Source: Stella humosa
Lineage (GTDB): Bacteria; Pseudomonadota; Alphaproteobacteria; ATCC43930; Allostellaceae
DNA length: 64,000 bases
Reading direction: 5' to 3'
Assembly: GCF_006738645.1 (NCBI RefSeq)
Contig: NZ_AP019700.1
Span: 4,322,001-4,386,000 of the forward strand
The position numbers and the translations under genes were made by a program. The notes below the pieces were generated by a model that worked only from the letters and a program-made list of their open reading frames with translations, searched no databases and had not been told where the DNA came from. Shown in pieces: positions 1-64,000 of this stretch. Each line of letters begins with the position of its first letter. Position 1 is the stretch's first letter.

Positions 1-981
1 ATGTCACGGGGCGCGCTCTACTACCTCCTCAGCAACCCGATCTATATCGGCCGGATCATGCACAAGGGCGAGAGCCACCCCGGTCAGCATGCGCCGATCA
101 TCGACCAGATGCTGTGGGATCAGGTCCAGGCTCAACTAGCGACGAAGCCGCGGGATCGCCGGCCGCGGGTTACCGGACAGAGCATGCTGGTCGGTAAGCT
201 CTACGACGCCGACGGTAACCGCATGACGCCGTCGCATGCGCAGAAGGGCGGGAAGCGGTATCGCTACTATGTTTCGGTGAAAGCCGAGGGTGACCGGTCT
301 TCGGGCTGGCGGCTGCCGGCGCAGGAGATTGAAGGCATCGTGGTTCGCACGCTGTTGCGTGCATTCGAAGCTCCGCACGAGCTGGTCGCACAGCTCCAGG
401 GCGGGCGTCCAGATGTGGCTGCCCTCGATCGGTCGGTGGGCGTTGCCGCCATCTTCCGAGCCGTGCTGGTGGGACGCGAGCCCGACGTCGCATCCGCCCT
501 CGTTCGCGGGCTGATAGGCCGGGTGACTATTGATCTTGAGAAGGTCGTCCTGCAACTTGATGCGAACCTGCTATCCGCCCGCTTCGGATTGGCCCAGGCC
601 GCAATCGATCAAGAGAGCCCATTTCTGCTGACCGCGGCCATAGAGATACGGCGACGCGGAGTGGAGATGCGCCTGACCATCCCCGATGAAAGGCCTCGTT
701 TGCCGAGCCGGCACGACCCTGCCCTGATCAAGGCGGTGGCCCGGGGCCATGCTTGGTTCGCAGAACTGGCCAGCGGGGTAGTCTCGTCGATCGCTGCGAT
801 CGCCTCCCGCGAGGGCATCACGGCGCGCTACGTGAGCCGGCTGCTGCCACTCGCATTCCTTGATCCCAGCACCGTGGAAGCCATTCTAGACGGGCGGCAG
901 CCGACCGAATTGACGGCGGAGGCGCTAACGCGATGCAGCGACCTCGATGATGAGCTTTGCAGATCCGCGACTGTTGCCTGA
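1..981 (+). CDS. Large serine recombinase, C-terminal part (partial at window start)
   Basis: This is the C-terminal two-thirds of a large serine site-specific recombinase. The first residues (GALYYLLSNPIYIGRI) are the typical end of the recombinase domain, followed by the GNRMTPSHAQKGGKRYRYYVS segment, which is the zinc-ribbon-like region seen in this family but without cysteines here. The catalytic N-terminal resolvase domain with its nucleophilic serine is not present, so the gene almost certainly starts left of the window and the ATG at base 1 is internal. The C-terminal part (about residues 150-326) is helix-rich and unassigned. Such enzymes integrate and excise phages and islands; the position 2.2 kb from a tRNA 3' end fits an integrated element. 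Whether the full gene is intact cannot be seen. Confidence 0.85.
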   Translation: MSRGALYYLLSNPIYIGRIMHKGESHPGQHAPIIDQMLWDQVQAQLATKPRDRRPRVTGQSMLVGKLYDADGNRMTPSHAQKGGKRYRYYVSVKAEGDRSSGWRLPAQEIEGIVVRTLLRAFEAPHELVAQLQGGRPDVAALDRSVGVAAIFRAVLVGREPDVASALVRGLIGRVTIDLEKVVLQLDANLLSARFGLAQAAIDQESPFLLTAAIEIRRRGVEMRLTIPDERPRLPSRHDPALIKAVARGHAWFAELASGVVSSIAAIASREGITARYVSRLLPLAFLDPSTVEAILDGRQPTELTAEALTRCSDLDDELCRSATVA

Positions 982-1264
982 ATGCAGCTTCCAACGCACC
1001 TGGCCGGGTCACAAAGTAGAGTTGCCGCTATCTGGCCGGGATACCGAAGCCTTCTCGCGATCTGGATGGGACAACGTCGTCGGTAGCCAGATTGGCCGCC
1101 TCGCGCGGCGGTCCAACTCTCGCCACTCGGCACGCTGGTCTTCGATCAGCCGCTGGGTAAGAGGGCTGAGCGGGATGTGGTCCGTGGCAAGCCACGACTC
1201 GAAGAACGACCCCAGCTTGTGCCGCCCCTGGGGTACGACGATCCCGCGTTGCGGAGGCGACGGC

Positions 1265-1609
1265 ATGACGGCCGCGGTGGACTGCCGGATCGTCGGCCGC
1301 TGGCGGATCGTCGAGACCGACCTCTGGGGCCGCGAGTACCTCGACCTCTGCCGACCGGCGACCTTGGTCATCGACCACGACGGCCAGGGCGAGCTCGCAT
1401 TCGGTGCGCTTCAGGCGGGCCTCGACCTCGCCTACAGCCGCTCGATGGTCCTCCTCACCTGGTCCGGCCATGACGAAATCGATGAGGGGACCGGGGACAG
1501 TGTCGCCGAACTCCTGCTCGAGGGCGCCATCGAGATCGAGTTCAACTACCACAACGGCGGTAAGGCAATCCTCAAAGCCGTCCGAAAGCCTTCTTCAACA
1601 GCCTGCTAA
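1265..1609 (+). CDS. Conserved hypothetical protein, 114 aa
   Basis: This small acidic cytoplasmic protein has no signal peptide and no membrane segment. It starts MTAAVDCRIVGRWRIVETDL and continues with WGREYLDLCRPATL, GELAFGALQAGLDL and FNYHNGGKAILKA. I recognise this pattern (GRWRI..DLW.r.YLDL....GEl.FG...H.GD.A) as a widespread hypothetical family, but no function is known to me. The ATG at 1265 is chosen because the conserved part begins there, although the frame is open further upstream. The 283 bp between the recombinase and this gene hold no convincing gene. It sits among mobile-element genes and may be island cargo. Confidence 0.6.
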   Translation: MTAAVDCRIVGRWRIVETDLWGREYLDLCRPATLVIDHDGQGELAFGALQAGLDLAYSRSMVLLTWSGHDEIDEGTGDSVAELLLEGAIEIEFNYHNGGKAILKAVRKPSSTAC

Positions 1610-1635
1610 AAGCTCGGAGATGGGAGCCACTGATT

Positions 1636-2958
1636 TCAGCCGACATTCGGATACTCCACCGCCTCGAGACGCTGCTCGATCATCGTCCCCTCGACGAAGA
1701 AGCCCAGGTCCGCCCGTATGGCCGCCGCGCGGGCGAACTCTTCCAACGTCCACTCGGCGGTGTCGATGTAGACGAGGTCCTCGGACCTACCTCCGGATCC
1801 TGCCGCATCCAGCCCGATGCCGATGATGTATCGGGCTCCCGGGCGCGCTGCCTTGGCGGCATGGCACCTCAGCAGAAGGTCACGGGCGCGTTTCTCCCGA
1901 TATGCTACATATTCGTCCCTCGGCGCCCCCGGTCCCATTAGCAGGACGTAGATCACATCATCCTGCTCGGAGGGCAGTATCGAACTGATCCACGCTTCCC
2001 GGGCCCGCACCGCGCGCACCTCGATCGCCTGTGACAGGATCCGTCGGCGAAAGCGGCCTTCGCTGGCCATGATCCGCACCATGCCTTCATAGTCGCGTAT
2101 GGTCGTCTCGTTGCCGACCTCAAGCTGCTCTGCGAGGAGTTGGCTGGTCACGTACTCAATCAGAATATCCCAGGTGCGATGCGCGGCGTTGAGGCGCCGT
2201 CCCTCCTGGAAAGCCTGTTGCGCCTCTATCTGCCGCCACAGGTTCGGTTGGAGGACAAACTCCTTCGCGGGCGCCGGGAAGCTGCGGTTGTGGTGCAGGT
2301 AGTATGCGAGGATGTCCGCCTCGGTGGGCGCGCCCTTGAACTTGCCGGACACGGAAATCGTCTCCTTCGCGTCGAGGTAGTTGATGAAGTCGCGGGCGGT
2401 ATCCAGCTCCCGGAGTACCAGCTTGAGCGCTTCGGCGCTAAAGACGTGGAGGAAGCCGCCCGCTTCTTTCACTATACCGATCCGCAGCGGGGCCTCATCA
2501 TCGACGATTGTGAGATCGATGCCGAGCATGGGCTGCATAGTCTCTGCCATACAGCGTTCGGAAGCGCCCGTCGCGACGCAGACGCGATGAACGCGCATGT
2601 CGGCGGTGGCAGGCAGGCTAACCGGCAGCGGTTCCTGCGCCCGGGGGTCGAGGTAGATGTGGTCGGGGCGGGTGCGCACGTGGTGCTCGGCACGACGGAC
2701 CTGGTGTGCAGACTTCCCGACAGCGCGGGAGAACCAGCGCTTCCAGTCCAAGACCGCATCGCCGCTATCAGGGTAAGCACAGCTCTTGTCCGAAAAGAGG
2801 AGCACGTCGTCGCGGAACACGACCATCAGATCGACGAGTTCCTTGCCGGGCTCCTTGTACAGGTTAGGGTATGTCCAAAGCCGTAGAAACGAACGCTCAC
2901 ATAGTTGGGCAAGGATCGCTTCGGACTCCGTCAGGCCTTCGGACTTCTCGAATCTCAT
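1636..2958 (-). CDS. Orphan protein, possible PD-(D/E)XK-like nuclease, 440 aa
   Basis: The function is not recognised with confidence. Near the N terminus a segment runs ESEAILAQLCERSFLRLW (residues 11-28), then KELVDLMVVFRDDVLLFSDK (39-58). An acidic residue followed by two hydrophobic strands and an SxK/DK end resembles the core of PD-(D/E)XK nucleases (candidate residues E11 or E13, D43, K58), but the usual D/E before xK is a serine. The rest (residues 80-440) is mixed alpha/beta without a motif I can name. The frame stays open to 3114, but the conserved-looking part starts at the ATG at 2958 and the upstream stretch runs into a terminator hairpin, so 2958 is preferred. Codon use is visibly less GC-biased than in the genes right of the tRNA, consistent with island cargo. 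Confidence 0.55.
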   Translation of the reverse strand: MRFEKSEGLTESEAILAQLCERSFLRLWTYPNLYKEPGKELVDLMVVFRDDVLLFSDKSCAYPDSGDAVLDWKRWFSRAVGKSAHQVRRAEHHVRTRPDHIYLDPRAQEPLPVSLPATADMRVHRVCVATGASERCMAETMQPMLGIDLTIVDDEAPLRIGIVKEAGGFLHVFSAEALKLVLRELDTARDFINYLDAKETISVSGKFKGAPTEADILAYYLHHNRSFPAPAKEFVLQPNLWRQIEAQQAFQEGRRLNAAHRTWDILIEYVTSQLLAEQLEVGNETTIRDYEGMVRIMASEGRFRRRILSQAIEVRAVRAREAWISSILPSEQDDVIYVLLMGPGAPRDEYVAYREKRARDLLLRCHAAKAARPGARYIIGIGLDAAGSGGRSEDLVYIDTAEWTLEEFARAAAIRADLGFFVEGTMIEQRLEAVEYPNVG

Positions 2959-3112
2959 GTCTGCCCCGTGGAACAAGTTGGATTCGAACTTCCCGGTCAC
3001 CGTTGGTGCGCCTTCTCGGCAAGCGAACCGCAACTCTGGCGCCGAGAGATATTGACGGCCATACGCCTTCAAGAGTTGGTGGAATCCGTATCTCACGGTC
3101 CGCCCAAACGCC

Positions 3113-3139
3113 AAAAGGCCCGCACAAGGCGGGCCTTTT
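3113..3139. terminator. Bidirectional rho-independent terminator
   Basis: A perfect 7-bp stem GGCCCGC / GCGGGCC with a 5-base loop (acaag) is flanked by AAAA on the left and TTTT on the right, so it can terminate transcription on both strands. It lies 39 bp beyond the 3' end of the tRNA-Ser (minus strand), and is most simply the tRNA terminator. Confidence 0.8.
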
Positions 3140-3178
3140 CACGACGCTGGCCAATCAGTCTCTAAATCACAGACTGAA

Positions 3179-3268
<90 letters not shown>

Positions 3269-3343
3269 CGCGTATCGAACGGCCGCTGGTGATTAAGGGG
3301 TCGGGCGGCGGATTGCAAGCCAATCCGCACCGGCCGCGGCAAG

Positions 3344-3757
3344 TTACGGCAGGCGGACGGTGAAGGCCTCCTCGGCCAGAAGCGTGCCGTCGCGGTCGAA
3401 GAGCTGGACGAAGCCGGGGCCGACGATCGCCGGCATCAGGTCCCAGGTGCGCCAGTTCGGGCTGACCCCGGCATAGAGGTCGCGGGTGCGTACCACCCGG
3501 CCGCTGGCGATCCAGCGCAGGGTGAAGGCCGGTCGGTCGGGGTCGGCGCGGCTGCAATCCAGGCGCAGGAAGGCATGGACGCGGTCGTACTCGACCACGA
3601 ACTCGGTCGTCGGCTCCACCGGCTCGCGCTGGTAGACGCCCTTGGCGGTGCGGAACTCGCGGATGATGCAGTCGGTATCGGCCAGTGCCGGCGACGCGGC
3701 GGATACCGCGGCCGACGCAACCGCCAGGGCCATCAGGAGGGTTCGACCGCTCTTCAT
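3344..3757 (-). CDS. Secreted protein of unknown function, 137 aa
   Basis: The first 26 residues form a clear Sec signal peptide (MKSGRTLLMALAVASAAVSA, then ASPALA as a good cleavage site), so the mature protein (about 111 aa) is expected in the periplasm. The mature part has exactly two cysteines (C30 and C68), which could form one disulfide, and alternating hydrophobic and charged stretches that suggest a small beta-sandwich; a DRDGTLLAEEAF segment lies near the C terminus. I do not recognise a family. The ATG at 3757 is chosen because the signal peptide starts there; the reading frame upstream only shadows the amidase gene. No operon partner is evident: the tRNA-Ser is downstream and the amidase upstream. 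Confidence 0.75.
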   Translation of the reverse strand: MKSGRTLLMALAVASAAVSAASPALADTDCIIREFRTAKGVYQREPVEPTTEFVVEYDRVHAFLRLDCSRADPDRPAFTLRWIASGRVVRTRDLYAGVSPNWRTWDLMPAIVGPGFVQLFDRDGTLLAEEAFTVRLP

Positions 3758-3867
3758 TCGCAGCCAAGCGATAGCGCAACTATGCGCGTCTACCAAGGGC
3801 GCCGAGGGCCGCAGGCCATTGATATCGTGGCCTGCGGCATTCCGGCCACGGGGCCGCACCACCCCCG

Positions 3868-5292
3868 TCAGCGGGCGGGCGGGCGGCGGTCGGCCCAGGG
3901 CCGCGCCTGCTCCAGCAGGGTCGCCAGGCGCAGGACGGCAAAGTCGCTCCACCATGGCCCGATGATCTGGAAGCCCGTCGGCAGGCCGTCGCTGGCAAAG
4001 CCGCTGGGGATCGACATGGCCGGGTTGCCGGTCAGGTTGAAGGGGTACTGGTAGGCGGTCCAACTCTGGCGGGTGATGCCACATTCGCGGCCGGCGATGG
4101 TGACGGGCTTGGTCGCGTCGAAATCGGCCGCCAGGGCGGTGCAGGCCGTCGTCGGCGAAACCAGGAAGCGATAGCGGCCGAACAGCGCCTGCACGGTCTG
4201 GTAGAGGCGCGAGCGCGCCCGCTCCGCACCGATCCGGTCGAGCAGGCTGTATTCCATGCCCCAGTCGGCGAACGCCACCATGCTGGGATCGAGCCGGTTG
4301 CCCCAGCGCTCCCGCAAGGGGGCGACGGAGGCCGCGATGCCGGTCTGGTAGATGATCCGCCCCTCGGGTTCGGCCCAGTCGATGCCGTCCGGCACCGCCT
4401 CGACCTCGGCCCCCAGGTCGCGCAGGGCTGCCAGCATGTCCAGCGTGCGGGCCTCGACCTCGGGATCGACGACCGGGTTGGCCATGCGCGCGACATAGCC
4501 GATGCGCACGCCGTCCAGCCGCGGCCCCTGCAGGTCGGGCGGCAGCGCCGCCGGGCCGCCGCCCAGGCTCCACGGGTCGCGCGCGTCTGGCCCCAGCATG
4601 GCCGCGAACATGACGGTGGCGTCGGCCACCGTGCGCGTCATCGGCCCGGCGAAGGACTGGTTGAGGAAGACATCGCCCGCCGCCTCGTGGGGGATGGCGC
4701 CGCGCGTCGGCTTCAACCCGACGATGCCGGCGCTGGCGGACGGCCCGCGGATCGAGCCCGCGCCATCGGTGCCGAGCGCCAGCGGCGCCAGGCCGGCGGC
4801 CACCGCCGCCGACGCCCCCCCGCTCGACCCGCCCGGCGTCCGCTCCAGGTTCCACGGATTGCGGGTGATGCCGGTCAGCGGGCTGGTGGTGATGCCCTTG
4901 TGGCCGAATTCCGGCGTCGTGGTCTTGCCGACGACGATGGCGCCCGCCGCCTTGAGGCGCGCGACCGCGATCGAATCGGCCCGCGCGACGTTCTCGGCAT
5001 GGACGTGCGAGCCGTGCGTCGTGCGCTGGCCGGCGACGTCGATCAGGTCCTTGATCGAGACGGGCACGCCATGCAGCGGCCCGAGCGGCGCACCGGCGGC
5101 GACCGCGGCCTCGGCCGCCCGGGCCGCGGCCATCGCCTCGTCGCGGCAGGTGCCGACATAGGCGTTGATCGCCGGCTGCGCCCGGTCGATCGCGTCCAGC
5201 ACGGTCTGGACATAGGCCACGGGCGACAGCGCGCCACGGCGGATCATCGCCGCCGCGCGCGTCGCGGGCAGGAACAGCAGGTCGTCGGACAT
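3868..5292 (-). CDS. Amidase signature family enzyme, 474 aa
   Basis: This is a member of the amidase signature family (Ser-cisSer-Lys hydrolases of carboxamides). The Lys of the triad lies in GVPVSIKDLID (K81), the cis-serine in TPGGSSGGASA (S156/S157), and the nucleophilic serine in GTDGAGSIRGP (S180). Length is normal for the family. It is not GatA-like in context, because no gatB/gatC is nearby; members with the LHGVPVSIKDL start and no partner hydrolyse various small or aryl amides, so the substrate is open. The ATG at 5292 begins the usual MSDDLLFLPA start; an in-frame ATG at 5334 is possible. It is divergent from the ketopantoate reductase-like gene with 136 bp between them. Confidence 0.88.
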   Translation of the reverse strand: MSDDLLFLPATRAAAMIRRGALSPVAYVQTVLDAIDRAQPAINAYVGTCRDEAMAAARAAEAAVAAGAPLGPLHGVPVSIKDLIDVAGQRTTHGSHVHAENVARADSIAVARLKAAGAIVVGKTTTPEFGHKGITTSPLTGITRNPWNLERTPGGSSGGASAAVAAGLAPLALGTDGAGSIRGPSASAGIVGLKPTRGAIPHEAAGDVFLNQSFAGPMTRTVADATVMFAAMLGPDARDPWSLGGGPAALPPDLQGPRLDGVRIGYVARMANPVVDPEVEARTLDMLAALRDLGAEVEAVPDGIDWAEPEGRIIYQTGIAASVAPLRERWGNRLDPSMVAFADWGMEYSLLDRIGAERARSRLYQTVQALFGRYRFLVSPTTACTALAADFDATKPVTIAGRECGITRQSWTAYQYPFNLTGNPAMSIPSGFASDGLPTGFQIIGPWWSDFAVLRLATLLEQARPWADRRPPAR

Positions 5293-5428
5293 CGGGTGCG
5301 GGCACTCCAGAAAGGATCGCACGGACGATGCCATGCGGCCCACTTCCGGGCCAATAGCCGATCGCCCTGGACGGCGCCCCGCCTTGGCCACACATTCGCG
5401 GTGGACCAGGGACGGGAGGATGGACGGC

Positions 5429-6358
5429 ATGCGGATCGTGGTGGTGGGTGCGGGCGGCGTCGGCGGCTATTTCGGTGCGGTTCTGGCGCGGGGCGGCCAG
5501 GACGTGACCTTCGTGGCGCGCGGCGCCCATCTGGCGGCGATGCAGGCCAACGGCCTGTCGATCGAAAGCCCCAGCGGCGCTTTCGCGATCCGGCCGGTGA
5601 AGGCCACCGACGACCCGGCCGCGATCGGCCCCGTCGACATCGTGCTGTTCGCGGTCAAGCTCTACGACATGGAGACGGCCGCGGCCGCCCTGAAGCCGCT
5701 GGTCGGGCCGGGAACGGTGGTGATCCCGCTGCAGAACGGCATCGACGCCGCCACCATCGTCGGCCGCGCGGTGGGTGCGGCCCATGTCGCGGCCGGCGTC
5801 GCCTACATCTCGGCCCTGGTGGAGCGGCCGGGCGTCGTGCGCCACAACGCCCTGCTGGCGCGGCTGGCCTACGGCCCGCTGGAGGCCAGCCAGCAGGCGC
5901 CGCTCGCCGCCTTCAAGGCAGCCTGCGACGCGGCCGGGCTGGACACCACCCTGACCGACGATCCCCGCCGCGTGGTTTGGGAGAAGTTCCTTTTCCTGGC
6001 CTCCATGAGCGGGATGACGGCGCTGACCCGCCATTCCATCGGCCCGATCCGCACCAACCCCGCCACGCGCGCCATGATGATGGAATCCCTGGCCGAGACG
6101 GCGGCGGTGGCGGCTGCCCTGGGCGTGCGCCTGCCGGGCGACCAGCCCGAACGCGTGCTGGCGCAGATGGACGCCATGCCCGAGGCGGCGCGGGCGTCGA
6201 TGCTGGTCGATCTGGAGCGCGGCCGGCCGCTCGAGCTGCCCTGGCTGTCGGGCGCGGTGGCCCGGCTGGGCAGCGCCAACGGCGTGCCGACCCCGGTGCA
6301 TCGCGCGATCGTGGCCGCCCTCGCCCTCCAGGTGGACGGCACGACGCCCAGGGGGTGA
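5429..6358 (+). CDS. 2-dehydropantoate 2-reductase family protein, 309 aa
   Basis: The protein is an NADP-dependent ketopantoate reductase-type dehydrogenase. The N-terminal Rossmann motif GAGGVGGYFG is at residues 7-16, the family lysine lies in FAVKLYDM, the loop PLQNGID follows, and the catalytic region WEKFLFLASMSG begins the helical C-terminal domain. PanE itself makes pantoate for CoA, but many paralogues act on other 2-oxo acids, and the lack of other pantothenate genes leaves the substrate open. The start at 5429 is favoured over the in-frame ATG at 5420 because the Shine-Dalgarno GGGAGGA (5414-5420) is 8 bp upstream of it. The next gene starts 69 bp downstream on the same strand. Confidence 0.87.
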   Translation: MRIVVVGAGGVGGYFGAVLARGGQDVTFVARGAHLAAMQANGLSIESPSGAFAIRPVKATDDPAAIGPVDIVLFAVKLYDMETAAAALKPLVGPGTVVIPLQNGIDAATIVGRAVGAAHVAAGVAYISALVERPGVVRHNALLARLAYGPLEASQQAPLAAFKAACDAAGLDTTLTDDPRRVVWEKFLFLASMSGMTALTRHSIGPIRTNPATRAMMMESLAETAAVAAALGVRLPGDQPERVLAQMDAMPEAARASMLVDLERGRPLELPWLSGAVARLGSANGVPTPVHRAIVAALALQVDGTTPRG

Positions 6359-6426
6359 CGGCGGCGGCGTTCTCAGGGACAATCGCCGCCACCCACCCTG
6401 CCAAGCATCTGGAGCGGATCGCCGCC

Positions 6427-8751
6427 ATGGAACAGTTCGGCTTCGGCCAGCCCGTCCGCCGCAAGGAAGACCGCCGCTTCCTGACCGGCCGCGGGCGCTA
6501 TACCGACGATATCAACCTGGCCGGCCAGGCCTATGGCCATGTCCTGCGCTCGCCACACGCCCATGCCCGCATCACCCGCCTCGACACAGAGGCGGCGGCC
6601 GCCGCGCCGGGCGTGCTGGCCGTGCTGACCCATGCCGACCTGGTGGCCGACGGCATCCCCAGCCTGCCCTGCCATGTCGATGTGCCGGGCCGCGGCGGCG
6701 AGAAGATGTTCGCCCCGCTGCGCCCCGTCCTGGCCGACGGCACCGTGCGCTTCGTGGGCGACCTCGTCGCCTTCGTCGTGGCCGAGAGCGCCCAGGCCGC
6801 ACGCGACGCGTCCGAGCTGATCGAGGTCGACTACGACCCGCTGCCGGCCGTGGTCGACGCGGTGGCGGCGATGGAACCGGGTGCGCCATTGCTGTGGCCG
6901 GAGCGTGGCAGCAACCTCTGCGTCCACTGGGAAAGCCACGACGGCACGGCGATGCGCGCGGCCTTCGCGCGCGCCGCCCGCGTCGTGCGCTGCGACCTCG
7001 TCAACAACCGGCTGGTCGGCAACCCGATGGAGCCGCGCGTGGCCATCGGCGAGTACGACCCCGCGACCGGCATCCGCACCTTGCACTCCCCGACCCAGGG
7101 CGTGGTGAAGCTGTGGCAGGGGCTGGCGACGCTGATCTTCAACGTGCCGCAGGACAAGATCCGCGTCGTCTCGCCCGATGTCGGCGGCGGCTTCGGCCTG
7201 CGCGGCAAGCTGTTCCCGGAATCGGTGCTGGTGGTGTGGGCCGCCACCCGGCTGCAACGGCCGGTGAAGTGGACGGCCGACCGCAGCGAGACCTTCCTCT
7301 GCGACCCGCATGGCCGCGACCATGTGACGACCTGCGAGATGGCTTTCGATGCGGGCGGCCGCATCCTGGCCATGCGGGCCGAGACGGCCGCCAATGTCGG
7401 CGCCTACCTGCTGGATTTCGGGCCGCGCATCCCGACCATCGCCGGGGCCCGCATCGCGGGCTCGGTCTATGACGTGCCGGCAATGCAGCTCTCGGTGCGG
7501 GTGATCTTCACCAACACCGTGCCGACCGACGCCTATCGCGGCGCCGGCCGGCCGGAGATCTGCTACCAGATGGAGCGCCTGCTGGACCTGGGGGCGGAAG
7601 CCTTCGGCATCGGCCGCGAGGAGATTCGCCGGCGCAACTTCATCCGGCCCGAGCAGCTCCCCTACAAGAACCAGGTCGGCATGGTGATCGATTCCGGCCT
7701 CTTCGCGCAGACGATGGACCAGGCTCTGGATCGCGCGGACTGGGCCGGCTTCGGCGCCCGCCGGGCGGCCGCGCGCGACGGCCTGCTGCGCGGCATCGGC
7801 CTTGGCTATTATGTCGAGGCATCGGGCGGCCAACCGTTCGAGGAGGCGCGCGTGCGCTTCGAGGAAGACGGCCGGGTGACGCTGATCGTCGGCACCTTCA
7901 GCCACGGCCAGGGGCACGAGACGGCATTCGCCCAGATCCTGGCCGAGCGGCTGGGCGTGCCGTTCGACGAGATCGACCTGCGCCAGGGCGATTCCGACTT
8001 CGTGAAGTTCGGCAACGGTACCGGCGGCTCGCGCTCGTCGCAGATGGGCGGCGTGGCGACGGCGCGCGCGGCCCAGCAGGTGGTGGACAAGGCCCGCCGC
8101 ATCGCCGCCCACGCGCTGGAGGCGGCCGAGGCCGACATCAGCTTCCGCGCCGGCGGCTTCGAGGTGGCGGGCACCGACCTGCGCATCGCGATTGCCGATG
8201 TGGCCCGGCTGGCGCGCGACCCCGCCCGCCTGCCGGATGGCATGGAGCCGGGGCTGGACGAGACCTGCCGCTACCAGCGCCCGACGGAATGCAACTTCCC
8301 CAACGGCGCCCATGTGGCCGAGGTCGAGATCGACCCCGATACCGGGGTGGTGCGCATCGCGCGCTATGTCTGCGTCGACGATTGCGGCGAGATCATCAAC
8401 CCCCTGCTGATCCGCGGCCAGGTGCATGGCGCCGTTGCCCAGGGCCTGGGCCAGGCGTTGCTGGAGCGCACCGCCTACGACCCGGATTCGGGCCAACTCG
8501 TGTCCGGCTCGTTCATGGACTATGCGATGCCGCGCGCGTCCGACATGCCCGACCTCGACGTGGGATTCCATGTCGTGCGTAACCCCAGCAACGACCTGGG
8601 CGTGAAGGGGGCGGGCGAAGGCGGCTCCTGCGGGGCGCCGCCCGCCATCGTCAGCGCGGTGTGCGATGCGCTGGGCATCACCCATATCGACATGCCGCTG
8701 ACGCCCGAGGTGGTGTGGCGGGCGATCCGCGCCCGGCAGGCGGCGGCATAG
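6427..8751 (+). CDS. Molybdenum hydroxylase large (molybdopterin-binding) subunit, 774 aa
   Basis: This is the large subunit of a xanthine dehydrogenase/CO dehydrogenase-type enzyme. It has the typical GQPVRRKEDRRFLTGRGRY start, the molybdopterin-binding SPDVGGGFGLRGK segment, the active-site loop AYRGAGRPE, and the catalytic glutamate in GVKGAGEGGSCG near the C terminus. AYRGAGR is the signature of form II (CoxL-like) proteins, whereas true CO dehydrogenases carry AYxCSFR, so CO oxidation is unlikely and an N-heterocycle or aldehyde is more plausible. The FAD-binding medium subunit and the 2Fe-2S small subunit, normally adjacent, are absent on both sides. An SD-like GGAG lies 12 bp before the ATG. 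Molybdate genes are found 25 kb away at 33.6-35.3 kb. Confidence 0.92.
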   Translation: MEQFGFGQPVRRKEDRRFLTGRGRYTDDINLAGQAYGHVLRSPHAHARITRLDTEAAAAAPGVLAVLTHADLVADGIPSLPCHVDVPGRGGEKMFAPLRPVLADGTVRFVGDLVAFVVAESAQAARDASELIEVDYDPLPAVVDAVAAMEPGAPLLWPERGSNLCVHWESHDGTAMRAAFARAARVVRCDLVNNRLVGNPMEPRVAIGEYDPATGIRTLHSPTQGVVKLWQGLATLIFNVPQDKIRVVSPDVGGGFGLRGKLFPESVLVVWAATRLQRPVKWTADRSETFLCDPHGRDHVTTCEMAFDAGGRILAMRAETAANVGAYLLDFGPRIPTIAGARIAGSVYDVPAMQLSVRVIFTNTVPTDAYRGAGRPEICYQMERLLDLGAEAFGIGREEIRRRNFIRPEQLPYKNQVGMVIDSGLFAQTMDQALDRADWAGFGARRAAARDGLLRGIGLGYYVEASGGQPFEEARVRFEEDGRVTLIVGTFSHGQGHETAFAQILAERLGVPFDEIDLRQGDSDFVKFGNGTGGSRSSQMGGVATARAAQQVVDKARRIAAHALEAAEADISFRAGGFEVAGTDLRIAIADVARLARDPARLPDGMEPGLDETCRYQRPTECNFPNGAHVAEVEIDPDTGVVRIARYVCVDDCGEIINPLLIRGQVHGAVAQGLGQALLERTAYDPDSGQLVSGSFMDYAMPRASDMPDLDVGFHVVRNPSNDLGVKGAGEGGSCGAPPAIVSAVCDALGITHIDMPLTPEVVWRAIRARQAAA

Positions 8752-8773
8752 CCGCCCGCCGCGGCAGGCCGGA

Positions 8774-9871
8774 TCAGGCAGCCAGCCTGGCTTCGGTCGC
8801 GGTCGCGTAGACCCGGCCGAAGCGGTTGGCGAGGAAGCGGTCGAGCGGGATGTCCTCCTGCCGCACGAAGCCCCGCCCCGGCAGCGCGCCCTCGGCCAGC
8901 AGGTCCAGCACGGTGCAGATGCCGGCCGCCGTCGTCACCTGGATAGCGCTGGCCGGCCGGCCGCCGACGGGGCCGCCATGGATGCGGTTGGCGTAGCTGG
9001 TCTGCACCAGCCGGTCGCCCTGCCAGCCCGATACGGCGACCATGATCACCACCACGTCCTGCAACGTCGTCGGCAGGGCGTGTTCCAGGATGTCCTTCAG
9101 CACGTGGCGGCGGTCGCGCAGGCGCAGGTCGATCAGCAGGGCCTTCATCAGCGCGCAATGGCCGGGATAGCGGATGGTGCGGTAGTTGAGGTTGCGCACC
9201 CGCCCCTCCAGCGTCTCGCACAGCGAGCCGAGCCCGCCCGAGGTGTTGAACGCCTCGTAGCGCACGCCGTCGAGCGAGAACTCCTCCAGCTCCTCCATCG
9301 CCGGCACCTCGCGGCGGCGGCCGTCGACGATCGCCTCACAAGGCTCGCAGTACTCGTTGATGACCCCGTCGGTGCTCCAGGTCAGGTTGTAGTTCAGCAC
9401 GTTGGACGGGAACTGCGGCAGGGCGCCGACGCGCAGCTTGACGGTGTCGAGCCGGTCGAAGCCGGCCGCCAGCGCCTGGGCCACGATCGAGATGAAGCCC
9501 GGCGCCAGCCCGCATTGCGGGATGAAGGCGGTGGAGGCCGTCGCCGCCAGTTCCTTCACCAGGCGCGTGGTCGCCACGTCCTCGGTCAGGTCCAGATAGT
9601 GGGTGCCGGCCGCATGGGCCGCGCGGGCCACGCCGGCCGTCAGGTGGTACGGGGCCGCACTCAGGGCGGCGAAGCGGCCGGTGAGCGCCCTGGCCACCGC
9701 GTTCTCGTCGGCCAGGTCCAGTTCCAGGATGCCGATGCCCGCCTGCGCGACGCCGGCCAGCGCCTCGGCCGAGCGGTCGGCCACCGTCACCTTGTAGTCG
9801 CCCGTGCCGCCCAGCATGCCGGCGATGGTCGTGCCGATCTTGCCGGCGCCGATGACGATGATGTCGCGCAT
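8774..9871 (-). CDS. Saccharopine dehydrogenase-family protein, lysine 6-dehydrogenase-like, 365 aa
   Basis: An NAD(P)-dependent amino acid dehydrogenase. The Rossmann start MRDIIVIGAGKIGTTIAG is followed by PQCGLAPGFISI, EAFNTSGGLGSL and YRTIRYPGHC, which match the layout of lysine 6-dehydrogenases (IPDxGVAPGM, EAFHTSGG, KTIRYRGH) better than bona fide saccharopine dehydrogenases. It would oxidise the side-chain amine of lysine or a related diamino acid to the semialdehyde in the cytoplasm. The start at 9871 places the Rossmann motif at the N terminus. An Lrp/AsnC-type regulator is divergent with 117 bp between, which supports an amino acid substrate and local control. The assignment to lysine is from recalled family patterns, not a search. 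Confidence 0.8.
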   Translation of the reverse strand: MRDIIVIGAGKIGTTIAGMLGGTGDYKVTVADRSAEALAGVAQAGIGILELDLADENAVARALTGRFAALSAAPYHLTAGVARAAHAAGTHYLDLTEDVATTRLVKELAATASTAFIPQCGLAPGFISIVAQALAAGFDRLDTVKLRVGALPQFPSNVLNYNLTWSTDGVINEYCEPCEAIVDGRRREVPAMEELEEFSLDGVRYEAFNTSGGLGSLCETLEGRVRNLNYRTIRYPGHCALMKALLIDLRLRDRRHVLKDILEHALPTTLQDVVVIMVAVSGWQGDRLVQTSYANRIHGGPVGGRPASAIQVTTAAGICTVLDLLAEGALPGRGFVRQEDIPLDRFLANRFGRVYATATEARLAA

Positions 9872-9930
9872 GTGTCCTAGCCCCTGTTCCGTGGCGTCTC
9901 GAAGATGCCCGCAGCCTATCCGCCGCCATC

Positions 9931-9991
9931 GTCGGAATGCAGGGCGCAAACCGTCGAAATGCACGGAACTTTCCGGCATAGTGCCGAAATG
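9931..9991. promoter_or_regulatory. Candidate Lrp-type operator: direct repeats plus a small palindrome
   Basis: The divergent gap between the dehydrogenase and the Lrp-type gene carries three similar 10-mers on the plus strand: GTCGGAATGC (9931), GTCGAAATGC (9953) and GCCGAAATGA (about 9983, overlapping the ATG), spaced 22 and 30 bp apart, and between the last two a palindrome CGGAA-CT-TTCCG (9964-9975). Lrp-family proteins commonly bind several helically phased sites in such a gap. This is pattern reading only. Confidence 0.35.
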
Positions 9992-10435
9992 ATCGACGCA
10001 ACGACGATCGACCCCACCGACGAGGCGCTGCTGCGGTTGCTGCGCCAGGATGCCCGCCTGCCGACGGCGGAGCTGGGCCGGCGGCTGGGCGTGTCGCGCA
10101 CGACGGTACAGAGCCGGCTGGAGCGGCTGGAACGGCGCGGCGTGATCGCCGGCTACACGGTCCGGCTGGGCCGGGAGGCGGCCGGCGCCCTAGTGCGCGC
10201 CCACATCCTGCTGACGGTGGCGCCCAAGCTGGCGCGCCCGACCGAGGCCGCATTGGCGCGCATCCCGCAGATCGCGGCCCTCCATTCCGTCAGCGGCATC
10301 TACGACCTGATCGCCGTCGTCGAGGCCCGCTCGGTCGAGGAACTGGACCGGCTGATCGACGAGATCGGCGCGCTCGACGGGGTCGAGCGGACGGTGACCT
10401 CGATCATCCTGTCGACACGGCTCGATCGCGGCTGA
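9989..10435 (+). CDS. Lrp/AsnC family transcriptional regulator, 148 aa
   Basis: The N-terminal winged helix-turn-helix (IDPTDEALLRLLRQDAR, then LGVSRTTVQSRLERLERRG, about residues 8-55) is typical of AsnC-type regulators and is followed by the RAM ligand-binding domain (residues 68-148, with HSVSGIYDLIAVVEA). Length is standard. Regulators of this type bind amino acids and control adjacent catabolic genes; here the partner is the divergent lysine-6-dehydrogenase-like gene. The ATG at 9989 sits directly before the conserved start MIDATTIDPTDEALL. The 3' end is 5 bp from the end of the convergent lysozyme-like gene. Confidence 0.92.
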   Translation: MIDATTIDPTDEALLRLLRQDARLPTAELGRRLGVSRTTVQSRLERLERRGVIAGYTVRLGREAAGALVRAHILLTVAPKLARPTEAALARIPQIAALHSVSGIYDLIAVVEARSVEELDRLIDEIGALDGVERTVTSIILSTRLDRG

Positions 10436-10440
10436 CGGGC

Positions 10441-11328
10441 CTATGTCCCGCGGATGGCGTCCAGGCGCAGCCGGATGGCCGACTGCGTCACCGGCCCGGC
10501 GACACCGTCGACCGACAGCCCCGCCAGCCCCTGGAACCAGCGCACGGCGGCCGCCGTCGCCGGCCCGGACTTGCCGTCCTCCACCAGCCGGGGCCGGGCG
10601 CCCAGATCGTTGAGCGCCTGCTGCAACCAGGCGGTATCGCTGCTCTCGCCCGCGACTTCCCAGGCTTCCACCTGGGCGGCGCCGTCATTGGCCAGCGGCC
10701 AGACCCGCGCGAACCAGTTTCGGCGATCCTCCAGCCCGTTGAAGCCGCCATTGATGCGCCGGGTGATGCGTTGGATGTCGTCGAGGTCGGCGGCGAGGTT
10801 CAGGTTGCCGTCCTGCCATTCCTGCAAGGCCGGCATCAGCGCGTGGGGGGCGGCCACGATGCGCGCCGGGTCGGCCACGAAGTCGATGCCGCAGCGACTG
10901 CCCATGCGCAGGTAGGCGCCGCGCCCGGTCGTCTGCAACAACCCGCCGCCGCGATAGCGGAAGCCGTCGCCGGCCGCGGCATTGCCCAGCTCGCGCGCCT
11001 TGCGGGGGTTGCCCAGGCCATAGACGCGCTCCGCCAAGGCCTCGGGGTTGCCCAGCAGGCCCGCCATCTCGTCGCCCCGGATGGCGGCCGAATGATTGCC
11101 GACGCCGAAGATGGCGGCGAGCCGGCCGGGTGTCGTGTAGCGCAGGTTCTCGAACAGCACGGTACCGCCGCCCGATTCGTGCAGCACCTGGGCCAGGAAA
11201 TGGGCGATGCGCAACGGCGTCGTCACCTCGAAGCGGGCGAAGAGTTCGCCACCCTGCTCGAAGGCGGTGCGATAGGCGGGCTGGGCGTTGGGTGCGACCG
11301 TGCGGAACATCTCGGCGATGCGGGACAT
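10441..11328 (-). CDS. GH19-type lysozyme/chitinase with C-terminal peptidoglycan-binding domain, 295 aa
   Basis: The protein matches glycoside hydrolase family 19-like muramidases/chitinases: RIAHFLAQVLHESGGG contains the catalytic glutamate (E51) in the HES context, followed by YGLGNPRKAREL, GFRYRGGGLLQTTGRGAY and RRINGGFNG, the conserved substrate cleft of these enzymes. Residues about 225-290 (TAWLQQALNDLGA, GPATAAAVRWFQ, DGVAGPVT) form a PG_binding_1 domain. No signal peptide is visible, which is common for phage-derived endolysin-like copies that rely on other export. The start at 11328 has an excellent SD (AGGAGG, 8 bp spacing). It may be an autolysin or a domesticated prophage enzyme; no other phage genes are adjacent. 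Confidence 0.87.
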   Translation of the reverse strand: MSRIAEMFRTVAPNAQPAYRTAFEQGGELFARFEVTTPLRIAHFLAQVLHESGGGTVLFENLRYTTPGRLAAIFGVGNHSAAIRGDEMAGLLGNPEALAERVYGLGNPRKARELGNAAAGDGFRYRGGGLLQTTGRGAYLRMGSRCGIDFVADPARIVAAPHALMPALQEWQDGNLNLAADLDDIQRITRRINGGFNGLEDRRNWFARVWPLANDGAAQVEAWEVAGESSDTAWLQQALNDLGARPRLVEDGKSGPATAAAVRWFQGLAGLSVDGVAGPVTQSAIRLRLDAIRGT

Positions 11329-11389
11329 GGGCGGTGCCTCCTGCACGGCACAGCTTAGCAGGTCTTCGCCGGATATTCGCGTACCGCTC

Positions 11390-12049
11390 CTACCCCGCCA
11401 GGGCCGCCATCGCGCCGGCCAGTTCCAGGTCGGCCGGCGTCGTGATCTTGATGTTCCGCCCGCTGCCATCCACGAACCGGGTCCGCACCCCGCCCTTCTC
11501 GAGCACGGTCAGGAAACTCGGGTCGCCCGCCGCCGCCTCGCGGTCCAGGGTGGCGTAGCCGTCGATCGCGGCCGTGCGGGCGAAGGCGATCGGCTTCTGT
11601 CCGACCAGCAGGTCCCCCGGGGCATGCAGCAACCGCCCCGCCCGATCGTAGAGGAATTCCGCGTTGGGGATGGCCGGGGCGGCGGCGCCATGGGCGATGG
11701 CCGCATCGAGCACGCGGCGGACCAGGGCCTCGTCGGCGAAGGGGTGGACGACGTCGTGCAGCAGCAACCACGCCGCACTGGCCTGCATCACCAGCAGCCG
11801 CGTCGTGGCGCTGCGGCTGTCGCCGCCGGGGATTACCGCAACGCGATCGCCGGCGACCAGTGCCCGGGCGGCTTCCACCTCGGCCGGCGGTACGGCGACG
11901 ATCACTTGGGCTGCCACCGACCGGCACGCCGCGACCGCATGCTCAAGCAAGGTGCGGCCGCCCAGCCGCACGAACGACTTCGGGCCCAGGCCCAGCCTGG
12001 TGCCGCCGCCGGCCGCCTGGACCAGCGCCTGGACGGGCATCGTTCCCAT
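11390..12049 (-). CDS. IspD/TarI-type cytidylyltransferase-like protein, 219 aa
   Basis: This nucleotidyltransferase has the GT-A start QAAGGGTRLGLGPKSFVRLG (residues 11-30), the LLLHDVVHPFADEALV motif, and NIKITTPADLELA near the C terminus, the pattern of MEP cytidylyltransferase (IspD) and ribitol-phosphate cytidylyltransferase (TarI). The usual HDAARP of IspD, whose arginine is conserved, is HDVVHP here, closer to TarI-like HDxVRPF but without the Arg. Because it follows a sulfatase/phosphotransferase-like gene by 5 bp and no isoprenoid genes are near, activation of a polyol or sugar phosphate for a surface glycan is more likely than the MEP pathway. An alternative ATG lies at 12040. Confidence 0.72.
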   Translation of the reverse strand: MGTMPVQALVQAAGGGTRLGLGPKSFVRLGGRTLLEHAVAACRSVAAQVIVAVPPAEVEAARALVAGDRVAVIPGGDSRSATTRLLVMQASAAWLLLHDVVHPFADEALVRRVLDAAIAHGAAAPAIPNAEFLYDRAGRLLHAPGDLLVGQKPIAFARTAAIDGYATLDREAAAGDPSFLTVLEKGGVRTRFVDGSGRNIKITTPADLELAGAMAALAG

Positions 12050-12054
12050 CTGGC

Positions 12055-13389
12055 TCAGCCCCCGGCAGGGAGGGGGGCGGCGCCGGTCGAACGGGACGGG
12101 TTGGAGAACCAGTTCCGTCCGACGAAGAAGCGCTGCTGGCCGATACGACTGATGGCGTCGAGGCAGGGCGGATCGAGCAGGTCGGCGGGCATCCCGCCCC
12201 GGCCTTCGACATAGGCCCGCTTGCGCTGCACGTGGCCCCGCAAGGCGGTGCGCAGGCGCGCGAAATCCCGGGCGATGCCCTGGGCGATGGCCGGGTCGCC
12301 ATGCAGGGCGGCGATGAAATGCGGGTGGCACCGCACCACCGGCGTCAGCAGCGCCAAGTCGCCATGGCGATCCATCTCGAAGAAATGCAGCAGGTTGCAG
12401 TGGTTGGTGGGATCCAGCCGATGATTGAACATCTCCAGCCCGCGCGAACTGACGAGCAGCGTGTGCGAGCGATCGGATGCCGCGAACGTCTTGAACACGT
12501 CGCGCGCCGGCGAGTCCGCCTGGCTGGCGGTGAAGTTCTGGGAGAAGACGCAATCGGGTGCGTCTCCCTTGAACAGGTCGCGGCCGGAATGGGCGAACGG
12601 CAAGGGCGCGTCGATGCCCAGCATGGTCAGGCAGGTCGGCGCCAGGTCGATGGTGCTGGCCAGGCGCGCGTCCGCCATGGGCGCGATCCCCGGGCCCAGC
12701 ACCAGCAGCGGTACATGGACGAGGGGCGTATAGGGCTCGACCCCATGCAGGATCCCGCCCTTGAAGCCGTGGCTCCAATAGTCGTCCCCATGATCGCCGA
12801 AGATCACGACGATGGTGTCGTCGGCCAGCCCCCGGCGGTCGAGGGTGTCGAGCAGCGTGCCCAATACATGGTCGGCCACCGCGCAAGTGCCGCCGACCAG
12901 GTCGTCCAGGCCCTGCGCATGCCCCGCCAGCGCGGCGGCATGTTCCATATGGGTGACGAGGTTCCAGACATAGAGGGCGAACGGCGGCTTCGATATCGCC
13001 CGCTCGAACCGATCGCCCAGCGCGGCGAAGTCGTTCGTGTTCCAGATCGGCGGCAAGGAGGCGGCCAGCAGCGGCAGCATCCGGGCGGTGTTGCGCGCGC
13101 TGACGCACATCGCTTGTGCGCGATAGCCGTGCCGGGCCAGGGTCGCCATCAGGCTCGGATTGTTGCCGACGGCCCCCCCCAGGCCGGGAGTACCGTCCAT
13201 CTCGAAGTCGTTGCCATGGAGCAGATAGGCCAGAACCATCTGGGTGGAGGTGGCCGACGAGAAGTACGAGCGGAACAGCCGCCCGCGCGCCATCGCCTGC
13301 TGGAACCGGGGGAACGCCTCGGGAAAGTGGCGCAGGTGCTGCCAGCCGATGCTTTCCAGATGGATCAGCAGCAGGTTCTTCCGCTTCAT
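12055..13389 (-). CDS. Sulfatase/alkaline-phosphatase-superfamily protein, 444 aa
   Basis: A soluble alkaline-phosphatase-superfamily enzyme. The metal-binding elements are LIHLESIG (residues 8-15), a nucleophile region FRSYFSSATSTQMV, and the C-terminal metal site VIFGDHGDDYWSHG. The nucleophile region lacks the sulfatase CxPxR motif, so no formylglycine is expected; a Ser or Thr nucleophile as in phosphoethanolamine or phosphoglycerol transferases is more likely. There is no N-terminal membrane domain, unlike classical LtaS or EptA. The ATG at 13389 overlaps the stop of the preceding 79-aa gene (ATGA), supporting this start. The order small motif protein, this enzyme, cytidylyltransferase suggests a cell-surface polymer decoration operon; the exact reaction is not known. 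Confidence 0.75.
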   Translation of the reverse strand: MKRKNLLLIHLESIGWQHLRHFPEAFPRFQQAMARGRLFRSYFSSATSTQMVLAYLLHGNDFEMDGTPGLGGAVGNNPSLMATLARHGYRAQAMCVSARNTARMLPLLAASLPPIWNTNDFAALGDRFERAISKPPFALYVWNLVTHMEHAAALAGHAQGLDDLVGGTCAVADHVLGTLLDTLDRRGLADDTIVVIFGDHGDDYWSHGFKGGILHGVEPYTPLVHVPLLVLGPGIAPMADARLASTIDLAPTCLTMLGIDAPLPFAHSGRDLFKGDAPDCVFSQNFTASQADSPARDVFKTFAASDRSHTLLVSSRGLEMFNHRLDPTNHCNLLHFFEMDRHGDLALLTPVVRCHPHFIAALHGDPAIAQGIARDFARLRTALRGHVQRKRAYVEGRGGMPADLLDPPCLDAISRIGQQRFFVGRNWFSNPSRSTGAAPLPAGG

Positions 13390-13625
13390 CGGGCACGCCA
13401 CGCGGCGAAGATGGCGCCGAAGTCGAGCCCGACCAGCCGCGCCGGCCGATACCAGGCGCGGCCCTCGCCGGCGCCCTGCCGGGCGAAATGGTCCCAGCCG
13501 CTGGCGAATTCGCGCTGCTCGACGGCGCGCCGGACGTCCTGGTGGCGATTGAGGTACATCGCTTCGTCGAAATCCGCCCGGTCGGGCAGCGGTGCCGCTT
13601 CCGGTGGCTTGGTCGGGGTGCTCAT
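13386..13625 (-). CDS. Small protein with one YLxxxxDV...G..EGR motif, 79 aa
   Basis: The core DFDEAMYLNRHQDVRRAVEQ followed by SGWDHFARQGAGEGR is a single copy of the motif (YLxxNPDVxxAV..G.....HF...G..EGR) that I know as a repeat in large secreted calcium-binding and glycosyltransferase-associated proteins. Here it stands alone, preceded by a proline-rich start (MSTPTKPPEAAPLPD). It is translationally coupled to the following sulfatase-like gene (ATGA overlap), so it probably acts with that enzyme, perhaps as an adaptor or targeting domain. There is no signal peptide. Function is inferred from motif and context only. Confidence 0.65.
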   Translation of the reverse strand: MSTPTKPPEAAPLPDRADFDEAMYLNRHQDVRRAVEQREFASGWDHFARQGAGEGRAWYRPARLVGLDFGAIFAAWRAR

Positions 13626-13700
13626 GGTCGGCCTTGTGGAGTTCGGATCAGAATAGCGGGCCGGTCGCGCGGGCGGAACAGCTTGGGGCTCGAGCCGATG

Positions 13701-15353
13701 TCACACCCCCGCCGCGCCCTCCCCTTCCCCCTCGCGACCCGGCACGGAGGCCAGCAGCAGGCGGGTGTATTCGTGGCGCGGGCGGAACAGCACCTCAGCC
13801 ACCGGCCCGGTCTCGACCACGACGCCGCGGCGCATGACGGCGATGCGGTCGCACACCTGCGAGGCGACGCGCAGGTCGTGGGTGATGAAGAGGATCGAGA
13901 GGCGCAGCTTGCGCTGGATATCGGCCAGCAGTTCCAGCACCTGCGCCTGGACCGACACGTCCAGCGCCGAAACCGGCTCGTCGGCGACCAGCAACTCCGG
14001 CTCCAGCGCCAGCGCGCGGGCCAGGCCGATGCGCTGGCGCTGCCCGCCCGAGAACTCGTTGGGAAAACGCTCGGCCGCGGACGGGTCGAGCGCCACCAGG
14101 GCCAGCAGTTCGTCGACCCGGGCGCGCGCCGTGCGCCGGTCGACGCCGTGCGCCAGCAGCCCCTGGGCCACGATCTCGTGCACGCGGCGCCGCGGGTTGA
14201 GGGAGCCCCAGGGGTCCTGGAACACCATCTGCACCCGCCGCCGCACCGGCGCCAGCCGGCCGCGGCCGAGCTTCAGTAGGTTTCCATCCAGCCCCGACAG
14301 GGTCAGCGTACCGGCATCCGCGTCGATCAGGCGGACGATGAGGCGGGCCAGCGTCGACTTGCCGGAGCCGCTTTCGCCGACGATGCCGAGCGCCTCGCCC
14401 CGGCGGAGCGTCAGGTCGACGCCGGCCACCGCCTGCACCCGGCGCGCCGGTCGGAACAACCCGCCGCGCCCGCCGAAACTCTTGGCGATGCCGCGCCCTT
14501 CCAGGATCGTGTCGCCCAGCTCTGCCGAGCGGTCAGGGCGCGGCTGGAGGCGGGGCACGGCGGCCAGCAGCCGGCGGGTGTAAGGGTGCTGCGGCCGGCG
14601 CAGCACTTCGTCGGCGACGCCGGTCTCGACTACACGCCCCTCCTGCATCACCGCCACCCGGTCGGCCATCTCGCGCACCACGCCGATGTCGTGGGTGATC
14701 AGCATGACCGCCATCGAGCGCGCCGCCTGGATCGAGCGCAGCAGGGCCAGGATCTGCGCCTGGGTGGTGACGTCGAGCGCGGTCGTCGGCTCGTCGGCGA
14801 TCAGCAGCACCGGATCGAGCGCCAGGGCCATGGCGATCATCGCCCGCTGGCGCTGCCCGCCGGAGAGCTGGAAAGGCCGGGCGTGGCGGATCAGGGCCGG
14901 GTCCGGCAGGCCGACCGCCTCCAGCAGGGCCAGGGTGCGCTGGCCGTCGCGGTCGGCGCGGCCATGGAAGCGGAAGACCTCGCCGATCTGGTCGCCGATG
15001 CGCATGACCGGGTTGAGGGCCGCCATCGGCTCCTGGAAGATCATCGCCATGCGGCTGCCGCGCAGGCGCCGCCGCTCGGCCTCGGCCATGCCCAGCAGTT
15101 CACGGCCCTCGAAGCGGATGGAGCCGGTGACCGCCAGCCCCTTGGGCACCAGGCCCAGCACGGCGTGCGCGGTCAGCGACTTGCCCGACCCGCTTTCGCC
15201 GACGACGCACAGCACCTCGTCGCGCGCGATCGTCAGGGCGATGTCGTCGACGGCGCGCGCCCGGTCGGCCCCGACCGGCAGGCCGATCGACAGGCCGGAG
15301 ATCGCCAGCAGGGGTTCCGTTAAATGCCGGTCCGTCAAATGCCCGTCCGTCAA
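13701..15353 (-). CDS. Dpp/Opp-type ABC transporter, fused double ATP-binding protein, about 550 aa
   Basis: Two complete ABC ATPase domains in one chain energise a dipeptide/oligopeptide-type importer. Domain 1 has Walker A GESGSGKS, signature LSGGQRQR and Walker B LLIADEP; domain 2 has GESGSGKST, FSGGQRQR and LLVADEP, each followed by an Opp/Dpp-specific C-terminal region (RRPQHPYTRRLL and FRPRHEYTRLLL). The permease genes lie directly upstream. No ATG or GTG is available at the expected N terminus (EPLLAISGLSIG): the frame opens through a triplicated 15-bp repeat, and a TTG at 15353, overlapping the permease stop as TTGA, or a TTG at 15338 is the likely start. Context with sugar-acid enzymes suggests a sugar-derived substrate. 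Confidence 0.88.
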   Translation of the reverse strand: MTDGHLTDRHLTEPLLAISGLSIGLPVGADRARAVDDIALTIARDEVLCVVGESGSGKSLTAHAVLGLVPKGLAVTGSIRFEGRELLGMAEAERRRLRGSRMAMIFQEPMAALNPVMRIGDQIGEVFRFHGRADRDGQRTLALLEAVGLPDPALIRHARPFQLSGGQRQRAMIAMALALDPVLLIADEPTTALDVTTQAQILALLRSIQAARSMAVMLITHDIGVVREMADRVAVMQEGRVVETGVADEVLRRPQHPYTRRLLAAVPRLQPRPDRSAELGDTILEGRGIAKSFGGRGGLFRPARRVQAVAGVDLTLRRGEALGIVGESGSGKSTLARLIVRLIDADAGTLTLSGLDGNLLKLGRGRLAPVRRRVQMVFQDPWGSLNPRRRVHEIVAQGLLAHGVDRRTARARVDELLALVALDPSAAERFPNEFSGGQRQRIGLARALALEPELLVADEPVSALDVSVQAQVLELLADIQRKLRLSILFITHDLRVASQVCDRIAVMRRGVVVETGPVAEVLFRPRHEYTRLLLASVPGREGEGEGAAGV

Positions 15354-15359
15354 ATGCCA
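15314..15359. repeat. Triplicated 15-bp tandem repeat at permease/ATPase junction
   Basis: On the minus strand the sequence reads GGCATTTGACGGACG, GGCATTTGACGGACC, GGCATTTAACGGAAC in direct succession. The first copy carries the TGA stop of the permease gene; in the ATPase frame the copies encode HLTDG/HLTDR/HLTEP-like units and the TTG codons that are the only standard starts nearby. The unit length keeps the frame. Confidence 0.9.
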
Positions 15360-16183
15360 GTCCGCCGGCGCATGTGCGGGTTGAGCGCGTCGTTCAGCCC
15401 CTCGCCCACCAGGTTGATGGCCAGCACGGTGACGAAGATCGCCAGCCCCGGGAACACCGACAGCCACCAGGCCTGGCGGAAGACGGCGCGCGCCGCGCCG
15501 ATCATGTAGCCCCAGCTAATGCGGTTGGGATCGCCCAGCCCCAGGAAGCTGAGGGCCGATTCGGTCAGGATCGCGGTCGCCACCATGAGGGACGCCATGA
15601 TCACGATGGGCGTCAGCGCGTTCGGCAGCACCTCGGCGAAGATGATGCGGATGTGGGAGACGCCCGACAGCACGGCCGCCTCGACGAACTCGCGGTGGCG
15701 CAGCGCCATGAACTCGCTGCGCGCCAGCCGGGCGACCGGCGGCCAGGTGACGACCGAGATGGCGACGACGATCGAGGTCAGCCCCGGCGTCAGGATCGCC
15801 ACCAGCAGGACGGCCAGGACGAAGCTGGGGATGGTCTGGAAGAACTCGGTGAAGCGCATCGCCACGTCATCGGCGATGCCGCCGAAATAGCCGGCGACCG
15901 CCCCCACCACGACGCCGATGGCGACCGCGAAGAAGGTCGAGACGACGCCGATGAAGAGCGACACCCGGGCGCCGTGGAAGATGCCGGCCAGGACGTCGCG
16001 ACCCAGCATGTCGCTGCCGAGCTGGAAGTCGCCGCCTGGCGGCAGCAGCGGCTGGCCGCGCGTGTCCCACGGATCGAATGGAAAGAGAAACGGCGCCGAC
16101 ACCGCCAGCAGGATGACGGCGACCAAGACCGCCAGGCCGATCACGGCGCCGGGGTTGCGCAGGAAGCTCTGCCAGAAGCTCAT
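15350..16183 (-). CDS. ABC transporter permease, DppC/OppC family, 277 aa
   Basis: This inner-membrane permease starts MSFWQSFLRNPGAVIGLAVL with the first membrane span, followed by the OppC-type N-terminal domain and LGSDMLGRDVLAGIFHGAR, the hallmark of the DppC branch. The cytoplasmic coupling EAA loop is EFVEAAVLSGVSHIRIIFAEVLPN, read in two parts around residues 165-190. About six membrane spans are visible. It pairs with the DppB-type permease 24 bp upstream and with the double ATPase whose start overlaps its stop. It would form the channel of a peptide- or sugar-type importer together with the binding protein encoded at 17.2-18.8 kb. Confidence 0.93.
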   Translation of the reverse strand: MSFWQSFLRNPGAVIGLAVLVAVILLAVSAPFLFPFDPWDTRGQPLLPPGGDFQLGSDMLGRDVLAGIFHGARVSLFIGVVSTFFAVAIGVVVGAVAGYFGGIADDVAMRFTEFFQTIPSFVLAVLLVAILTPGLTSIVVAISVVTWPPVARLARSEFMALRHREFVEAAVLSGVSHIRIIFAEVLPNALTPIVIMASLMVATAILTESALSFLGLGDPNRISWGYMIGAARAVFRQAWWLSVFPGLAIFVTVLAINLVGEGLNDALNPHMRRRTGI

Positions 16184-16207
16184 CGGCCTGAACTCACTGA
16201 CCGGGGC

Positions 16208-17188
16208 TCATCTGCCAGCAGCGCCGATGCGCGGGTCGGCCAGGCGCAGCAGCAGATCGGTGATGAAGTTGAACAGCACCACCGCCACGGCCGAGGCGAG
16301 GAAAACCGCCAGCAGCAGGTTGTAGTCGCGCTGGAGAAGGGCATCGAAGGCGAGCCGGCCGATGCCGGGCCAGGCGAACACCGTCTCGGCGACGATGGCG
16401 CCGCCCACCAGGTGGCCGGCCTGGAGGCCGGCGAAGGTGATGATCGGCAGCATCGCGTTGCGCAGGATATGGGCCGTCACCACCCGCCATTCCGGCAGGC
16501 CCTTGGCCCGCGCGGTCTTCACATAGTCCAGGCCCGCCGTCTCCAGCATGGCGCCGCGGGTCAGCCGGGCATAGATGGCGACATAGAACAGGCCCAGCGT
16601 CAGCGCCGGCAGGACGAGATGGCGGGCGGTATCGAGCGCGCGGGCGAGATCGCCCGATGGCGGGATCATGCTGCGCATGCCGAACGGCGGCAGCCAGCCC
16701 AGCGTCACCGAGAAGAAGAGGATGAACAGCAGCCCGACCCAGAAGATCGGCATGGCATAGAAGACGAGTGCGGCCACGGTGATCAGCGTATCGGCCGGTC
16801 GCCGCGCGCGGATCGCCGCCAGCACCCCCAGCGCCGGCCCGACCAGCAGGGCGAAGACGAAGGCGGCGCCCGTCAGCAGCAGGGTCGCCGGCATCCGCTC
16901 CAGCACCATGTCGGCCACCGGCCGTCGGGTGCGGTAGCTGACGCCGAGGTCGAGCGACAGGACATTGCCGACATAGGTCAGGAGCTGGGCCGGCAGCGGC
17001 CGGTCGAGCCCGAATTCCGCCCGCGTGCGCGCGAGGAAATCCGGGTCGGCCGCGCCGGACTCTCCCGCCAGCACGCTGGCGACGTCGCCCGGCGCCAGGC
17101 GGACGAGGCAGAAGTTGAGGACGACGATCGCCAGCAGGACGAGCGCCGCCTTCACCATCCAGCCCAGCAGGAACAGCAGCAGCCGCAT
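16208..17188 (-). CDS. ABC transporter permease, DppB/OppB family, 326 aa
   Basis: The protein has the DppB layout: an N-terminal span (MRLLLFLLGWMVKAALVLLA), the periplasmic RLAPGDVASVLAGE and LGLDRP-like segment (FGLDRPLPAQLLTYV), the YRTRRPVADMVLERMPATL element, and five further spans with the EAA loop around DYVKTARAKGLPEWRVVTAH. It forms the heterodimeric channel with the DppC-type protein. The gene lies 33 bp downstream of the binding-protein gene and 24 bp upstream of dppC-type, so it is part of one operon read leftward. No clear Shine-Dalgarno precedes the ATG, suggesting coupling to upstream translation. Confidence 0.93.
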   Translation of the reverse strand: MRLLLFLLGWMVKAALVLLAIVVLNFCLVRLAPGDVASVLAGESGAADPDFLARTRAEFGLDRPLPAQLLTYVGNVLSLDLGVSYRTRRPVADMVLERMPATLLLTGAAFVFALLVGPALGVLAAIRARRPADTLITVAALVFYAMPIFWVGLLFILFFSVTLGWLPPFGMRSMIPPSGDLARALDTARHLVLPALTLGLFYVAIYARLTRGAMLETAGLDYVKTARAKGLPEWRVVTAHILRNAMLPIITFAGLQAGHLVGGAIVAETVFAWPGIGRLAFDALLQRDYNLLLAVFLASAVAVVLFNFITDLLLRLADPRIGAAGR

Positions 17189-17221
17189 CGCGCGTCTAGC
17201 CGGCCGTCACCCCGCCCGGGA

Positions 17222-18802
17222 TCACTTCGCCAGCCAGGCGTCGGCGAAGCTGTCGTTGGGGCCGAACCCGTTGATCGTCACGTTGTGCAGCTTGGCCGAG
17301 GTGATGGTCGGCCACTCGATCTCCACCGTCCAGGCCACCGGCACGTCGGTCGACAGGATCTTCTGCACCCGCGAATAGAGCTGCTTGCGCACCGCCTCGT
17401 CGGTGTTGGACGCCGCCTTGGCGAACAGGTCGTCCACCTCCGGGTTGCTGTAGCCCGACGTGTTCGTGAACAGCACGCCCTTGCGGATGTTGGAGGTGAC
17501 GTAGGTGCGCGACACGCCCAGCGCCGGATCCGCCAGCATCGACAGGAAGGTCACCACCATGTCGTAGTCCCAGTTGCCGAACTTCTGGCCCCAGCCGGCC
17601 ACGTCGGATGCCTCCAGCGTCACCTGGATGCCGACCTTGCCCAGCGCCTGGCGGACATATTCCGACACCCGGTTCCACAGCTCGCCATAGGGCAGGCCCA
17701 GCAGCTTGACGCGTGCCCGCACGCCGTTGGCATCGGGCTTCAGCCCCATCTCGTCCAGCAGGGCGGCCGACTTGGCGAGGTCGAGGCCGTATTTCGGCAC
17801 GTCGGTCTCGTAGAAGGGCGAGCTCGCCTGGATCGGGCCCGTCGCCACCTTGGCCAGGCCGAAGAAAATGTTGGTGCGCATGAACTCGCGGTCGAGCGCG
17901 AACATCACCGCCTGGCGGAAGCGCGGGTCGTCGAAAGGCTTCCGGCGATGGTTGAACTCGATCCAGGAGATCGTGGAGTTCCACTCCCACCCCTTGCCCG
18001 TGGTGACCTTCAGGTTCGGCAGCTTGGCCAGGCGCGCCACATCGACGAACTCGATATCGGTCTGGGCCGCGAGCTGCACCTGCCCCGTCTCCAGCGCCAG
18101 CGCGCGCGACGCGCTGTCGGGGATGAAGCGGTAGTAGATGGCGTCCAGGTGCGGCTTGCCGGCCTGCCAGTAGGCGTCGTTGCGCACGAGGTGGATGTAC
18201 TCGCCCTTGCGCCATTCCTTGAACTTGAACGGCCCGGTACCGATCGGCGCCTGGTTGACCGGGTTGGCGCGGAAGTCGGAGCCCTTGTAGACGTGGGCCG
18301 GGACGATCGCCGCACTCAGCGCGTCGAAGCTGCGGATCAGCGGCGCGTAGGGCTCCTTCAGGCTGAGCTGGACGGTATGCGCGTCGACCGCCGTCGTCTT
18401 CACCCGCTCGAACGTCGTCTTGGAGCGCGCGTGCACGGCCGGCAGGAACTCGTTGAAGGTGAAGGCCACGTCCTCGGCAGTGAAGGGCTTGCCGTCATGC
18501 CACTTCACGCCCTGGCGCAGCTTGAAGGTGTAGGTGAGGCCGTCGGGCGCGATCACCCAGGATTCCGCCAGCACCGGGACCGGCTTCAGGTCGAAGTCGT
18601 AGGTCATCAGACCTTCGAACATCTTGGTGCTGGGCAGTAGCGTCGGGGCATTCAGGTTGATGCCCAGCACGATGCCGGGCGGCTCCGGCCACAGGGTGGA
18701 ATTGATCACGCCACCCTTCTGGGGCGTCTGTGCCCCTGCAGAAAAGGATCCCAGGACCATGGTGGCGACGGCGAAAGCGAACGGTTTCCAGACGCGAGAC
18801 AT
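17222..18802 (-). CDS. ABC transporter substrate-binding protein, family 5 (peptide/nickel type), 526 aa
   Basis: A periplasmic solute-binding protein of the SBP_bac_5 family. The signal peptide covers about the first 24 residues (MSRVWKPFAFAVATMVLGSF, ending AGA). Family marks are PVLAESWVIAPDGLTYTFKL, GVKWHDGKPFTAEDV and GTGPFKFKEWRKG. Such proteins bind peptides, oligosaccharides or other solutes. It is the first gene of the transporter unit, followed by two permeases and the ATPase, and preceded by an oxidoreductase cluster (epimerase, lactonase, SDR, Gfo/Idh/MocA) that suggests a carbohydrate or sugar-acid ligand. The start at 18802 is where the signal peptide begins. The 115 bp upstream may hold an internal promoter; nothing specific is visible. 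Confidence 0.92.
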   Translation of the reverse strand: MSRVWKPFAFAVATMVLGSFSAGAQTPQKGGVINSTLWPEPPGIVLGINLNAPTLLPSTKMFEGLMTYDFDLKPVPVLAESWVIAPDGLTYTFKLRQGVKWHDGKPFTAEDVAFTFNEFLPAVHARSKTTFERVKTTAVDAHTVQLSLKEPYAPLIRSFDALSAAIVPAHVYKGSDFRANPVNQAPIGTGPFKFKEWRKGEYIHLVRNDAYWQAGKPHLDAIYYRFIPDSASRALALETGQVQLAAQTDIEFVDVARLAKLPNLKVTTGKGWEWNSTISWIEFNHRRKPFDDPRFRQAVMFALDREFMRTNIFFGLAKVATGPIQASSPFYETDVPKYGLDLAKSAALLDEMGLKPDANGVRARVKLLGLPYGELWNRVSEYVRQALGKVGIQVTLEASDVAGWGQKFGNWDYDMVVTFLSMLADPALGVSRTYVTSNIRKGVLFTNTSGYSNPEVDDLFAKAASNTDEAVRKQLYSRVQKILSTDVPVAWTVEIEWPTITSAKLHNVTINGFGPNDSFADAWLAK

Positions 18803-18917
18803 AGCCCGAACCCCCGACCTGTTCTTAGGGAGGAACCTCCCATTCATCCGATCGTGCAGTGCAAGTCCCGCGCCCCGCAAGGGGGACGCGGGATCGCACC
18901 GGCAGATTCTCGCCCCC

Positions 18918-19958
18918 TCAGAAGGCCGGCGTGATCGTCCGACCAGTGGCGTGCGCCTCCTCGGCGGCGAGGCAGAGGACCACCGAGGCCTTCGCCTCCT
19001 CCGGCGGCAGCGGCGACCGGCCCTCTGCGAAGGCGATGAACGCCTGGCGCAGGTTCTCCTCCAGTTCGTAGACCTCGCCCGAGCGCGGCACCTCGATGGT
19101 CTCGGCACCCGACTGGCCGCGGCGGCGCACCTTCAGCTCGAACGCCGACTGGGTTTCCCGGGCGGTCGCGGCCGACCACCAGGTCCGCACGGCCCCTTCC
19201 GTGCCGGCCAGTTCCAGCATGGTGTGGTGCTCGAAGCCTTGTAGCGTCTGCGTCAGGAAGGCGGTCGAGCCGTCCCGCCATTCCAGCAGCGTGCCGAAAT
19301 TCTTCACCAGGCCGCGGCCGGCCGGCTCGCCGAAGGCCCGCACCGCAGACGGCAGCCCGTTCTCCCGCGCGTACCAGAGGACGAGGTCGTAGAAATGGAC
19401 CATCTCCTCCAGGATCCAGGAGCCGACGCGGGCCGGGTCCTGGCGCCAGCCGCCCGAGCCCTGGCTGAACGGATAGCGAAAGAGCGTGAAGTTCTGGTAG
19501 CGCACCTTGCCCACGTCGCCCGCCGCGACGACGTCGCGCACGACGCCCCATTGCTTGGAAACGCGCAGTTCGTGGTCGAGCGTGACCTGTCGGCCGTTGC
19601 GCCTGGCCGCGGCGATCACGGCGTCGCACTCGTCGATCGTCAACCCCATGGGCTTTTCCAGCACGACATGGGCGCCGGCATCGAGTGCCGCCACCGCGAA
19701 GCGCGAATGCACATGGTTGGGGACGGTGACGCAGGCGACGTCGAAGCCGCCCGCCGCCAGCATGGCGTCGTAGTCGCGATAGCGCGGCACGTCGGGGAAC
19801 AGGGTGGCGGCCGCTTTCTCGGACGGATCGCCATGGCAGAAGATCGCCGCCACCTCGGCCCCCTCGATCGCCCGCACGGCGCGCGCATGCATCTGGCCCC
19901 AGGCGCCGAAGCCCGCCATCGCCACCCGCGTCGGCGGCACTTGTCTCTGGTCCGTCAT
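18918..19958 (-). CDS. Gfo/Idh/MocA family oxidoreductase, 346 aa
   Basis: An NAD(P)-dependent sugar or inositol dehydrogenase family member. The Rossmann motif is VAMAGFGAWGQMHAR (residues 12-26), and the conserved EKPMGLT (about residues 99-105) carries the catalytic lysine of the family. The C-terminal Gfo/Idh domain follows, including GSGGWRQDPARVGSWILEE and a histidine in EEMVHFYD. It would oxidise or reduce a sugar, sugar acid or cyclitol in the cytoplasm. The start at 19958 has a strong SD (GAGGAGG). It is between the SDR (47 bp upstream) and the transporter binding protein, within one leftward operon. Confidence 0.9.
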   Translation of the reverse strand: MTDQRQVPPTRVAMAGFGAWGQMHARAVRAIEGAEVAAIFCHGDPSEKAAATLFPDVPRYRDYDAMLAAGGFDVACVTVPNHVHSRFAVAALDAGAHVVLEKPMGLTIDECDAVIAAARRNGRQVTLDHELRVSKQWGVVRDVVAAGDVGKVRYQNFTLFRYPFSQGSGGWRQDPARVGSWILEEMVHFYDLVLWYARENGLPSAVRAFGEPAGRGLVKNFGTLLEWRDGSTAFLTQTLQGFEHHTMLELAGTEGAVRTWWSAATARETQSAFELKVRRRGQSGAETIEVPRSGEVYELEENLRQAFIAFAEGRSPLPPEEAKASVVLCLAAEEAHATGRTITPAF

Positions 19959-20005
19959 CCGATCCTCCTCGCCCAGGCTGTCCGTTTCGCCGGCATCACC
20001 CGCCC

Positions 20006-20677
20006 TCACCAGGGCATCGGCTGGCCGGCATAGGTGTAGAAGCCGCCGGTCTGGTGGTTGCCCAGCCGGCGCACGAAGTCCCGCATGGCAGCGACGCTCT
20101 CGGCCGCCGCGATCGGCGCGTCGTCGCTGGCCCCACCCGTCCGCACCCAGCCCGGATGCAGCATCACCACGGTGACGCCGCGCGGATGCAGGTCGATCGC
20201 CAGGCTGCGGCCGATGGCGTTCAACCCGGCCTTGCTGGCGCGATAGCCGTAGTGGCCGCCCGACAGGTTGCTCGCGATCGAGCCCATGCTGCTGGAGACG
20301 ATGACCAGCCGCCGCTCGCGGCTGGCCGCCAGGTTGGCGGCGAACGTGTCGGCCAGCTTCAGCGGCCCGACCGTGTTCACATGCAGCATCTGCCGCACGT
20401 AGTCGTAGTCGAGGTCGCCCAGGCGGCGGATGTCGAGGCCGATGCCGGCGTTGGAGACCAGGAGGTCGATCGGCTCGCCCGCCAGGTCGGCCGCGAGCGC
20501 GTCGAACTGGGCGAAGTCGGTCACGTCCAGGGCGCGGTGGCGCATCCGCTCGTGGTCCGGCAGGCGGTTGGCAAGGTTCCGATAGGTCGCGACCACAGCA
20601 TATCCCGCCTCGGCATACTGGACCGCGAACTCCCGCCCGATGCCACTGTCGCAGCCGGTGACCAACACTGTCTTCAT
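20006..20677 (-). CDS. Short-chain dehydrogenase/reductase, 223 aa
   Basis: A classical SDR: cofactor motif TGCDSGIG (residues 8-15), VSNAGIG for the NAG motif, catalytic serine in VIVSSSMGSIAS, and the active-site YRASK (Tyr and Lys). The length is slightly short (223 aa) with a compact C terminus (GFYTYAGQPMPW), which resembles the SDRs of the C-factor/csgA type that act on small carbonyls. It lies 7 bp after the SMP-30 gene and before the Gfo/Idh/MocA gene, so it probably acts on the same sugar-acid intermediate. A GAGG Shine-Dalgarno lies inside the gap. Confidence 0.9.
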   Translation of the reverse strand: MKTVLVTGCDSGIGREFAVQYAEAGYAVVATYRNLANRLPDHERMRHRALDVTDFAQFDALAADLAGEPIDLLVSNAGIGLDIRRLGDLDYDYVRQMLHVNTVGPLKLADTFAANLAASRERRLVIVSSSMGSIASNLSGGHYGYRASKAGLNAIGRSLAIDLHPRGVTVVMLHPGWVRTGGASDDAPIAAAESVAAMRDFVRRLGNHQTGGFYTYAGQPMPW

Positions 20678-20684
20678 GGGAGCC

Positions 20685-21560
20685 TCAGCCGGCGAAGAAG
20701 GGTTCGGGCAATCCGCGGGCGCCGACCCCGTCGATGCGCACCAGCTTGCCGGCGTCTGGCCACAGCGGCCGCTCGTCCGGCTCCAGCATCTTGGTGGCCG
20801 ACGTCACGAACATCACGTCGAGGTCGGGTCCGCCGAAGGTGACCATCGTCGGCTGCTTGGCCGGCACCGGGATGCGCTCGATCATCTTGCCCGCCGGCGA
20901 GAAGCAGGCAATCGCCGCACCATGGATGAGGGCCGCCCAGTAGTTGCCCTCCCGGTCGACGGTGGCGCCGTCGACCCGGCCCTCGATGTCGGCGGTCGAT
21001 ATGAACTGGCGGCGATTCGAGATGGCACCCGTCTCGATGTCGAGATCATAGACCCAGACCACCTCGGACCGCGTGTCGGAGAAGTACATGCGGCGGTCGT
21101 CGGGCGAGAAGGCGATGCCGTTGCCGACCGTGAAGTCCCCGTCCATGCGGTGGAAGGTGTGGTCTGGGTCGAGCCGGAACAGCTCGGCCTGGCGGCCGAT
21201 GAAGTCCGAATGGACGCTGCCGCACCAGTAGCGGCCGCGGCGATCGCACTTGCCGTCGTTCAGCATCAGGCGGGGGTCGCGGGCGACCGGGTCGGCCAGG
21301 GGCACCACCGTGCCACGCGCCAGGTCGATGCGGTTGAAACCGGTGCGCATGCCGCCCACCAGCGTGCCGTCGCGGCAGAAGACGAAGGAGCCGATGTCGG
21401 CCGGCATGGGAAAGGTCTTCACCTGGCCGGTCGCCGGGTCGAGCCGGCGGATGGCAGGCGCGAAGGCATCGACCCAGTAGAGGCGGTGATCGACCGTGTT
21501 CCACATCGGGCCTTCGCCCAGGATGTCGACCAGGTCGCAGGCGATCGAGACGGTTGTCAG
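20685..21560 (-). CDS. SMP-30/gluconolactonase family protein, 291 aa
   Basis: A six-bladed beta-propeller lactonase of the SMP-30/gluconolactonase/LRE family. Metal ligands are recognisable as the Glu of ILGEGPMW (near the N terminus), the Asn of MLNDGKCDRRGRYWCGS, and the Asp of FSPDDRRMYFSDT. It would hydrolyse an aldonolactone made by one of the neighbouring dehydrogenases. The start is unusual: in this frame no ATG, GTG or TTG exists near the conserved N terminus (TTVSIACDLVDILGEGP). The likely start is a CTG at 21560 that overlaps the stop of the epimerase gene (CTGA), so translation is probably coupled. A longer unobserved start far upstream is the alternative. Confidence 0.87.
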   Translation of the reverse strand: MTTVSIACDLVDILGEGPMWNTVDHRLYWVDAFAPAIRRLDPATGQVKTFPMPADIGSFVFCRDGTLVGGMRTGFNRIDLARGTVVPLADPVARDPRLMLNDGKCDRRGRYWCGSVHSDFIGRQAELFRLDPDHTFHRMDGDFTVGNGIAFSPDDRRMYFSDTRSEVVWVYDLDIETGAISNRRQFISTADIEGRVDGATVDREGNYWAALIHGAAIACFSPAGKMIERIPVPAKQPTMVTFGGPDLDVMFVTSATKMLEPDERPLWPDAGKLVRIDGVGARGLPEPFFAG

Positions 21561-22459
21561 GGGGCGCTCCCATCTTCCCAGAGCCAGGAAAGACGATGAT
21601 GCACCGATGCCCCGGCGGCGAGAAGCCGCATCGATGGCCGATCGATCAGTTCGCCCGAGAAATCCACCGGGTCGCCATGGCCGGTCCAGCTCTCGACCGA
21701 CAGAAAGGGTGCGCCCGGCCGGCTCCATAGCGCCAGGTGCGGAAAGTCGTCCGATGCCACGGTGATCGCCTGGCCCTGCCCGTTCTCGAAGCGGACATGG
21801 TGGCTGGCCGCATCGAGGAAGCAGAGGGCGTCCTTGGCAAACAGCGCGTCGTCCAGCGCCAGCACGCGCCCGTCCCGCAGCGGCACCGGCCGCCGCGCGG
21901 TCGAGAACAGGCCGCCCGGCGCGATCACCGGCACCGTGCCCGGCTCGACCCGCTCGAAGACCACGCGATGCCCGTCGCGCGGGGCGCCGGCCAGCGGCCA
22001 GGAGAAGCCCGGATGCAGGCCGACGGCATAGGGCATCGCCCGCTCGCCCGGGTTGTCGACGGTCAGACAGCCATCCATGCGGTCGGCGGCCAGCCGCCAT
22101 TCGACCGTCAGCCGGAAGGCGAAGGGGTAGTGCCGGCGGGTCCCGTCGCCATCCGTCAGTTCCAGCCGCACCCGGTCGGCCGCGTGGTCGACGACAGTAA
22201 AGCCACTGCCGGCAGCGAAGCCATGCACCGGCATCGGGTACGCCGTGCCGTCGATGCGGACCGCGCCGCCGCGCGACCAGCCGACGACCGGGAACAGGAT
22301 GGGGCTGGTTCGCGCCCACCATGCCGGGTCGGCCGTCCATAGCAGCGGCACGTCGCCCACCCGCCAGGCGACCGGTTCGGCCCCGCGGATGGCGATGGTG
22401 GCCCGGGCGGGGCCGCACTCCAGATGGATCAGGTCTTCGTTCGGCATCCGTGACAGCAT
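21557..22459 (-). CDS. Aldose 1-epimerase (mutarotase) family protein, 300 aa
   Basis: A galactose-mutarotase-like beta-sandwich protein that interconverts anomers of an aldose. Family features include GPARATIAIRGAEPVAWRV, PILFPVVGWSRGG, the catalytic-type HGFAAGSGF histidine, and VGLHPGFSWPL with the second histidine. The C-terminal ESWTGHGD is typical of the LacX-like branch. It is the first gene of a leftward operon (epimerase, SMP-30 lactonase, SDR, Gfo/Idh/MocA, ABC transporter) and is divergent from the GMC oxidoreductase with about 105 bp between. A second ATG at 22447 (MPNEDLIHLE) is equally plausible. Confidence 0.88.
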   Translation of the reverse strand: MLSRMPNEDLIHLECGPARATIAIRGAEPVAWRVGDVPLLWTADPAWWARTSPILFPVVGWSRGGAVRIDGTAYPMPVHGFAAGSGFTVVDHAADRVRLELTDGDGTRRHYPFAFRLTVEWRLAADRMDGCLTVDNPGERAMPYAVGLHPGFSWPLAGAPRDGHRVVFERVEPGTVPVIAPGGLFSTARRPVPLRDGRVLALDDALFAKDALCFLDAASHHVRFENGQGQAITVASDDFPHLALWSRPGAPFLSVESWTGHGDPVDFSGELIDRPSMRLLAAGASVHHRLSWLWEDGSAP

Positions 22460-22563
22460 TGCCCGCGACGGGGCGCCTTCGCTACCCTTCGACGAATGGA
22501 CGGTGCGAATCCCGCCCGCGCGACAAGGGCAGGACGGCCGGGACCAAGAGGAGGAGCGCTGTC

Positions 22564-24174
22564 GTGGCCGACTGGGACTACATCATCGTGGGTGCCGGCT
22601 CGGCCGGCTGCGTGCTCGCCAACCGGCTGAGCGCCGACCCGTCCTGCCGGGTGCTGCTGCTGGAGGCCGGGCGCAAGGACGACAGCTTCTGGATCCCCAT
22701 CCCGGTCGGCTTCCTGAAGCTGATCAGCGACAAGACCTACAACTGGTGCTTCGCGACCGAGCCCGAGGACAATGTCGCCGGCCGGTCGATCCAGATCCCG
22801 CGCGGCAAGACGCTGGGCGGGTCGAGCTCGATCAACGGCATGATCTATGTGCGCGGCCAGCCGCTGGACTTCGACACCTGGTCGCAGCTCGGCTGCCGCG
22901 GTTGGTCCTACGAGTCGGTGCTGCCCTATTTCCGCCGGTCCGAGAACTATGCCGGCGGCGGCAACGAGATCCGCGGCAGCGGCGGCCCGCTCGACGTGCT
23001 GGAGGTGCCGGAGCGCCACGCCATCCTCGACGCCTTCATCGACGCCGCGGTCGAGGCGGGCTACCCGCGCAACCCCGACTACAACAGCGGCGACCAGGAG
23101 GGTGTCGCCTACTACCAGGTGACGCAGCGCCGCGGCCGGCGCTGGTCGACCGCGCGCGCCTTCCTCGATACCGCCCGCAAGCGGCCCAACCTGCGCGTCG
23201 AGACCGAGGCGCAGACGACCCGCGTGCTGCTGGAGGGCCGGCGCGCCGTCGGCATCGAGTACGTCCAGGGCGGCCAGACGAAGACCGCGCGCGCCGCCCG
23301 CGAGGTGGTGCTGGCGGCGGGTGCGGTGCAGTCGCCGCAGCTACTGGAACTATCCGGCATCGGCCGGCCCGACGTGCTGGGCGGCTTCGGCATCGCGGTC
23401 CGGCATGAACTACCGGGCGTCGGCGAGAACTATCGCGACCATTTCGCCCCGCGCATGAACTGGCGGGTGAAGCTGCCGGTCACCCTGAACGAGCAGACGC
23501 GCGGCCTGTCCTTCCTGCGCGAGTTGGCGAAATACTACACGACCGGTCGCGGCATCCTGACCCTGCCGGCCGGCATCGTCGCCGGCTTCGTGAAGACCCG
23601 GCCCGAGGTCGAGGGGCCGGACGTGCAGTACCATTTCGCCCATGCCAGCTATGCCTCGGCCGCCGTGCGCACGCTGGACCGGGAGCCCGGCATGACCATC
23701 ACCGTCTGCCAGCTACGCCCGGAGTCCAAGGGCTCCATCCACGTGAAATCGGCCGACCCGCTGGCGCCGCCGGCCATCCGCCCGAACTTCCTGGCCGAGG
23801 CGGTCGACCGCCAATGCGTCGTCGACGGCATGAAGATCGCGCGCCGCATCGTCGAGCAGCCGGCGATGGACCGCTACCGCGCCTTCGAGATGACCCCCGG
23901 CCCGTCGGTGCAGAGCGACGAGGAATGGCTGCAGTTCGCCCGTGCCAACGGCCAGACCGTCTACCACCCGATCGGCACCTGCAAGATGGGCCACGACCGC
24001 ATGGCGGTCGTCGACGACCGCCTGCGCGTCCACGGCATCGCCGGCCTGCGCGTGGTCGACGCCTCGATCATGCCGACCCTGGTGTCGGGCAACACCAACG
24101 CCCCCACCATCATGATCGGCGAGAAGGGCGCGGACATGATCCTGGAGGACGCCAAGGCACGGGTGGCGGCGTGA
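22564..24174 (+). CDS. GMC family FAD-dependent oxidoreductase (choline dehydrogenase-like), 536 aa
   Basis: The N-terminal ADP-binding motif [19 protein letters not shown] is at residues 4-22, the GMC signature 1 around [20 protein letters not shown], and signature 2 [15 protein letters not shown]. The active-site histidine lies in [10 protein letters not shown], with Asn in the second position ([15 protein letters not shown]). It oxidises an alcohol or sugar; despite database habits, choline is not implied because betaine genes are absent. The GTG start at 22564 has a strong SD (AGAGGAGGAG, 7 bp spacing). The gene is divergent from the sugar-acid operon and its stop overlaps the HigA-like gene (TGATG). 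Confidence 0.92.
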
Positions 24175-24443
24175 TGAACGACACACCCCTCAAGATCGCG
24201 ATGCGGCCGCCGCATCCGGGCGTGTTCCTGCGGGAAGAAGTCCTTGAAGTGCTCGAACTCTCCATCGACAGCGCCGCCGCGAAACTCGGGGTCGAACATT
24301 CCGAGTTGGTGGACCTGTTGAATGGCGCCGCATCGTTGTCGAACGAGATGGCCCGGCGGGTGGAGAAGGTCTTCGGCCTCAATATGGAGACGATGCTCCG
24401 TATGCAGGCATGGCATGACCGATGCAGCATGGCCGCAACGTAG
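24174..24443 (+). CDS. HigA-type XRE helix-turn-helix protein without toxin partner, 89 aa
   Basis: The sequence [20 protein letters not shown], a helix-turn-helix ([20 protein letters not shown]) and [20 protein letters not shown] match the HigA antitoxin family (HPGE.LREE.L...... VNG......TALRLA..FGTS...WL..Q). In HigBA modules the toxin gene precedes higA; here the preceding gene is a GMC oxidoreductase whose stop codon overlaps this ATG (TGATG), and no HigB-like gene is present. It is therefore more likely a solitary regulator co-translated with the oxidoreductase than half of a toxin-antitoxin pair. The DNA target may be the divergent promoter region 22.46-22.56 kb, which is inference. 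Confidence 0.82.
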
Positions 24444-24515
24444 GGCAGCGATCGCAAAACGGTCGTCGAGCGCCTCTACGCTTTGCGTTCACCGAAGTTG
24501 AACCAGGAGGCGCGC

Positions 24516-25394
24516 GTGACATCCTTTCGGCACATCGTGAACATGGTGGTGGGGCTGGCGGTCGGCATGGGCGGCGCCATGGCGGCGTCGGCGCAGGCGA
24601 TCGACAACAGTTCGCTCGACGGCAGCGCCTTTCGCGGCCATGTCGCGACCTACGGCCTGGTCTACCGGCTGCCGCCGGACGTGACCGGGGTGCTGGACGC
24701 GAAGATCACCGGGCCGTTGCAGGCGCACCTGCTGCGGCTCGGCCTGAAGGACGAGGCGCGGACGTCGAACCTCCCGCACGTCACCGTCGTCCACCTGCAC
24801 AGCGCCGACCCGGCGACGCCACAGAAGATGCTGAAGGCCCTGCCCAAGGTGCCGGCGCCGATCGTGCTGACCCTGAAGACCTTCTACACGACCGAGGCCG
24901 CCAAGGATGCCGGCCACCCCTGGTGGCTCGACCTCGGCATCGTCAAGACGGGCGACGGCTTCGAGACGCTGATGTCCTACAACACCGTTGCCACCGCCGC
25001 CCTGACGCCGCTGCGCGACGGGCCGCTGCCGCGCTGCACCGGGCCGGTCTTCGCCAAGATGGGCGACGCCGCCAAGGACTTGGTGAAGACGGTCGGCGTC
25101 AGCGGCGTCAACGTGGTGAAGGACGGCAAGGAGTTGCGCTCGCACAACCCGCACAACACGCTGGTCTACAGCATGGCCAAGTTCGACCCGCCGGTGCAGG
25201 CGGCCATGAAGCAGGTGGCGGACGAGTTCAACGCCGTCCTGCCCGACGGCATCGCCACCACCTTCAAGGACGTGTCGATCGTCGAGATCGGCTTCTCGGG
25301 CAACGTCCTGCGGGAATTCTATCGCATCAGCCTGGAGGACGGCTCGGCGGTCGACGTCGCCACCGGCCAGGTGGTGGCGACGATCGCGAAGTAG
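24516..25394 (+). CDS. Secreted 2H-phosphoesterase-like protein, 292 aa
   Basis: I do not recognise a named family, but two HxT motifs stand out: LPHVTVVHL (H88-T90) and NPHNTLVYS (H213-T215), each on a predicted strand and about 125 residues apart, which is the hallmark of 2H phosphoesterases (LigT/cyclic phosphodiesterase-like). The N terminus (MTSFRHIVNMVVGLAVGMGG, then AMAASAQA) is a Sec signal peptide, so the enzyme would act in the periplasm, unlike most family members. The GTG start at 24516 has a perfect AGGAGG SD 5 bp upstream. The gene stands alone and is followed by a 17-bp perfect hairpin. Confidence 0.65.
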   Translation: MTSFRHIVNMVVGLAVGMGGAMAASAQAIDNSSLDGSAFRGHVATYGLVYRLPPDVTGVLDAKITGPLQAHLLRLGLKDEARTSNLPHVTVVHLHSADPATPQKMLKALPKVPAPIVLTLKTFYTTEAAKDAGHPWWLDLGIVKTGDGFETLMSYNTVATAALTPLRDGPLPRCTGPVFAKMGDAAKDLVKTVGVSGVNVVKDGKELRSHNPHNTLVYSMAKFDPPVQAAMKQVADEFNAVLPDGIATTFKDVSIVEIGFSGNVLREFYRISLEDGSAVDVATGQVVATIAK

Positions 25395-25398
25395 CAGC

Positions 25399-25438
25399 CG
25401 GCAGCCCCCTTGCCCCGGCCAGGGCAAGGGGGCTGCCG
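25399..25438. terminator. Perfect 17-bp hairpin between convergent genes
   Basis: CGGCAGCCCCCTTGCCC (25399-25415) and its exact reverse complement (25422-25438) flank a 6-base loop cggcca. It lies between the ends of two convergent genes, 5 bp after one stop and touching the other. There is no long T-run, so it may act as a two-sided transcription barrier or RNA-stabilising hairpin rather than a classical terminator. Confidence 0.7.
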
Positions 25439-25439
25439 T

Positions 25440-26933
25440 TCAGGCCCGGCCGCTGGCGCGCGCCCCGGCGCTGGTCCCGGCCAGCTTGCCGAAGACGGCC
25501 CCCGACATCAGGCCGGTGCCGCCCGGATAGTTGAAATAGAAGAGCCCGCCCACCAGTTCGCCCGCGGCATAGAGGCCGGGGATCGCCTGGCCCTCGGTGT
25601 CGACCACCCGCCCCTCGCCATCGACGCGCAGGCCACCGAAGGTGAAGGTGATGCCGCAGGTGACGGCGTAGGCCTCGAACGGTCCCTCGTCGATGGTGTT
25701 GGCCCAGTTCGACTTGGGGATCGCCAGCCCTTCCGTCGTGCGCCCGTCCTTCACGTTGGGATCGAACGGGATGTCGGTGCGCACGGCCGCGTTATAGGCG
25801 TGGATGGTGGCCAGCGCCCGCACCGGATCGACATCGTCCAGCTTCTGCACCAGCTCTTCCAGGGTGGCCGCCTGTACCTTGGTCACCTGGCGGATGCGGT
25901 ACTCGTCGCGCAGCAGGTGGGCGGTCTTGCGGTCGAATATCTGCCAGGCGAACTGGTTGGGCTGGTTCAGGATGACCCGGCCGTACTTGGCGTAGGTGTA
26001 GTTGCGGAAGTCGGCCCCCTCGTCGACGAAGCGCTCGCCATTGGCGTTCAGCATGATGCTGAAGGGGTAGCTGTGCTTCTGGAAGCCGTCGCCGACCGCC
26101 AGGTCGCCGAACTCGGGCGCGTTGCGGTCCCAGCCGACGGCGTGGCAGCCGGACCAGTTGCCATAGGGCATGGCCCCGGCCGCCAGGGCCATGGTGATGC
26201 CGTCGCCGGTGTTGAAGCGGCTGCCCCGCACCTTGGCCAGGTCCCAGCCTGGGCCGAGATAGCGGGTGCGCATCTCCGAGTTGGCCTCGAAGCCGCCGGC
26301 CGCGATCACCACGGCCTTGGCCCGCACCTCGCGCGTGCGGCCGCCATGGCGCACGCGCACGCCGGTGACCCCGTCGTCGCCCGACACCAGCGACACGGCG
26401 CGCGCCTCGTAGACGACCTCGATGCCCTCGCGCGCGGCGGCCGTGAAGAGCGCGTCGACCAGGCCCGGCCCGCCGCCCCAGGCCTCGACCGTCAGCCCGC
26501 CCCAGAACTTGAAGCGGCCATCGACCTTGAAGGCCTGGCGGCCCCAGATCGGCGCAAAGCGCACGCCCTTCTCGCGCATCCAGCGCAGCGTCGGGCGCGA
26601 GCGGTGGACCAGCAGTTCCACCAGGTCGGGGTTGGCGCGGTATTCCGTCACCCGGCCCATGTCGTCGAAGAACTTCTCGGCCGTGTAGGTGCCGAAATCG
26701 GTGTTGGCGATCTCTTCGTTCGTCAGGTCCGGCATCAGCGCCTTGAGGTCGTCGACCCCATCATAGACGCAGCGGATGGCGCCGGCGGTGAAACGCGTGT
26801 TGCCGCCGCGCTCGCCCTCCGGCGCGCGTTCCAGCACCAGCACCGAGGCGCCCTGCTCACGCGCCGCCAGGGCCGCGCACATGGCCGCGTTGCCGGCGCC
26901 GATCACCACCACGTCCTTCATCTCGGGCAGCAT
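25440..26933 (-). CDS. tcuA: FAD-dependent tricarballylate dehydrogenase (TcuA)-like flavoprotein, 497 aa
   Basis: A flavoprotein of the fumarate reductase/succinate dehydrogenase family. The dinucleotide motif VVVIGAGNAAMCAALAAREQ is at the N terminus, followed by RGGNTRFTAGAIR, which is the TcuA/CobZ-type variant, and the C-terminal GLYAAGELVGGLFYFNYPGG where FAD and substrate meet. TcuA oxidises tricarballylate to cis-aconitate in enterobacteria together with TcuB and TcuC; neither partner is adjacent here, so the assignment rests on sequence pattern only and related dicarboxylates are possible. The start at 26933 is preferred over the ATG at 26921 because of a GGGAGGGGACAGGAC upstream. 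A DUF2165 membrane protein follows upstream on the same strand. Confidence 0.8.
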   Translation of the reverse strand: MLPEMKDVVVIGAGNAAMCAALAAREQGASVLVLERAPEGERGGNTRFTAGAIRCVYDGVDDLKALMPDLTNEEIANTDFGTYTAEKFFDDMGRVTEYRANPDLVELLVHRSRPTLRWMREKGVRFAPIWGRQAFKVDGRFKFWGGLTVEAWGGGPGLVDALFTAAAREGIEVVYEARAVSLVSGDDGVTGVRVRHGGRTREVRAKAVVIAAGGFEANSEMRTRYLGPGWDLAKVRGSRFNTGDGITMALAAGAMPYGNWSGCHAVGWDRNAPEFGDLAVGDGFQKHSYPFSIMLNANGERFVDEGADFRNYTYAKYGRVILNQPNQFAWQIFDRKTAHLLRDEYRIRQVTKVQAATLEELVQKLDDVDPVRALATIHAYNAAVRTDIPFDPNVKDGRTTEGLAIPKSNWANTIDEGPFEAYAVTCGITFTFGGLRVDGEGRVVDTEGQAIPGLYAAGELVGGLFYFNYPGGTGLMSGAVFGKLAGTSAGARASGRA

Positions 26934-27009
26934 GTCCTGTCCCCTCCCGGGTCTTCGTTCGCTTCTGCGTGCGCCCGGCTTACGAGGGTTTGCCGCCCTT
27001 GCCAAGGCG

Positions 27010-27504
27010 TCAGTCGGCCTCCTCGCCGCCCGTCAGGTGCAGCAACGCCACGCCGATCACCAGCAGGAAGATCGCGGCCGCGCGCTGGCCGTTCCAGGTC
27101 TGCGACTGCCACATGGCGAACCACTCGCCGCCGACGGCGATGAAGCCCCCGGCATAGAGCAGGAAGCCGGCCGTCAGGCCCAGGATCGCCGCCCCGCGCG
27201 CCGCCTGGAACTGCCGGCGCGGGGCGGTCCGCGCCTGCCACAGCCGCGCGACGCCCAGCCACAGGAGGGCTGCCGTCGCGACCTGCCAGGCGATGATCAG
27301 GATGTAGGCCGCGTGGTGCAGCGTCGGATTCGCGATGGCGCGCCACATCAGGGCCGGCGACTTGAAGGTCGTGTCCATCGCCAGGACATGCTGCACGAAG
27401 GCGAAGTTGCTGCCGTAGTCGGTGATGTTGCCGAGCGCCACCAGGGCGAAGAACAGGGCCACGGTGGCGACCAGGGCGATGCGCGAAAAGCGGATGGCGG
27501 TCAT
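27010..27504 (-). CDS. DUF2165 family small membrane protein, 164 aa
   Basis: The protein has four membrane spans (about residues 8-28, 66-88, 100-122 and 138-158). The loop NITDYGSNFAFVQHVLAMDT followed by PTLHHAAYILIIAWQVATA is the DUF2165 signature as I know it. Function is unknown; members are often annotated as predicted small integral membrane proteins. It is encoded 76 bp upstream of the TcuA-like flavoprotein on the same strand, so it may be its membrane partner or electron-transfer anchor, though no heme-binding histidine pair typical of such anchors is evident apart from H67/H68. It is divergent from the TraR-type zinc-finger gene. Confidence 0.83.
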   Translation of the reverse strand: MTAIRFSRIALVATVALFFALVALGNITDYGSNFAFVQHVLAMDTTFKSPALMWRAIANPTLHHAAYILIIAWQVATAALLWLGVARLWQARTAPRRQFQAARGAAILGLTAGFLLYAGGFIAVGGEWFAMWQSQTWNGQRAAAIFLLVIGVALLHLTGGEEAD

Positions 27505-27615
27505 CGTCGGCCGGCCCCCCATCGCCGGCCATATCAGAATGATCACCGCCGGTGCCATTTGCCAATCGCCAGGGATGTGTTCTCCTCGATTCCCGAAGAC
27601 AGGGGAGAGCCCGAT

Positions 27616-27855
27616 ATGGGGAGCAGGTTCGAGCCCGACCGCTCTCGGCAAGTCGCCGATGCGGCGTTCCTGGCAGAGCAGCGGCGGCAATCGATGATCC
27701 GGCGGATCGATGCGGCCTTGGCGCGGATCGAGGCCGGCCAGTACGGCTATTGCACCCGCTGCGGCGGGCAGATCGCGGCCAGCCAGCTCGACCACGAGCC
27801 GACCACCGCCTTCTGCGTCGCCTGTGCCGGCGGCACCGGTCCGGAGATGCGATGA
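27616..27855 (+). CDS. TraR/DksA-type C4 zinc finger protein, 79 aa
   Basis: The zinc finger YGYCTRCGGQIAASQLDHEP followed by FCVAC gives C-x2-C-x17-C-x2-C, typical of the short TraR/DksA family. The N-terminal helix (RQVADAAFLAEQRRQSMIRR) is brief, as in TraR, so the full coiled coil of DksA is missing. Members bind RNA polymerase in the secondary channel and modulate transcription, but the acidic tip residues of DksA are not clearly conserved. The stop overlaps the start of the SDR gene (ATGA), an unexpected coupling. An AGGGGAG SD lies 7 bp before the ATG. Confidence 0.87.
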   Translation: MGSRFEPDRSRQVADAAFLAEQRRQSMIRRIDAALARIEAGQYGYCTRCGGQIAASQLDHEPTTAFCVACAGGTGPEMR

Positions 27856-28640
27856 CCAGCACCGCCACCCCCTTCTCCCTCGACGGCCGGCGTGCCCTGG
27901 TGACGGGTGCCGCGCGCGGCATCGGCCGGGCGATAGCGGCTGCCCTGAACCGGGCCGGCGCCGCGGTGTGGCTGACCGACCTCGACGGGCCGGCCGCGCA
28001 GGCGGCGGCCCGGTGCATGGGCGCGGCTGGCGGCGGCGCGCTCGACGTGACCGACGCCGGCGCGGTGGAGGCCGCGTTCGCCGCGGCGGAGGCCACCCTG
28101 GGCCCGCTCGACATCGTCGTCGCCAATGCCGGCATCTCGACCATGAACCGCGTCGTCGACCTGAGCGAGGCGGAATGGGACGCCAACATGGCCGTCAACG
28201 CCAAGGGCGTCTTCCTGGTCGATCGCTGCGCCGTGCGCCGGTTCCTGGCGCGTGGCACCCGCGGCGTCATCGTCAACACCGCCTCGCTGGCCGGCAAGGT
28301 GGGCGCGCCGCTGCTGGCCCACTATTCCGCCAGCAAGTTCGCCGTGGTGGGCTTCACCCAGGCGCTGGCGCGCGAGGTGGCGGCCGACGGCATCCGCGTC
28401 AACGCCGTCTGCCCCGGTTTCGTGCGCACCGGCATGCAGGAGCGCGAGATCGCCTGGGAATCGACGCTGCGCGGCATGACCCCCGATGAAGTCGTCGCCG
28501 ACTACATCCGGCAGACGCCGCTCGGCCGGCTGGAGGAGCCCGAGGACGTGGCCGACGTCGTCGTCTTCCTGGCGGGCGACGGCGCCCGCTTCATGACAGG
28601 CCAGGCGATCAACGTGACGGGTGGGGTCTACACCACCTGA
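27852..28640 (+). CDS. Short-chain dehydrogenase/reductase, 262 aa
   Basis: A classical SDR of the FabG-like branch: TGAARGIG (residues 19-26), VVANAGIS, catalytic Ser in NTASLAG, and YSASKFAVVG for Tyr/Lys, with NAVCPGFVRTGM and TGQAINVTGGVYTT at the C terminus. It oxidises or reduces a secondary alcohol with NAD(P). Translation is coupled to the upstream TraR-type zinc-finger gene by an ATGA overlap. The last 13 bp overlap the end of the convergent alkaline-phosphatase-family gene. The substrate cannot be told from context. Confidence 0.92.
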   Translation: MTSTATPFSLDGRRALVTGAARGIGRAIAAALNRAGAAVWLTDLDGPAAQAAARCMGAAGGGALDVTDAGAVEAAFAAAEATLGPLDIVVANAGISTMNRVVDLSEAEWDANMAVNAKGVFLVDRCAVRRFLARGTRGVIVNTASLAGKVGAPLLAHYSASKFAVVGFTQALAREVAADGIRVNAVCPGFVRTGMQEREIAWESTLRGMTPDEVVADYIRQTPLGRLEEPEDVADVVVFLAGDGARFMTGQAINVTGGVYTT

Positions 28641-29911
28641 GGCGGGTCCAGCGGCAGCGCGCGGCCGTCCATGCCTTCGGCCGGCTGGCCCAGATGGCGC
28701 AGCACGGTGGGCGCGATGTCGATGAGAGAGGCCGGGTGATCGGTCGCCCGCGCCGTGGCGAAGCCGCCGCCCCGAACAACCAGGAACGGGTTCTGCTCGT
28801 TCACGCCGATGCCGCCATGCTGGCCGAAGCCGTCATAGCTCTTGCTGCTTTCCGGATCGGCCACGATGTCGGCGCGGCCCCGCACGCCATAGCCATTGGG
28901 CTCGTCGTCGGCCGCCGTGGTCAGGGCGAGCAGCACGTCGCCGCCGGCCGGCATGCCCAGTTCGGCCAGTTCCGGCCCGGCGAAGACCCGGCCGACCCAA
29001 TCCTCGGCTTCAAGAAACCGTCGCAGCGCCGGCCCGCGGTCGCGGGCGTGCGGTGCGGCATAGATTACCGCGCCCGTGCCGTTCGGCGCCAGCACGATGT
29101 CGGTGCTGTCGGCCGCGTCCTTCAGGCCGGATGCGACCAGCCGGGCAGTGGCATCGACCGTGCGCCGGGTCGTCTCCATCCCGTGGTCGGAGCAGACGAC
29201 GACCAGCACCGCGTCGCCCGCCGCCTCCAGCCGGGCGACGGTGGCCAGGACCTGGGCCACCCGGTCGTCGGCGGTGCGGATCGCGGCCAGGTGGGCGGGC
29301 GAGCCCAGCGGCTCGGCGTGGCCGGTATGGTCGGGCTCGGACAACCACAGCACGCCCAGGGCGGGCCGGCGGTCCGACAGGACCTCGCCGCAGAAGCGGT
29401 CGGTCATCGCCCGGTCGCCCTCGGCGCCGATACCGATGGCGAGGTGGCGGTCGCCCGTCTCGGGCTCCAGGCCCGGGCCGAAGGAACCGGCGCGGTGATA
29501 GACGTAGCCCCACCCGTCCGGGTCGTGGAAGTAGGCCGCCCCGGCCGAGACGTTGGACATGACGACGGCCCCGCCATGGGGGGCCAGCCGCTGGGCCAGC
29601 GTCGGCACCTTCAGGGTGGCACCGGTGGCGCGGCGCATGCGCTGGCGGAAATCCGGGTTGCCAACCGAGCGGCAGACCAGCCCCTCGCCCTCGTCGAGCG
29701 CCATCGTGTTGCCCAGCAGCCCGTGCGTCGCCGGCAGGCAGCCGGTCGCCATCGAGGCGGAGCTGGTGCGGGTCGTGGAGGGGAACACGCTGCGATAAGC
29801 GCGGAACGCGCAGGCATCCGCCATCAGTCCCGCCAGCACCGGGGCGGTGTCGGGCCGGATCAGATCCTGCCGCAGGCTGTCGCAGACGACGATGACGGCG
29901 CGCCGGGCCAT
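28628..29911 (-). CDS. Alkaline phosphatase superfamily (type I phosphodiesterase/nucleotide pyrophosphatase) protein, 427 aa
   Basis: The enzyme resembles nucleotide pyrophosphatase/phosphodiesterases. Metal site residues occur in VIVVCDSLRQD, the nucleophilic Thr region in RSVFPSTTRTSSASMATGCL, then LWLSEPDHTGH and VVVCSDHGMETT, giving the usual Asp/His ligands of the two-zinc site. No signal peptide is present, so it is probably cytoplasmic. It hydrolyses phosphodiesters or phosphonates, the latter as in phosphonoacetate hydrolase-like members; the exact substrate is unknown. It is the third gene of a leftward unit after a tautomerase and an alpha/beta hydrolase (28 bp gap). AGGAA precedes the ATG by 6 bp. 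Confidence 0.85.
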   Translation of the reverse strand: MARRAVIVVCDSLRQDLIRPDTAPVLAGLMADACAFRAYRSVFPSTTRTSSASMATGCLPATHGLLGNTMALDEGEGLVCRSVGNPDFRQRMRRATGATLKVPTLAQRLAPHGGAVVMSNVSAGAAYFHDPDGWGYVYHRAGSFGPGLEPETGDRHLAIGIGAEGDRAMTDRFCGEVLSDRRPALGVLWLSEPDHTGHAEPLGSPAHLAAIRTADDRVAQVLATVARLEAAGDAVLVVVCSDHGMETTRRTVDATARLVASGLKDAADSTDIVLAPNGTGAVIYAAPHARDRGPALRRFLEAEDWVGRVFAGPELAELGMPAGGDVLLALTTAADDEPNGYGVRGRADIVADPESSKSYDGFGQHGGIGVNEQNPFLVVRGGGFATARATDHPASLIDIAPTVLRHLGQPAEGMDGRALPLDPPQVV

Positions 29912-29939
29912 GGGACGTTCCTTGCTTGGCGGAGAGAAA

Positions 29940-30641
29940 TCAGTCCTGCAGCCAGTATTGCAGCAGGGCGGTGACGGCCTGCGGCCGTTCGAGCGGCGTC
30001 ATGTGGCCCGAATCCTCGATCACCACCAGCCGGGCGCCGGGGATGCCGGCCGCCATCTCGGCATGCAGTTCGGGCGGGGTCAGCGCGTCCTGGCGGCCGC
30101 AGGCGACCAGGGTCGGCACGGCGATGCGGCCGAGGTCGCCGCGCGAGTCCGGCCGGCCCAGCATCGCCTTCTGCTGGTTGAGGAAGCCGTCGCGGCCGAC
30201 GCGATGGGCCATCGCCATCAGCCCGCCGACCAGGGCGGCGTCGGCCAGCCGGTCGGGATGGACGAAGATCGGCATGTAGGCGTCCATCACCTGGTTCAAC
30301 TCGCCGCGCTCGCCCATCGCCATGAAGCGGTGGCGGCGCTCCCGCTGCTCGGGCGTGTCCGGCCGGGCCGAGGTGTCAAGCAGCGCCAGGCGCGACACCC
30401 GCCCCGGCGCCTGGCGCAGGATCTCGAAGGCGAGGTAGCCACCCATGGAGAAGCCCGCCAGCGCGAACCGGTCCGGTGCCGTGGCCAGCACGGCCCCGGC
30501 CATGGCGGCCAGGCTGTCGTGGCGGCTGAGGTCGGCCACCGTGACCGGGACGGTCGCGGCCAGGTGGCGGAGCGGATGGTCCCACAGCCCCTCGTCGGCC
30601 ATGTGGCCGGGCAGCAGGACGAGGGGCGCGGGCCCGGTCAT
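29940..30641 (-). CDS. Alpha/beta hydrolase, 233 aa
   Basis: An alpha/beta-hydrolase-fold enzyme. The nucleophile elbow is GFSMGG (serine near residue 65), the acid lies in ACGRQDALTPPEL, and the histidine in VVIEDSGHMTPLERP. The oxyanion-type segment LLPGHMADEGLWDHP replaces the common HGxP motif. The closest recalled types are enol-lactone hydrolases and MhpC-like hydrolases. The ATG overlaps the stop of the 4-oxalocrotonate tautomerase gene (ATGA), so both probably act in one pathway, for instance degradation of a ring-cleavage product; the pathway itself is not evident in the window. Confidence 0.88.
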   Translation of the reverse strand: MTGPAPLVLLPGHMADEGLWDHPLRHLAATVPVTVADLSRHDSLAAMAGAVLATAPDRFALAGFSMGGYLAFEILRQAPGRVSRLALLDTSARPDTPEQRERRHRFMAMGERGELNQVMDAYMPIFVHPDRLADAALVGGLMAMAHRVGRDGFLNQQKAMLGRPDSRGDLGRIAVPTLVACGRQDALTPPELHAEMAAGIPGARLVVIEDSGHMTPLERPQAVTALLQYWLQD

Positions 30642-30838
30642 TTCTTGCTCTTGCGGATCTCGGCCACCGACCGCTCACCCAGATACCAGTCCTCGGCGGC
30701 CACTTCCTCGAACACCACCCAGACGGATTCCTTGGCGCTGCCGTTCACGGTGTGGATGGCATCGGCGATCTTGCGGGCCATCTCGTCCTTCTTGGCCTGG
30801 TCGGGGCCGGCGACGAGACGGACATTGACGAACGGCAT
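30638..30838 (-). CDS. 4-oxalocrotonate tautomerase family protein, 66 aa
   Basis: A small tautomerase. After Met removal the catalytic Pro1 is the N terminus (MPFVNVRLVAGPDQAKKDEM). The pattern AIHTVNGSAKESVWVVFEEV matches the family core strand; the length of 66 aa is standard for the hexameric 4-OT type. It would catalyse keto-enol tautomerisation of unsaturated 2-oxo acids from aromatic meta-cleavage or related routes. It is first in a leftward operon with the hydrolase and the phosphodiesterase-like gene, and divergent from the ModE-like regulator with 113 bp between. An AAAGGA SD is visible. Confidence 0.9.
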   Translation of the reverse strand: MPFVNVRLVAGPDQAKKDEMARKIADAIHTVNGSAKESVWVVFEEVAAEDWYLGERSVAEIRKSKK

Positions 30839-30951
30839 CGGGGATCCTTTCGGGGGACAAGCGTCGGGACGACCGGTGTAGTCCAGGACGGCCACCGGCC
30901 GGAAGGGGGTTGCAGGGCAGCCCCGCTGCTGTAGCCTCGTGCCCGACCGCC

Positions 30952-31407
30952 ATGAGCCCGCCCCCCGACAAGCCCGCACCACGCGGCGTCACCCGCCTTG
31001 CCCGCAACCCGGCCCGCGGCGGGGGCGAGGCTCGGCTGACGATCCGCGTCGATTTCGGCGAGCATGGGGCGCTGGGGCCGGGCAAGATCCGCCTGCTCGA
31101 GCTGATCGGCGCCCAGGGCTCGATCTCGGCCGCGGGGCGCGCGATGGGCATGTCCTACCGCCGCGCCTGGCTGCTGGTCGACAGCCTGAACCAGGCGTTC
31201 CGCGAACCCATGGTGGCGACCCAGCATGGCGGATCGGGCGGCGGTGGGGCCGTGCTGACGGCCGCCGGCCAGGCCCTGATCGCGCGCTATCGCCGGATGG
31301 AGGCAGAGGTCGAGAGCGCCGCCGGCCAGCACCTCGCGGCATTCGCGGCATCCCTGTCCGAGCGCCCGCCCGCATTCGTCGCCCCCGACATGGACGACGA
31401 GGGCTAG
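30952..31407 (+). CDS. ModE-type winged-helix regulator lacking the molybdate-binding domain, 151 aa
   Basis: The domain RIRVDFGEHGALGPGKIRLL is the expected entry (reading RLTIRVDFGEHG), followed by the helix-turn-helix ISAAGRAMGMSYRRAWLLVD and FREPMVATQHGGSGGGGAVL, the characteristic N-terminal DNA-binding domain of ModE (LysR-like winged helix). E. coli ModE carries two MOP domains that bind molybdate; here the protein ends after the winged helix plus a short tail (residues about 125-151), so it cannot sense molybdate that way. It sits 2.6 kb from modBC, in front of which a ModE-box-like palindrome lies. The last 4 bp overlap the convergent LysR gene. Confidence 0.85.
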   Translation: MSPPPDKPAPRGVTRLARNPARGGGEARLTIRVDFGEHGALGPGKIRLLELIGAQGSISAAGRAMGMSYRRAWLLVDSLNQAFREPMVATQHGGSGGGGAVLTAAGQALIARYRRMEAEVESAAGQHLAAFAASLSERPPAFVAPDMDDEG

Positions 31408-32321
31408 CCGGCCGTGGCGGCGGGCCGGTGCAATCGCTCGACGAGGTAGTCGACGAAGACGCGGATGCGCCGCGGCATGCTGGCGCCACCGACGAACAGG
31501 GCGTGCACGTCCTCGGTATCGCCGGGGTTGAACGCGTCCAGCAGCCGGACCAGCCGGCCGGCCGCGATGTCGTCGTCGACATGGAAGCTGCCCACCCGGG
31601 CGATGCCGACGCCCTGCTGGGCCAGTTGCACCAGCGTTTCCCCGTTGTTGGCCTCGATGTTGCCGCCGACGCTCAGCACGTAGTCGCGCCCCTGGTGGCG
31701 GAACGGCCAGGCGGGGTCGGCGCGCCGGAAGCTGAAGTTGAGGCAGTTGTGGGCGAGCAGATCGTCCGGCACTTGCGGCGTGCCGGCCCGCGCCAGGTAA
31801 TCCGGCGATGCGACGATCGTGCGGCCGTTGGTGCCGAGCCGCCGGGCGGTCAGCGGGCTGTCGGTCAGCGGCCCGAAGCGGATCGCCACGTCGGCCTGGC
31901 CCGCCAGCATGTCCACCAGTTCGTCGCTGAGATTGATCTCGACGACGATCCCCGGATAGCGCGCGACGAACCCGGCCAATAACGGGACGATCGTCAGCCG
32001 GCCATAGGCCAGCCCGACGCTGACGCGCAGCCGGCCGCGCGGGGCGGCCTGATAGGCGATGGCGCTCTCGGATTCGGCCAGGTCGCCCAGGATCCGCCGC
32101 GCCGCCAGGTGATAGGCCTCGCCCTCTGGCGTCAGCCGCAGCGCCCGCGTCGTGCGGACGATGAGGCGGACGCCGAGCCGCGTTTCTATCCGCGAAACGA
32201 TGCGGCTGACCGCCGATGGCGTCAGCCCCAGCGCCCGCCCGGCAGCGGACAGGCTGCCAGCCCGGACGACCGCGTCGAAGACCTCCATGTCGCCCGCGCG
32301 ATCGACCCTGGTCCGTGTCAT
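31404..32321 (-). CDS. LysR family transcriptional regulator, 305 aa
   Basis: The N-terminal winged helix (MEVFDAVVRAGSLSAAGRAL, then LTPSAVSRIVSRIETRLGVR) and the C-terminal periplasmic-binding-like effector domain are typical. The sequence pattern resembles the subgroup of LysR proteins that repress divergently encoded MFS exporters. The divergent MFS gene starts 95 bp away, and LysR sites would be expected in that gap, though no T-N11-A palindrome is convincing by eye. The gene overlaps the end of the ModE-like gene by 4 bp. An in-frame ATG 11 codons downstream is possible. Confidence 0.92.
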   Translation of the reverse strand: MTRTRVDRAGDMEVFDAVVRAGSLSAAGRALGLTPSAVSRIVSRIETRLGVRLIVRTTRALRLTPEGEAYHLAARRILGDLAESESAIAYQAAPRGRLRVSVGLAYGRLTIVPLLAGFVARYPGIVVEINLSDELVDMLAGQADVAIRFGPLTDSPLTARRLGTNGRTIVASPDYLARAGTPQVPDDLLAHNCLNFSFRRADPAWPFRHQGRDYVLSVGGNIEANNGETLVQLAQQGVGIARVGSFHVDDDIAAGRLVRLLDAFNPGDTEDVHALFVGGASMPRRIRVFVDYLVERLHRPAATAG

Positions 32322-32416
32322 CTGTGAATCCGACGCAAAGGTGCTGGTCCGGACCTGTCTCTACTGCCTTCCGGCGGGCGCTGCCACCTGTGCTGCCGAA
32401 CAGTCCAGGACCCATC

Positions 32417-33709
32417 ATGAAACTCAATCCCGCCATCATGGCGCTCGCGGTCGGCGCCTTCGGCATCGGCGTCACCGAATTCTCGCCGATGGGCATGCTG
32501 CCGACGATCGCCACCGACCTCGAAGTCTCGATCCCGACCGCCGGATTGCTGGTCAGCGCCTACGCGTTCGGCGTGCTGGTCGGCGCCCCCTTGCTGACGA
32601 TGACCACCGCCCGCGTGCCCCGCCGCACGTTGCTGATCGCGATGATGGGCATCTTCACGGTCGGCAACCTGCTGGCCGCGCTGTCGGGCGGGTACGGCAC
32701 GCTGCTGTTCGCGCGGGTCTTCACCTCGCTCAGCCATGGCGCCTTCTTCGGCGTCGGCTCCGTCGTCGCCGCCCGGCTGGTGCCGGCGGACAAGCGGGCG
32801 GGCGCGGTCGCGGCCATGTTCATGGGGCTGACGATCGCCAATGTCGCGGGCGTACCGCTGGCCGCCTGGGCGGCCGAGCAGTTCGGCTGGCGCGCCGTGT
32901 TCTGGGCGGTGACCGGCCTCGGCCTGGCGGCCATGACGGCGCTACGGCTGGCCCTGCCCGACATGGCGGCCGACGCCGGCGCCGACATGCGGGCCGAGTT
33001 GCGCGTGCTCGGGCGCCGGCCGGTCCTGTCGGCATTGCTGCTGACGGTGATCGGCTCGATCGCGATGTTCACGGTCTTCACCTACTTCGCCCCGATCCTG
33101 CAGGAAGAGACCGGCGCGTCCAACGCGTTCGTCGCCGGGATGCTCGTGGTCTACGGGCTGGGGCTGACGCTCGGGAACTGGCTGGGGGGCCGCTATGCCG
33201 ACCGTTCGGTCGATGGCACGCTGATCGCGACGCTGGCCGGCATGACGCTGCTCCTGGGCCTGTTCGCGGTCGGCATGCGCTGGCCGCTGCCGGCCGCGGT
33301 GCTGATCTTCCTGTGGGGGATCGCCAGCTTCGCGCTCGTCCCGCCCTTGCAGATGCGCGTGATGCAGGCGGCCGGCGATGCCCCGAACCTGGCCTCGGCC
33401 ATGAACATCGGCGCCTTCAACCTCGGCAATGCGCTGGGGGCAGCGATGGGCGGCGCCGTGATCGATGCCGGGCTGGGATATCCGGCGGTAGCCGCGGCCG
33501 GTGCCGCCATGGCAGCCACCGGCCTGGCGCTGGTCCTGGCCCTCAAGCGTGGCGCCAGGCCCTATCCGGGGTCGATCGCGACCGACTTGACGACGGCGAA
33601 GACGGGTAGCCCCGGCCGCAGGCCCAACTGCTCCACCGACCGGCGCGTCACGCGGGCGACCAGCACCGCGGCACCACAGGCGACCTGCACGTCGGCCGCG
33701 GCCCCCTGA
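32417..33709 (+). CDS. MFS transporter, DHA1 family (AraJ/YdhP-like), 430 aa
   Basis: A 12-span major facilitator of the sugar-efflux/AraJ/YdhP branch: ALAVGAFGIGVTEFSPMGML at span 1, ARVPRRTLLIAMMGIF in the motif-A loop region, and LASAMNIGAFNLGNALGAAM in the C-terminal half, typical of these exporters. A normal family member would end near KRGARPYPG (about residue 385). Here the frame continues some 45 residues with a low-hydrophobicity tail that is read antisense to the 3' part of modC, giving a 148-bp convergent overlap. It is divergent from a LysR gene, which probably controls it. Confidence 0.9.
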   Translation: MKLNPAIMALAVGAFGIGVTEFSPMGMLPTIATDLEVSIPTAGLLVSAYAFGVLVGAPLLTMTTARVPRRTLLIAMMGIFTVGNLLAALSGGYGTLLFARVFTSLSHGAFFGVGSVVAARLVPADKRAGAVAAMFMGLTIANVAGVPLAAWAAEQFGWRAVFWAVTGLGLAAMTALRLALPDMAADAGADMRAELRVLGRRPVLSALLLTVIGSIAMFTVFTYFAPILQEETGASNAFVAGMLVVYGLGLTLGNWLGGRYADRSVDGTLIATLAGMTLLLGLFAVGMRWPLPAAVLIFLWGIASFALVPPLQMRVMQAAGDAPNLASAMNIGAFNLGNALGAAMGGAVIDAGLGYPAVAAAGAAMAATGLALVLALKRGARPYPGSIATDLTTAKTGSPGRRPNCSTDRRVTRATSTAAPQATCTSAAAP

Positions 33710-34638
33710 CCCTCGGCGATGGCGACGATCCGGCCCGCGAACTGGTTGAGGGCGCTGATCCCCTGTGGCGGGACGGTCGCCAGCATCACGTCGCGGGCGC
33801 GGATGCGCAGGCGCAGGCGGGCACCCGCCGCCAGCCCCTGCCCCGGCACGAGCAGCGGCCCGGCCGGGGAATGCACCGTCGCCAGGCCGAACCCGTCATC
33901 GACCGATTCCACCCGCCCCTCCAGCACCGCGCCCGCCTCGTCGGCGCCCGCCAGGGGTTCCAGGTCGACGCGGGCCAGGATCTGGCCCGCCGGCCCCGAC
34001 GCCAGCACGCGCCCGCCCGCCATCAGCACGACCGTGCCGGCGAGGCGCGCCACCTCGTCGATCGCGTGGCTGACATAGAGGATCGGGATGCCCGCTTCGT
34101 CGCGCAGGCGTTCGATGTAAGGCAGGATCTCGGCCTTGCGGGCATGGTCGAGGGCGGCCAGCGGCTCGTCCATCAGGAGGATGCGCGGGCTGGCCAGCAG
34201 CGCCCGGCCGATCGCCACCCGCTGGCGCTCGCCGCCCGACAGCCCGGCCGGCCGGCGATCCAGGAGATGGTCGATGCCGAGGATCGCCACCACCCGGTCC
34301 AGGCCGTCGCGGCGGTCGGCCGCACGGGTGAACCAGCGGCCATACAGCAGGTTGTGGCGGACGCTGAGATGGGGGAAGAGGCGCGATTCCTGGAAGATGT
34401 AGCCAATGCGCCGGCGGTGGCGCGGCACGAAGACGCCGGCCGCCCGATCCACCAGCACCCGCCCGTCGACCACCACGCGCCCCTCGTCCGGCCGCACCAG
34501 CCCGGCCACGATGTTGACGAGCGAGGTCTTGCCCGAGCCGGAGCGGCCGAAGAGCGCCGTCAGCCCGGCCTCGCCGGTGAAGCGGGCATCCAGCGCGAAG
34601 CCCCCGAAGCGGTGGCGGACATCGACGTCGAGCCGCAT
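33562..34638 (-). CDS. modC: Molybdate ABC transporter ATP-binding protein ModC, 358 aa
   Basis: The ATPase domain carries Walker A FGRSGSGKTSLVN, the Q-loop IFQESRLFPHLSVRHNLLYG that is typical of ModC, signature LSGGERQRVAIGRALL, and Walker B ILLMDEPLAALD. A C-terminal TOBE/MOP domain (about residues 285-355, with DVMLATVPPQGISALNQFAG and GLRPGLPVFAVVKSVAI) supports molybdate or tungstate specificity. The start ATG at 34638 overlaps the stop of modB (ATGA). It energises high-affinity molybdate uptake, which fits the molybdenum hydroxylase at 6.4 kb. No modA is present next to it. Confidence 0.95.
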   Translation of the reverse strand: MRLDVDVRHRFGGFALDARFTGEAGLTALFGRSGSGKTSLVNIVAGLVRPDEGRVVVDGRVLVDRAAGVFVPRHRRRIGYIFQESRLFPHLSVRHNLLYGRWFTRAADRRDGLDRVVAILGIDHLLDRRPAGLSGGERQRVAIGRALLASPRILLMDEPLAALDHARKAEILPYIERLRDEAGIPILYVSHAIDEVARLAGTVVLMAGGRVLASGPAGQILARVDLEPLAGADEAGAVLEGRVESVDDGFGLATVHSPAGPLLVPGQGLAAGARLRLRIRARDVMLATVPPQGISALNQFAGRIVAIAEGQGAAADVQVACGAAVLVARVTRRSVEQLGLRPGLPVFAVVKSVAIDPG

Positions 34639-35348
34639 CAGGTGCTGGCCCGCACGTCGAGCCCCAGCCGGTGACCCGCACGCCGCGCCAGCCATTCCGA
34701 TGCCAGCAGCGCCGCCACCGAGATCGCGACCGAGATCGCCGTCAGCCGCAGCGCGCCGGCGTCCCCGCCCGGCACCTGGGTGAAGGCATAGATGGCCGAC
34801 GGCAGGGTCTGGGTTTCGCCCGGGATGCTGGAGACGAAGGTGATCGTGGCGCCGAATTCGCCCATCGCCTTAGCGAAGCACAACACGGTGCCGGCGATGA
34901 TGCCGGGCAGCGTCAGCGGCAGGGTGACGGTGAGGAACACCCAGGCGGGGGCCGCCCCCAGCGTGCCGGCGGCATCCTCCAGCCGGCGGTCGACCGCTTC
35001 CAGGGACAGGCGGATCGCGCGCACCATCAGAGGGAAACCCATGACGGCGGCGGCCAGCGCCGCCCCGGTCCAGCGGAACGCCAGCACGATCCCCAGATGC
35101 TCGGCCAGGAAGGCGCCCAGCACCCCCCGGCGCCCGAACAGCAGCAACAGCAGGTAGCCCGTCACCACCGGCGGCATGATCAGCGGCAGGTGGACCAGCG
35201 CGTTCAGCAGCCCGACGCCGGGAAACCGCCCGCGCGCCAGCGCCAGCGCCACCAGGACCGCCACCGGCAGGCTGGCCGCGGTGGCCCAGCCCGCGACCAG
35301 CAGGCTGAGGCGGATCGCCGCCATCTCGGCGTCGGTCAGGCCCAGCAT
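34638..35348 (-). CDS. modB: Molybdate ABC transporter permease ModB, 236 aa
   Basis: A five-span inner-membrane permease with ModB features: IRLSLLVAGWATAASLPVAV, LPLIMPPVVTGYLLLLLFG, FPLMVRAIRLSLEAVDRRLE, and the EAA loop ending AKAMGEFGATITFVSSIPGE, which is highly characteristic of ModB. The ATG at 35348 (MLGLTDAEMAAIR) is preferred; the frame stays open upstream but would run through a palindrome that looks like the ModE operator. A GGAAG SD precedes it. It forms the channel with ModC; the periplasmic ModA must be encoded elsewhere or replaced. Confidence 0.93.
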   Translation of the reverse strand: MLGLTDAEMAAIRLSLLVAGWATAASLPVAVLVALALARGRFPGVGLLNALVHLPLIMPPVVTGYLLLLLFGRRGVLGAFLAEHLGIVLAFRWTGAALAAAVMGFPLMVRAIRLSLEAVDRRLEDAAGTLGAAPAWVFLTVTLPLTLPGIIAGTVLCFAKAMGEFGATITFVSSIPGETQTLPSAIYAFTQVPGGDAGALRLTAISVAISVAALLASEWLARRAGHRLGLDVRAST

Positions 35349-35380
35349 CGGCTTCCAGGAGGCAAGTGAACCGGCATTGG

Positions 35381-35404
35381 CGATATATCCACCAATATAT
35401 GTCG
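35381..35404. promoter_or_regulatory. ModE-box-like palindrome upstream of modB
   Basis: The sequence CGATATAT-CCACCA-ATATATG(T)CG is an A/T-rich inverted repeat in otherwise GC-rich DNA, 33 bp before the modB ATG. It resembles the known ModE operator (TATATA-type arms separated by about 6 bp, flanked by CG). It probably mediates molybdate-dependent control of modBC, perhaps by the ModE-like protein at 31 kb. Confidence 0.7.
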
Positions 35405-35526
35405 TATGCCAATGGTGCAGGCTGGTCGTGACGGCGGCGCGCACGGCACGGTATTAGTTCATCATGCGCTGTCGGTCTTTGGCGGTCGACAGCGGCGGAA
35501 CCATACGGATGAAGGCAGGGCGGGAC

Positions 35527-36453
35527 ATGCGTGCGCTGGTGGTCGACGACGTGCCGGAGATCCGGGAGCTGATCAGCGTGCTCCTGACCGGCGACGGCTT
35601 CCGCGTCGAGGACATGGCGGAATCGGCCGAGGAGGCGTTCCTGCGGCTGAAGCTGGACGAGCCGGCCGCCGCCGCCGCGGTCGACGTGATCCTGCTCGAC
35701 GTCATGCTGCCGGGGATCGACGGCATCGCCGCCTGCGGCCGGATCAAGAGCGACCCCCGCTATCGCGACGTGCCGGTCCTGATGGTGACGGCCCGCCAGG
35801 AGAATGCCTCCCTGCAGCAGGCGTTCGCCGCCGGGGCGGCCGACTATATCCGCAAGCCAGTGCAGAAGTCGGAACTGCTGGCCCGCGTCCGCTCGGCGCT
35901 GCGGCTGCGCATGGATGCCGACCGCCGGCCCGAGCCGGAGCTGCCGGCCAAGGGCGCCCCCGGCCGGGTCGTCGACCCGCAACTGCTGCTGCCCCATCGC
36001 GAACTGATCGACGCCACGCTGGAGGCCGCAGCCCTGGCCGACCGGTCGCCGCCGATGGCGCTGGTGGCGATCCGCATCGACGGGCACGTTGCCCTGGCCG
36101 AGCGCCATGGCGGGGAAGCGTTGCTGCGCCTGAACCTGGCGCTCGCCGACCGGATGGGCCGCGAACCCGGCTGCCTGGGCGACCTCATGGCCCAGGATGG
36201 CGAGGATCGCCTGTTCATCCTGTTGCGCCGGACCCAGGCCCCCGATGCCGAGGCGCGGACCCGCCGCTGGGTAGCCGCGATCGCGGCCGCCGACCTCGGC
36301 GCCGACGCCGGCATCGCCGGCGTGACGGCCAGTGCCGGCATGGCGTGGTGCCCGGGCGACCTGCCGGGAGGCTTGCGGGAGCTGCCCGGCCGCGCGCTGG
36401 CCGCCCTCCACGCGGCCGCCAACAGCGGCGGCGGCCGGCTGGAGATCGCCTGA
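35527..36453 (+). CDS. Response regulator with degenerate GGDEF-like domain, 308 aa
   Basis: The receiver domain (residues 1-120) has the acidic pair D7/D8 (LVVDDVPE), phospho-acceptor D58 (VILLDVMLPGIDG), T88 in MVTAR and K110 in YIRKPV. Residues about 150-308 resemble a diguanylate cyclase fold: the region AIRIDGHVALAERHGGEALLRL matches (in part) the DxDxFKxxND...GHxxGD segment, and AQDGEDRLFILL takes the place of RYGGDEFAVLL. The catalytic GGDEF is thus lost, so it is probably a non-catalytic sensor or effector of c-di-GMP or GTP. An ATG at 35509 (MKAGRD) is an alternative start. It is followed by manC and a hybrid kinase. Confidence 0.85.
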   Translation: MRALVVDDVPEIRELISVLLTGDGFRVEDMAESAEEAFLRLKLDEPAAAAAVDVILLDVMLPGIDGIAACGRIKSDPRYRDVPVLMVTARQENASLQQAFAAGAADYIRKPVQKSELLARVRSALRLRMDADRRPEPELPAKGAPGRVVDPQLLLPHRELIDATLEAAALADRSPPMALVAIRIDGHVALAERHGGEALLRLNLALADRMGREPGCLGDLMAQDGEDRLFILLRRTQAPDAEARTRRWVAAIAAADLGADAGIAGVTASAGMAWCPGDLPGGLRELPGRALAALHAAANSGGGRLEIA

Positions 36454-36529
36454 AACCCGTCCCGACCGCCCCCTGCCCGCTCGCAGCCCGCGCCCCGCAC
36501 CAGGCCCACCCGCGCAAAGGACGCCGCCG

Positions 36530-37960
36530 ATGCCACCGATCCACCCCCGTCTCCATCCGGTCATCCTGTCGGGGGGGTCCGGAACGCGCCTGTGGCCGAT
36601 GTCCCGCGCCGACCTGCCCAAGCAGTTGCTGCCTCTGCTGGGGCCGACATCGCTCTTGCAGGAGACGGCAACGCGGGTGACGGACGCGGCCTTGTTCGCC
36701 CCGCCGCTCGTCGTCTGCAACGAGGACCACCGTTTCCTGGTGGCCGAGCAGCTGCGCGCCATCGGCGTCCAGCCGTCGGCGATCGTGCTGGAGCCGGTCG
36801 GGCGCAACACGGCACCGGCCGTGGCCGTGGCGGCCGCCATCATCGCCCGCACCGACCCGGGCGGGGTGATGCTGGTGCTGCCGTCAGACCACCACATCGC
36901 CGACCTGGCGGCCTTCCACGCGGCGGTCGCGCGCGCCGCCGCCGCGGCGGCGGAAGGCCGCTTCGCGCTTTTCGGCATCAAGCCGACCGGGCCGGACAGC
37001 GGCTACGGGTATATCGTGCAGGGGGCGGCCGCCGGCCTCGAGGGCGTCTTCAAGGTCGATCGCTTCGTGGAAAAGCCGCCGCGCGCCGAGGCCGAGGCCC
37101 TGCTGGCCACCGGCCATGGCTGGTGGAACAGCGGCATCTTCGTGCTGCGCTGCGACCAGTACCTGGCCGAGATCGAGCGGCTGCAGCCGGCGGTGGCGGC
37201 GGCAGCAGCGGCGGCGGTTGCGGCCGGCGGCGGCGACCTCGACTTCCTGCGGCTCGGCCGCGACGCGTTCGCGGCCTCGCCCTCCATCTCGATCGACCAT
37301 GCGGTGATGGAGCACACCGGCGACGCCGTGGTCGTGCCGGTGGAGATGACCTGGAGCGACCTCGGCTCCTGGCAGGCCTTGTGGGAGATCACGGCCAAGG
37401 ATGGGGACGGCAACGCCTTTTCCGGCGATGTCGTGGCCCTGGACAGCCGCGACTGCTACGTGCGCGGCGACAAGCGGCTGGTGGCGCTGCTGGGCGTCGA
37501 GGGCATCAGCGTCGTCGATACCGACGACGCCCTGATCGTCATGGCGCGCGAGCGCTCGCAGGACGTGCGCCGGATCGTCGACCTGCTGGCGGCCCGCAAG
37601 CGCCGCGAAGTGAAGAGCCACAAGCGCATCTATCGGCCATGGGGCTACTACGAGACGATCGACCTCGGCGTGCGCCACCAGGTGAAGCACATCCAGGTCA
37701 AGGAAGGCGGACAGCTATCCTTGCAGATGCACCACCATCGCGCGGAACACTGGATCGTCGTCAGCGGCACCGCCCGCGTGACCTGCGGCAACGAAGATCG
37801 ACTGCTGCAGGAGAACGAATCCATCTACATTCCACTGGGGCAGCGTCATAGACTGGAAAATCCCGGCCGCATTCCGCTTCACCTGATCGAAGTGCAGACC
37901 GGCAGCTACCTCGGGGAGGACGATATCGTGCGGTTCGAGGACACCTACGGCCGAGCGTGA
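36530..37960 (+). CDS. manC: Mannose-1-phosphate guanylyltransferase/mannose-6-phosphate isomerase, 476 aa
   Basis: A bifunctional ManC/AlgA-type enzyme. The GT-A pyrophosphorylase motif is VILSGGSGTRLWPMSRADLP (residues 11-30), followed by FVEKPPRAEAEALL for the active site and the C-terminal cupin isomerase domain with RPWGYYETIDLG and QMHHHRAEHWIVVSGTARV, whose histidines bind the metal. It supplies GDP-mannose for exopolysaccharide, capsule or LPS. It sits between a response regulator and a hybrid histidine kinase; its stop overlaps the kinase start (TGATG), suggesting co-expression of signalling proteins and precursor synthesis. A weak AAGGA SD lies about 10 bp before the ATG. Confidence 0.95.
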   Translation: MPPIHPRLHPVILSGGSGTRLWPMSRADLPKQLLPLLGPTSLLQETATRVTDAALFAPPLVVCNEDHRFLVAEQLRAIGVQPSAIVLEPVGRNTAPAVAVAAAIIARTDPGGVMLVLPSDHHIADLAAFHAAVARAAAAAAEGRFALFGIKPTGPDSGYGYIVQGAAAGLEGVFKVDRFVEKPPRAEAEALLATGHGWWNSGIFVLRCDQYLAEIERLQPAVAAAAAAAVAAGGGDLDFLRLGRDAFAASPSISIDHAVMEHTGDAVVVPVEMTWSDLGSWQALWEITAKDGDGNAFSGDVVALDSRDCYVRGDKRLVALLGVEGISVVDTDDALIVMARERSQDVRRIVDLLAARKRREVKSHKRIYRPWGYYETIDLGVRHQVKHIQVKEGGQLSLQMHHHRAEHWIVVSGTARVTCGNEDRLLQENESIYIPLGQRHRLENPGRIPLHLIEVQTGSYLGEDDIVRFEDTYGRA

Positions 37961-40512
37961 TGTCGGACGGCCAGCCATCCGGCCATCGCCGGCATTCCTG
38001 GACCACCGTCATCTCCCTCGTCGTCACCGGCTATATCGCCATCCTGGTGGTGGCGATCGCGGGCAACTGGGTGACGGCGCAGCAGGATCGGCAGGCGATG
38101 CTGCAGGCGACGGAGCGTGCGGCCTCGGCCACGGCGCTGTTGCTGGCCGAATATGTCGACCGCACCATCCAGGCGATCGACCTGCACATGCACGGCGTCG
38201 CCGAGACCTTCCTGCAATCGGGCGAAAGCCTGGAGACGTTTCTCGAGCGCACGACGCCCCTGGCGCGCCAGGGCATCCAGCAGCTGCCGCAGGCGATGGG
38301 CTTTGCCGTCACCGACGCCGCGGGGATCGTGCGGCTGGCGGCGGCCCAGGAAACGATCGGCATGAATTTCGGCCTGAATCCCAATTTCCGCCTGCTGGCC
38401 GCGGACCCGTCGCGGCGCTACATCCACTCCCGCCCGATGATGATGCCGCAGATCGGCCAGCGCGCGGTGGTGTTCGCCTGGCCGCTGCGCGACGCCGCCG
38501 GCAAGTTCCACGGTGCGGTCGGCACGATGCTGAACGCCGACTATTTCGCCACCATCATGGGCCGGCTGGCGGCCAGCGGCAGCGCCCATGCCGGTGCCAT
38601 CGCCTATCCGGATGGGACGATCCTGGCCGCCTATGGCATGGGCAAGGCCGACAATGCGGGCCGCTGGATGCTGCCGGCCGGGACCGGCGGACAGGTCCCG
38701 CGCGACGGCGGCGTCCGCGTTGCCTATTTCAACGGGGTTCTGGGCGACAACGAGGGTGCCTGGATGCTGGCGTCGGCGGGCATTCCCGGCTTCGGCCAGA
38801 ACGCGGTGGTGGCCGTCGACCTCGAGGAGGTGCTGGCCCCCGTGCATGAGCGATCGCTGCTGCTGGCCGCCTTCTCGGTCGGCGGCCTGCTGGTGCTGGC
38901 GATCTTCTCGTGGGTGGTCCTGCGGTCCTATCGCGCCCAGGCCCAGGCGCTGGCCACGGCCGAGACCGCCAATCGCGCCAAGACCGGCTTCCTGGCCGTC
39001 CTCAGTCACGAGATCCGCACGCCGATGAACGCCATCCTCGGCATGAACCGGCTGCTGCGGACCGCCCCCGACCTGCCGCCCCGCCTGCATCACCACACCT
39101 CGATCATCCGTTCGGCCGGCGAGAACCTGCTGGCGGTCCTCAACGACATGCTGGACGTCTCGAAGATCGAGGCCGGGCTGCTGGAACTGGAAACCGTCGA
39201 TTTCGACCTGGAGCAGCTGCTGGACGAGGTCATCTCCCTGTTCCGGCCGGCCGCGGCCGAAAAAGGGCTGGAGCTGCGCCTGCATCCCCTGTCGCCACCC
39301 CCGCCCTTCCTGCGCGGGGACCCGGTGCGCATCCAGCAGATCCTGGGCAACCTGATCGGCAACGCCCTCAAGTTCACCCGTGAGGGGCGGGTCGACGTGC
39401 ATATCGTCGTGCGCGGCGCCGTCCGCGGCGACCCCTCCGGCCGGCCGGTCGCGCTGCGGATCGAGGTGCGCGACACCGGGATCGGCATTCCAGACGACCA
39501 TCGCCAGCGCCTGTTCAAGCCCTTCGCGCAGGCCGACAGCTCGATCACGCGCCGCTTCGGCGGTACCGGCCTGGGCCTGGTGATCTGCCGCCGGCTGAGC
39601 CAACTCATGGGCGGCGACATCGATTTCGACAGCAAGGAGGGGGTCGGCAGCCGCTTCCACGTCAATCTGGGCCTGATCACCGCCGAGGCGCGGCGGCCGC
39701 GCGAGGCCGGCACCTGGGTGATGCCGGCCTTGCCGTCCATGGCCATCCTGGTGGCCGAGGATTCCGCCCTGAACCAGGAACTGATGCGCGAGACGCTACA
39801 GGCGGCGGGGCATCGGGTGACGATCGCCGAGAACGGGCGCGAGGTGGTGAAGGCGGCCGAGCGCGGCGGCTTCGACCTGATCCTGATGGATGTGCGCATG
39901 CCCGACATGGATGGGGTCGAGGCGACGCGGCGCATCCGCGCCGGCAGCGGACCGGCCGCCACCCTGCCGATCATCGGCCTGACCGCAGACGCGACCGAGG
40001 CGCAGCGCGTGGAATGCCTGGCGGCCGGCATGGAGGCGGTGCTGGTGAAGCCGGTGGATTTCTCGCGCCTTTGGCAGGTGGCCGCCGGGCTGGTGCGCAC
40101 ACCGCCCGTGGCGATCGACGCCGTGCCGCGCGCGGTCGCTGAGCCAGAGCCGGCCGCCCCCGCGCCATCCGACCCCGTGCCATCCGACGACCGCCCGGCG
40201 CTGATCGACACCCAGCGCCGCGAGCGGACCGCTGCCGCCATCGGCAGCGAGCAGGAACGCCGGCTGTTCCAGGCCATGCTCGAGAGCGTGGAGGAAACGC
40301 TGACGACGCTGGCCGAACCCGACCTGCCGGCCGACCAGGTGCGCGCCGCCGCCCACCGCGCCAAGGGGGCGGCGGCCAATCTCGGCAGCCCGCGCCTGGC
40401 GCACCTGCTGGGCGAGGTGGAGGCCGCCGCGCGTGCCGGCGAGGCCATGGCGGCGGGACGCCTGGACGGCCTGCGCTCGACGCTGAAGGCAGTGTCGGCG
40501 GCTGCGGCCTGA
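37960..40512 (+). CDS. Hybrid sensor histidine kinase (CACHE-like, HisKA, HATPase, REC, Hpt), 850 aa
   Basis: Membrane spans at residues about 16-36 and 299-321 enclose a periplasmic sensor of some 260 residues, probably a double-CACHE domain. HisKA carries H350 in FLAVLSHEIRTPMN; the ATP-binding domain has the N box LGNLIGNALKF (N464, N468), DTGIGIP and GGTGLGL; the receiver has phospho-acceptor D644 in LILMDVRMPD; and a C-terminal Hpt domain has H799 in AAHRAKGAAANLG. A full phosphorelay is therefore in one chain. The start ATG at 37960 overlaps the manC stop. The response regulator at 35.5 kb is the obvious partner. The stimulus is unknown, but exopolysaccharide control is suggested. Confidence 0.93.
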   Translation: MSDGQPSGHRRHSWTTVISLVVTGYIAILVVAIAGNWVTAQQDRQAMLQATERAASATALLLAEYVDRTIQAIDLHMHGVAETFLQSGESLETFLERTTPLARQGIQQLPQAMGFAVTDAAGIVRLAAAQETIGMNFGLNPNFRLLAADPSRRYIHSRPMMMPQIGQRAVVFAWPLRDAAGKFHGAVGTMLNADYFATIMGRLAASGSAHAGAIAYPDGTILAAYGMGKADNAGRWMLPAGTGGQVPRDGGVRVAYFNGVLGDNEGAWMLASAGIPGFGQNAVVAVDLEEVLAPVHERSLLLAAFSVGGLLVLAIFSWVVLRSYRAQAQALATAETANRAKTGFLAVLSHEIRTPMNAILGMNRLLRTAPDLPPRLHHHTSIIRSAGENLLAVLNDMLDVSKIEAGLLELETVDFDLEQLLDEVISLFRPAAAEKGLELRLHPLSPPPPFLRGDPVRIQQILGNLIGNALKFTREGRVDVHIVVRGAVRGDPSGRPVALRIEVRDTGIGIPDDHRQRLFKPFAQADSSITRRFGGTGLGLVICRRLSQLMGGDIDFDSKEGVGSRFHVNLGLITAEARRPREAGTWVMPALPSMAILVAEDSALNQELMRETLQAAGHRVTIAENGREVVKAAERGGFDLILMDVRMPDMDGVEATRRIRAGSGPAATLPIIGLTADATEAQRVECLAAGMEAVLVKPVDFSRLWQVAAGLVRTPPVAIDAVPRAVAEPEPAAPAPSDPVPSDDRPALIDTQRRERTAAAIGSEQERRLFQAMLESVEETLTTLAEPDLPADQVRAAAHRAKGAAANLGSPRLAHLLGEVEAAARAGEAMAAGRLDGLRSTLKAVSAAAA

Positions 40513-40603
40513 ACAGCCGGCCCGCCGCGCGGCCGATCGCTGGCGGGCGGGCACGATTCCACCATAGGATGGCGTCCCCGCCACCCGACCGGATCCCCGC
40601 CCC

Positions 40604-41719
40604 ATGGCCCCCTTGGACGGCATCACCGTCATCGACTTCTCGACCCTGCTGCCGGGGCCGCTCGCCACCTTGATCCTGGCCGAGGCCGGCGCCACCGTGC
40701 TGAAGATCGAGCGGCCGGGCACGGGCGAGGACATGCGTGCCTATCCACCCGCCTTCGGCCAGGACAGCGTCAACTTCGCGCTCCTCAACCGCGGCAAGCG
40801 CTCCATCGCCATCGACCTGAAGGCGCCGGGTGCCGTCGACCGGCTGCTGCCGCTGATCGACCGCGCCGACGTGGTGGTCGAGCAGTTCCGGCCGGGCGTG
40901 ATGGATCGCCTGGGCCTGGGCTGGGAGCGGCTGTCCCAGCGCAATCCGCGTCTGGTCTATTGCGCCATCACCGGCTTCGGCCAGAGCGGGCCCAAGGCCC
41001 AGGTCGCCGGCCACGACCTGAACTACATGGCCGAGACCGGGCTGCTGGCGTTGGCCGCCGGGCCGGACGGCGCGCCGGTGGTGCCGCCGGCCCTGGTCGC
41101 CGACATCGCCGGGGGCACCTATCCGGCCGTCATCAACATCCTGCTGGCGCTGGCCCAGCGGCAGCACACCGGGACCGGCCAGCGGCTCGACATCGCCATG
41201 ACCGACAACCTCTTCACCTTCATGTACTGGGCGATGGGCGACGGCATCGCCGGGGGCGCCTGGCCGCGGCCGGCAGGCGCCCGGGTGACCGGCGGCTCGG
41301 CGCGCTACCGCATCTATCGCACCCGCGACGGCGCCTACATGGCTGCCGCCCCGCTGGAAGACCGCTTCTGGAAGATCTTCTGCGAGGTGGTCGACCTGCC
41401 GGCCGCGGCCCGCGACGACAGCGCCGACCCGGAAGCCACCGCGCGCGTGGTGGCCGAGCGCATCGCCAGCCGCACGGCTGCCGAATGGCAGGCCGCTTTC
41501 ACCGGGCGCGACTGCTGCACCGTCCTGGTGAACAGCCTGAAGGACGCCATGGCCGACCCGCATTTCGTCGCCCGCGGCCTGTTCGACCGCGGGCTGCTGG
41601 ACGGCCTGGGCAACCGCATGCCGGCGTTGAAGACGCCGGTGGTGCCGGGCATGACCGCCACCCCGGCCGAGGCGGGCTATCCCGCCCTGGGCGAGGCCAA
41701 CGGCCTGCTCGACCGATGA
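40604..41719 (+). CDS. CaiB/BaiF family CoA-transferase or racemase, 371 aa
   Basis: A family III CoA-transferase. The start LDGITVIDFSTLLPGPLATL is typical, as are LKIERPGTGEDMR, LNRGKRSIAIDLK, the catalytic Asp in VAGHDLNYMAETG, and ITGFGQSGP. The length of 371 aa is nearer alpha-methylacyl-CoA racemases than formyl-CoA transferases (about 400-430), so racemisation of a 2-methylacyl-CoA or a CoA transfer are both possible. Its stop overlaps the start of the first ATP-grasp ligase (ATGA), placing it as the first gene of the cassette. The link between an acyl-CoA enzyme and a peptide ligase is unexplained. Confidence 0.87.
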   Translation: MAPLDGITVIDFSTLLPGPLATLILAEAGATVLKIERPGTGEDMRAYPPAFGQDSVNFALLNRGKRSIAIDLKAPGAVDRLLPLIDRADVVVEQFRPGVMDRLGLGWERLSQRNPRLVYCAITGFGQSGPKAQVAGHDLNYMAETGLLALAAGPDGAPVVPPALVADIAGGTYPAVINILLALAQRQHTGTGQRLDIAMTDNLFTFMYWAMGDGIAGGAWPRPAGARVTGGSARYRIYRTRDGAYMAAAPLEDRFWKIFCEVVDLPAAARDDSADPEATARVVAERIASRTAAEWQAAFTGRDCCTVLVNSLKDAMADPHFVARGLFDRGLLDGLGNRMPALKTPVVPGMTATPAEAGYPALGEANGLLDR

Positions 41720-43566
41720 GCGAGCGCATCCCGCCGCGGCGGATCCAGGGCTGGCGGTTGCAGGGCGCCAACTGGATCGCCAGCCGTTCGGTCTATGCCG
41801 CGCGGGTCGAAGGCGACTATGACGCCACCACCTGGGCGGCCGCGCGCGCGCTGCTGGACCGGCTGCTGCCGGCCGGCCTGCCCGATGACAGGCTGGCCGA
41901 GACACCCGACGAACTGCACAAGGCGGTCGAGGATGTCGCCCGCTTCCTGCTCGGCTGGTTCGGGCATGCCGTGGCGCCCGTCGAACGCACCATCATGGGC
42001 GCATCCGCCCCCCAGACCGTCGCCGTGGCCATGAGCAATCCGGACATGACGGCAGCGGCGGTCGGCTTCTCGCTGCGGCTGCTGGTGAAGGCCGGTGAAG
42101 GCCCGGCCGAGGACGCCTGGATCAAGGAGAACCGGGGCTATCTCCTGGCCATGCGGCATGACGGCGACGAATGGCTGCGCGGCTCGCGCCGGTACATGGT
42201 GCGCGCGGCCGAGGCTCGCGGAATACCTTGGCGGCAGTTCACGGCCGCCCCCCATATCCTGTTGCTGGGCGAGGGCCGGCATGGCCGGCGGTACGACGCC
42301 TCGGGCACATGGCGCACGTCCATCCTGGCCACCACGATCGCCGGCAACAAGCGCAGCGGCAACCAGGCGCTGCGCCGGGCCGGCCTGCCGGCGCCGCTGC
42401 AGGTCCGGGTCGCCGATGCCGCGGCGGTGCATGCCGCCGTGGCCGATCTGGGCCTGCCGCTGGTGCTGAAACCCCAGGCGCTGCGCGAGATGCAGGGCAT
42501 GCGAATCGTCTATCGCGCCGAGGAGATCGACGGCGCCTTCGAGCATGCCGCCAGCTTCAACCAGCCGGTGGTGGCCGAGAGCTACATCCCCGGCCACGAA
42601 TATCGCGTGCTCGTGCTGGAGGGGCAGGTCCTGGCCGTCGCCATGCGCCTGCCGGTATCGGTGACGGGCGACGGCCGCACGAGCATTGCCGGCCTGGTCG
42701 AAGCGGCCAACCGCGATCCCCGCCGCGGCTCGATCGCCGAGGGCTTCGCGCTGGCCCCCATCGTCATCGAGGCGTTGAGCCTGCGCTATCTGGAATCCTG
42801 CGGCCGCACGCCGGACGACGTGCCCGCGGCCGGCGAAGTGGTCCAGGTGCATCCCCTGCCGATGATGCGGTTCGGCGGCGACGGACGCTTCGACGCGACC
42901 GACGCCATCCATCCCGACAACCGGGAGATGGCGATCCGCGCCGTGGAGGCCGTCGGCCTCGACATCGCCGGCATCGACCTGCGCATGCCCGACATCGCCC
43001 GCTCCTGGCGCGAGGTGGGAGCGGGCATCTGCGAGATCAACCCGCAGCCGAACCTCTTCGTGCATTACGAGTTCGCCACCACCCGCGACGTGGCCGGGGC
43101 CCTGCTCGACCGCACCTATCCGCCGGCCGACCGCCTGCCGATGCGCCATGTGCTGCTGGCCGGCGAGGGCGACCTGTCCGCCCATGTCGCGGCCGTGGCG
43201 GCAGCCTGCCGGGCGCATTTCGGCTGGCGGGTGGGGACGGCCGCCGACGGGCGGGTCGACCTCGAAGGCTGGATACCGGATGCGCCCGCCGCCACCCTGC
43301 CCGACGCCCACGGGCTGGTGGCCGAGGACCGCGAGCTCGACCTCGGCGTGTATGCGATCGACCCGGCCAGCACCCGCGTGACCGGGCTGGGCCTGGTCCG
43401 CCTCGACGTCGCCATGGGGGCGATCGACGAGCGGTCGCTCGTCTGGCGGATGTTCGACGCCAGCGTACGGGCCGCCGGCACGGTGCTGCGGCGCCTGCCC
43501 GAGGATCCGGCGGCAACGGCCCAGCGGGTGGTGGCGCTGCTCGAGACGGCGATCCGCAAGGATTGA
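41716..43566 (+). CDS. Cyanophycin-synthetase-like ATP-grasp ligase with degenerate Mur-ligase tail (copy 1), 616 aa
   Basis: The protein follows CphA in its N-terminal two-thirds. RLQGANWIASRSVYAARVEG (residues 14-33) opens the CphA-type N domain; LGEGRHGRRYDASGTWRTS and IAGNKRSGNQALRRAGLPAP correspond to LGxGxxxxR...TS and the segment before ATP-grasp. The ATP-grasp site has K252 (LVLKPQ), the EYRVLVLEGQVLAVAMR core, DIAGIDLRMPDI, and metal ligands E440-x-N442 in ICEINPQP. The C-terminal 140 residues keep traces of a Mur ligase (GWRVGTAADGRVDLEGW and VTGLGLVRLDVA), but the GTNGKT P-loop is replaced by GEGDLSAH (483-490). CphA is about 870 aa; this is 616. One peptide-bond-forming site should remain. 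It is coupled to the CoA-transferase gene. Confidence 0.8.
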   Translation: MSERIPPRRIQGWRLQGANWIASRSVYAARVEGDYDATTWAAARALLDRLLPAGLPDDRLAETPDELHKAVEDVARFLLGWFGHAVAPVERTIMGASAPQTVAVAMSNPDMTAAAVGFSLRLLVKAGEGPAEDAWIKENRGYLLAMRHDGDEWLRGSRRYMVRAAEARGIPWRQFTAAPHILLLGEGRHGRRYDASGTWRTSILATTIAGNKRSGNQALRRAGLPAPLQVRVADAAAVHAAVADLGLPLVLKPQALREMQGMRIVYRAEEIDGAFEHAASFNQPVVAESYIPGHEYRVLVLEGQVLAVAMRLPVSVTGDGRTSIAGLVEAANRDPRRGSIAEGFALAPIVIEALSLRYLESCGRTPDDVPAAGEVVQVHPLPMMRFGGDGRFDATDAIHPDNREMAIRAVEAVGLDIAGIDLRMPDIARSWREVGAGICEINPQPNLFVHYEFATTRDVAGALLDRTYPPADRLPMRHVLLAGEGDLSAHVAAVAAACRAHFGWRVGTAADGRVDLEGWIPDAPAATLPDAHGLVAEDRELDLGVYAIDPASTRVTGLGLVRLDVAMGAIDERSLVWRMFDASVRAAGTVLRRLPEDPAATAQRVVALLETAIRKD

Positions 43567-43672
43567 ATTCCCCGGCAGGGCGCTGGGCAAGGGTCGCGCG
43601 AATTGTTACAGATTCGCGACGGCAGCATCGGCCCCTCGCGGGGCCCCAGAACATCCTTGGGGGGAAACCGGC

Positions 43673-44701
43673 ATGAAGAAGAACTGGGCGCTCGCCGCCA
43701 TCCTGTCCCTGGTCGGGGTCGCCAGCCCGGCTTTCGGCCAGGGCCAGCTCAACCTCTATTGCTCGGTCCAGGTGGAATGGTGCCAGGCCATCGCCACCAA
43801 CTTCGAGCGCGACACCAAGGTGAAGGTGGCGATGACGCAGAAGGGCTCGGGCGAGACCTTCGCGCAGATCCGCGCCGAGGCGCAGAATCCGAAAGCGGAC
43901 GTGTGGTTCGGCGGCACCGGCGACCCGCACATGGCCGCCGCCGAGGAGAACCTGACGGTCGCCTACGAGAGCGCCAACCTGAAGGACCTCCACCCCTGGG
44001 CCCGCAAGCAGTGGGAGCAGTCGAACAAGCGCGCGGTCGGCGTCTATGCCGGGGCGCTGGGCTTCGGCTTCAACCGCGAGCTGCTGGCCAAGAAGAATCA
44101 GGCAGCACCCGCCTGCTGGGCCGACCTGGTGAAGCCGGGCTTCAAGGGCGAGATCCAGATGGCCAACCCGAACTCGTCGGGCACCGCCTATGTGATGATC
44201 GCGACGCTGGTCCAGCTCATGGGCGAGGACAAGTCGTTCGAGTACATGAAGGCGCTCCACCCCAACATCAACGCCTACACCCGGTCGGGCACCGCGCCGA
44301 TCAAGGCGGTGGCCCGCGGCGAGACGGGCGTGTCGATCAGCTTCGTGCATGACGCGGTGGTGGAGGCGAATGCCGGCTTCCCCGCCGACTATGCGACGCC
44401 GTGCGAGGGCACCGGCTTCGAGATCGGCTCCATGTCGATCATCGCCGGGTCCCGCAACCTGCCCAACGCGCGCAAGTTCTACGACTGGGCGCTGACGGCG
44501 CCGGCCCAGCGCCTGGGCTACGACGCGGGCAAGCAGTTGCAGACGCCCGCCAACATGAGCGCACCGCTGCCGCCCAAGGCGCCCGACCTGACGAAGATGA
44601 AGCTCATCGACTACGACTTCGCCAAGTATGGCAAGGCGGCCGAGCGCAAGCGCCTGATCGAGCGGTGGGACCGCGACATCGGCAGCCTGCCGCGCGGCTG
44701 A
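43673..44701 (+). CDS. ABC transporter substrate-binding protein, Fe3+/AfuA-like family (paralogue 1), 342 aa
   Basis: A periplasmic binding protein with a signal peptide (MKKNWALAAILSLVGVASPA). The mature start LNLYCSVQVEWCQAIATNFE, then TQKGSGETFAQIRAEAQNP and DVWFGGTGDPHMAAAE are characteristic of the large group annotated as Fe(3+) ABC binding proteins. Cysteines at LYCS, EWCQ, PACW and TPCEG are shared with the next gene and could form two disulfides. The tandem-tyrosine iron site of FbpA is not obvious, so iron is not certain; phosphonate, sugar-phosphate or chelate ligands are alternatives. SD GGGGGGAA precedes the ATG. It is followed by a paralogue (TGATG overlap). Confidence 0.9.
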   Translation: MKKNWALAAILSLVGVASPAFGQGQLNLYCSVQVEWCQAIATNFERDTKVKVAMTQKGSGETFAQIRAEAQNPKADVWFGGTGDPHMAAAEENLTVAYESANLKDLHPWARKQWEQSNKRAVGVYAGALGFGFNRELLAKKNQAAPACWADLVKPGFKGEIQMANPNSSGTAYVMIATLVQLMGEDKSFEYMKALHPNINAYTRSGTAPIKAVARGETGVSISFVHDAVVEANAGFPADYATPCEGTGFEIGSMSIIAGSRNLPNARKFYDWALTAPAQRLGYDAGKQLQTPANMSAPLPPKAPDLTKMKLIDYDFAKYGKAAERKRLIERWDRDIGSLPRG

Positions 44702-45723
44702 TGAACCGCCTTCTCGCCCACGGACTGGGCCTGGCCCTGCTGCTGGCGGCCGTGCCCGCGGCCGGTCGGGGCCAGCTCAACCTCTACTGCTCCGGCCCGG
44801 TCGAATGGTGCCAGGAAATGGCGACGGGCTTCCAGGCGGCAACCGCCGTCACCGTCGCCATGACCCAGAAGAGCACGGGCGAGGTGCTGGCCCAGATGCG
44901 GGCGGAGGCCGCCAACCCGCGCGGCGACGTGTGGTGGACGGGCCAGGCCGATGCCCATCTCGTGGCAGCCGAGCAGGGCCTGACCGAGCCGTGGCGGCCG
45001 GCCGCCCTGGACGACCTGGAGCCCTGGGCGCGCGACCTGTGGACGGCATCGGGCGGACGCGCGGTCGGCATGGCGGGGCTGGTGGTCGGCATCGGCTACA
45101 ACACCGAGCTGCTGGACAAGAAGAAGCTGCCGCCGCCCGCCTGCTGGGACGACCTGCTGAAGCCCGCCTATCGCGGCGAGATCCAGATGTCGAACCCGCA
45201 TTCGTCGGGCACGGCCTATACGATCCTCACCATCCTCATCCAACTGAAGGGCGAGGACCCGGCGTTCGCCTTCCTCAAGGGGATGCACGCCAACGTCAAC
45301 AGCTACCCCCGATCCGGGATCGCGCCGACGCGCGCCGTCGCCCGCGGCGAGACCGGCATATCGCTGGGCTTCGTGCAGGGCTTCGCGGCCGAGAGGCGCG
45401 CGGGCTTCCCGGTCGAGACCGCGGCGCCCTGCGAGGGCACGACGCTGGCGGTCGACGCCATGTCGATCGTCAAGGGTGCCCGCAATCGCACCGAGGCCCG
45501 GCGCTTCTTCGACTGGGCGCTGACCCCGGAGGCCCAGGCGCTGACCGCCAAGGCCGGCCACCTGCACCTGCCGGCCAACAGCAAGGCGCCGCCGCCGCCG
45601 GGCTCGCCCGACCTGTCGAAGGCCCGGCTGGTGCCGCAGGACCTGGCCCGCTTCGGCCAGTCGGCCGAGCGCAACCGCCTGCTCAATCGCTGGGACGAGG
45701 AAATCGGGCGGCTGCCGCGATGA
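44701..45723 (+). CDS. ABC transporter substrate-binding protein, Fe3+/AfuA-like family (paralogue 2), 340 aa
   Basis: A second binding protein closely related to the preceding one: LNLYCSGPVEWCQEMATGFQ, TQKSTGEVLAQMRAEAANP and GEIQMSNPHSSGTAY match position by position, including the four cysteines. The signal peptide is MNRLLAHGLGLALLLAAVPA. The ligand-contact segments differ (GGTGDPHMAAAE becomes TGQADAHLVAAE; FVHDAVVEANAGFP becomes FVQGFAAERRAGFP), which suggests a different ligand after duplication. The ATG overlaps the stop of paralogue 1 and its own stop overlaps the permease start (ATGA), so both feed the single permease. Confidence 0.9.
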   Translation: MNRLLAHGLGLALLLAAVPAAGRGQLNLYCSGPVEWCQEMATGFQAATAVTVAMTQKSTGEVLAQMRAEAANPRGDVWWTGQADAHLVAAEQGLTEPWRPAALDDLEPWARDLWTASGGRAVGMAGLVVGIGYNTELLDKKKLPPPACWDDLLKPAYRGEIQMSNPHSSGTAYTILTILIQLKGEDPAFAFLKGMHANVNSYPRSGIAPTRAVARGETGISLGFVQGFAAERRAGFPVETAAPCEGTTLAVDAMSIVKGARNRTEARRFFDWALTPEAQALTAKAGHLHLPANSKAPPPPGSPDLSKARLVPQDLARFGQSAERNRLLNRWDEEIGRLPR

Positions 45724-47936
45724 GGAAGCCCGCCGCCGGCCTGTGGTGGTGGGTGGCGCTGGCGGGCGTATTGCTGCTGCCCTGGCACATGCAGCAGGAA
45801 GGGGTGGGGCCGGCCTCGCTGCTGGCCCTCTTCCAGGACGATCCCGAGGCGGCATCCGCCGCCGCCCAGGCCGTGCGCCACGGCCGCTTCTGGTTCTGGC
45901 CGGTGCTGGCCGCGCTGCTGGTCGCGGCCCCCGCCGTGCTGCGGCCCGGGATGGTGCGCGAGCGCCGCGGCCTGCTGCTGGCGCTGGGCGGGCTGGCCGG
46001 GCTGGCCGCCATCGTGGCCCAGGGGTTCGCCATCGGCATCCGCGGCTGGAACGCGCCGTGGCTGGAAGCCCTGTTCGGCCCGATCGAGGACCGGCAGTTC
46101 GGCATCGGCCTCGGCGGCGCCGTGGCGGCGGTGGGCTTCCTCTTCCAGGCAACCGACGGGCTGGCGCTGCGCGGCGCCTTCAAGGGGGACCGCTTCACCG
46201 CGGGCGCCGTCGGCCTGCTGGTGGGCTCCATCCTGGTCTTCACCTTCTGGCCGATGGCGACGATCCTGGTGCAGGCGTTCGGCGGGCGCGGCGAGTTGGG
46301 GCCCCTGGCTGCCTTCGCCGACCGGCTGGCGGACCGCAAGGTCTGGGGCTTGGCCTGTATCGCCTCGGCCCAGTCCTGCGGCGTCGCCTGGAACACGCTG
46401 ACGCTGGCGGTCTCGACCGCGACCGCGGCCACCGCGCTTGGCCTTGCCTTCGCGCTGATTGCGACCCGCACCAGCTTTCCCGCCCGGCACGCCATGCGGC
46501 TGCTGACGGTGCTGCCGATCATCACCCCGCCCTTCGTCATCGGGCTCGGGCTGATCCTGATCTTCGGGCGGTCGGGCGTCCTCAACCAGGTGGTGGAGGC
46601 CTTGACCGGCGCCCAGCTCGGCCGCTGGATCTATGGCGCGCAGGGCGTGTGGCTGGCCCAGGTCTTCTCCTTCACGCCGACCGCCTTCCTGGTGCTGATC
46701 GGCGTCGTCGAGGGCATCTCGCCCACCATGGAGGAGGCCTCGCGCACGCTGCGCGCCTCGCCCATGCGCACCTTCACCACCGTCTCGCTGCCGCTGATGC
46801 GGCCGGGGCTGGCCAATGCCTGGTTGGTGGTCTTCGTCGAGAGCCTGGCCGACTTCGGCAACCCGATCGTGCTGGGTGGGTCCTTCGGCGTGCTGTCGAC
46901 CGAGATCTTCTTCGCCGTCGTCGGCGCCCAGGCCGATTTCGGCCGCGCGGCGATGCTGGCGCTCGTCCTGCTGGCCTTCGCGCTGGCGGCCTTCTTCCTG
47001 CAGCGGGCCGTGCTCGGCCGGCGGTCCTATGTCTCGATGTCGGGCAAGGGTGACGGCGGGCTGCCCAGCACCCTGCCCCGGCCGGTCTCCATCGCCGCGT
47101 TCGCGATCGCCGTGCCGTGGGCGATCCTGACCGTCATCGTCTATGTCATGGCGCTGGCCGGCGCCTTCGTGAAGGTGTGGGGCCGCGACTGGACGCCGAC
47201 GCTCGACCATTTCGAGCGCGCCTTCTCGATCACGGCGGCCCCCGGCGGCGGCTTCATCCTGTCGGGGCTGGCCTGGAACTCGCTGGGGACGACGGTGCTG
47301 CTGGCGGCCATCGCCGCACCGATCACGGCGGCACTCGGCCTGCTCGCGTCCTGGGTGCTGTCGCGCCAGCGCTTCGCCGGCCGCTTCGCGCTGGAATTCG
47401 CGCTGATGCTGACCTTTGCCGTGCCCGGCACGGTGATCGGCGTCGCCTACATCCTGACCTACAACATCCCGCCATTGGAGATCACCGGGACGGGCATCAT
47501 CCTGGTGGCCTGCTTCGTCTTCCGCAACATGCCGGTCGGTGTGCGCTCGGGCATGGCCGCCATGAGCCAGCTCGACCGCAGCCTGGACGAGGCCTCGGCC
47601 ACGCTGCGCGCCACCACCTTCCGCACGCTGTGCCGGGTGGTCCTGCCGCTGCTGAAGCCGGCGGTGCTGACCGCGCTCGTCTATTCCTTCGTGCGTGCCA
47701 TGACGACGGTCAGCGCCGTGATCTTCCTGGTCTCGGCCCAGCACGAGATGGCGACCGTCTTCATCATCAACCGGGTGATCAACGGCGACTATGGCGTCTC
47801 GATCGCCTACAGCGCCGCCCTTATCCTGCTGATGGTCTGCGCCATCGGCATCATCCAGCTCCTGGTCGGCAACCGCCGGCTCGGCCGCCGGCGGGCGGCG
47901 GCCCCCGCCGTCATTCCCGTGGGGGGACGCGCGTGA
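45720..47936 (+). CDS. Fused two-domain ABC permease, FbpB type, 738 aa
   Basis: One chain holds both permease halves. An N-terminal extension of about 150 residues with four hydrophobic spans precedes the first half. EAA loops are at TMEEASRTLRASPMRTFTTV (first half) and SLDEASATLRATTFRTLCRV (second half), each about 20 residues before LPLxxPG/LPLLKPA. This arrangement is that of FbpB/AfuB importers of iron or of 2-aminoethylphosphonate and thiamine types. It pairs with the ATPase downstream (GTGA overlap) and with the two binding proteins upstream. The ATG at 45720 overlaps the stop of paralogue 2. Confidence 0.92.
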   Translation: MRKPAAGLWWWVALAGVLLLPWHMQQEGVGPASLLALFQDDPEAASAAAQAVRHGRFWFWPVLAALLVAAPAVLRPGMVRERRGLLLALGGLAGLAAIVAQGFAIGIRGWNAPWLEALFGPIEDRQFGIGLGGAVAAVGFLFQATDGLALRGAFKGDRFTAGAVGLLVGSILVFTFWPMATILVQAFGGRGELGPLAAFADRLADRKVWGLACIASAQSCGVAWNTLTLAVSTATAATALGLAFALIATRTSFPARHAMRLLTVLPIITPPFVIGLGLILIFGRSGVLNQVVEALTGAQLGRWIYGAQGVWLAQVFSFTPTAFLVLIGVVEGISPTMEEASRTLRASPMRTFTTVSLPLMRPGLANAWLVVFVESLADFGNPIVLGGSFGVLSTEIFFAVVGAQADFGRAAMLALVLLAFALAAFFLQRAVLGRRSYVSMSGKGDGGLPSTLPRPVSIAAFAIAVPWAILTVIVYVMALAGAFVKVWGRDWTPTLDHFERAFSITAAPGGGFILSGLAWNSLGTTVLLAAIAAPITAALGLLASWVLSRQRFAGRFALEFALMLTFAVPGTVIGVAYILTYNIPPLEITGTGIILVACFVFRNMPVGVRSGMAAMSQLDRSLDEASATLRATTFRTLCRVVLPLLKPAVLTALVYSFVRAMTTVSAVIFLVSAQHEMATVFIINRVINGDYGVSIAYSAALILLMVCAIGIIQLLVGNRRLGRRRAAAPAVIPVGGRA

Positions 47937-49000
47937 CGGTATCGGCGAAGGCTGGGGCAGAGGTCCGGCTCGAGGGCATCGGCAAGCGCTATGGCCCGGT
48001 CGCGGCGGTAAAGCCCCTCGACCTGGTGATCGCCGGCGGCACGCTGGTGACGCTGCTGGGCCCGTCCGGCTGCGGCAAGACCACGCTTCTGCGCATGATC
48101 GCGGGGCTGGAGGTGCCGACCGAGGGCCGCATCTCGATCGGCGGGCGGGACGTCACCCGCCTGTCGGCCGGCGAGCGCGACGTCAGCCTGGTGTTCCAGT
48201 CCTATGCCCTCTTCCCGCACATGACGGTGGCCGAGAACGTCGCCTACGGCCTGGTCTCGTCGGGCATGGGCAAGCGGGCGGCGGCCGAGCGGGCGCTGGC
48301 GGCGCTGGCCTCGGTCGGGCTGGACGGCCTTGGCCAGCGCCTGCCGTCGGAACTGTCGGGCGGCCAGCAGCAGCGCGTCGCGGTTGCCCGCGCGCTGGTG
48401 CTGGAGCCGGCCGTGCTGCTGTTCGACGAGCCGCTCTCCAACCTCGACGCCCGCCTGCGGCGCAAGATGCGCGACGAGATCCGCGAGTTGCAGCAGCGCC
48501 TGGGCGTGACGGTCGTCTATGTGACGCACGACCAGAGCGAGGCGCTGGCCGTGTCCGACCGCATCGTCGTCATGCGCAACGCCGAGATCGCCCAGGCCGG
48601 CACCCCGGCCGAGCTCTACGAGCAGCCGGCCGACATCTTCGTCGCGGGCTTCATGGGCGAGGCCAACATCCTGCCCGCCCGCATCACCGCGCTCGCCGGC
48701 GACGACGCCACGGTAGAGATCGGCCCGATGACAGTGACCCTGCCCCATCGCGGCCTGGCCACCGGGGAAGCGGCCCTGGCCATCCGCCCGGAGGCGGTGC
48801 GCATCGGCCCGCCCGGCCCGGGCAGCCTGCCGGCCCGCGTCCGCCGCGCGGCCTACATGGGGGCGGTCATGGAATACACGCTGGACAGCGCCATCGGCGC
48901 GGTCTTCGCCGTCAGTCCGGATGTCGGCCACCCCCTGCCCGTCGACGCCGAAGCCGGCCTGACGCTGGCCGACCGCGGGGTGGTGCTGGTACGATCCTAG
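47933..49000 (+). CDS. ABC transporter ATP-binding protein, FbpC/PotA type, 355 aa
   Basis: The ATPase has Walker A LLGPSGCGKTTLLRMIAGLE, Q-loop VFQSYALFPHMTVAENVAYG, signature LSGGQQQRVAVARAL, Walker B LLFDEPLSNLDA and the switch histidine in VTHDQSEA. A C-terminal TOBE domain (about residues 280-355) is present. It groups with the iron/spermidine/phosphonate branch. The start is a GTG at 47933 that overlaps the permease stop (GTGA). It powers the permease encoded immediately upstream; the oligopeptide-type binding protein 35 bp downstream belongs to another ABC family and lacks its own permease. Confidence 0.94.
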   Translation: MTVSAKAGAEVRLEGIGKRYGPVAAVKPLDLVIAGGTLVTLLGPSGCGKTTLLRMIAGLEVPTEGRISIGGRDVTRLSAGERDVSLVFQSYALFPHMTVAENVAYGLVSSGMGKRAAAERALAALASVGLDGLGQRLPSELSGGQQQRVAVARALVLEPAVLLFDEPLSNLDARLRRKMRDEIRELQQRLGVTVVYVTHDQSEALAVSDRIVVMRNAEIAQAGTPAELYEQPADIFVAGFMGEANILPARITALAGDDATVEIGPMTVTLPHRGLATGEAALAIRPEAVRIGPPGPGSLPARVRRAAYMGAVMEYTLDSAIGAVFAVSPDVGHPLPVDAEAGLTLADRGVVLVRS

Positions 49001-49035
49001 CATCGAGCGAAACCAGCAGGGGGCGGGAACAGGCC

Positions 49036-50625
49036 GTGTCATCGAGAGTTCGCGGCGCAGCCGCCATTGCCACAGCCGCACTGCTGCTGACGGTACCGCC
49101 GGCCGACGCCCAGCGCCTGCGCGTCGGCGTGTCGGTGGAGCACAGCTCGCTCGACCCGCATTTCCATTCGACCGGCCCCAACGCCCAGATCGCCCGCCAC
49201 CTCTATGATCCGCTGGTCGGGCAGGATGCCCAGCAGCGGCTGGTGCCGGGGCTGGCGCTGTCCTGGACCATGGTCGAGCCGACGCGCTGGCTGCTGAAGC
49301 TGCGGCAGGACGTGCGCTTCCATGATGGCAAGCCGTTCGAGGCCGAGGACGCGGTGGTGTCGCTGCGCCGGGCCCTGGCCGGGGTGGAAGGCAGCCCCGG
49401 CGGCTATTCGACGTACCTCCGGGCCATCGCCAGCACGCGCGCGGTCGACGCCACGACGCTGGAGATCGTCACCGCCGGCCCGCACCCGACCCTGCCCTGG
49501 GACCTGACGGCGATCGCCATGGTGCCGCGGGCCATGCTCGCGGCCAAGGCCGACGCCTTCAATTCCGGCATGGCCGCGATCGGTACCGGCCCGTTCCGGC
49601 TGGTGTCGTGGCAAAAGGGCGAGATGCTCGAACTGGGCCGCAACAGCGCCTGGTGGGGCGATGCGGTGCCGTGGCAACGCGTGTCGGTGCGGCCGATCCC
49701 GCGCGAGGCCGCCCGGGTGGCGGCCCTGATGGCCGACGATGTCGACCTGATCGACGCAGTGCCGTCGACCGCGCTGGCCGACCTGCGCCGGCGCAGCGAC
49801 ATCGCGCTGGCCGAGGCCGTGACCAGCCGGGTGCTCTTCATCGGGCTGGACAGTGCCCGCGACCAGAGCCCCTTCGTGACCGACGCCGACGGCCGGCCGC
49901 TGACGCCAAACCCGCTGAAGGACCGGCGCGTGCGCCGGGCCATCTCGCTGGCCGTCGACCGCGACGCCCTGGTGCGCCAGATCATGGAAGGGGCGGCCGT
50001 GCCCGCGGCCCAGTTGCTGCCCACCACCTATGCCGGCACCAGCCAGCGACTGAAGCCCGATCGCTTCGACCCCGAGGCCGCCCGCCGACTGCTGGCCGAG
50101 GCCGGCCATGCCGGCGGCTTTACGATGGTGCTGCACGGCCCCAACGGTCGCTACCTCAACGACGACAAGGTGACGATCGCGCTGGCCGGCATGCTGCAGC
50201 GCATCGGCATCCGCACCCAGGTGGCGAGCCTGCCCGCCAGCGTCTTCAAGAGCCGGGCGAACAAGCGCGAGTTCAGCGCCTTCATGGATGGCTGGGCGAC
50301 CGAGACGGGGGATACCGGGCTGGCCCTGCGCGCGCTCCTGGCCACGGCCGACCCCGCCACCGGCTGGGGCGGCTACAACCGCACCGGCTATTCCAACCCG
50401 GCCTTCGATGCGGCCCTGGCCAAGGCGCTGGTCATCGGCGACGACACCGCGCGCGGCCAGGCGCTGGCGCGGACGATGGAGATCGCCATGGAGGATGGTG
50501 GCATGCTGCCGCTCTATTTCCAGCAGGCGATCTGGGCGACCCGCGCCCGCGTCCGCTATGAGGCACGCGCCGACGAATACACGCTGGCCCATTCGGCCCG
50601 CCCGGCCGAAGGCGGCGCCCGATGA
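49036..50625 (+). CDS. Oligopeptide-type (family 5) substrate-binding protein, 529 aa
   Basis: A periplasmic binding protein with a short signal peptide (MSSRVRGAAAIATAALLLTV, ending ADA) and the SBP_bac_5 pattern: SSLDPHFHSTGPNAQIARHL, DVRFHDGKPFEAEDAV, GTGPFRLVSWQKGEM, and DRRVRRAISLAVDRDALV. Its cognate Dpp permeases are not adjacent. The stop overlaps the ATG of the second ATP-grasp ligase (ATGA), so it belongs to the cassette and may bind the ligase product or a precursor peptide, possibly delivering it to a distant Dpp permease. The GTG start at 49036 is where the signal peptide begins. Confidence 0.9.
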   Translation: MSSRVRGAAAIATAALLLTVPPADAQRLRVGVSVEHSSLDPHFHSTGPNAQIARHLYDPLVGQDAQQRLVPGLALSWTMVEPTRWLLKLRQDVRFHDGKPFEAEDAVVSLRRALAGVEGSPGGYSTYLRAIASTRAVDATTLEIVTAGPHPTLPWDLTAIAMVPRAMLAAKADAFNSGMAAIGTGPFRLVSWQKGEMLELGRNSAWWGDAVPWQRVSVRPIPREAARVAALMADDVDLIDAVPSTALADLRRRSDIALAEAVTSRVLFIGLDSARDQSPFVTDADGRPLTPNPLKDRRVRRAISLAVDRDALVRQIMEGAAVPAAQLLPTTYAGTSQRLKPDRFDPEAARRLLAEAGHAGGFTMVLHGPNGRYLNDDKVTIALAGMLQRIGIRTQVASLPASVFKSRANKREFSAFMDGWATETGDTGLALRALLATADPATGWGGYNRTGYSNPAFDAALAKALVIGDDTARGQALARTMEIAMEDGGMLPLYFQQAIWATRARVRYEARADEYTLAHSARPAEGGAR

Positions 50626-52460
50626 GAGCACCGAACCTCCACCGCGCGACGGCAATGACCGGCGCCAACTGGTTCGCCGACCGTTCGGTCATGCTGATGC
50701 AACTGGCCCAGCCGGGCGACCGGCCGCCGCCGCCGATGCGGCGCTGGGCGGGCGCGGTCGATATCCTCGATCGCATCCTGCCGCCGGGATTGCCGCCCGG
50801 CCGCCTGCGCGAGCCGATCGATCGCACCGACGCGGTCGAGATCCTGGCCGCCGAGATCTATCGTTGGGGCGGCTTCGAGCCGCTGCCGATCGCCCGCTCG
50901 CGGCTCAGCCGGGATTCGCGCCATATCGCGGCGATGTGGCTGGGCCATCCGCCCCTGACGCAGCACGCGCTCGATGCGGCGCGCCGGATCGTCGCGCGCG
51001 CGGTCAACCCGGCCATCGCCGATGACACCCTGGCCGACCCCGACTGGATAGCGGAACGGCGCGCGGTGCTGCTGGCCCAGCGCCACGAGAGCGAACAGTG
51101 GCTGCCGTCGTCGCGCCGCTACATCTTCGAGGCCGCGGCGCGGCGCGGCCTGCCCTGCTTGCCGCGGGGACCGACCGGCGTCATCACCCAACTGGGCGAA
51201 GGACGGCACGCGCAATATATCGACGGGTCGGCCACGGCACGGACTTCGGTGCCGTCCATGCGGCTGGCCAACAACAAGCGGCTCGCCCACCAGGTGCTGC
51301 AACGGGCGGGCGTGCCCGTCGCGCGCCAGCGCCGCATTGCCGACCTGGCGTCGGCGCGCGCCGCCCTGGCCGCGCTCGGCCTGCCGATGGTCATCAAGCC
51401 CGAGGCCGAGCGCCGGCAGGCGGGCGTCGGCTTCGTCTTCACCGCGGACGAGCTGGAACAGGTGTTCGAGGCATCCCGCGCGGTCAGCACCGAGCTGCTG
51501 GCCGAGAGCTTCCTGCACGGGATCGAGTATCGCGTGCTAGTGATGGACGGCACCATCGTCGGCATCGTCGGCGCCGAGCCGCCCAAGGTGGAGGGCGACG
51601 GCCGGTCGACCGTCCGCCAACTGATCGCCGCCATCAACGACGACCGAGCCCGCGGGCCGCGCAGCGAGGGGCACCGGCTGTCGCCCATCCCGCTCGATCC
51701 CCTGGGCGCGCGCCAGCTCGCCATGCAGGGCCTCAGCCTGGACGACGTGCCCGCCGCGGGCCGGCTGGTCGAGGTCCATCCGCTGCCGATGATGCGCTTC
51801 GGCGCCGGCTGGAAGAGCGACGACACCGACCGCATCCACCCCGACACCGCCGCCATGGTCCTGCGCGCGGTGGCCGCACTGGGCCTCGACATCGCCGGGA
51901 TCGACCTGCGCACCCCCGACATCGCGCGCTCCTGGAAGGAGGTCGGCGCCGGCCTGTGCGAGGTGAACCCGCAGCCCAGCCTGAAGGTGCACTACAATTT
52001 CGAGGAGAAGCCGCAGCAGGGCGTCGCCGACCGGCTGCTCGACGCCCGCTTCCCACCGGGCAAGCCGTCCCGCCTGTCGCACTATGCCCTGGTCGGCGAA
52101 GGCGACCTGTGGCCGGCGGCCCAGGCGCTGGCCCGCGAGCTGAACGGCCGCTATGGCTGGCGCGTCGGCATCGCCGGGCCCGACCGGATCGAGCTCGACG
52201 GCTGGTATCCGCCCGCCGAGGCGCGGCGGCCCTTTGTCCGCTACGACATCCTGGCCGCCGACCGCGCGCTCGATGCCGCCATCCACATCCTGCGGCCGGC
52301 GGAGATCGAGCAGCACGGGCTGGGCTTCGACCGGCTCGACACCGCCTTTCTCGACGGCCAGCCCGACCCCGGTGATGCGGTGTGGGCGGCCGTCCTGGAA
52401 ACCCTGCGCAGCGCCGGCGCCCACCTGCAACGCATCCCCAGGGCACGCGCCGTGGCGTGA
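50622..52460 (+). CDS. Cyanophycin-synthetase-like ATP-grasp ligase with degenerate Mur-ligase tail (copy 2), 612 aa
   Basis: A paralogue of the 41.7-43.6 kb ligase. TGANWFADRSVMLMQLAQPG starts the N domain; LGEGRHAQYIDGSATARTSV, ANNKRLAHQVLQRAGVPVAR, VIKPEAERRQ (K259), IEYRVLVMDGTIVGIVGAE and LCEVNPQP keep the ATP-grasp site. The stretch VEVHPLPMMRF and GLDIAGIDLRTPDIARSW are nearly identical to copy 1. The C-terminal part retains GYGWRVG-like and HGLGFDRLDTAF, the latter matching GLGFDRCDVAV of CphA, but the Mur P-loop is GEGDLWPA instead of GTNGKT. The N-terminal helices differ strongly from copy 1, which may change specificity. The ATG overlaps the stop of the binding protein. Confidence 0.8.
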   Translation: MRAPNLHRATAMTGANWFADRSVMLMQLAQPGDRPPPPMRRWAGAVDILDRILPPGLPPGRLREPIDRTDAVEILAAEIYRWGGFEPLPIARSRLSRDSRHIAAMWLGHPPLTQHALDAARRIVARAVNPAIADDTLADPDWIAERRAVLLAQRHESEQWLPSSRRYIFEAAARRGLPCLPRGPTGVITQLGEGRHAQYIDGSATARTSVPSMRLANNKRLAHQVLQRAGVPVARQRRIADLASARAALAALGLPMVIKPEAERRQAGVGFVFTADELEQVFEASRAVSTELLAESFLHGIEYRVLVMDGTIVGIVGAEPPKVEGDGRSTVRQLIAAINDDRARGPRSEGHRLSPIPLDPLGARQLAMQGLSLDDVPAAGRLVEVHPLPMMRFGAGWKSDDTDRIHPDTAAMVLRAVAALGLDIAGIDLRTPDIARSWKEVGAGLCEVNPQPSLKVHYNFEEKPQQGVADRLLDARFPPGKPSRLSHYALVGEGDLWPAAQALARELNGRYGWRVGIAGPDRIELDGWYPPAEARRPFVRYDILAADRALDAAIHILRPAEIEQHGLGFDRLDTAFLDGQPDPGDAVWAAVLETLRSAGAHLQRIPRARAVA

Positions 52461-52477
52461 GCGCGGCGCGCGGACGG

Positions 52478-53404
52478 CTATGCGTCCCCTGCGAAGTATC
52501 GGCTGTTCAGGGTCTCGAACGCCTTCTGATAGACGTTGGCCTCGGTGTTGGGGATCAGGATCAGGTCGTCCTGCGGGGCTGCGACCCAGTCGCCCGTCCA
52601 GACCGCGAAGGTCTCCCCCGTCTCCGTGATGGGCCACAGGCGCGGGCCGGAGACATAGTTCATCCAGGGCATCGCGCACTTCGTGATGCGATACGAGAAG
52701 GACCGCTGCAGGTCGTCCAGGTGCAGCAGTTCCTCGTTCAGGTGCCCGTCGCCGAACAGGAAGTCGCGCACGCCCGAAACCTTGTCGGACCGCGCGCCGT
52801 CCAGCATGTGCATGCGGGTGATGTCCGGGTGCCAGTCGCCCATGCCGGCGAAGTCGCGCATGCGCGCCCAGACGTCCTCGACCGCGCCGTGGATGATGGC
52901 GGACGTCCACACCTTGTTGGGCGCCCAGGCCTTCCAGCGCGGTACGCCGGCCGGCTTCGTCGGCCGGTCGCGCTCGATCTGCGCCCGGAGCGAGCGCCAG
53001 CCGGCGGCGAAGACGCCGTTGGAGACGATGTCGACATACTTGCCCTCGTCGCCGGGCGCCTCGTCGAACGTCGCCTCCCATTCGCAGAAGGTCGTGTCGT
53101 CGCGCGTCACGGGGTAGAGCCGCACCGTCGACAGGTAGTTCTTCACCGGGAAGCAGGGCTTCTCGAAATTATACGCCAGCGTGAAGCGCGCATCGTCCAG
53201 CATCAGCAGGCGCTCGCGCACATGCGTGCCGTCCGCCAGGTGGAAGGAGCGCACGCAGCCGACCACGTCGGCGTCGAGCCCGTCCTCGATCTCCGAGCGC
53301 GCGACGCCGGCGTGGAAGCGCGGCAGCCCGTTGAAATCCCGCATGTAGGGCCAGACGACCTCGATGGGCGCCTGGATGATCGCGCTGGCATAGGCCCTGG
53401 CCAT
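52478..53404 (-). CDS. Tandem double SRPBCC (START-like) domain protein, 308 aa
   Basis: Two SRPBCC domains in one chain. Domain 1 (residues 1-148) begins MARAYASAIIQAPIEVVWPY, RDFNGLPRFHAGV; domain 2 (about 165-305) begins KVWTSAIIHGAVEDVWARMR, DFAGMGDWHPDITR. Each has the typical ABC-helix entry, a DGxHVRERLLxLDD or DGHLNEELLHLDD strand pair, and the C-terminal long helix (VFAAGWRSLRAQIE and ANVYQKAFETLNS). The fold binds hydrophobic ligands and includes polyketide cyclases and hydroxynitrile-type lyases. It is the last gene of the Liv transporter/Tm-1-like operon. AAGGAG lies 8 bp before the ATG. Confidence 0.85.
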   Translation of the reverse strand: MARAYASAIIQAPIEVVWPYMRDFNGLPRFHAGVARSEIEDGLDADVVGCVRSFHLADGTHVRERLLMLDDARFTLAYNFEKPCFPVKNYLSTVRLYPVTRDDTTFCEWEATFDEAPGDEGKYVDIVSNGVFAAGWRSLRAQIERDRPTKPAGVPRWKAWAPNKVWTSAIIHGAVEDVWARMRDFAGMGDWHPDITRMHMLDGARSDKVSGVRDFLFGDGHLNEELLHLDDLQRSFSYRITKCAMPWMNYVSGPRLWPITETGETFAVWTGDWVAAPQDDLILIPNTEANVYQKAFETLNSRYFAGDA

Positions 53405-53429
53405 GGCGTCGCTCCTTCCTGGTATAGGA

Positions 53430-53459
53430 CGGTTCAGAACGTGGCGGTTCAGAACGTGA
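53430..53459. repeat. 15-bp tandem duplication covering a stop codon
   Basis: Plus strand CGGTTCAGAACGTGG is followed directly by CGGTTCAGAACGTGA. On the minus strand the first-read copy ends the TIM-barrel gene (ITF then TGA), and the second copy repeats the same TTC TGA downstream in the gap before the SRPBCC gene. Confidence 0.9.
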
Positions 53460-54279
53460 TCGACTTGAAGGCCGTGGTCTGCGCCGTCAGGGCCGCCTCC
53501 GTCGGCAGGCGCTCCATCGAGGAGGCGCCGTAGAAGCCGTGGCAGTGCCGGGTGGCGCGCAGCACGTAGGCCGCGTCCTCCGGCGTGGCGATCGGCCCGC
53601 CGTGGCACAGCACGATGATGTCCGGGCGCACGCTGCGCGCGGCCTCGGCCCATTCGTCGATCCGCTGGGGGCAATCCTCCAGCTTGAGCGCGGTTGCGGC
53701 ACCGATCGACCCGCCGGTCGTCAGCCCCATGTGCGGGACCAGGATGTCGGCGCCGGCCTTGGCCATCTCGATCGCCTCGTCGGCGCTGAAGACGTAGGGG
53801 GTCGTCAGCATGTCCTTGGCATGGGCCAAGCGGATCATGTCCACCTCCGGCCCGAAGCCCATCCCCGTCTCCTCCAGGTTGGCGCGGAAGGTGCCGTCGA
53901 TCAGGCCGACGGTCGGGAAGTTCTGCACCCCGGCGAAGCCCAGCGCCTTCAGCTCGTCCAGGAAATGGTCCATCACGACGAAGGGGTCGGTGCCGTTGAC
54001 GCCGGCGATGACCGGGGTGCGCTTGACCACGGGCAGCACCTCGCGCGCCATCTCCTTCACGATGTCGTTGGCGTTGCCATAGGCCAGCATGCCGGCCAGC
54101 GAGCCGCGGCCGGCCATGCGATAGCGGCCGGAATTGTAGATGACGATGAGGTCGATGCCGCCGGCCTCCTCGCACTTGGCGGACAGCCCGGTGCCGGCGC
54201 CGCCGCCGACGATCGGCTGGCGCAGCGCCACCATGGACTGGAACCGGTCGAGAAGTTCCGCGCGCGAGAATCGAGGCAT
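53449..54279 (-). CDS. PEP-hydrolase-family TIM-barrel protein (Tm-1 C-terminal-domain type), 276 aa
   Basis: A TIM-barrel protein of the family I know as PEP_hydrolase (PF09370-type). The pattern is [20 protein letters not shown] (residues 22-41), [27 protein letters not shown], the signature [10 protein letters not shown] (120-129), and [11 protein letters not shown] near the C terminus. It is homologous to the C-terminal half of the plant Tm-1 protein, whose N-terminal half is the UPF0261 family encoded next to it here. Enzymatic activity is not established; names such as phosphoenolpyruvate hydrolase or dioxygenase are database guesses. It is followed by the SRPBCC gene and preceded by the Tm-1-like gene. 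Confidence 0.87.
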
Positions 54280-54314
54280 GGGTCCTGTCCTGTCTCCTTG
54301 GCCGGGCAAGCGCC

Positions 54315-55511
54315 TCAGCCGATGATCGATCGGAATTGGGCCACGGCCTCGGCCGTGAACTTCGGGTCGTTGATGTTGGCCGCGACCTCGATCAGCTTGC
54401 GGTTGCGCGCCTTCTTCCAGCCGCTGCGGATGGCCTCGAACAGGGCCTGGTCGGAGGCGGGGTCATGGAAGGGCATGCCCGGCGCGTCGATCGCCGACAC
54501 GCCGCCCAGCGGCAGCAGGAAGCGCACCGGCCCCGTCATGCGGTTCAGGCGCTCGACGATCCAGGCGCCGACGGCCCGGTTCTCCTCGGCCGTGGTCCGC
54601 ATCAGCGTGACCTGGGCGTTGTGGACATAGAGATTGCGATCGGCGAACCGCGGCGGGACCGTGTCGCGCGCGCCGAAATTCACCATGTCGACCGCACCCA
54701 CCGAACCGACATAGGGGATGGCACCGCGGATGATCGCGCCGAAGCGGTCCTCGGTGCAGGGGAAGACGCCGCCCACCAGGAAGTCCGGCACCTCGGTCGT
54801 CGTCAGGTCGAGGACGCCGGCCAGCAGCCCCGATTCCGCCAGCTTCTCCATCGATTGGCCGCCGGTGCCCGTCGCATGGAAGACATAGGGCTCGAAGTCG
54901 GCCGCGATCGCCGCGCGCACCTGGGTGACGCAAGCGGTGGTGACGCCGAACATCGTCAGCCCGACGCCCGGCTTGTCCTGCCGCGACGCGCGCACCCGGT
55001 TCATCGCCATGCCCGCCACGGCGTGGGCGGCATTGCCGATGATCTGGCGCGAGATCGCGTTGAGCCCGGCCACGTCGACGACCGAGTACATCATCTGGAT
55101 GTCGCTGGGGCCCACATAGGCGGCGACGTTGCCCGACGCCACGGTCGAGACCATCAGCTTGGGCACGCCGATCGGCAGCGCGCGCATGGCCTGGGTCACG
55201 ATCGCCGTGTTGCCCGAGCCGCCCAGTCCCAGCACCGCGCCGACGTCCCGCCGCTTGGCCAGGAAAGCGGTGAGCGCGTCGGCCATCGCGCCGACCGCCA
55301 GGCCGCGGTCGTCATGGCCCAGCACGGCCTTCACCCCGCCCGGATGGTGGCGGGCGACGGCGCGGGCCGGTACATCGGCCGCGGATGGCCCGCCGCGGGT
55401 GCCGACATCGACCAGCACCGCCCGGGCGCCGGCCTTCTCGACCATCGCCTTGGCATAGACGAGCTCGGCTTCCTTGGTGTCGCAGGTGCCGATGACATAG
55501 ACCTTCGCCAT
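54315..55511 (-). CDS. Tm-1-like ATP-binding domain protein (UPF0261), 398 aa
   Basis: The start [20 protein letters not shown], then [15 protein letters not shown], the glycine-rich [34 protein letters not shown] and [18 protein letters not shown] are the hallmarks of UPF0261/Tm-1 N-terminal domains, which bind ATP in the plant virus-resistance protein Tm-1. Length (about 400) is normal. In bacteria it is usually adjacent to the TIM-barrel family, as here (35 bp). The reaction is not known; an ATP-dependent step on a small molecule imported by the neighbouring Liv-type transporter is a reasonable inference. GGAGG lies 4 bp before the ATG. Confidence 0.9.
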
Positions 55512-55540
55512 GGTTCCTCCGCTTTCAGCGATGGCCAGGT

Positions 55541-56259
<719 letters not shown>

Positions 56260-56260
<1 letters not shown>

Positions 56261-57009
56261 CAGTGGCCCCCGCCCAGATAGATCGCCTGCACCACCGGGT
56301 CGGTCGCGATCCGGTCCGGCGTCGCCTCGACCACCACCTGCCCGTCCTTCATGACGGTGACGATGTCCGCGGTCGGCAGGGCAATATCCATATCGTGCTC
56401 GATCAGGATGAGCGTCAGGTCGCGCGGCAGTTCGCGCAGCAGCTCCAGCAGCTTCGGGCGGTCGCCTGGAGACAGGCCCGCCGCCGGCTCATCCAGCATC
56501 AGCACGCGCGGCTTGCCGGCCAGCGCCATGCCGACCTCCAACTGGCGGCGCTGCCCGTGCGACAGCTCGCGCACGCCGCGATGGATGCAGTCGCCCAGGC
56601 GCATGCGCTGGGCGATGGCTTCGGCCTCTGCCCGGTCGGGGTCGCCCCGGCGCGGGACCAGCATCGAGAAGCGGCCGGCCTTCACCCCGCGGACGGCCAG
56701 GAACAGGTTGTCCAACACCGTCAGCCCGTCGAACAGCAGCGACGTCTGGTAGGTGCGGCCGATGCCGAGGCGGGCGCGCCGGTGCGGCGTCAGGCGCGTG
56801 ATGTCCTGGCCGAACAGCGCGATCCGGCCCTCGGTCGGCGGGAAGTCGCCGCAGATGGTGTTGAACAGCGTCGTCTTGCCGGCGCCGTTGGGCCCCAGGA
56901 TGGCGCGCCGCTCGCCCGGCATCACGTCCAGGCTGACGCCCTGCACGGCCTGGAGCGCGCCGAAGCGGCGCGACACGTTTTCGATCCGGATGGCCGGGGT
57001 CAAGGTCAT
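56260..57009 (-). CDS. livG: Branched-chain amino acid-type ABC transporter ATP-binding protein LivG, 249 aa
   Basis: A LivG-type ATPase: Walker A GPNGAGKTTLFNTICGDF, the LivG-typical IGRTYQTSLLFDGLTVLDNL, signature LSHGQRRQLEVGMALAG (a His in place of Gly, common in this branch), Walker B VLMLDEPAAGLSPGD, and LILIEHDMDIA. The start at 57009 places MTLTPAIRIENVSRRFGALQ as the N terminus. It partners LivF and the permeases LivH and LivM of this operon. It lies 95 bp after the binding-protein gene. Confidence 0.95.
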
Positions 57010-57103
57010 GAGGCCTGGATGCTGACGTCGCGATGGAAGGCGAAGGCGCGGGGGGCCGGCACGAGCGTCGCCCGTGCCGGCCCCTACTGCCCGCTTGACT
57101 GCG

Positions 57104-58384
57104 TCAGCCGGCGATGCAGCCGGCATTGTCGCGGGACGGCGCCCCAAGGGCGAGGAAGCGGTCCTCGGGCACGCCCAGCGTCTGGTTGACCTGCGACGCG
57201 CGGGCGAAGGCCACCGTCTGCGCCCGGCCGTCGCGCTCCTCGATGCGGTTCAGGAAGATGTCGGAGATCGCCTGCCGGTTCTTGTCGAGCGAGACCTCCG
57301 CCCCCATCGGGTTCTTGAACTTCGCCGCCGACATCGCCTTCTGGAAAGCGGCCTGGTTGCCGGACAGGTCGCCGCGGACGGCCTCCAGGCCGGCCAGGAT
57401 GCCCTGCAGGTTCGTCACGTAGTTGACGCCGTGGATCGAGGGCGACTGGAAGCCGCCTTCCTTCAGCCAGCGGGCGCGATAGCGGGCGACGAAGTCGTTC
57501 CAGTTCGGGTCGTCGTTGATGTCGGCGATCGGTCCGCCGGAGACCATGCCCATCATGACCGAGCGGTGCGGCCCGCGGGCCGAGAGCATCGTGGCGTCGG
57601 CCATGATCGAGCCGCCGATGAGCGGCAGCTTGCCGCCGGCCTGGGCATACTGGGTCATGAAGGCCAGCCCGTCGGTGCCGCCATGGACGACCACCAGGGC
57701 GCCGACGCTGGAGCGGTTGATCTGGGCGATCTGGGCCGAAAAATCGGTCGTGCCGAGCGGCGCCCAGTACTGCGTCGACTTGCCGCCCGCACGGCAGAAT
57801 TCGAGGTTGAACCCGAACACCTGGGCATAGGGGAAGGCATAGTCGCCGGCGACGATGGCAACCTCGGCGATGTTCATGGTCTTGCGGACATGGTTGCCCA
57901 GCCCCGCCATCCACTGCGTCCCGTCGGTGGAGAAGCGGAAGAAGTTGGGCGACGGGTTGCGCAGCGTCGTGTCCGACGCACCCGACGAGCCGTTGACGAT
58001 GCTCTTGCCTGTCAGCGTGCGCGAATAGTCGCGCAGCGCAATGCCCTCGGCACCGGACAGCGGGCCCAGGATGATGTCGACATTGTCCTGCTCGATCAGC
58101 TTGCGGGCCCGGGCCAGCGCCACGTCGGCCTGGGCGTTCGAGCTTTCGCGGATGAACTCGATCTTGCGGCCGCCGGCCGTGTAGTTCAGCCGCTCGAGCT
58201 CCATCTGGACGCAGCGATAGGCGTCCTGCCCGCCGGTCGCGAACGGCCCTTCGAGCGTGGTCAGCCCGCCGATGCGGATCGGCGCATTCTGGGCGATGGC
58301 GGGGGCCTTGATGCCGGCGGCCCCCGCGAGCGCGATGCCGGCACCGCCGACGAGGGCCTGACGGCGGGTGATGCGAATGGTCAT
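57104..58384 (-). CDS. ABC transporter substrate-binding protein, Liv/amide-type (Peripla_BP_6), 426 aa
   Basis: A periplasmic binding protein of the leucine/amide family. The N terminus RITRRQALVGGAGIALAGAA has a twin-arginine motif and a hydrophobic stretch ending APAIAQ, so Tat export is possible. Mature features include PIRIGGLTTLEGPFATGGQD, NVDIILGPLSGAEGIALRDY and VNGSSGASDTTLRNPSPNFF. Proteins with this last pattern often bind amides or aromatic compounds rather than branched-chain amino acids. It is encoded between livM and livG. SD GAGGAGG is 7 bp from the ATG. Confidence 0.92.
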   Translation of the reverse strand: MTIRITRRQALVGGAGIALAGAAGIKAPAIAQNAPIRIGGLTTLEGPFATGGQDAYRCVQMELERLNYTAGGRKIEFIRESSNAQADVALARARKLIEQDNVDIILGPLSGAEGIALRDYSRTLTGKSIVNGSSGASDTTLRNPSPNFFRFSTDGTQWMAGLGNHVRKTMNIAEVAIVAGDYAFPYAQVFGFNLEFCRAGGKSTQYWAPLGTTDFSAQIAQINRSSVGALVVVHGGTDGLAFMTQYAQAGGKLPLIGGSIMADATMLSARGPHRSVMMGMVSGGPIADINDDPNWNDFVARYRARWLKEGGFQSPSIHGVNYVTNLQGILAGLEAVRGDLSGNQAAFQKAMSAAKFKNPMGAEVSLDKNRQAISDIFLNRIEERDGRAQTVAFARASQVNQTLGVPEDRFLALGAPSRDNAGCIAG

Positions 58385-58420
58385 GGCATTCCTCCTCTCA
58401 TTGGGCTCTTTGCATGGTCG

Positions 58421-59440
58421 TCACCGCCTCCGGGAGCCGGTCGGGACGGTGTTGTGGAGCAGGCCGGCAATGCGCCGCACGAGGCCGGAGAGACCGTCCG
58501 GCGAGACCAGGACGATCGCCAGGAAGACGACGCCGATCAGCGTATTGAAGCGGTTGCGGTCGTAGATCGTGGCCGCGAAGGTGTCGAAGACCGCAAAGAC
58601 CAGGGCACCGACGAAGGCGCCGATGGGGTGCCACAGGCCGCCGACCACGCTGATGATGAGGATGTTGACGGTGGCCCCCAGGCCGATCGAGCCGGGCGAG
58701 ATGCCGATGTTGTAGAAGGTGGCAAGCACGCCGCCGCAGCCGGCCACGAACCCCGCCACGGCGAAGCTGGCGATGCGGTGCAAGGCCACGTCGTATCCCA
58801 GCGCCGCCACCCGCCGCGGGTTGTCGCGGATGCCCTGGAGCACCAGCCCGAAGGGCGAGCGCACGAGGTACAGCACGAAGGCATAGAGCAGCGCCGCCGT
58901 CCCCAGCGCCGAGTAGTAGAAGACGTAGGTGTTGCGGAACGGCAGCCCGAACATCTCGGGCCCGACGACGTTGCGGATGCCCTCGTAGCCGTTGAACCAG
59001 GTGATATTGGTCTCGATGAATCGGAACACGCCCATGGCCAGCGCCAGCGTGATCATCAGCAGGTAGATGTCGCGGGTGCGCACCGCGATCGCGCCCACGA
59101 GCGCGCCAGACACCGTGGCGGCGGCGAGCCCCAGCGCGATCGCGGCGGGATAGCCGAAGCCGCCGACGATCGTCGGCACCGCCCCCTGGACGAAGATGGC
59201 GACCGTGTAGCCGGCGATGCCCGCCACCGTCATCTGCGCCAGCGAGACGAAGCCGCCATAGGTGGCCAGGAACGTCAGCGACATGGCGACGATGCCGAAG
59301 ACCAGCGCGCGGCCCAGGATGTTGGCCGTCCAGAACTGCGCCTGGTTCACGGGCAGGACGGCCAGCAGCAGCGCCGGCGCCAGCACCAGAAGTGCAAGGG
59401 CCGCGACCGACCCGATGATGGCAGGCGCCGGGCGGCTCAC
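58421..59440 (-). CDS. livM: Branched-chain amino acid-type ABC permease LivM, 339 aa
   Basis: An inner-membrane permease with about nine spans. LATYGGFVSLAQMTVAGIAGY is the LivM/LivH entry (read in two parts), AVRTRDIYLLMITLALAMGV the LivM-typical loop, GIRDNPRRVAALGYDV the coupling region, and SVVGGLWHPIGAFVGALVF the late conserved span. The GTG start at 59440 overlaps the livH stop (GTGA), which gives a normal N terminus MSRPAPAIIGSVAALALLVL. It works with LivH as the transporter channel. Confidence 0.94.
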   Translation of the reverse strand: MSRPAPAIIGSVAALALLVLAPALLLAVLPVNQAQFWTANILGRALVFGIVAMSLTFLATYGGFVSLAQMTVAGIAGYTVAIFVQGAVPTIVGGFGYPAAIALGLAAATVSGALVGAIAVRTRDIYLLMITLALAMGVFRFIETNITWFNGYEGIRNVVGPEMFGLPFRNTYVFYYSALGTAALLYAFVLYLVRSPFGLVLQGIRDNPRRVAALGYDVALHRIASFAVAGFVAGCGGVLATFYNIGISPGSIGLGATVNILIISVVGGLWHPIGAFVGALVFAVFDTFAATIYDRNRFNTLIGVVFLAIVLVSPDGLSGLVRRIAGLLHNTVPTGSRRR

Positions 59441-60318
59441 GGCAGGGCCCTGCCCATCAGCCCCTGCGGGCGCAGCGCCAGGACCACCACCATGATCACG
59501 AAGGTGAGGACGACCGAGTATGTCGGGAACAGCGCCTGGCCCACCTGCTCGGCCAGGCCGATCAGGATGGCGCCGACCGCGGTGCCCACGATCGACCCCA
59601 TGCCGCCGACGATGACGACGACCAGCGAGATCAGCAGAAAGCGCCCATCCATGCCCTGGGCCAGCGGCTGCGCGGTGGAGCCGACGACGCCCGCCAGCCC
59701 GGCCAGCCCGGCACCCAGCGCGAAGACGGCCAGCGCCACCACCGGCACCCGGATGCCGCAGGCCGCCAGCATCTGACGATCGTCGACGCCGGCGCGGATC
59801 ATCAGGCCAAGCCGGGTGCGGTTGAGGAGCAGCCACAGCCCGATGCCGACGGCCAGCGCGATGCCGATCTGGACCAGCCGGAAGGTCGGGTAGCGGCCGA
59901 CGCCGGGAACCCAGCTGGAGCCGAAGATCGCATCTGGCGCGAAGAACTGTCGCGGGTTGCCGCCGAAATGCGCCAGGAGTTGGTCGGCCACGATGATCGA
60001 CAGGCCGATCGTCACCAGCGCCTGGCGCAGCTCCTGCCCCTGCATCCAGCCCAGGAAGACCTGCTGCATGACGAGGCCGGCCACGGCGGCGAAGACGACG
60101 CCGGCCAGCAGGCCGGCATACCAGGCGTACCAGAGGTCACGGTCGTACAGCGGCTCGAAGACGGCGTATCCGACATAGCCGGCGACCAGATAAAGCGCCC
60201 CATGCGCCATGTTCACGGTCCGCATGAGGCCGAAGATCAAGGAGAAGCCGGAGGCGACGATGAAATAGAGCGCCGCCAACGTCAGCCCGTTCAGCACGAC
60301 CGTAAGCGCGAGCTCCAT
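59437..60318 (-). CDS. livH: Branched-chain amino acid-type ABC permease LivH, 293 aa
   Basis: A LivH-type permease: NGLTLAALYFIVASGFSLIF, GLMRTVNMAHGALYLVAGYV, VTIGLSIIVADQLL, MIRAGVDDRQMLAACGIRV in the coupling loop, and VVIVGGMGSIVGTAVGAILI at the end are all diagnostic. It is the first gene of the leftward operon livH, livM, binding protein, livG, livF, Tm-1-like, TIM-barrel, SRPBCC. The ATG at 60318 has AGGGATC upstream. It is divergent from the truncated TIM-barrel gene with 151 bp between, where control sites would be expected. Confidence 0.94.
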   Translation of the reverse strand: MELALTVVLNGLTLAALYFIVASGFSLIFGLMRTVNMAHGALYLVAGYVGYAVFEPLYDRDLWYAWYAGLLAGVVFAAVAGLVMQQVFLGWMQGQELRQALVTIGLSIIVADQLLAHFGGNPRQFFAPDAIFGSSWVPGVGRYPTFRLVQIGIALAVGIGLWLLLNRTRLGLMIRAGVDDRQMLAACGIRVPVVALAVFALGAGLAGLAGVVGSTAQPLAQGMDGRFLLISLVVVIVGGMGSIVGTAVGAILIGLAEQVGQALFPTYSVVLTFVIMVVVLALRPQGLMGRALP

Positions 60319-60469
60319 GATCCCTGGCGTTTCCCCTGCATGGAACCTTGCGGCTCCATTCCCATCCATCCGCCATCTGTCGCAGCGGTGTGTTCGATGG
60401 GCGGGATTAGGTATCGATCGGCCCCGCCTGTCCAGTAGCCGCCGGGCGGGTTATGGGTAAGAATGGGTA

Positions 60470-61057
60470 ATGACCGACCTGACCTTGACCCTGTGCACCC
60501 GCTTGCCGGCACCGGCGTCAGCAGCGGGCGACCGGCCGCTTTTCGTGCCGGCGCTGGATCGGTTCCCCCCACGGCTGCGCGCGTTGATGGGGCTTCTGCC
60601 CGTCTGCGACATCAACGGCGGTCTGCTGGCGGCCCTGGCCGGGCAGCGCGCCCCGCATCCCGAACCCGTCGTGGCCGGCCTGTTCGCGGCCGATCCCTTT
60701 CTCGACGCGCGCGAGCTTGCGGCCGCGCTGCGCCGCGCCGGCATCCTGGCCGTCGCCAACTACCCGACGCTGCAGTTGCTGGACGGCACCACGGCCGAGG
60801 GGCTGGCCGCCGTCGGCTACCATGCCCAGTCGGAGTTCGCGCGCCTGCAGGCACTGGCCGAAGACGGCTTCGAGGCCCTGGCCTACGTCACCTCCGTGCA
60901 GGCCGCCGAGGCGGCCATCGCCTGCGGCCTGGCCAGCCTCGTCATCCATCCCGAGCAAGGCGGCGGCCCTGCCCGCGCGGTCGCCGGCCGCATCGCGGCC
61001 ACCGCCGGACGGGCGGGTGCGCGCATCCTGCACCACACGCCCATCGCCAGCGACTGA
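60470..61057 (+). CDS. Shortened TIM-barrel PEP-hydrolase-family paralogue, 195 aa
   Basis: A shorter relative of the TIM-barrel proteins at 53.4 and 61-62.8 kb. The shared core is AADPFLDARELAAALRRAGI, the signature NYPTLQLLDG (residues 97-106) and AYVTSVQAAEAAIACGLASL, which align with [17 protein letters not shown] and [16 protein letters not shown]. The N-terminal [11 protein letters not shown] and C-terminal HGGPI blocks are missing, so about one-third of the barrel is absent and catalysis is doubtful; it may be a binding protein or decaying copy. The ATG at 60470 lies in a doubled ATGGGTAA (60453 and 60463). It is divergent from livH and converges on the regulator gene (16 bp). Confidence 0.72.
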   Translation: MTDLTLTLCTRLPAPASAAGDRPLFVPALDRFPPRLRALMGLLPVCDINGGLLAALAGQRAPHPEPVVAGLFAADPFLDARELAAALRRAGILAVANYPTLQLLDGTTAEGLAAVGYHAQSEFARLQALAEDGFEALAYVTSVQAAEAAIACGLASLVIHPEQGGGPARAVAGRIAATAGRAGARILHHTPIASD

Positions 61058-61080
61058 CCCCCGGCCGGGGCCGTCAGCCG
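61053..61080. terminator. GC-rich hairpin between convergent genes
   Basis: CTGAC...GTCAG arms enclose the palindrome CCCCGGCCGGGG with a small bulge. It spans the two stop codons of the convergent TIM-barrel genes. No T-run follows, so termination is uncertain. Confidence 0.35.
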
Positions 61081-62783
61081 ACCAGGCCGTGGCGCTTCAT
61101 CCTGTTGTAGAGCGTCTTGCGCGACAGGCCGAGCGCCTGGGCGGTCTCGTTGCGGCGGAAGCGGTGGCGGGCCAGCGCCTCCATGATCCAGGCCCGCTCG
61201 TCGGCCGGCCCATCCGTGCCGGGCGGCGTGCCGGCGGGGGCGATCAGCGCATCGACGATCGCCGCGTCGATGATGCCCTCGGGTGCCAGCGCGGTGGCGC
61301 GCGCCAGGACGCCGGCCAGTTCGCGCACGTTGCCGGGCCAGCCATGGCGAATGAACTCGCGCATGCCGTCGGCCGAGATGCGGGGGGCGGCCTGGTCGCG
61401 GCGCCGCTTCTGCGAGGCGAGGATCGCCCGCGCCAGCAGCGGCACATCCTCCAGCCGGCTGCGCAGGGCCGGCACCTCCACCACATGGGCCGCCAGCCGG
61501 CCGGCGAAGCCCCCCGCTCGCGCATCGGCGCGCGCGGTCGTCAGGATCAGGCGGGCATGCTGCGGGCGCTGCGGCTGCGGCAGGAAGCGGTCGAAGATGC
61601 CCCGCTCGATCCAGTCGAGCAGGCGGGCGATGGTGTCCGGGGCCAGCCGCTCGATGTTCTCCAGCACCAGGTGGGCGTCCGGGGTCTGCATCAGCCCCGG
61701 CCCGTCCCGGCCGAACAGCTTGGCGTCGATGTCGGCGTCGCCCGCATCCAGCACGATGAACGGCCCGACGCTGCGGCTCGCCACATGGATGGCGCGGGCG
61801 ACCGTCGTCTTGCCCGTCCCGGCCTCGCCCGTGATGCAGACGGCAAGCTGCGTGCGGGCCAGCTTGGCCACCTGGTCGACCAGGGCCGCCATCGCATCCG
61901 ACTGGCCGATCAGCCCGGCAATGCCGCCGATCCGCGATCGTTCGCGGCTGGCATCGTCGGCTTCGGTGCGCAGGATGCTGGCCGCCTTGAAGGCGGACGT
62001 CGCCTGCATCACCGACATTTCCAGCGGCAACCGGTCCAGCGTCGAGCCGCCGATATAGCCGTCGGCCAGCGACGCATCGCAGACGGCGACCGCGTCCTTG
62101 GGCTGGACGATCGGGCCGCCCTCGACGAAGCACAGGCAGCCGGGATCGGCCCGCTTCGCCAGCGCCACCATGCGGCGCGCGTGGTCGGTCGCCGCCGCCA
62201 GGTTCATGGCGCCGCCGATGCCCATGGTGCCGCCGGCGTTCCAGCCGAAATTGATGCAGAGCATGTCGACGCCGGCATCCAGCAGGCGCTCCACCTCGGG
62301 CTTGCTGCGGGCATAGCCGATGGTGGCGAGCCCGCGCTCGCCCGCCCGCGTCAGCAGCGCCACCTCGCGCGCGAGGCCAAGCCCGGCATCCTCCAGCGCG
62401 GCGCGCACCCAGCCGTCGAGATGGATCGAAGTGGGGAAGTTGGCGATGCCGCTATAGCCGGCCTCGGCGATCCGATCGACCAGGGCGTCGATGTCGAGCG
62501 TCGGGTCCATGACGCACGCGCCGAACAAGACCGGCACGGAGACCCGGCCCAGGATCTCGTGCCGGGCGAAGTCGTCGGTGAAGCGGTTGGCCTCGCGGAT
62601 CGGCAGAAGCGCGGCGTTCGAGGCCGCCCCCATCACCCGGAGCCGCCCGGCGTTCAGCACCAGCAGGAAGTCCGCCCCCCCCTGCACCGCGGCCCGGGCC
62701 GTCATGCCGAGCCCGATCGCCGCCCCGACCAGGATCTCGCCCGGCCGCGCCGGCTTCAGCGGCAGTGGCCGCTGCCCCGCCAC
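61074..62783 (-). CDS. Regulator: TIM-barrel sensor + degenerate AAA+ + Fis-type HTH, 569 aa
   Basis: Residues 1-270 are a PEP-hydrolase-family TIM barrel (ARPGEILVGAAIGLGMTARA, LNAGRLRVMGAASNAAL, signature NFPTSIHLDG at 115-124, VEGGPIVQPKDA). Residues about 288-510 are an AAA+ domain like that of sigma-54 activators: Walker A GEAGTGKTTVA (319-329) and GWPGNVREL are present, but the GAFTGA loop after KLFGRDG is missing and Walker B reads HLVLENIE instead of LFLDE. Residues 530-569 are a Fis-type helix-turn-helix (NETAQALGLSRKTLYNRMKR). It likely binds DNA and senses the pathway ligand but should not activate sigma-54 RNA polymerase in the usual way. The start is a GTG. Confidence 0.85.
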   Translation of the reverse strand: MAGQRPLPLKPARPGEILVGAAIGLGMTARAAVQGGADFLLVLNAGRLRVMGAASNAALLPIREANRFTDDFARHEILGRVSVPVLFGACVMDPTLDIDALVDRIAEAGYSGIANFPTSIHLDGWVRAALEDAGLGLAREVALLTRAGERGLATIGYARSKPEVERLLDAGVDMLCINFGWNAGGTMGIGGAMNLAAATDHARRMVALAKRADPGCLCFVEGGPIVQPKDAVAVCDASLADGYIGGSTLDRLPLEMSVMQATSAFKAASILRTEADDASRERSRIGGIAGLIGQSDAMAALVDQVAKLARTQLAVCITGEAGTGKTTVARAIHVASRSVGPFIVLDAGDADIDAKLFGRDGPGLMQTPDAHLVLENIERLAPDTIARLLDWIERGIFDRFLPQPQRPQHARLILTTARADARAGGFAGRLAAHVVEVPALRSRLEDVPLLARAILASQKRRRDQAAPRISADGMREFIRHGWPGNVRELAGVLARATALAPEGIIDAAIVDALIAPAGTPPGTDGPADERAWIMEALARHRFRRNETAQALGLSRKTLYNRMKRHGLVG

Positions 62784-62798
62784 CGCGCCGGCCCCGCC

Positions 62799-62829
62799 CT
62801 GCCTACATCCGTCCGGGTCTGCCTACATC
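62799..62829. repeat. 11-bp direct repeat (20-bp period) spanning a stop codon
   Basis: On the minus strand GATGTAGGCAG occurs twice, 20 bp apart. The first copy contains the TAG stop of the deacylase gene and the second repeats ATGTAG in the gap before the regulator gene. The rest of the 20-bp units has diverged. Confidence 0.7.
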
Positions 62830-63833
62830 GCCAGGTCGGCGCCGAGGTGGAACAGGCAGTCGCCGCGTTCGCTGCGACCGGGCACGCGCTTGCACAGCAC
62901 CAGGCCAGCAGCCGCGAAGCGGGCCATCGTCGGCTCGCGCCACGGCGTGTCCTGGAAGTGGATGAGGCCGGCCGGGTCACCCGCCTGGACCTCCTGCCCC
63001 AGTTCCGCCAGCGGCTCGAACAGGCCGGCATCGGGCGCATAGACGTAGTGGGCGCCGGCCTTCACCTCGAGCAGGCGGGTCGGCGGGTCGGCCGGCGGCG
63101 GGGCGGTGCCCGTGAGCGAGCCGATATGGTGGAGCACGCGGCGCACCCCCTCCTCGGCCACCTTCAGGCAGGCGGGCGTCACCTGACCGCCGCCGCCCAG
63201 TTCCGAGCTCAGATGCATGACGCCCTGGCGGGCGGCGGCCGCCGTCAGCGTCCGGTCCTCGGTGCCGGTCGCACTGCCGACATAGGCGCAGGGCGCGCCG
63301 AACACCCGCAGCAGCTCGATCGTGCGGCGGTTGCGCTCCGCGTCCGGGCTGAGGCGGGCCAGCCCGCTCGGCACGTACATGAGCGAGCTGCCGCCGGAAT
63401 GCAGGTCGACCACATAGTCGCACTGCGGCAGCATGACGTTCTCGATCCAGTAGGCGATCTGCTGCGTCACCGTGCCGTCGGCATCCCCCGGGAACATCCG
63501 GTTGAGGTTGCCGTCGTCGATCGGCGAGGTGCGGCTGCCGGCGAACGCGGCCGGAAAGTTCGCCGCCGTCAGGAAGACGATGCGGCCCTTCACCTGGTCC
63601 GGCTGGATCGCGCGCAGCAGCTTCATCAGGGCGACCTGGCCCTCATACTCGTCGCCATGGTTGCCCGCCATCAGCAGCACCCGCGGCCCCTCGCCGTTCT
63701 TCACGCAGGCGATCGGGATGGGCAGCCAGCCATAGGCGGAGCGATGCACCGAATGGGGCAGGCGCAGGAAGCCGGTGTGCTTGCCGTCGCGCTCGAAATC
63801 GACTTCGGAGGAAAGGCGGCTGGGGCGGGCCAT
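62823..63833 (-). CDS. Succinylglutamate desuccinylase/aspartoacylase family deacylase, 336 aa
   Basis: A zinc carboxypeptidase-like deacylase (M14 fold). Metal ligands H59 and E62 lie in LMAGNHGDEYEGQVALMK, and the third histidine in YVVDLHSGGSSLMYVP; the catalytic glutamate is probably in HLSSELGGGGQVTP. The N-terminal SSEVDFERDGKHTGFLRLPH and the RTSPIDDGNLNRMFPG segment match the group that includes N-acetyl-diaminobutyrate deacetylase of ectoine breakdown, but no other ectoine genes are seen. It removes an acyl group from an N-acyl amino acid. It precedes the regulator gene and follows an oligopeptide ABC ATPase, so the acyl compound may be imported by that transporter. Confidence 0.88.
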   Translation of the reverse strand: MARPSRLSSEVDFERDGKHTGFLRLPHSVHRSAYGWLPIPIACVKNGEGPRVLLMAGNHGDEYEGQVALMKLLRAIQPDQVKGRIVFLTAANFPAAFAGSRTSPIDDGNLNRMFPGDADGTVTQQIAYWIENVMLPQCDYVVDLHSGGSSLMYVPSGLARLSPDAERNRRTIELLRVFGAPCAYVGSATGTEDRTLTAAAARQGVMHLSSELGGGGQVTPACLKVAEEGVRRVLHHIGSLTGTAPPPADPPTRLLEVKAGAHYVYAPDAGLFEPLAELGQEVQAGDPAGLIHFQDTPWREPTMARFAAAGLVLCKRVPGRSERGDCLFHLGADLAM

Positions 63834-63850
63834 GGGAATGTCCTCTGGGA

Positions 63851-64000
63851 TCAGGCGGTGACGAGATGGCAGGCGACGCGGTGGCCACCGGCCACCTCCC
63901 GCAGGGCCGGCGGCTCGGCGCGGCAGCGGTCGACGGCAAAGGGGCAGCGCGTGTGGAAATGGCAGCCAGCGGGCGGGTTGGCCGGGCTCGGGATCTCGCC
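63851..64000 (-). CDS. Oligopeptide/dipeptide ABC transporter ATP-binding protein, C-terminal end (partial)
   Basis: The last 49 residues of a gene that begins right of the window. [20 protein letters not shown] and FAVDRC, then [12 protein letters not shown], form the well-known C-terminal cysteine-rich region of Opp/Dpp ATPases (GEIPSPLNPPxGCxFHxRCP...GHxVACH), which in several members binds an iron-sulfur cluster; the four cysteines are all present. The ATPase core is outside the window. It lies 17 bp upstream of the deacylase gene on the same strand, so the two are probably co-transcribed. Confidence 0.9.

What the first reader, a model, noticed from the sequence alone, without database searches (positions are those of the whole stretch)
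52478..62783. Tm-1-like system with its own Liv-type importer and a regulator built from the same TIM barrel
One operon has livHM, binding protein, livGF, UPF0261 (Tm-1 N half), TIM-barrel (Tm-1 C half) and a double SRPBCC protein. Divergent to it are a truncated TIM barrel and a regulator whose sensor is the same TIM barrel. All three barrels carry N-(F/Y)-P-T-x4-D-G. Reuse of an enzyme fold as the sensor suggests both bind the same unknown small molecule, imported by the Liv transporter. UPF0261 and this TIM barrel have no established bacterial function that I know.
Basis: partly seen in the sequence, partly recalled or inferred. Interest (0 to 1): 0.8.

Follow-up and report, generated by a model that had tools for sequence, protein, structure and literature searches.

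The report
Importer operon with enzyme-derived regulator
A bacterial uptake-and-breakdown operon appears to be controlled by a switch protein made from a copy of one of its own enzymes that lost key active-site residues, nearly always paired with a second, shorter copy; a likely DNA binding site is recognisable across many bacteria, so the unknown nutrient can now be hunted directly.

Summary
The genes are there, with one strand error: the regulator (REG, 61074-62783) reads in the same direction as the operon; only the short barrel (TRUNC) is divergent. The Liv-UPF0261-barrel-SRPBCC operon is conserved (SRPBCC in 24 of 24 Liv-type loci of 58 classified), but Liv is only one option: the same module sits beside sugar-type importers elsewhere. 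(2) A tandem repeat, TTACCCANNNTTACCCA, lies at the window's promoter (60454-60470) and recurs at importer, UPF0261 and TRUNC promoters: 78 of 96 REG loci against 0 of 52 others. (3) REG's barrel lost both invariant enzyme histidines (0 of 96) but keeps a motif expected to grip phosphate. (4) REG is built like a sigma-54 activator, but only 6 of 96 keep GAFTGA; all 6 have sigma-54-like promoters, against 3 of 77 others. (5) UPF0261 is no longer without a lead: 9MPY binds acetovanillone and is probably the published kinase MarK. Best model: UPF0261 phosphorylates an imported compound, the barrel processes it, REG senses the phosphorylated intermediate. The ligand is unknown; nothing was tested at the bench.

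The parts
52478..53404 (-). double SRPBCC (Polyketide_cyc2) protein, last gene of the operon; ATG at 53404 after AGGAAGGAG
   Evidence: Pfam PF10604, 127 bits, two stretches; sequence
53449..54309 (-). PF09370 'PEP hydrolase-like' TIM barrel, presumed enzyme (likely start ATG at 54279)
   Evidence: 437 bits; 2p10 E 8.7e-127; model pLDDT 78.8
54315..55544 (-). UPF0261 (Tm-1 N-half) protein, presumed small-molecule kinase (likely start ATG at 55511)
   Evidence: PF06792 + PF23189; Tm-1 structures Z 46, 9MPY Z 34
55541..56260 (-). livF-type ATPase
   Evidence: PF00005; best NCBIfam UrtE/LivF, below equivalog cut-offs
56260..57012 (-). livG-type ATPase
   Evidence: PF00005, BCA_ABC_TP_C
57104..58384 (-). 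Liv-type binding protein
   Evidence: PF13458, 178 bits
58421..59434 (-). livM-type permease
   Evidence: PF02653
59437..60369 (-). livH-type permease (likely start ATG at 60318)
   Evidence: PF02653; ribosome-binding-like site before ATG at 60318 (sequence printed)
60454..60470 (-). tandem 10-bp repeat TTACCCATTCTTACCCA, proposed REG operator; shares one base with the TRUNC start codon, about 136 bp before livH ATG
   Evidence: no mismatch; the only site in the genome with fewer than 2 mismatches; recurs in relatives
60470..61057 (+). TRUNC: short degenerate PF09370 paralogue, divergent from the operon, convergent with REG
   Evidence: 54 bits, profile 54-176; found in 93 of 96 REG loci
61074..62783 (-). 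REG: PF09370 barrel sensor + degenerate sigma-54-type AAA + Fis-type HTH
   Evidence: 245, 55 and 43 bits; alignment; 96-locus survey

Best explanation
This is an uptake-and-catabolism operon under a dedicated regulator recruited from its own enzyme family. The Liv-type importer brings in a small compound. The UPF0261 protein phosphorylates it or an early product, using ATP. The PF09370 barrel, a phosphate-binding TIM barrel, acts on the phosphorylated product, and SRPBCC handles a hydrophobic or keto intermediate. REG senses the phosphorylated intermediate with a barrel that keeps the phosphate grip but has lost the enzyme's two invariant histidines, and it binds TTACCCA tandem repeats at the promoters of the importer, the enzyme pair and TRUNC. 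TRUNC, a shorter paralogue found only with REG, works with REG as a co-sensor or antagonist. REG is built like a sigma-54 activator, but the window's version lacks the sigma-54 contact loop and works without it. Shown by sequence: gene content, REG-TRUNC linkage, the repeat and its placement, residue losses, GAFTGA absence together with a different promoter. Inferred: DNA binding by REG, kinase chemistry here, phosphate sensing, TRUNC's role, direction of regulation, the substrate.
For: Operator: TTACCCA-N3-TTACCCA (up to 1 mismatch) gives 115 hits in 78 of 96 REG loci and 0 in 52 non-REG loci (976 kb); each other spacer from 0 to 15 gives 0-4 hits in REG loci and at most 1 in the others. Exact repeats in 387 class genomes: 10 genomes, of which 7 are among the 11 with REG, those sites lying within the REG locus, and 3 are among the 376 others (Fisher 1.6e-10); the backward-read control gave 5 genomes, all without REG. 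A site with up to 2 mismatches lies upstream of livH in 44 of 49 and of UPF0261-first operons in 26 of 36 REG loci. In the window's genome it is the only site with fewer than 2 mismatches. Sensor: H193 and H236 in 129 of 130 enzymes (1 gap) and 0 of 96 REGs; R64, N130, P132, E155, GG237-238, S263 and P269 kept in 96 of 96 and R267, E271 in 95 of 96. REG sensors form one side of a branch, support 100. Barrel model: after 2p10 (Z 34.8) come TrpA, IGPS and 4ml9, titled a barrel with the conserved phosphate-binding site (Z about 19). Kinase: 9MPY, a UPF0261 protein with acetovanillone; PMC13101465 calls MarK the single-component kinase that starts acetovanillone catabolism in N. aromaticivorans; a UPF0261 gene close to 9MPY sits with biotin-carboxylase and HAD genes in a Sphingobium plasmid, as a kinase replacement would. 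TRUNC: 93 of 96 against 0 of 50. sigma-54: GAFTGA in 6 of 96, with -24/-12-like sites at 6 of 6 first genes against 3 of 77 others.
Against: No binding, enzyme or expression data. Saro_1862 = MarK is inferred from organism, ligand and titles; the MarK paper is not held. The window's UPF0261 is about a third identical to 9MPY, and its operon has no carboxylase. The phosphate grip is inferred from fold neighbours and motif; the barrel model is moderate (pLDDT 78.8; residues 1-9, 64-74, 134-136 and 199-202 below 50), and Foldseek also ranks methylisocitrate lyases high. K45 is only weakly informative: 52 of 96 REGs have arginine there. TRUNC's profile was trained on 11 sequences of this set. REG loci are related, so the counts are not independent. 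One non-REG locus has a repeat with 2 mismatches (L131). The repeat's link to REG is correlative; another regulator could bind it. 10 of 36 UPF-first and 5 of 49 livH promoters lack a site, four and three of them in the GAFTGA group. Importers of different classes under the same REG type argue against one shared substrate.
Confidence: 0.5

Rival explanations
1. One reading: the enzyme barrel and the sensor barrel both bind the imported molecule itself, unmodified.
For: Importer and enzyme genes share the repeat with TRUNC; the fold is shared and many pocket-type residues are kept.
Against: The same REG/TRUNC/UPF0261/barrel module goes with Liv-type and sugar-type importers, so imported molecules probably differ; the kept residues include those of a presumed phosphate site and UPF0261 is probably a kinase.
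Confidence: 0.22
2. The REG barrel does not bind a small molecule; it is a docking surface for the enzyme barrel, UPF0261 or TRUNC, so pathway proteins themselves signal to REG.
For: TRUNC, a further paralogue, is nearly always with REG; both invariant histidines are gone. The solved relative 2p10 has six chains in its entry, but its oligomer was not examined.
Against: Strict conservation of R64, N130, E155, GG237-238, S263, R267 and E271 (95-96 of 96 REGs) suggests that a ligand is still held.
Confidence: 0.18
3. REG is an ordinary sigma-54-dependent activator, as its database name says.
For: Pfam Sigma54_activat 54.6 bits; annotated as such in some records; six relatives are canonical, with GAFTGA and -24/-12-like sites.
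Against: The window's REG has no GAFTGA and a degenerate Walker B; its promoter region has no -24/-12 match; two canonical relatives score 223 and 227 bits for the same domain.
Confidence: 0.06
4. The tandem TTACCCA repeat belongs to another regulator (for example a GntR- or AraC-type protein near some loci), not to REG.
For: GntR and AraC genes occur near some loci; direct repeats are not the usual site of Fis-type HTH domains (recalled).
Against: The repeat tracks REG presence across 387 genomes and 148 loci, while the AraC and two GntR gene clusters were seen in 9, 9 and 5 of the 61 loci clustered.
Confidence: 0.1

Closest known systems
Plant Tm-1-like proteins (UPF0261 + TBST fusion), Yang et al. 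2016, PMC5028733 (parts 1 and 2 of 5 and passages read)
   Same: Same two domains, as two adjacent genes here; that paper reports UPF0261 in 491 of 504 bacterial genomes with the TBST domain.
   Different: Separate proteins, with importer, SRPBCC, REG and TRUNC; its main text has no occurrence of sigma, AAA or HTH.
MarK / Saro_1862 (9MPY) of Novosphingobium and the acv/hpe acetovanillone pathways
   Same: UPF0261 protein that binds a small aromatic ketone, probably its kinase; a pathway that starts with a phosphorylation step.
   Different: [quoted passage not shown] the window has the PF09370 barrel and SRPBCC instead; about 31-33% identity.
pNGR234a symbiotic-plasmid cluster and M. japonicum pMLa cluster (source of 2p10)
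   Same: TRUNC, UPF0261, barrel and REG, with the tandem repeat between TRUNC and UPF0261 (1 mismatch in NGR234, 2 in M. japonicum).
   Different: Cupin and Gfo/Idh/MocA genes instead of SRPBCC; a sugar-type ABC importer beside the NGR234 cluster.
NtrC-family bacterial enhancer-binding proteins
   Same: Sensor-AAA-Fis HTH order; six relatives are canonical.
   Different: Barrel sensor from an enzyme family; 90 of 96 lack GAFTGA and 56 of 95 full-length REGs lack a Walker A pattern match; most targets carry direct repeats instead of -24/-12 sites.
Liv (branched-chain amino-acid type) ABC importers
   Same: All five parts.
   Different: Below NCBIfam cut-offs for LivG/LivF and urea transporters; substrate unknown.

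Membership tests
UPF0261 / Tm-1-like family | both UPF0261 domains | tested here: met
   PF06792 207 bits and PF23189 294 bits, cut-off 27
UPF0261 / Tm-1-like family | ATP binding or kinase activity | not testable with these tools
   inferred from 9MPY and MarK only
PF09370 PEP hydrolase-like barrels | profile match and 2p10 fold | tested here: met
   437 bits; Z 34.8, 253 residues, 2.1 A
acv/hpe/MarK acetovanillone pathway | kinase with multi-component carboxylase and phosphatase genes | tested here: not met
   none among the operon genes
sigma-54-dependent activators | AAA Sigma54_activat and Fis HTH domains | tested here: met
   54.6 and 43 bits over cut-offs
sigma-54-dependent activators | GAFTGA contact loop | tested here: not met
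   absent in the window; present in 6 of 96 REGs
sigma-54-dependent activators | -24/-12 promoter at the target | tested here: not met
   window not among the two hits in 39 regions (L169, L173); 6 of 6 GAFTGA loci but 3 of 77 others, the window not among them, have a site within 2 mismatches
Liv-type importers | two permeases, two ATPases, binding protein in one operon | tested here: met
Urt urea importers | NCBIfam equivalog cut-offs | tested here: not met
   UrtE 211 of 285.8, UrtD 221 of 304.1, UrtC 104 of 296.2 bits

The most novel reading that the evidence does not exclude
REG and TRUNC act together as a two-protein sensor of one phosphorylated intermediate, TRUNC docking on REG's enzyme-derived barrel as a cap, swap partner or competitor. 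In most of the family a sigma-54 AAA engine has been decommissioned and the protein turned into a plain DNA-binding switch on 10-bp direct repeats, with promoters changed to match.
Probability: 0.2. Interest if true: 0.75.

Novelty: new variant of a known kind. Interest (0 to 1): 0.62.

Why it matters
I found no function for the PF09370 barrel in the held papers that I searched, and for UPF0261 a kinase lead dates only from 2025, although the pair is widespread in bacteria and fused in land plants as the Tm-1 virus-resistance protein. A regulator that copies the enzyme's fold, with a likely operator, gives a direct assay: a reporter on the repeat plus REG and TRUNC should report the pathway's own signal molecule. 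The family also holds sigma-54-type and sigma-54-less versions of one regulator, with matching promoters, which makes the change of control open to experiment.

Tried and rejected
Ordinary sigma-54 control: rejected for the window (no GAFTGA, no -24/-12 match). My first view that no REG has GAFTGA (16 aligned) was wrong for the family: 6 of 96 keep it. A split pocket in which TRUNC supplies residues that REG lacks: weakened and dropped, because REG itself keeps N130, P132 and E155 (96 of 96) and D108 (82 of 96). Inverted-repeat operators: facing TTACCCA arms gave 0 hits in REG loci at every spacer 0-15 in one order, and in the other order 1 hit each at spacers 7 and 10. The reversed-letter control for the repeat gave 15 hits in 14 REG loci and 0 in others; it overlaps the real repeat (ACCCATT), so I do not use it. 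A sigma-70-type promoter in 60250-60600: none found by consensus. A single conserved downstream pathway: not found; a flotillin-like gene lies in 22 of 24 Liv-type G loci but not in the window, and Mo-hydroxylase, Gfo/Idh/MocA, cupin, PfkB or FAD genes occur only in subsets. Papers: searches for UPF0261, Tm-1-like, TIM-barrel signal transduction, phosphoenolpyruvate hydrolase and related terms listed none that, from title, abstract start or the passages I opened, gives a function for the bacterial barrel; passages were opened in PMC8508112, PMC6867892, PMC2364660 and PMC12733950. Searches looked for the acetovanillone/MarK link; passages were opened in PMC13101465, PMC12167813, PMC9618137, PMC13406360 and PMC11837543. 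No search was made for the operator motif, so I make no claim that it is unpublished.

Rows dropped: loci L123 and L125 had neither barrel nor REG by profile and were left out of the 145 classified (they are among the 52 non-REG loci). Three REG loci without TRUNC: L146 is cut at the contig edge, L187 is an 8.9-kb contig, L207 is 12.6 kb with no hit. 13 of 96 REG loci had no usable first-gene promoter. For the tree, 203 rows were reduced to 65. 60 loci (L066-L125) were fetched from the hits, not all hits, and some genomes gave more than one. The 80 named REG loci are the best 80 of 250 confirmed.
Full report
Observation. The operon livH-livM-binding protein-livG-livF-UPF0261-PF09370 barrel-double SRPBCC runs on the minus strand from 60369 to 52478 with short gaps or overlaps. 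REG (61074-62783) is on the same strand; TRUNC (60470-61057, plus strand) is divergent from the operon and convergent with REG. The three barrels are the only PF09370 matches in the 5.83-Mb single-contig genome, and three other genomes of the genus have none, so the locus looks accessory.

Conservation. PF09370 matches occur in 48 of 387 class genomes and 31 of 397 phylum genomes (the samples overlap). I fetched 60 loci from these hits and those. In the 58 that could be classified, UPF0261 lies near the barrel in 54. A Liv set like the window's (livH at least 40%, livM at least 38% identical) is present in 24, all 24 with a binding protein and SRPBCC; SRPBCC also occurs in 7 without Liv. Among the 80 named REG loci, 37 have such Liv genes and 33 of these SRPBCC; L150, L159 and L165 end before that part of the operon, and L137 shows none. 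A flotillin-like gene is present in 22 of the 24 Liv loci; one member was identified by Pfam, and it lies between the barrel and SRPBCC there and in a Variovorax record. The window lacks it. So the Liv-UPF0261-barrel-SRPBCC operon is real and conserved, but the enzyme pair also occurs with other transporters: carbohydrate-type ABC importers on several plasmids, or none listed nearby.

REG and TRUNC. A scan of named genomes with the REG sensor alignment gave 80 loci, the best of 250. With the fetched genomes, plasmids and the window, 96 loci carry REG. TRUNC, found by a profile built from 11 members, is in 93 of 96, within 6.1 kb of REG; the other three are on a contig edge or short contigs. 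It is in 0 of 50 loci with the barrel but no REG. In 72 of 96 it is adjacent and convergent. TRUNC aligns to about positions 54-181 of the 267-position profile; in 11 aligned members D108 is kept in 9 and P109, N130, P132 and E155 in 11, while the C-terminal GGS region is mostly missing. In a tree of 65 non-redundant barrels the 25 REG sensors are one side of a branch with support 100 (quick method, which warned of long branches meeting): one recruitment is the simplest reading.

What the sensor kept and lost. Against 130 enzyme barrels, REG sensors lack both invariant histidines: H193 (129 of 130 enzymes, one gap; REG N 90, D 5, V 1) and H236 (129 of 130; REG E 70, G 25, A 1). K45 (127 of 130) is mostly R, Q or E in REG. 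R64, N130, P132, E155, GG237-238, S263 and P269 are kept in 96 of 96. The predicted enzyme fold matches 2p10 (Z 34.8), then TrpA, IGPS and 4ml9, a barrel whose entry title names the conserved phosphate-binding site (Z about 19, 3.3-3.5 A, 212-233 residues); Foldseek also ranks archaeal triosephosphate isomerase, methylisocitrate lyase and PdxS high. I infer that the GGP...GGS motif holds a phosphate group in enzyme and sensor. A shared fold alone does not prove this. The 2p10 protein is itself the barrel of a REG-TRUNC locus, Mesorhizobium japonicum pMLa.

The operator. Comparing 39 TRUNC-livH regions gave TTACCCAA (21 of 39) and ATGGGTAA (19 of 39) as top words and then a tandem repeat with a 10-bp step. 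TTACCCA-N3-TTACCCA with at most one mismatch gives 115 hits in 78 of 96 REG loci and none in 52 loci without REG (976 kb); each other spacer from 0 to 15 gives 0-4 hits in REG loci, and facing arms give 0 or 1. With two mismatches, 151 hits include one in a non-REG locus (L131). The consensus of 105 distinct sites is TTACCCAATTTTACCCAA. In the window the site has no mismatch, shares one base with the TRUNC start codon, and is the only genome site with fewer than two mismatches; three sites with two mismatches are no more than the control count. In 387 class genomes exact repeats occur in 7 of 11 REG genomes, each within the REG locus, and in 3 of 376 others; the backward-read control occurs in 5, all without REG. 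The repeat (up to two mismatches) precedes livH in 44 of 49 REG loci and UPF0261 where it is first in 26 of 36. On pNGR234a one site precedes the sugar-binding protein gene and one lies between TRUNC and UPF0261. In Bradyrhizobium L205 sites precede a sugar importer, TRUNC, the UPF0261-barrel operon and a Liv-type binding protein. Importers of different classes are thus tied to the enzyme pair by one repeat, as expected if REG senses a common intermediate. REG binding is inferred.

sigma-54. The window's REG lacks GAFTGA and a normal Walker B, and its AAA domain scores 55 bits against 223 and 227 in two canonical relatives. Only 6 of 96 REGs keep GAFTGA (L167, L168, L172-L175). All six have a -24/-12-like site (at most 2 mismatches to TGGCAC-N5-TTGCA) shortly before the first operon gene, against 3 of 77 others, which are three close Stappia loci; 72 of 3000 random segments reach this. 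In five of these six loci weak TTACCCA repeats (1-3 mismatches) are still visible near the promoter; L175 shows none. The simplest reading is a sigma-54-dependent state and a sigma-54-independent state within one regulator family; the order of change was not tested.

Chemistry. The UPF0261 model matches Tm-1 (Z 46) and 9MPY, Saro_1862 of Novosphingobium aromaticivorans with bound acetovanillone (Z 34.4, rmsd 7.2). In passages of PMC13101465 I read that acetovanillone catabolism in N. aromaticivorans starts with MarK, a single-component kinase, citing Hall et al. 2025 (J Biol Chem 301:110606), which is not held. That MarK is Saro_1862 is my inference. In support, a close relative of 9MPY (578 bits) sits in a Sphingobium plasmid next to biotin-carboxylase and HAD genes, the layout of the acetovanillone pathway in which a kinase, a carboxylase and a phosphatase work together. 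The phmmer alignment shows that DTK, GGS, the D-x2-G-x-N stretch and the RT motif are shared by the window protein and 9MPY. I therefore read UPF0261 as a small-molecule kinase and the PF09370 barrel as the enzyme acting on its product. The window operon lacks the carboxylase, so it is not that pathway.

Verdict. The operon is a conserved catabolic system of known parts. What stands out is the regulator: an enzyme-derived barrel sensor, a nearly obligate short-barrel partner, a clear candidate operator and a split within the family between sigma-54-type and sigma-54-less forms. Confidence is high for gene content, REG-TRUNC linkage and the repeat, moderate for REG as its reader, and low for substrate and chemistry.

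Noticed in passing
L112:10470-13379 and 22 of 24 Liv-type G loci: A flotillin (SPFH + Flot) gene accompanies most Liv-type relatives, between barrel and SRPBCC where looked at, but not the window; some loci continue with CO-dehydrogenase-type Mo-hydroxylase, CoxE and AAA genes.
   Followed up: partly
62823-63833: AstE/AspA-type deacylase (nearest NCBIfam DoeB, below cut-off) directly upstream of REG on the same strand; among the loci scanned only L149 showed a relative.
   Followed up: partly
50622-52460: A 612-aa protein with an ATP-grasp (RimK-like) domain, convergent with the SRPBCC gene, next to a family-5 binding protein gene at 49036-50625.
   Followed up: no
L218:3552-10321 (Sphingobium yanoikuyae plasmid): Gene set of thioesterase, beta-keto acid cleavage protein, UPF0261, biotin-carboxylase subunits and HAD hydrolase, likely a hydroxyacetophenone-type pathway with a UPF0261 kinase on a mobilizable plasmid.
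   Followed up: partly
L126:5494-14837 (Terrarubrum plasmid): Two UPF0261-barrel pairs on both sides of one REG, with Gfo/Idh/MocA and cupin genes.
   Followed up: no
L134, L135, L136 (Stappia): A TGGCAC-type half of a -24/-12 site with a damaged -12 part lies before livH in GAFTGA-less loci, perhaps a relic.
   Followed up: no
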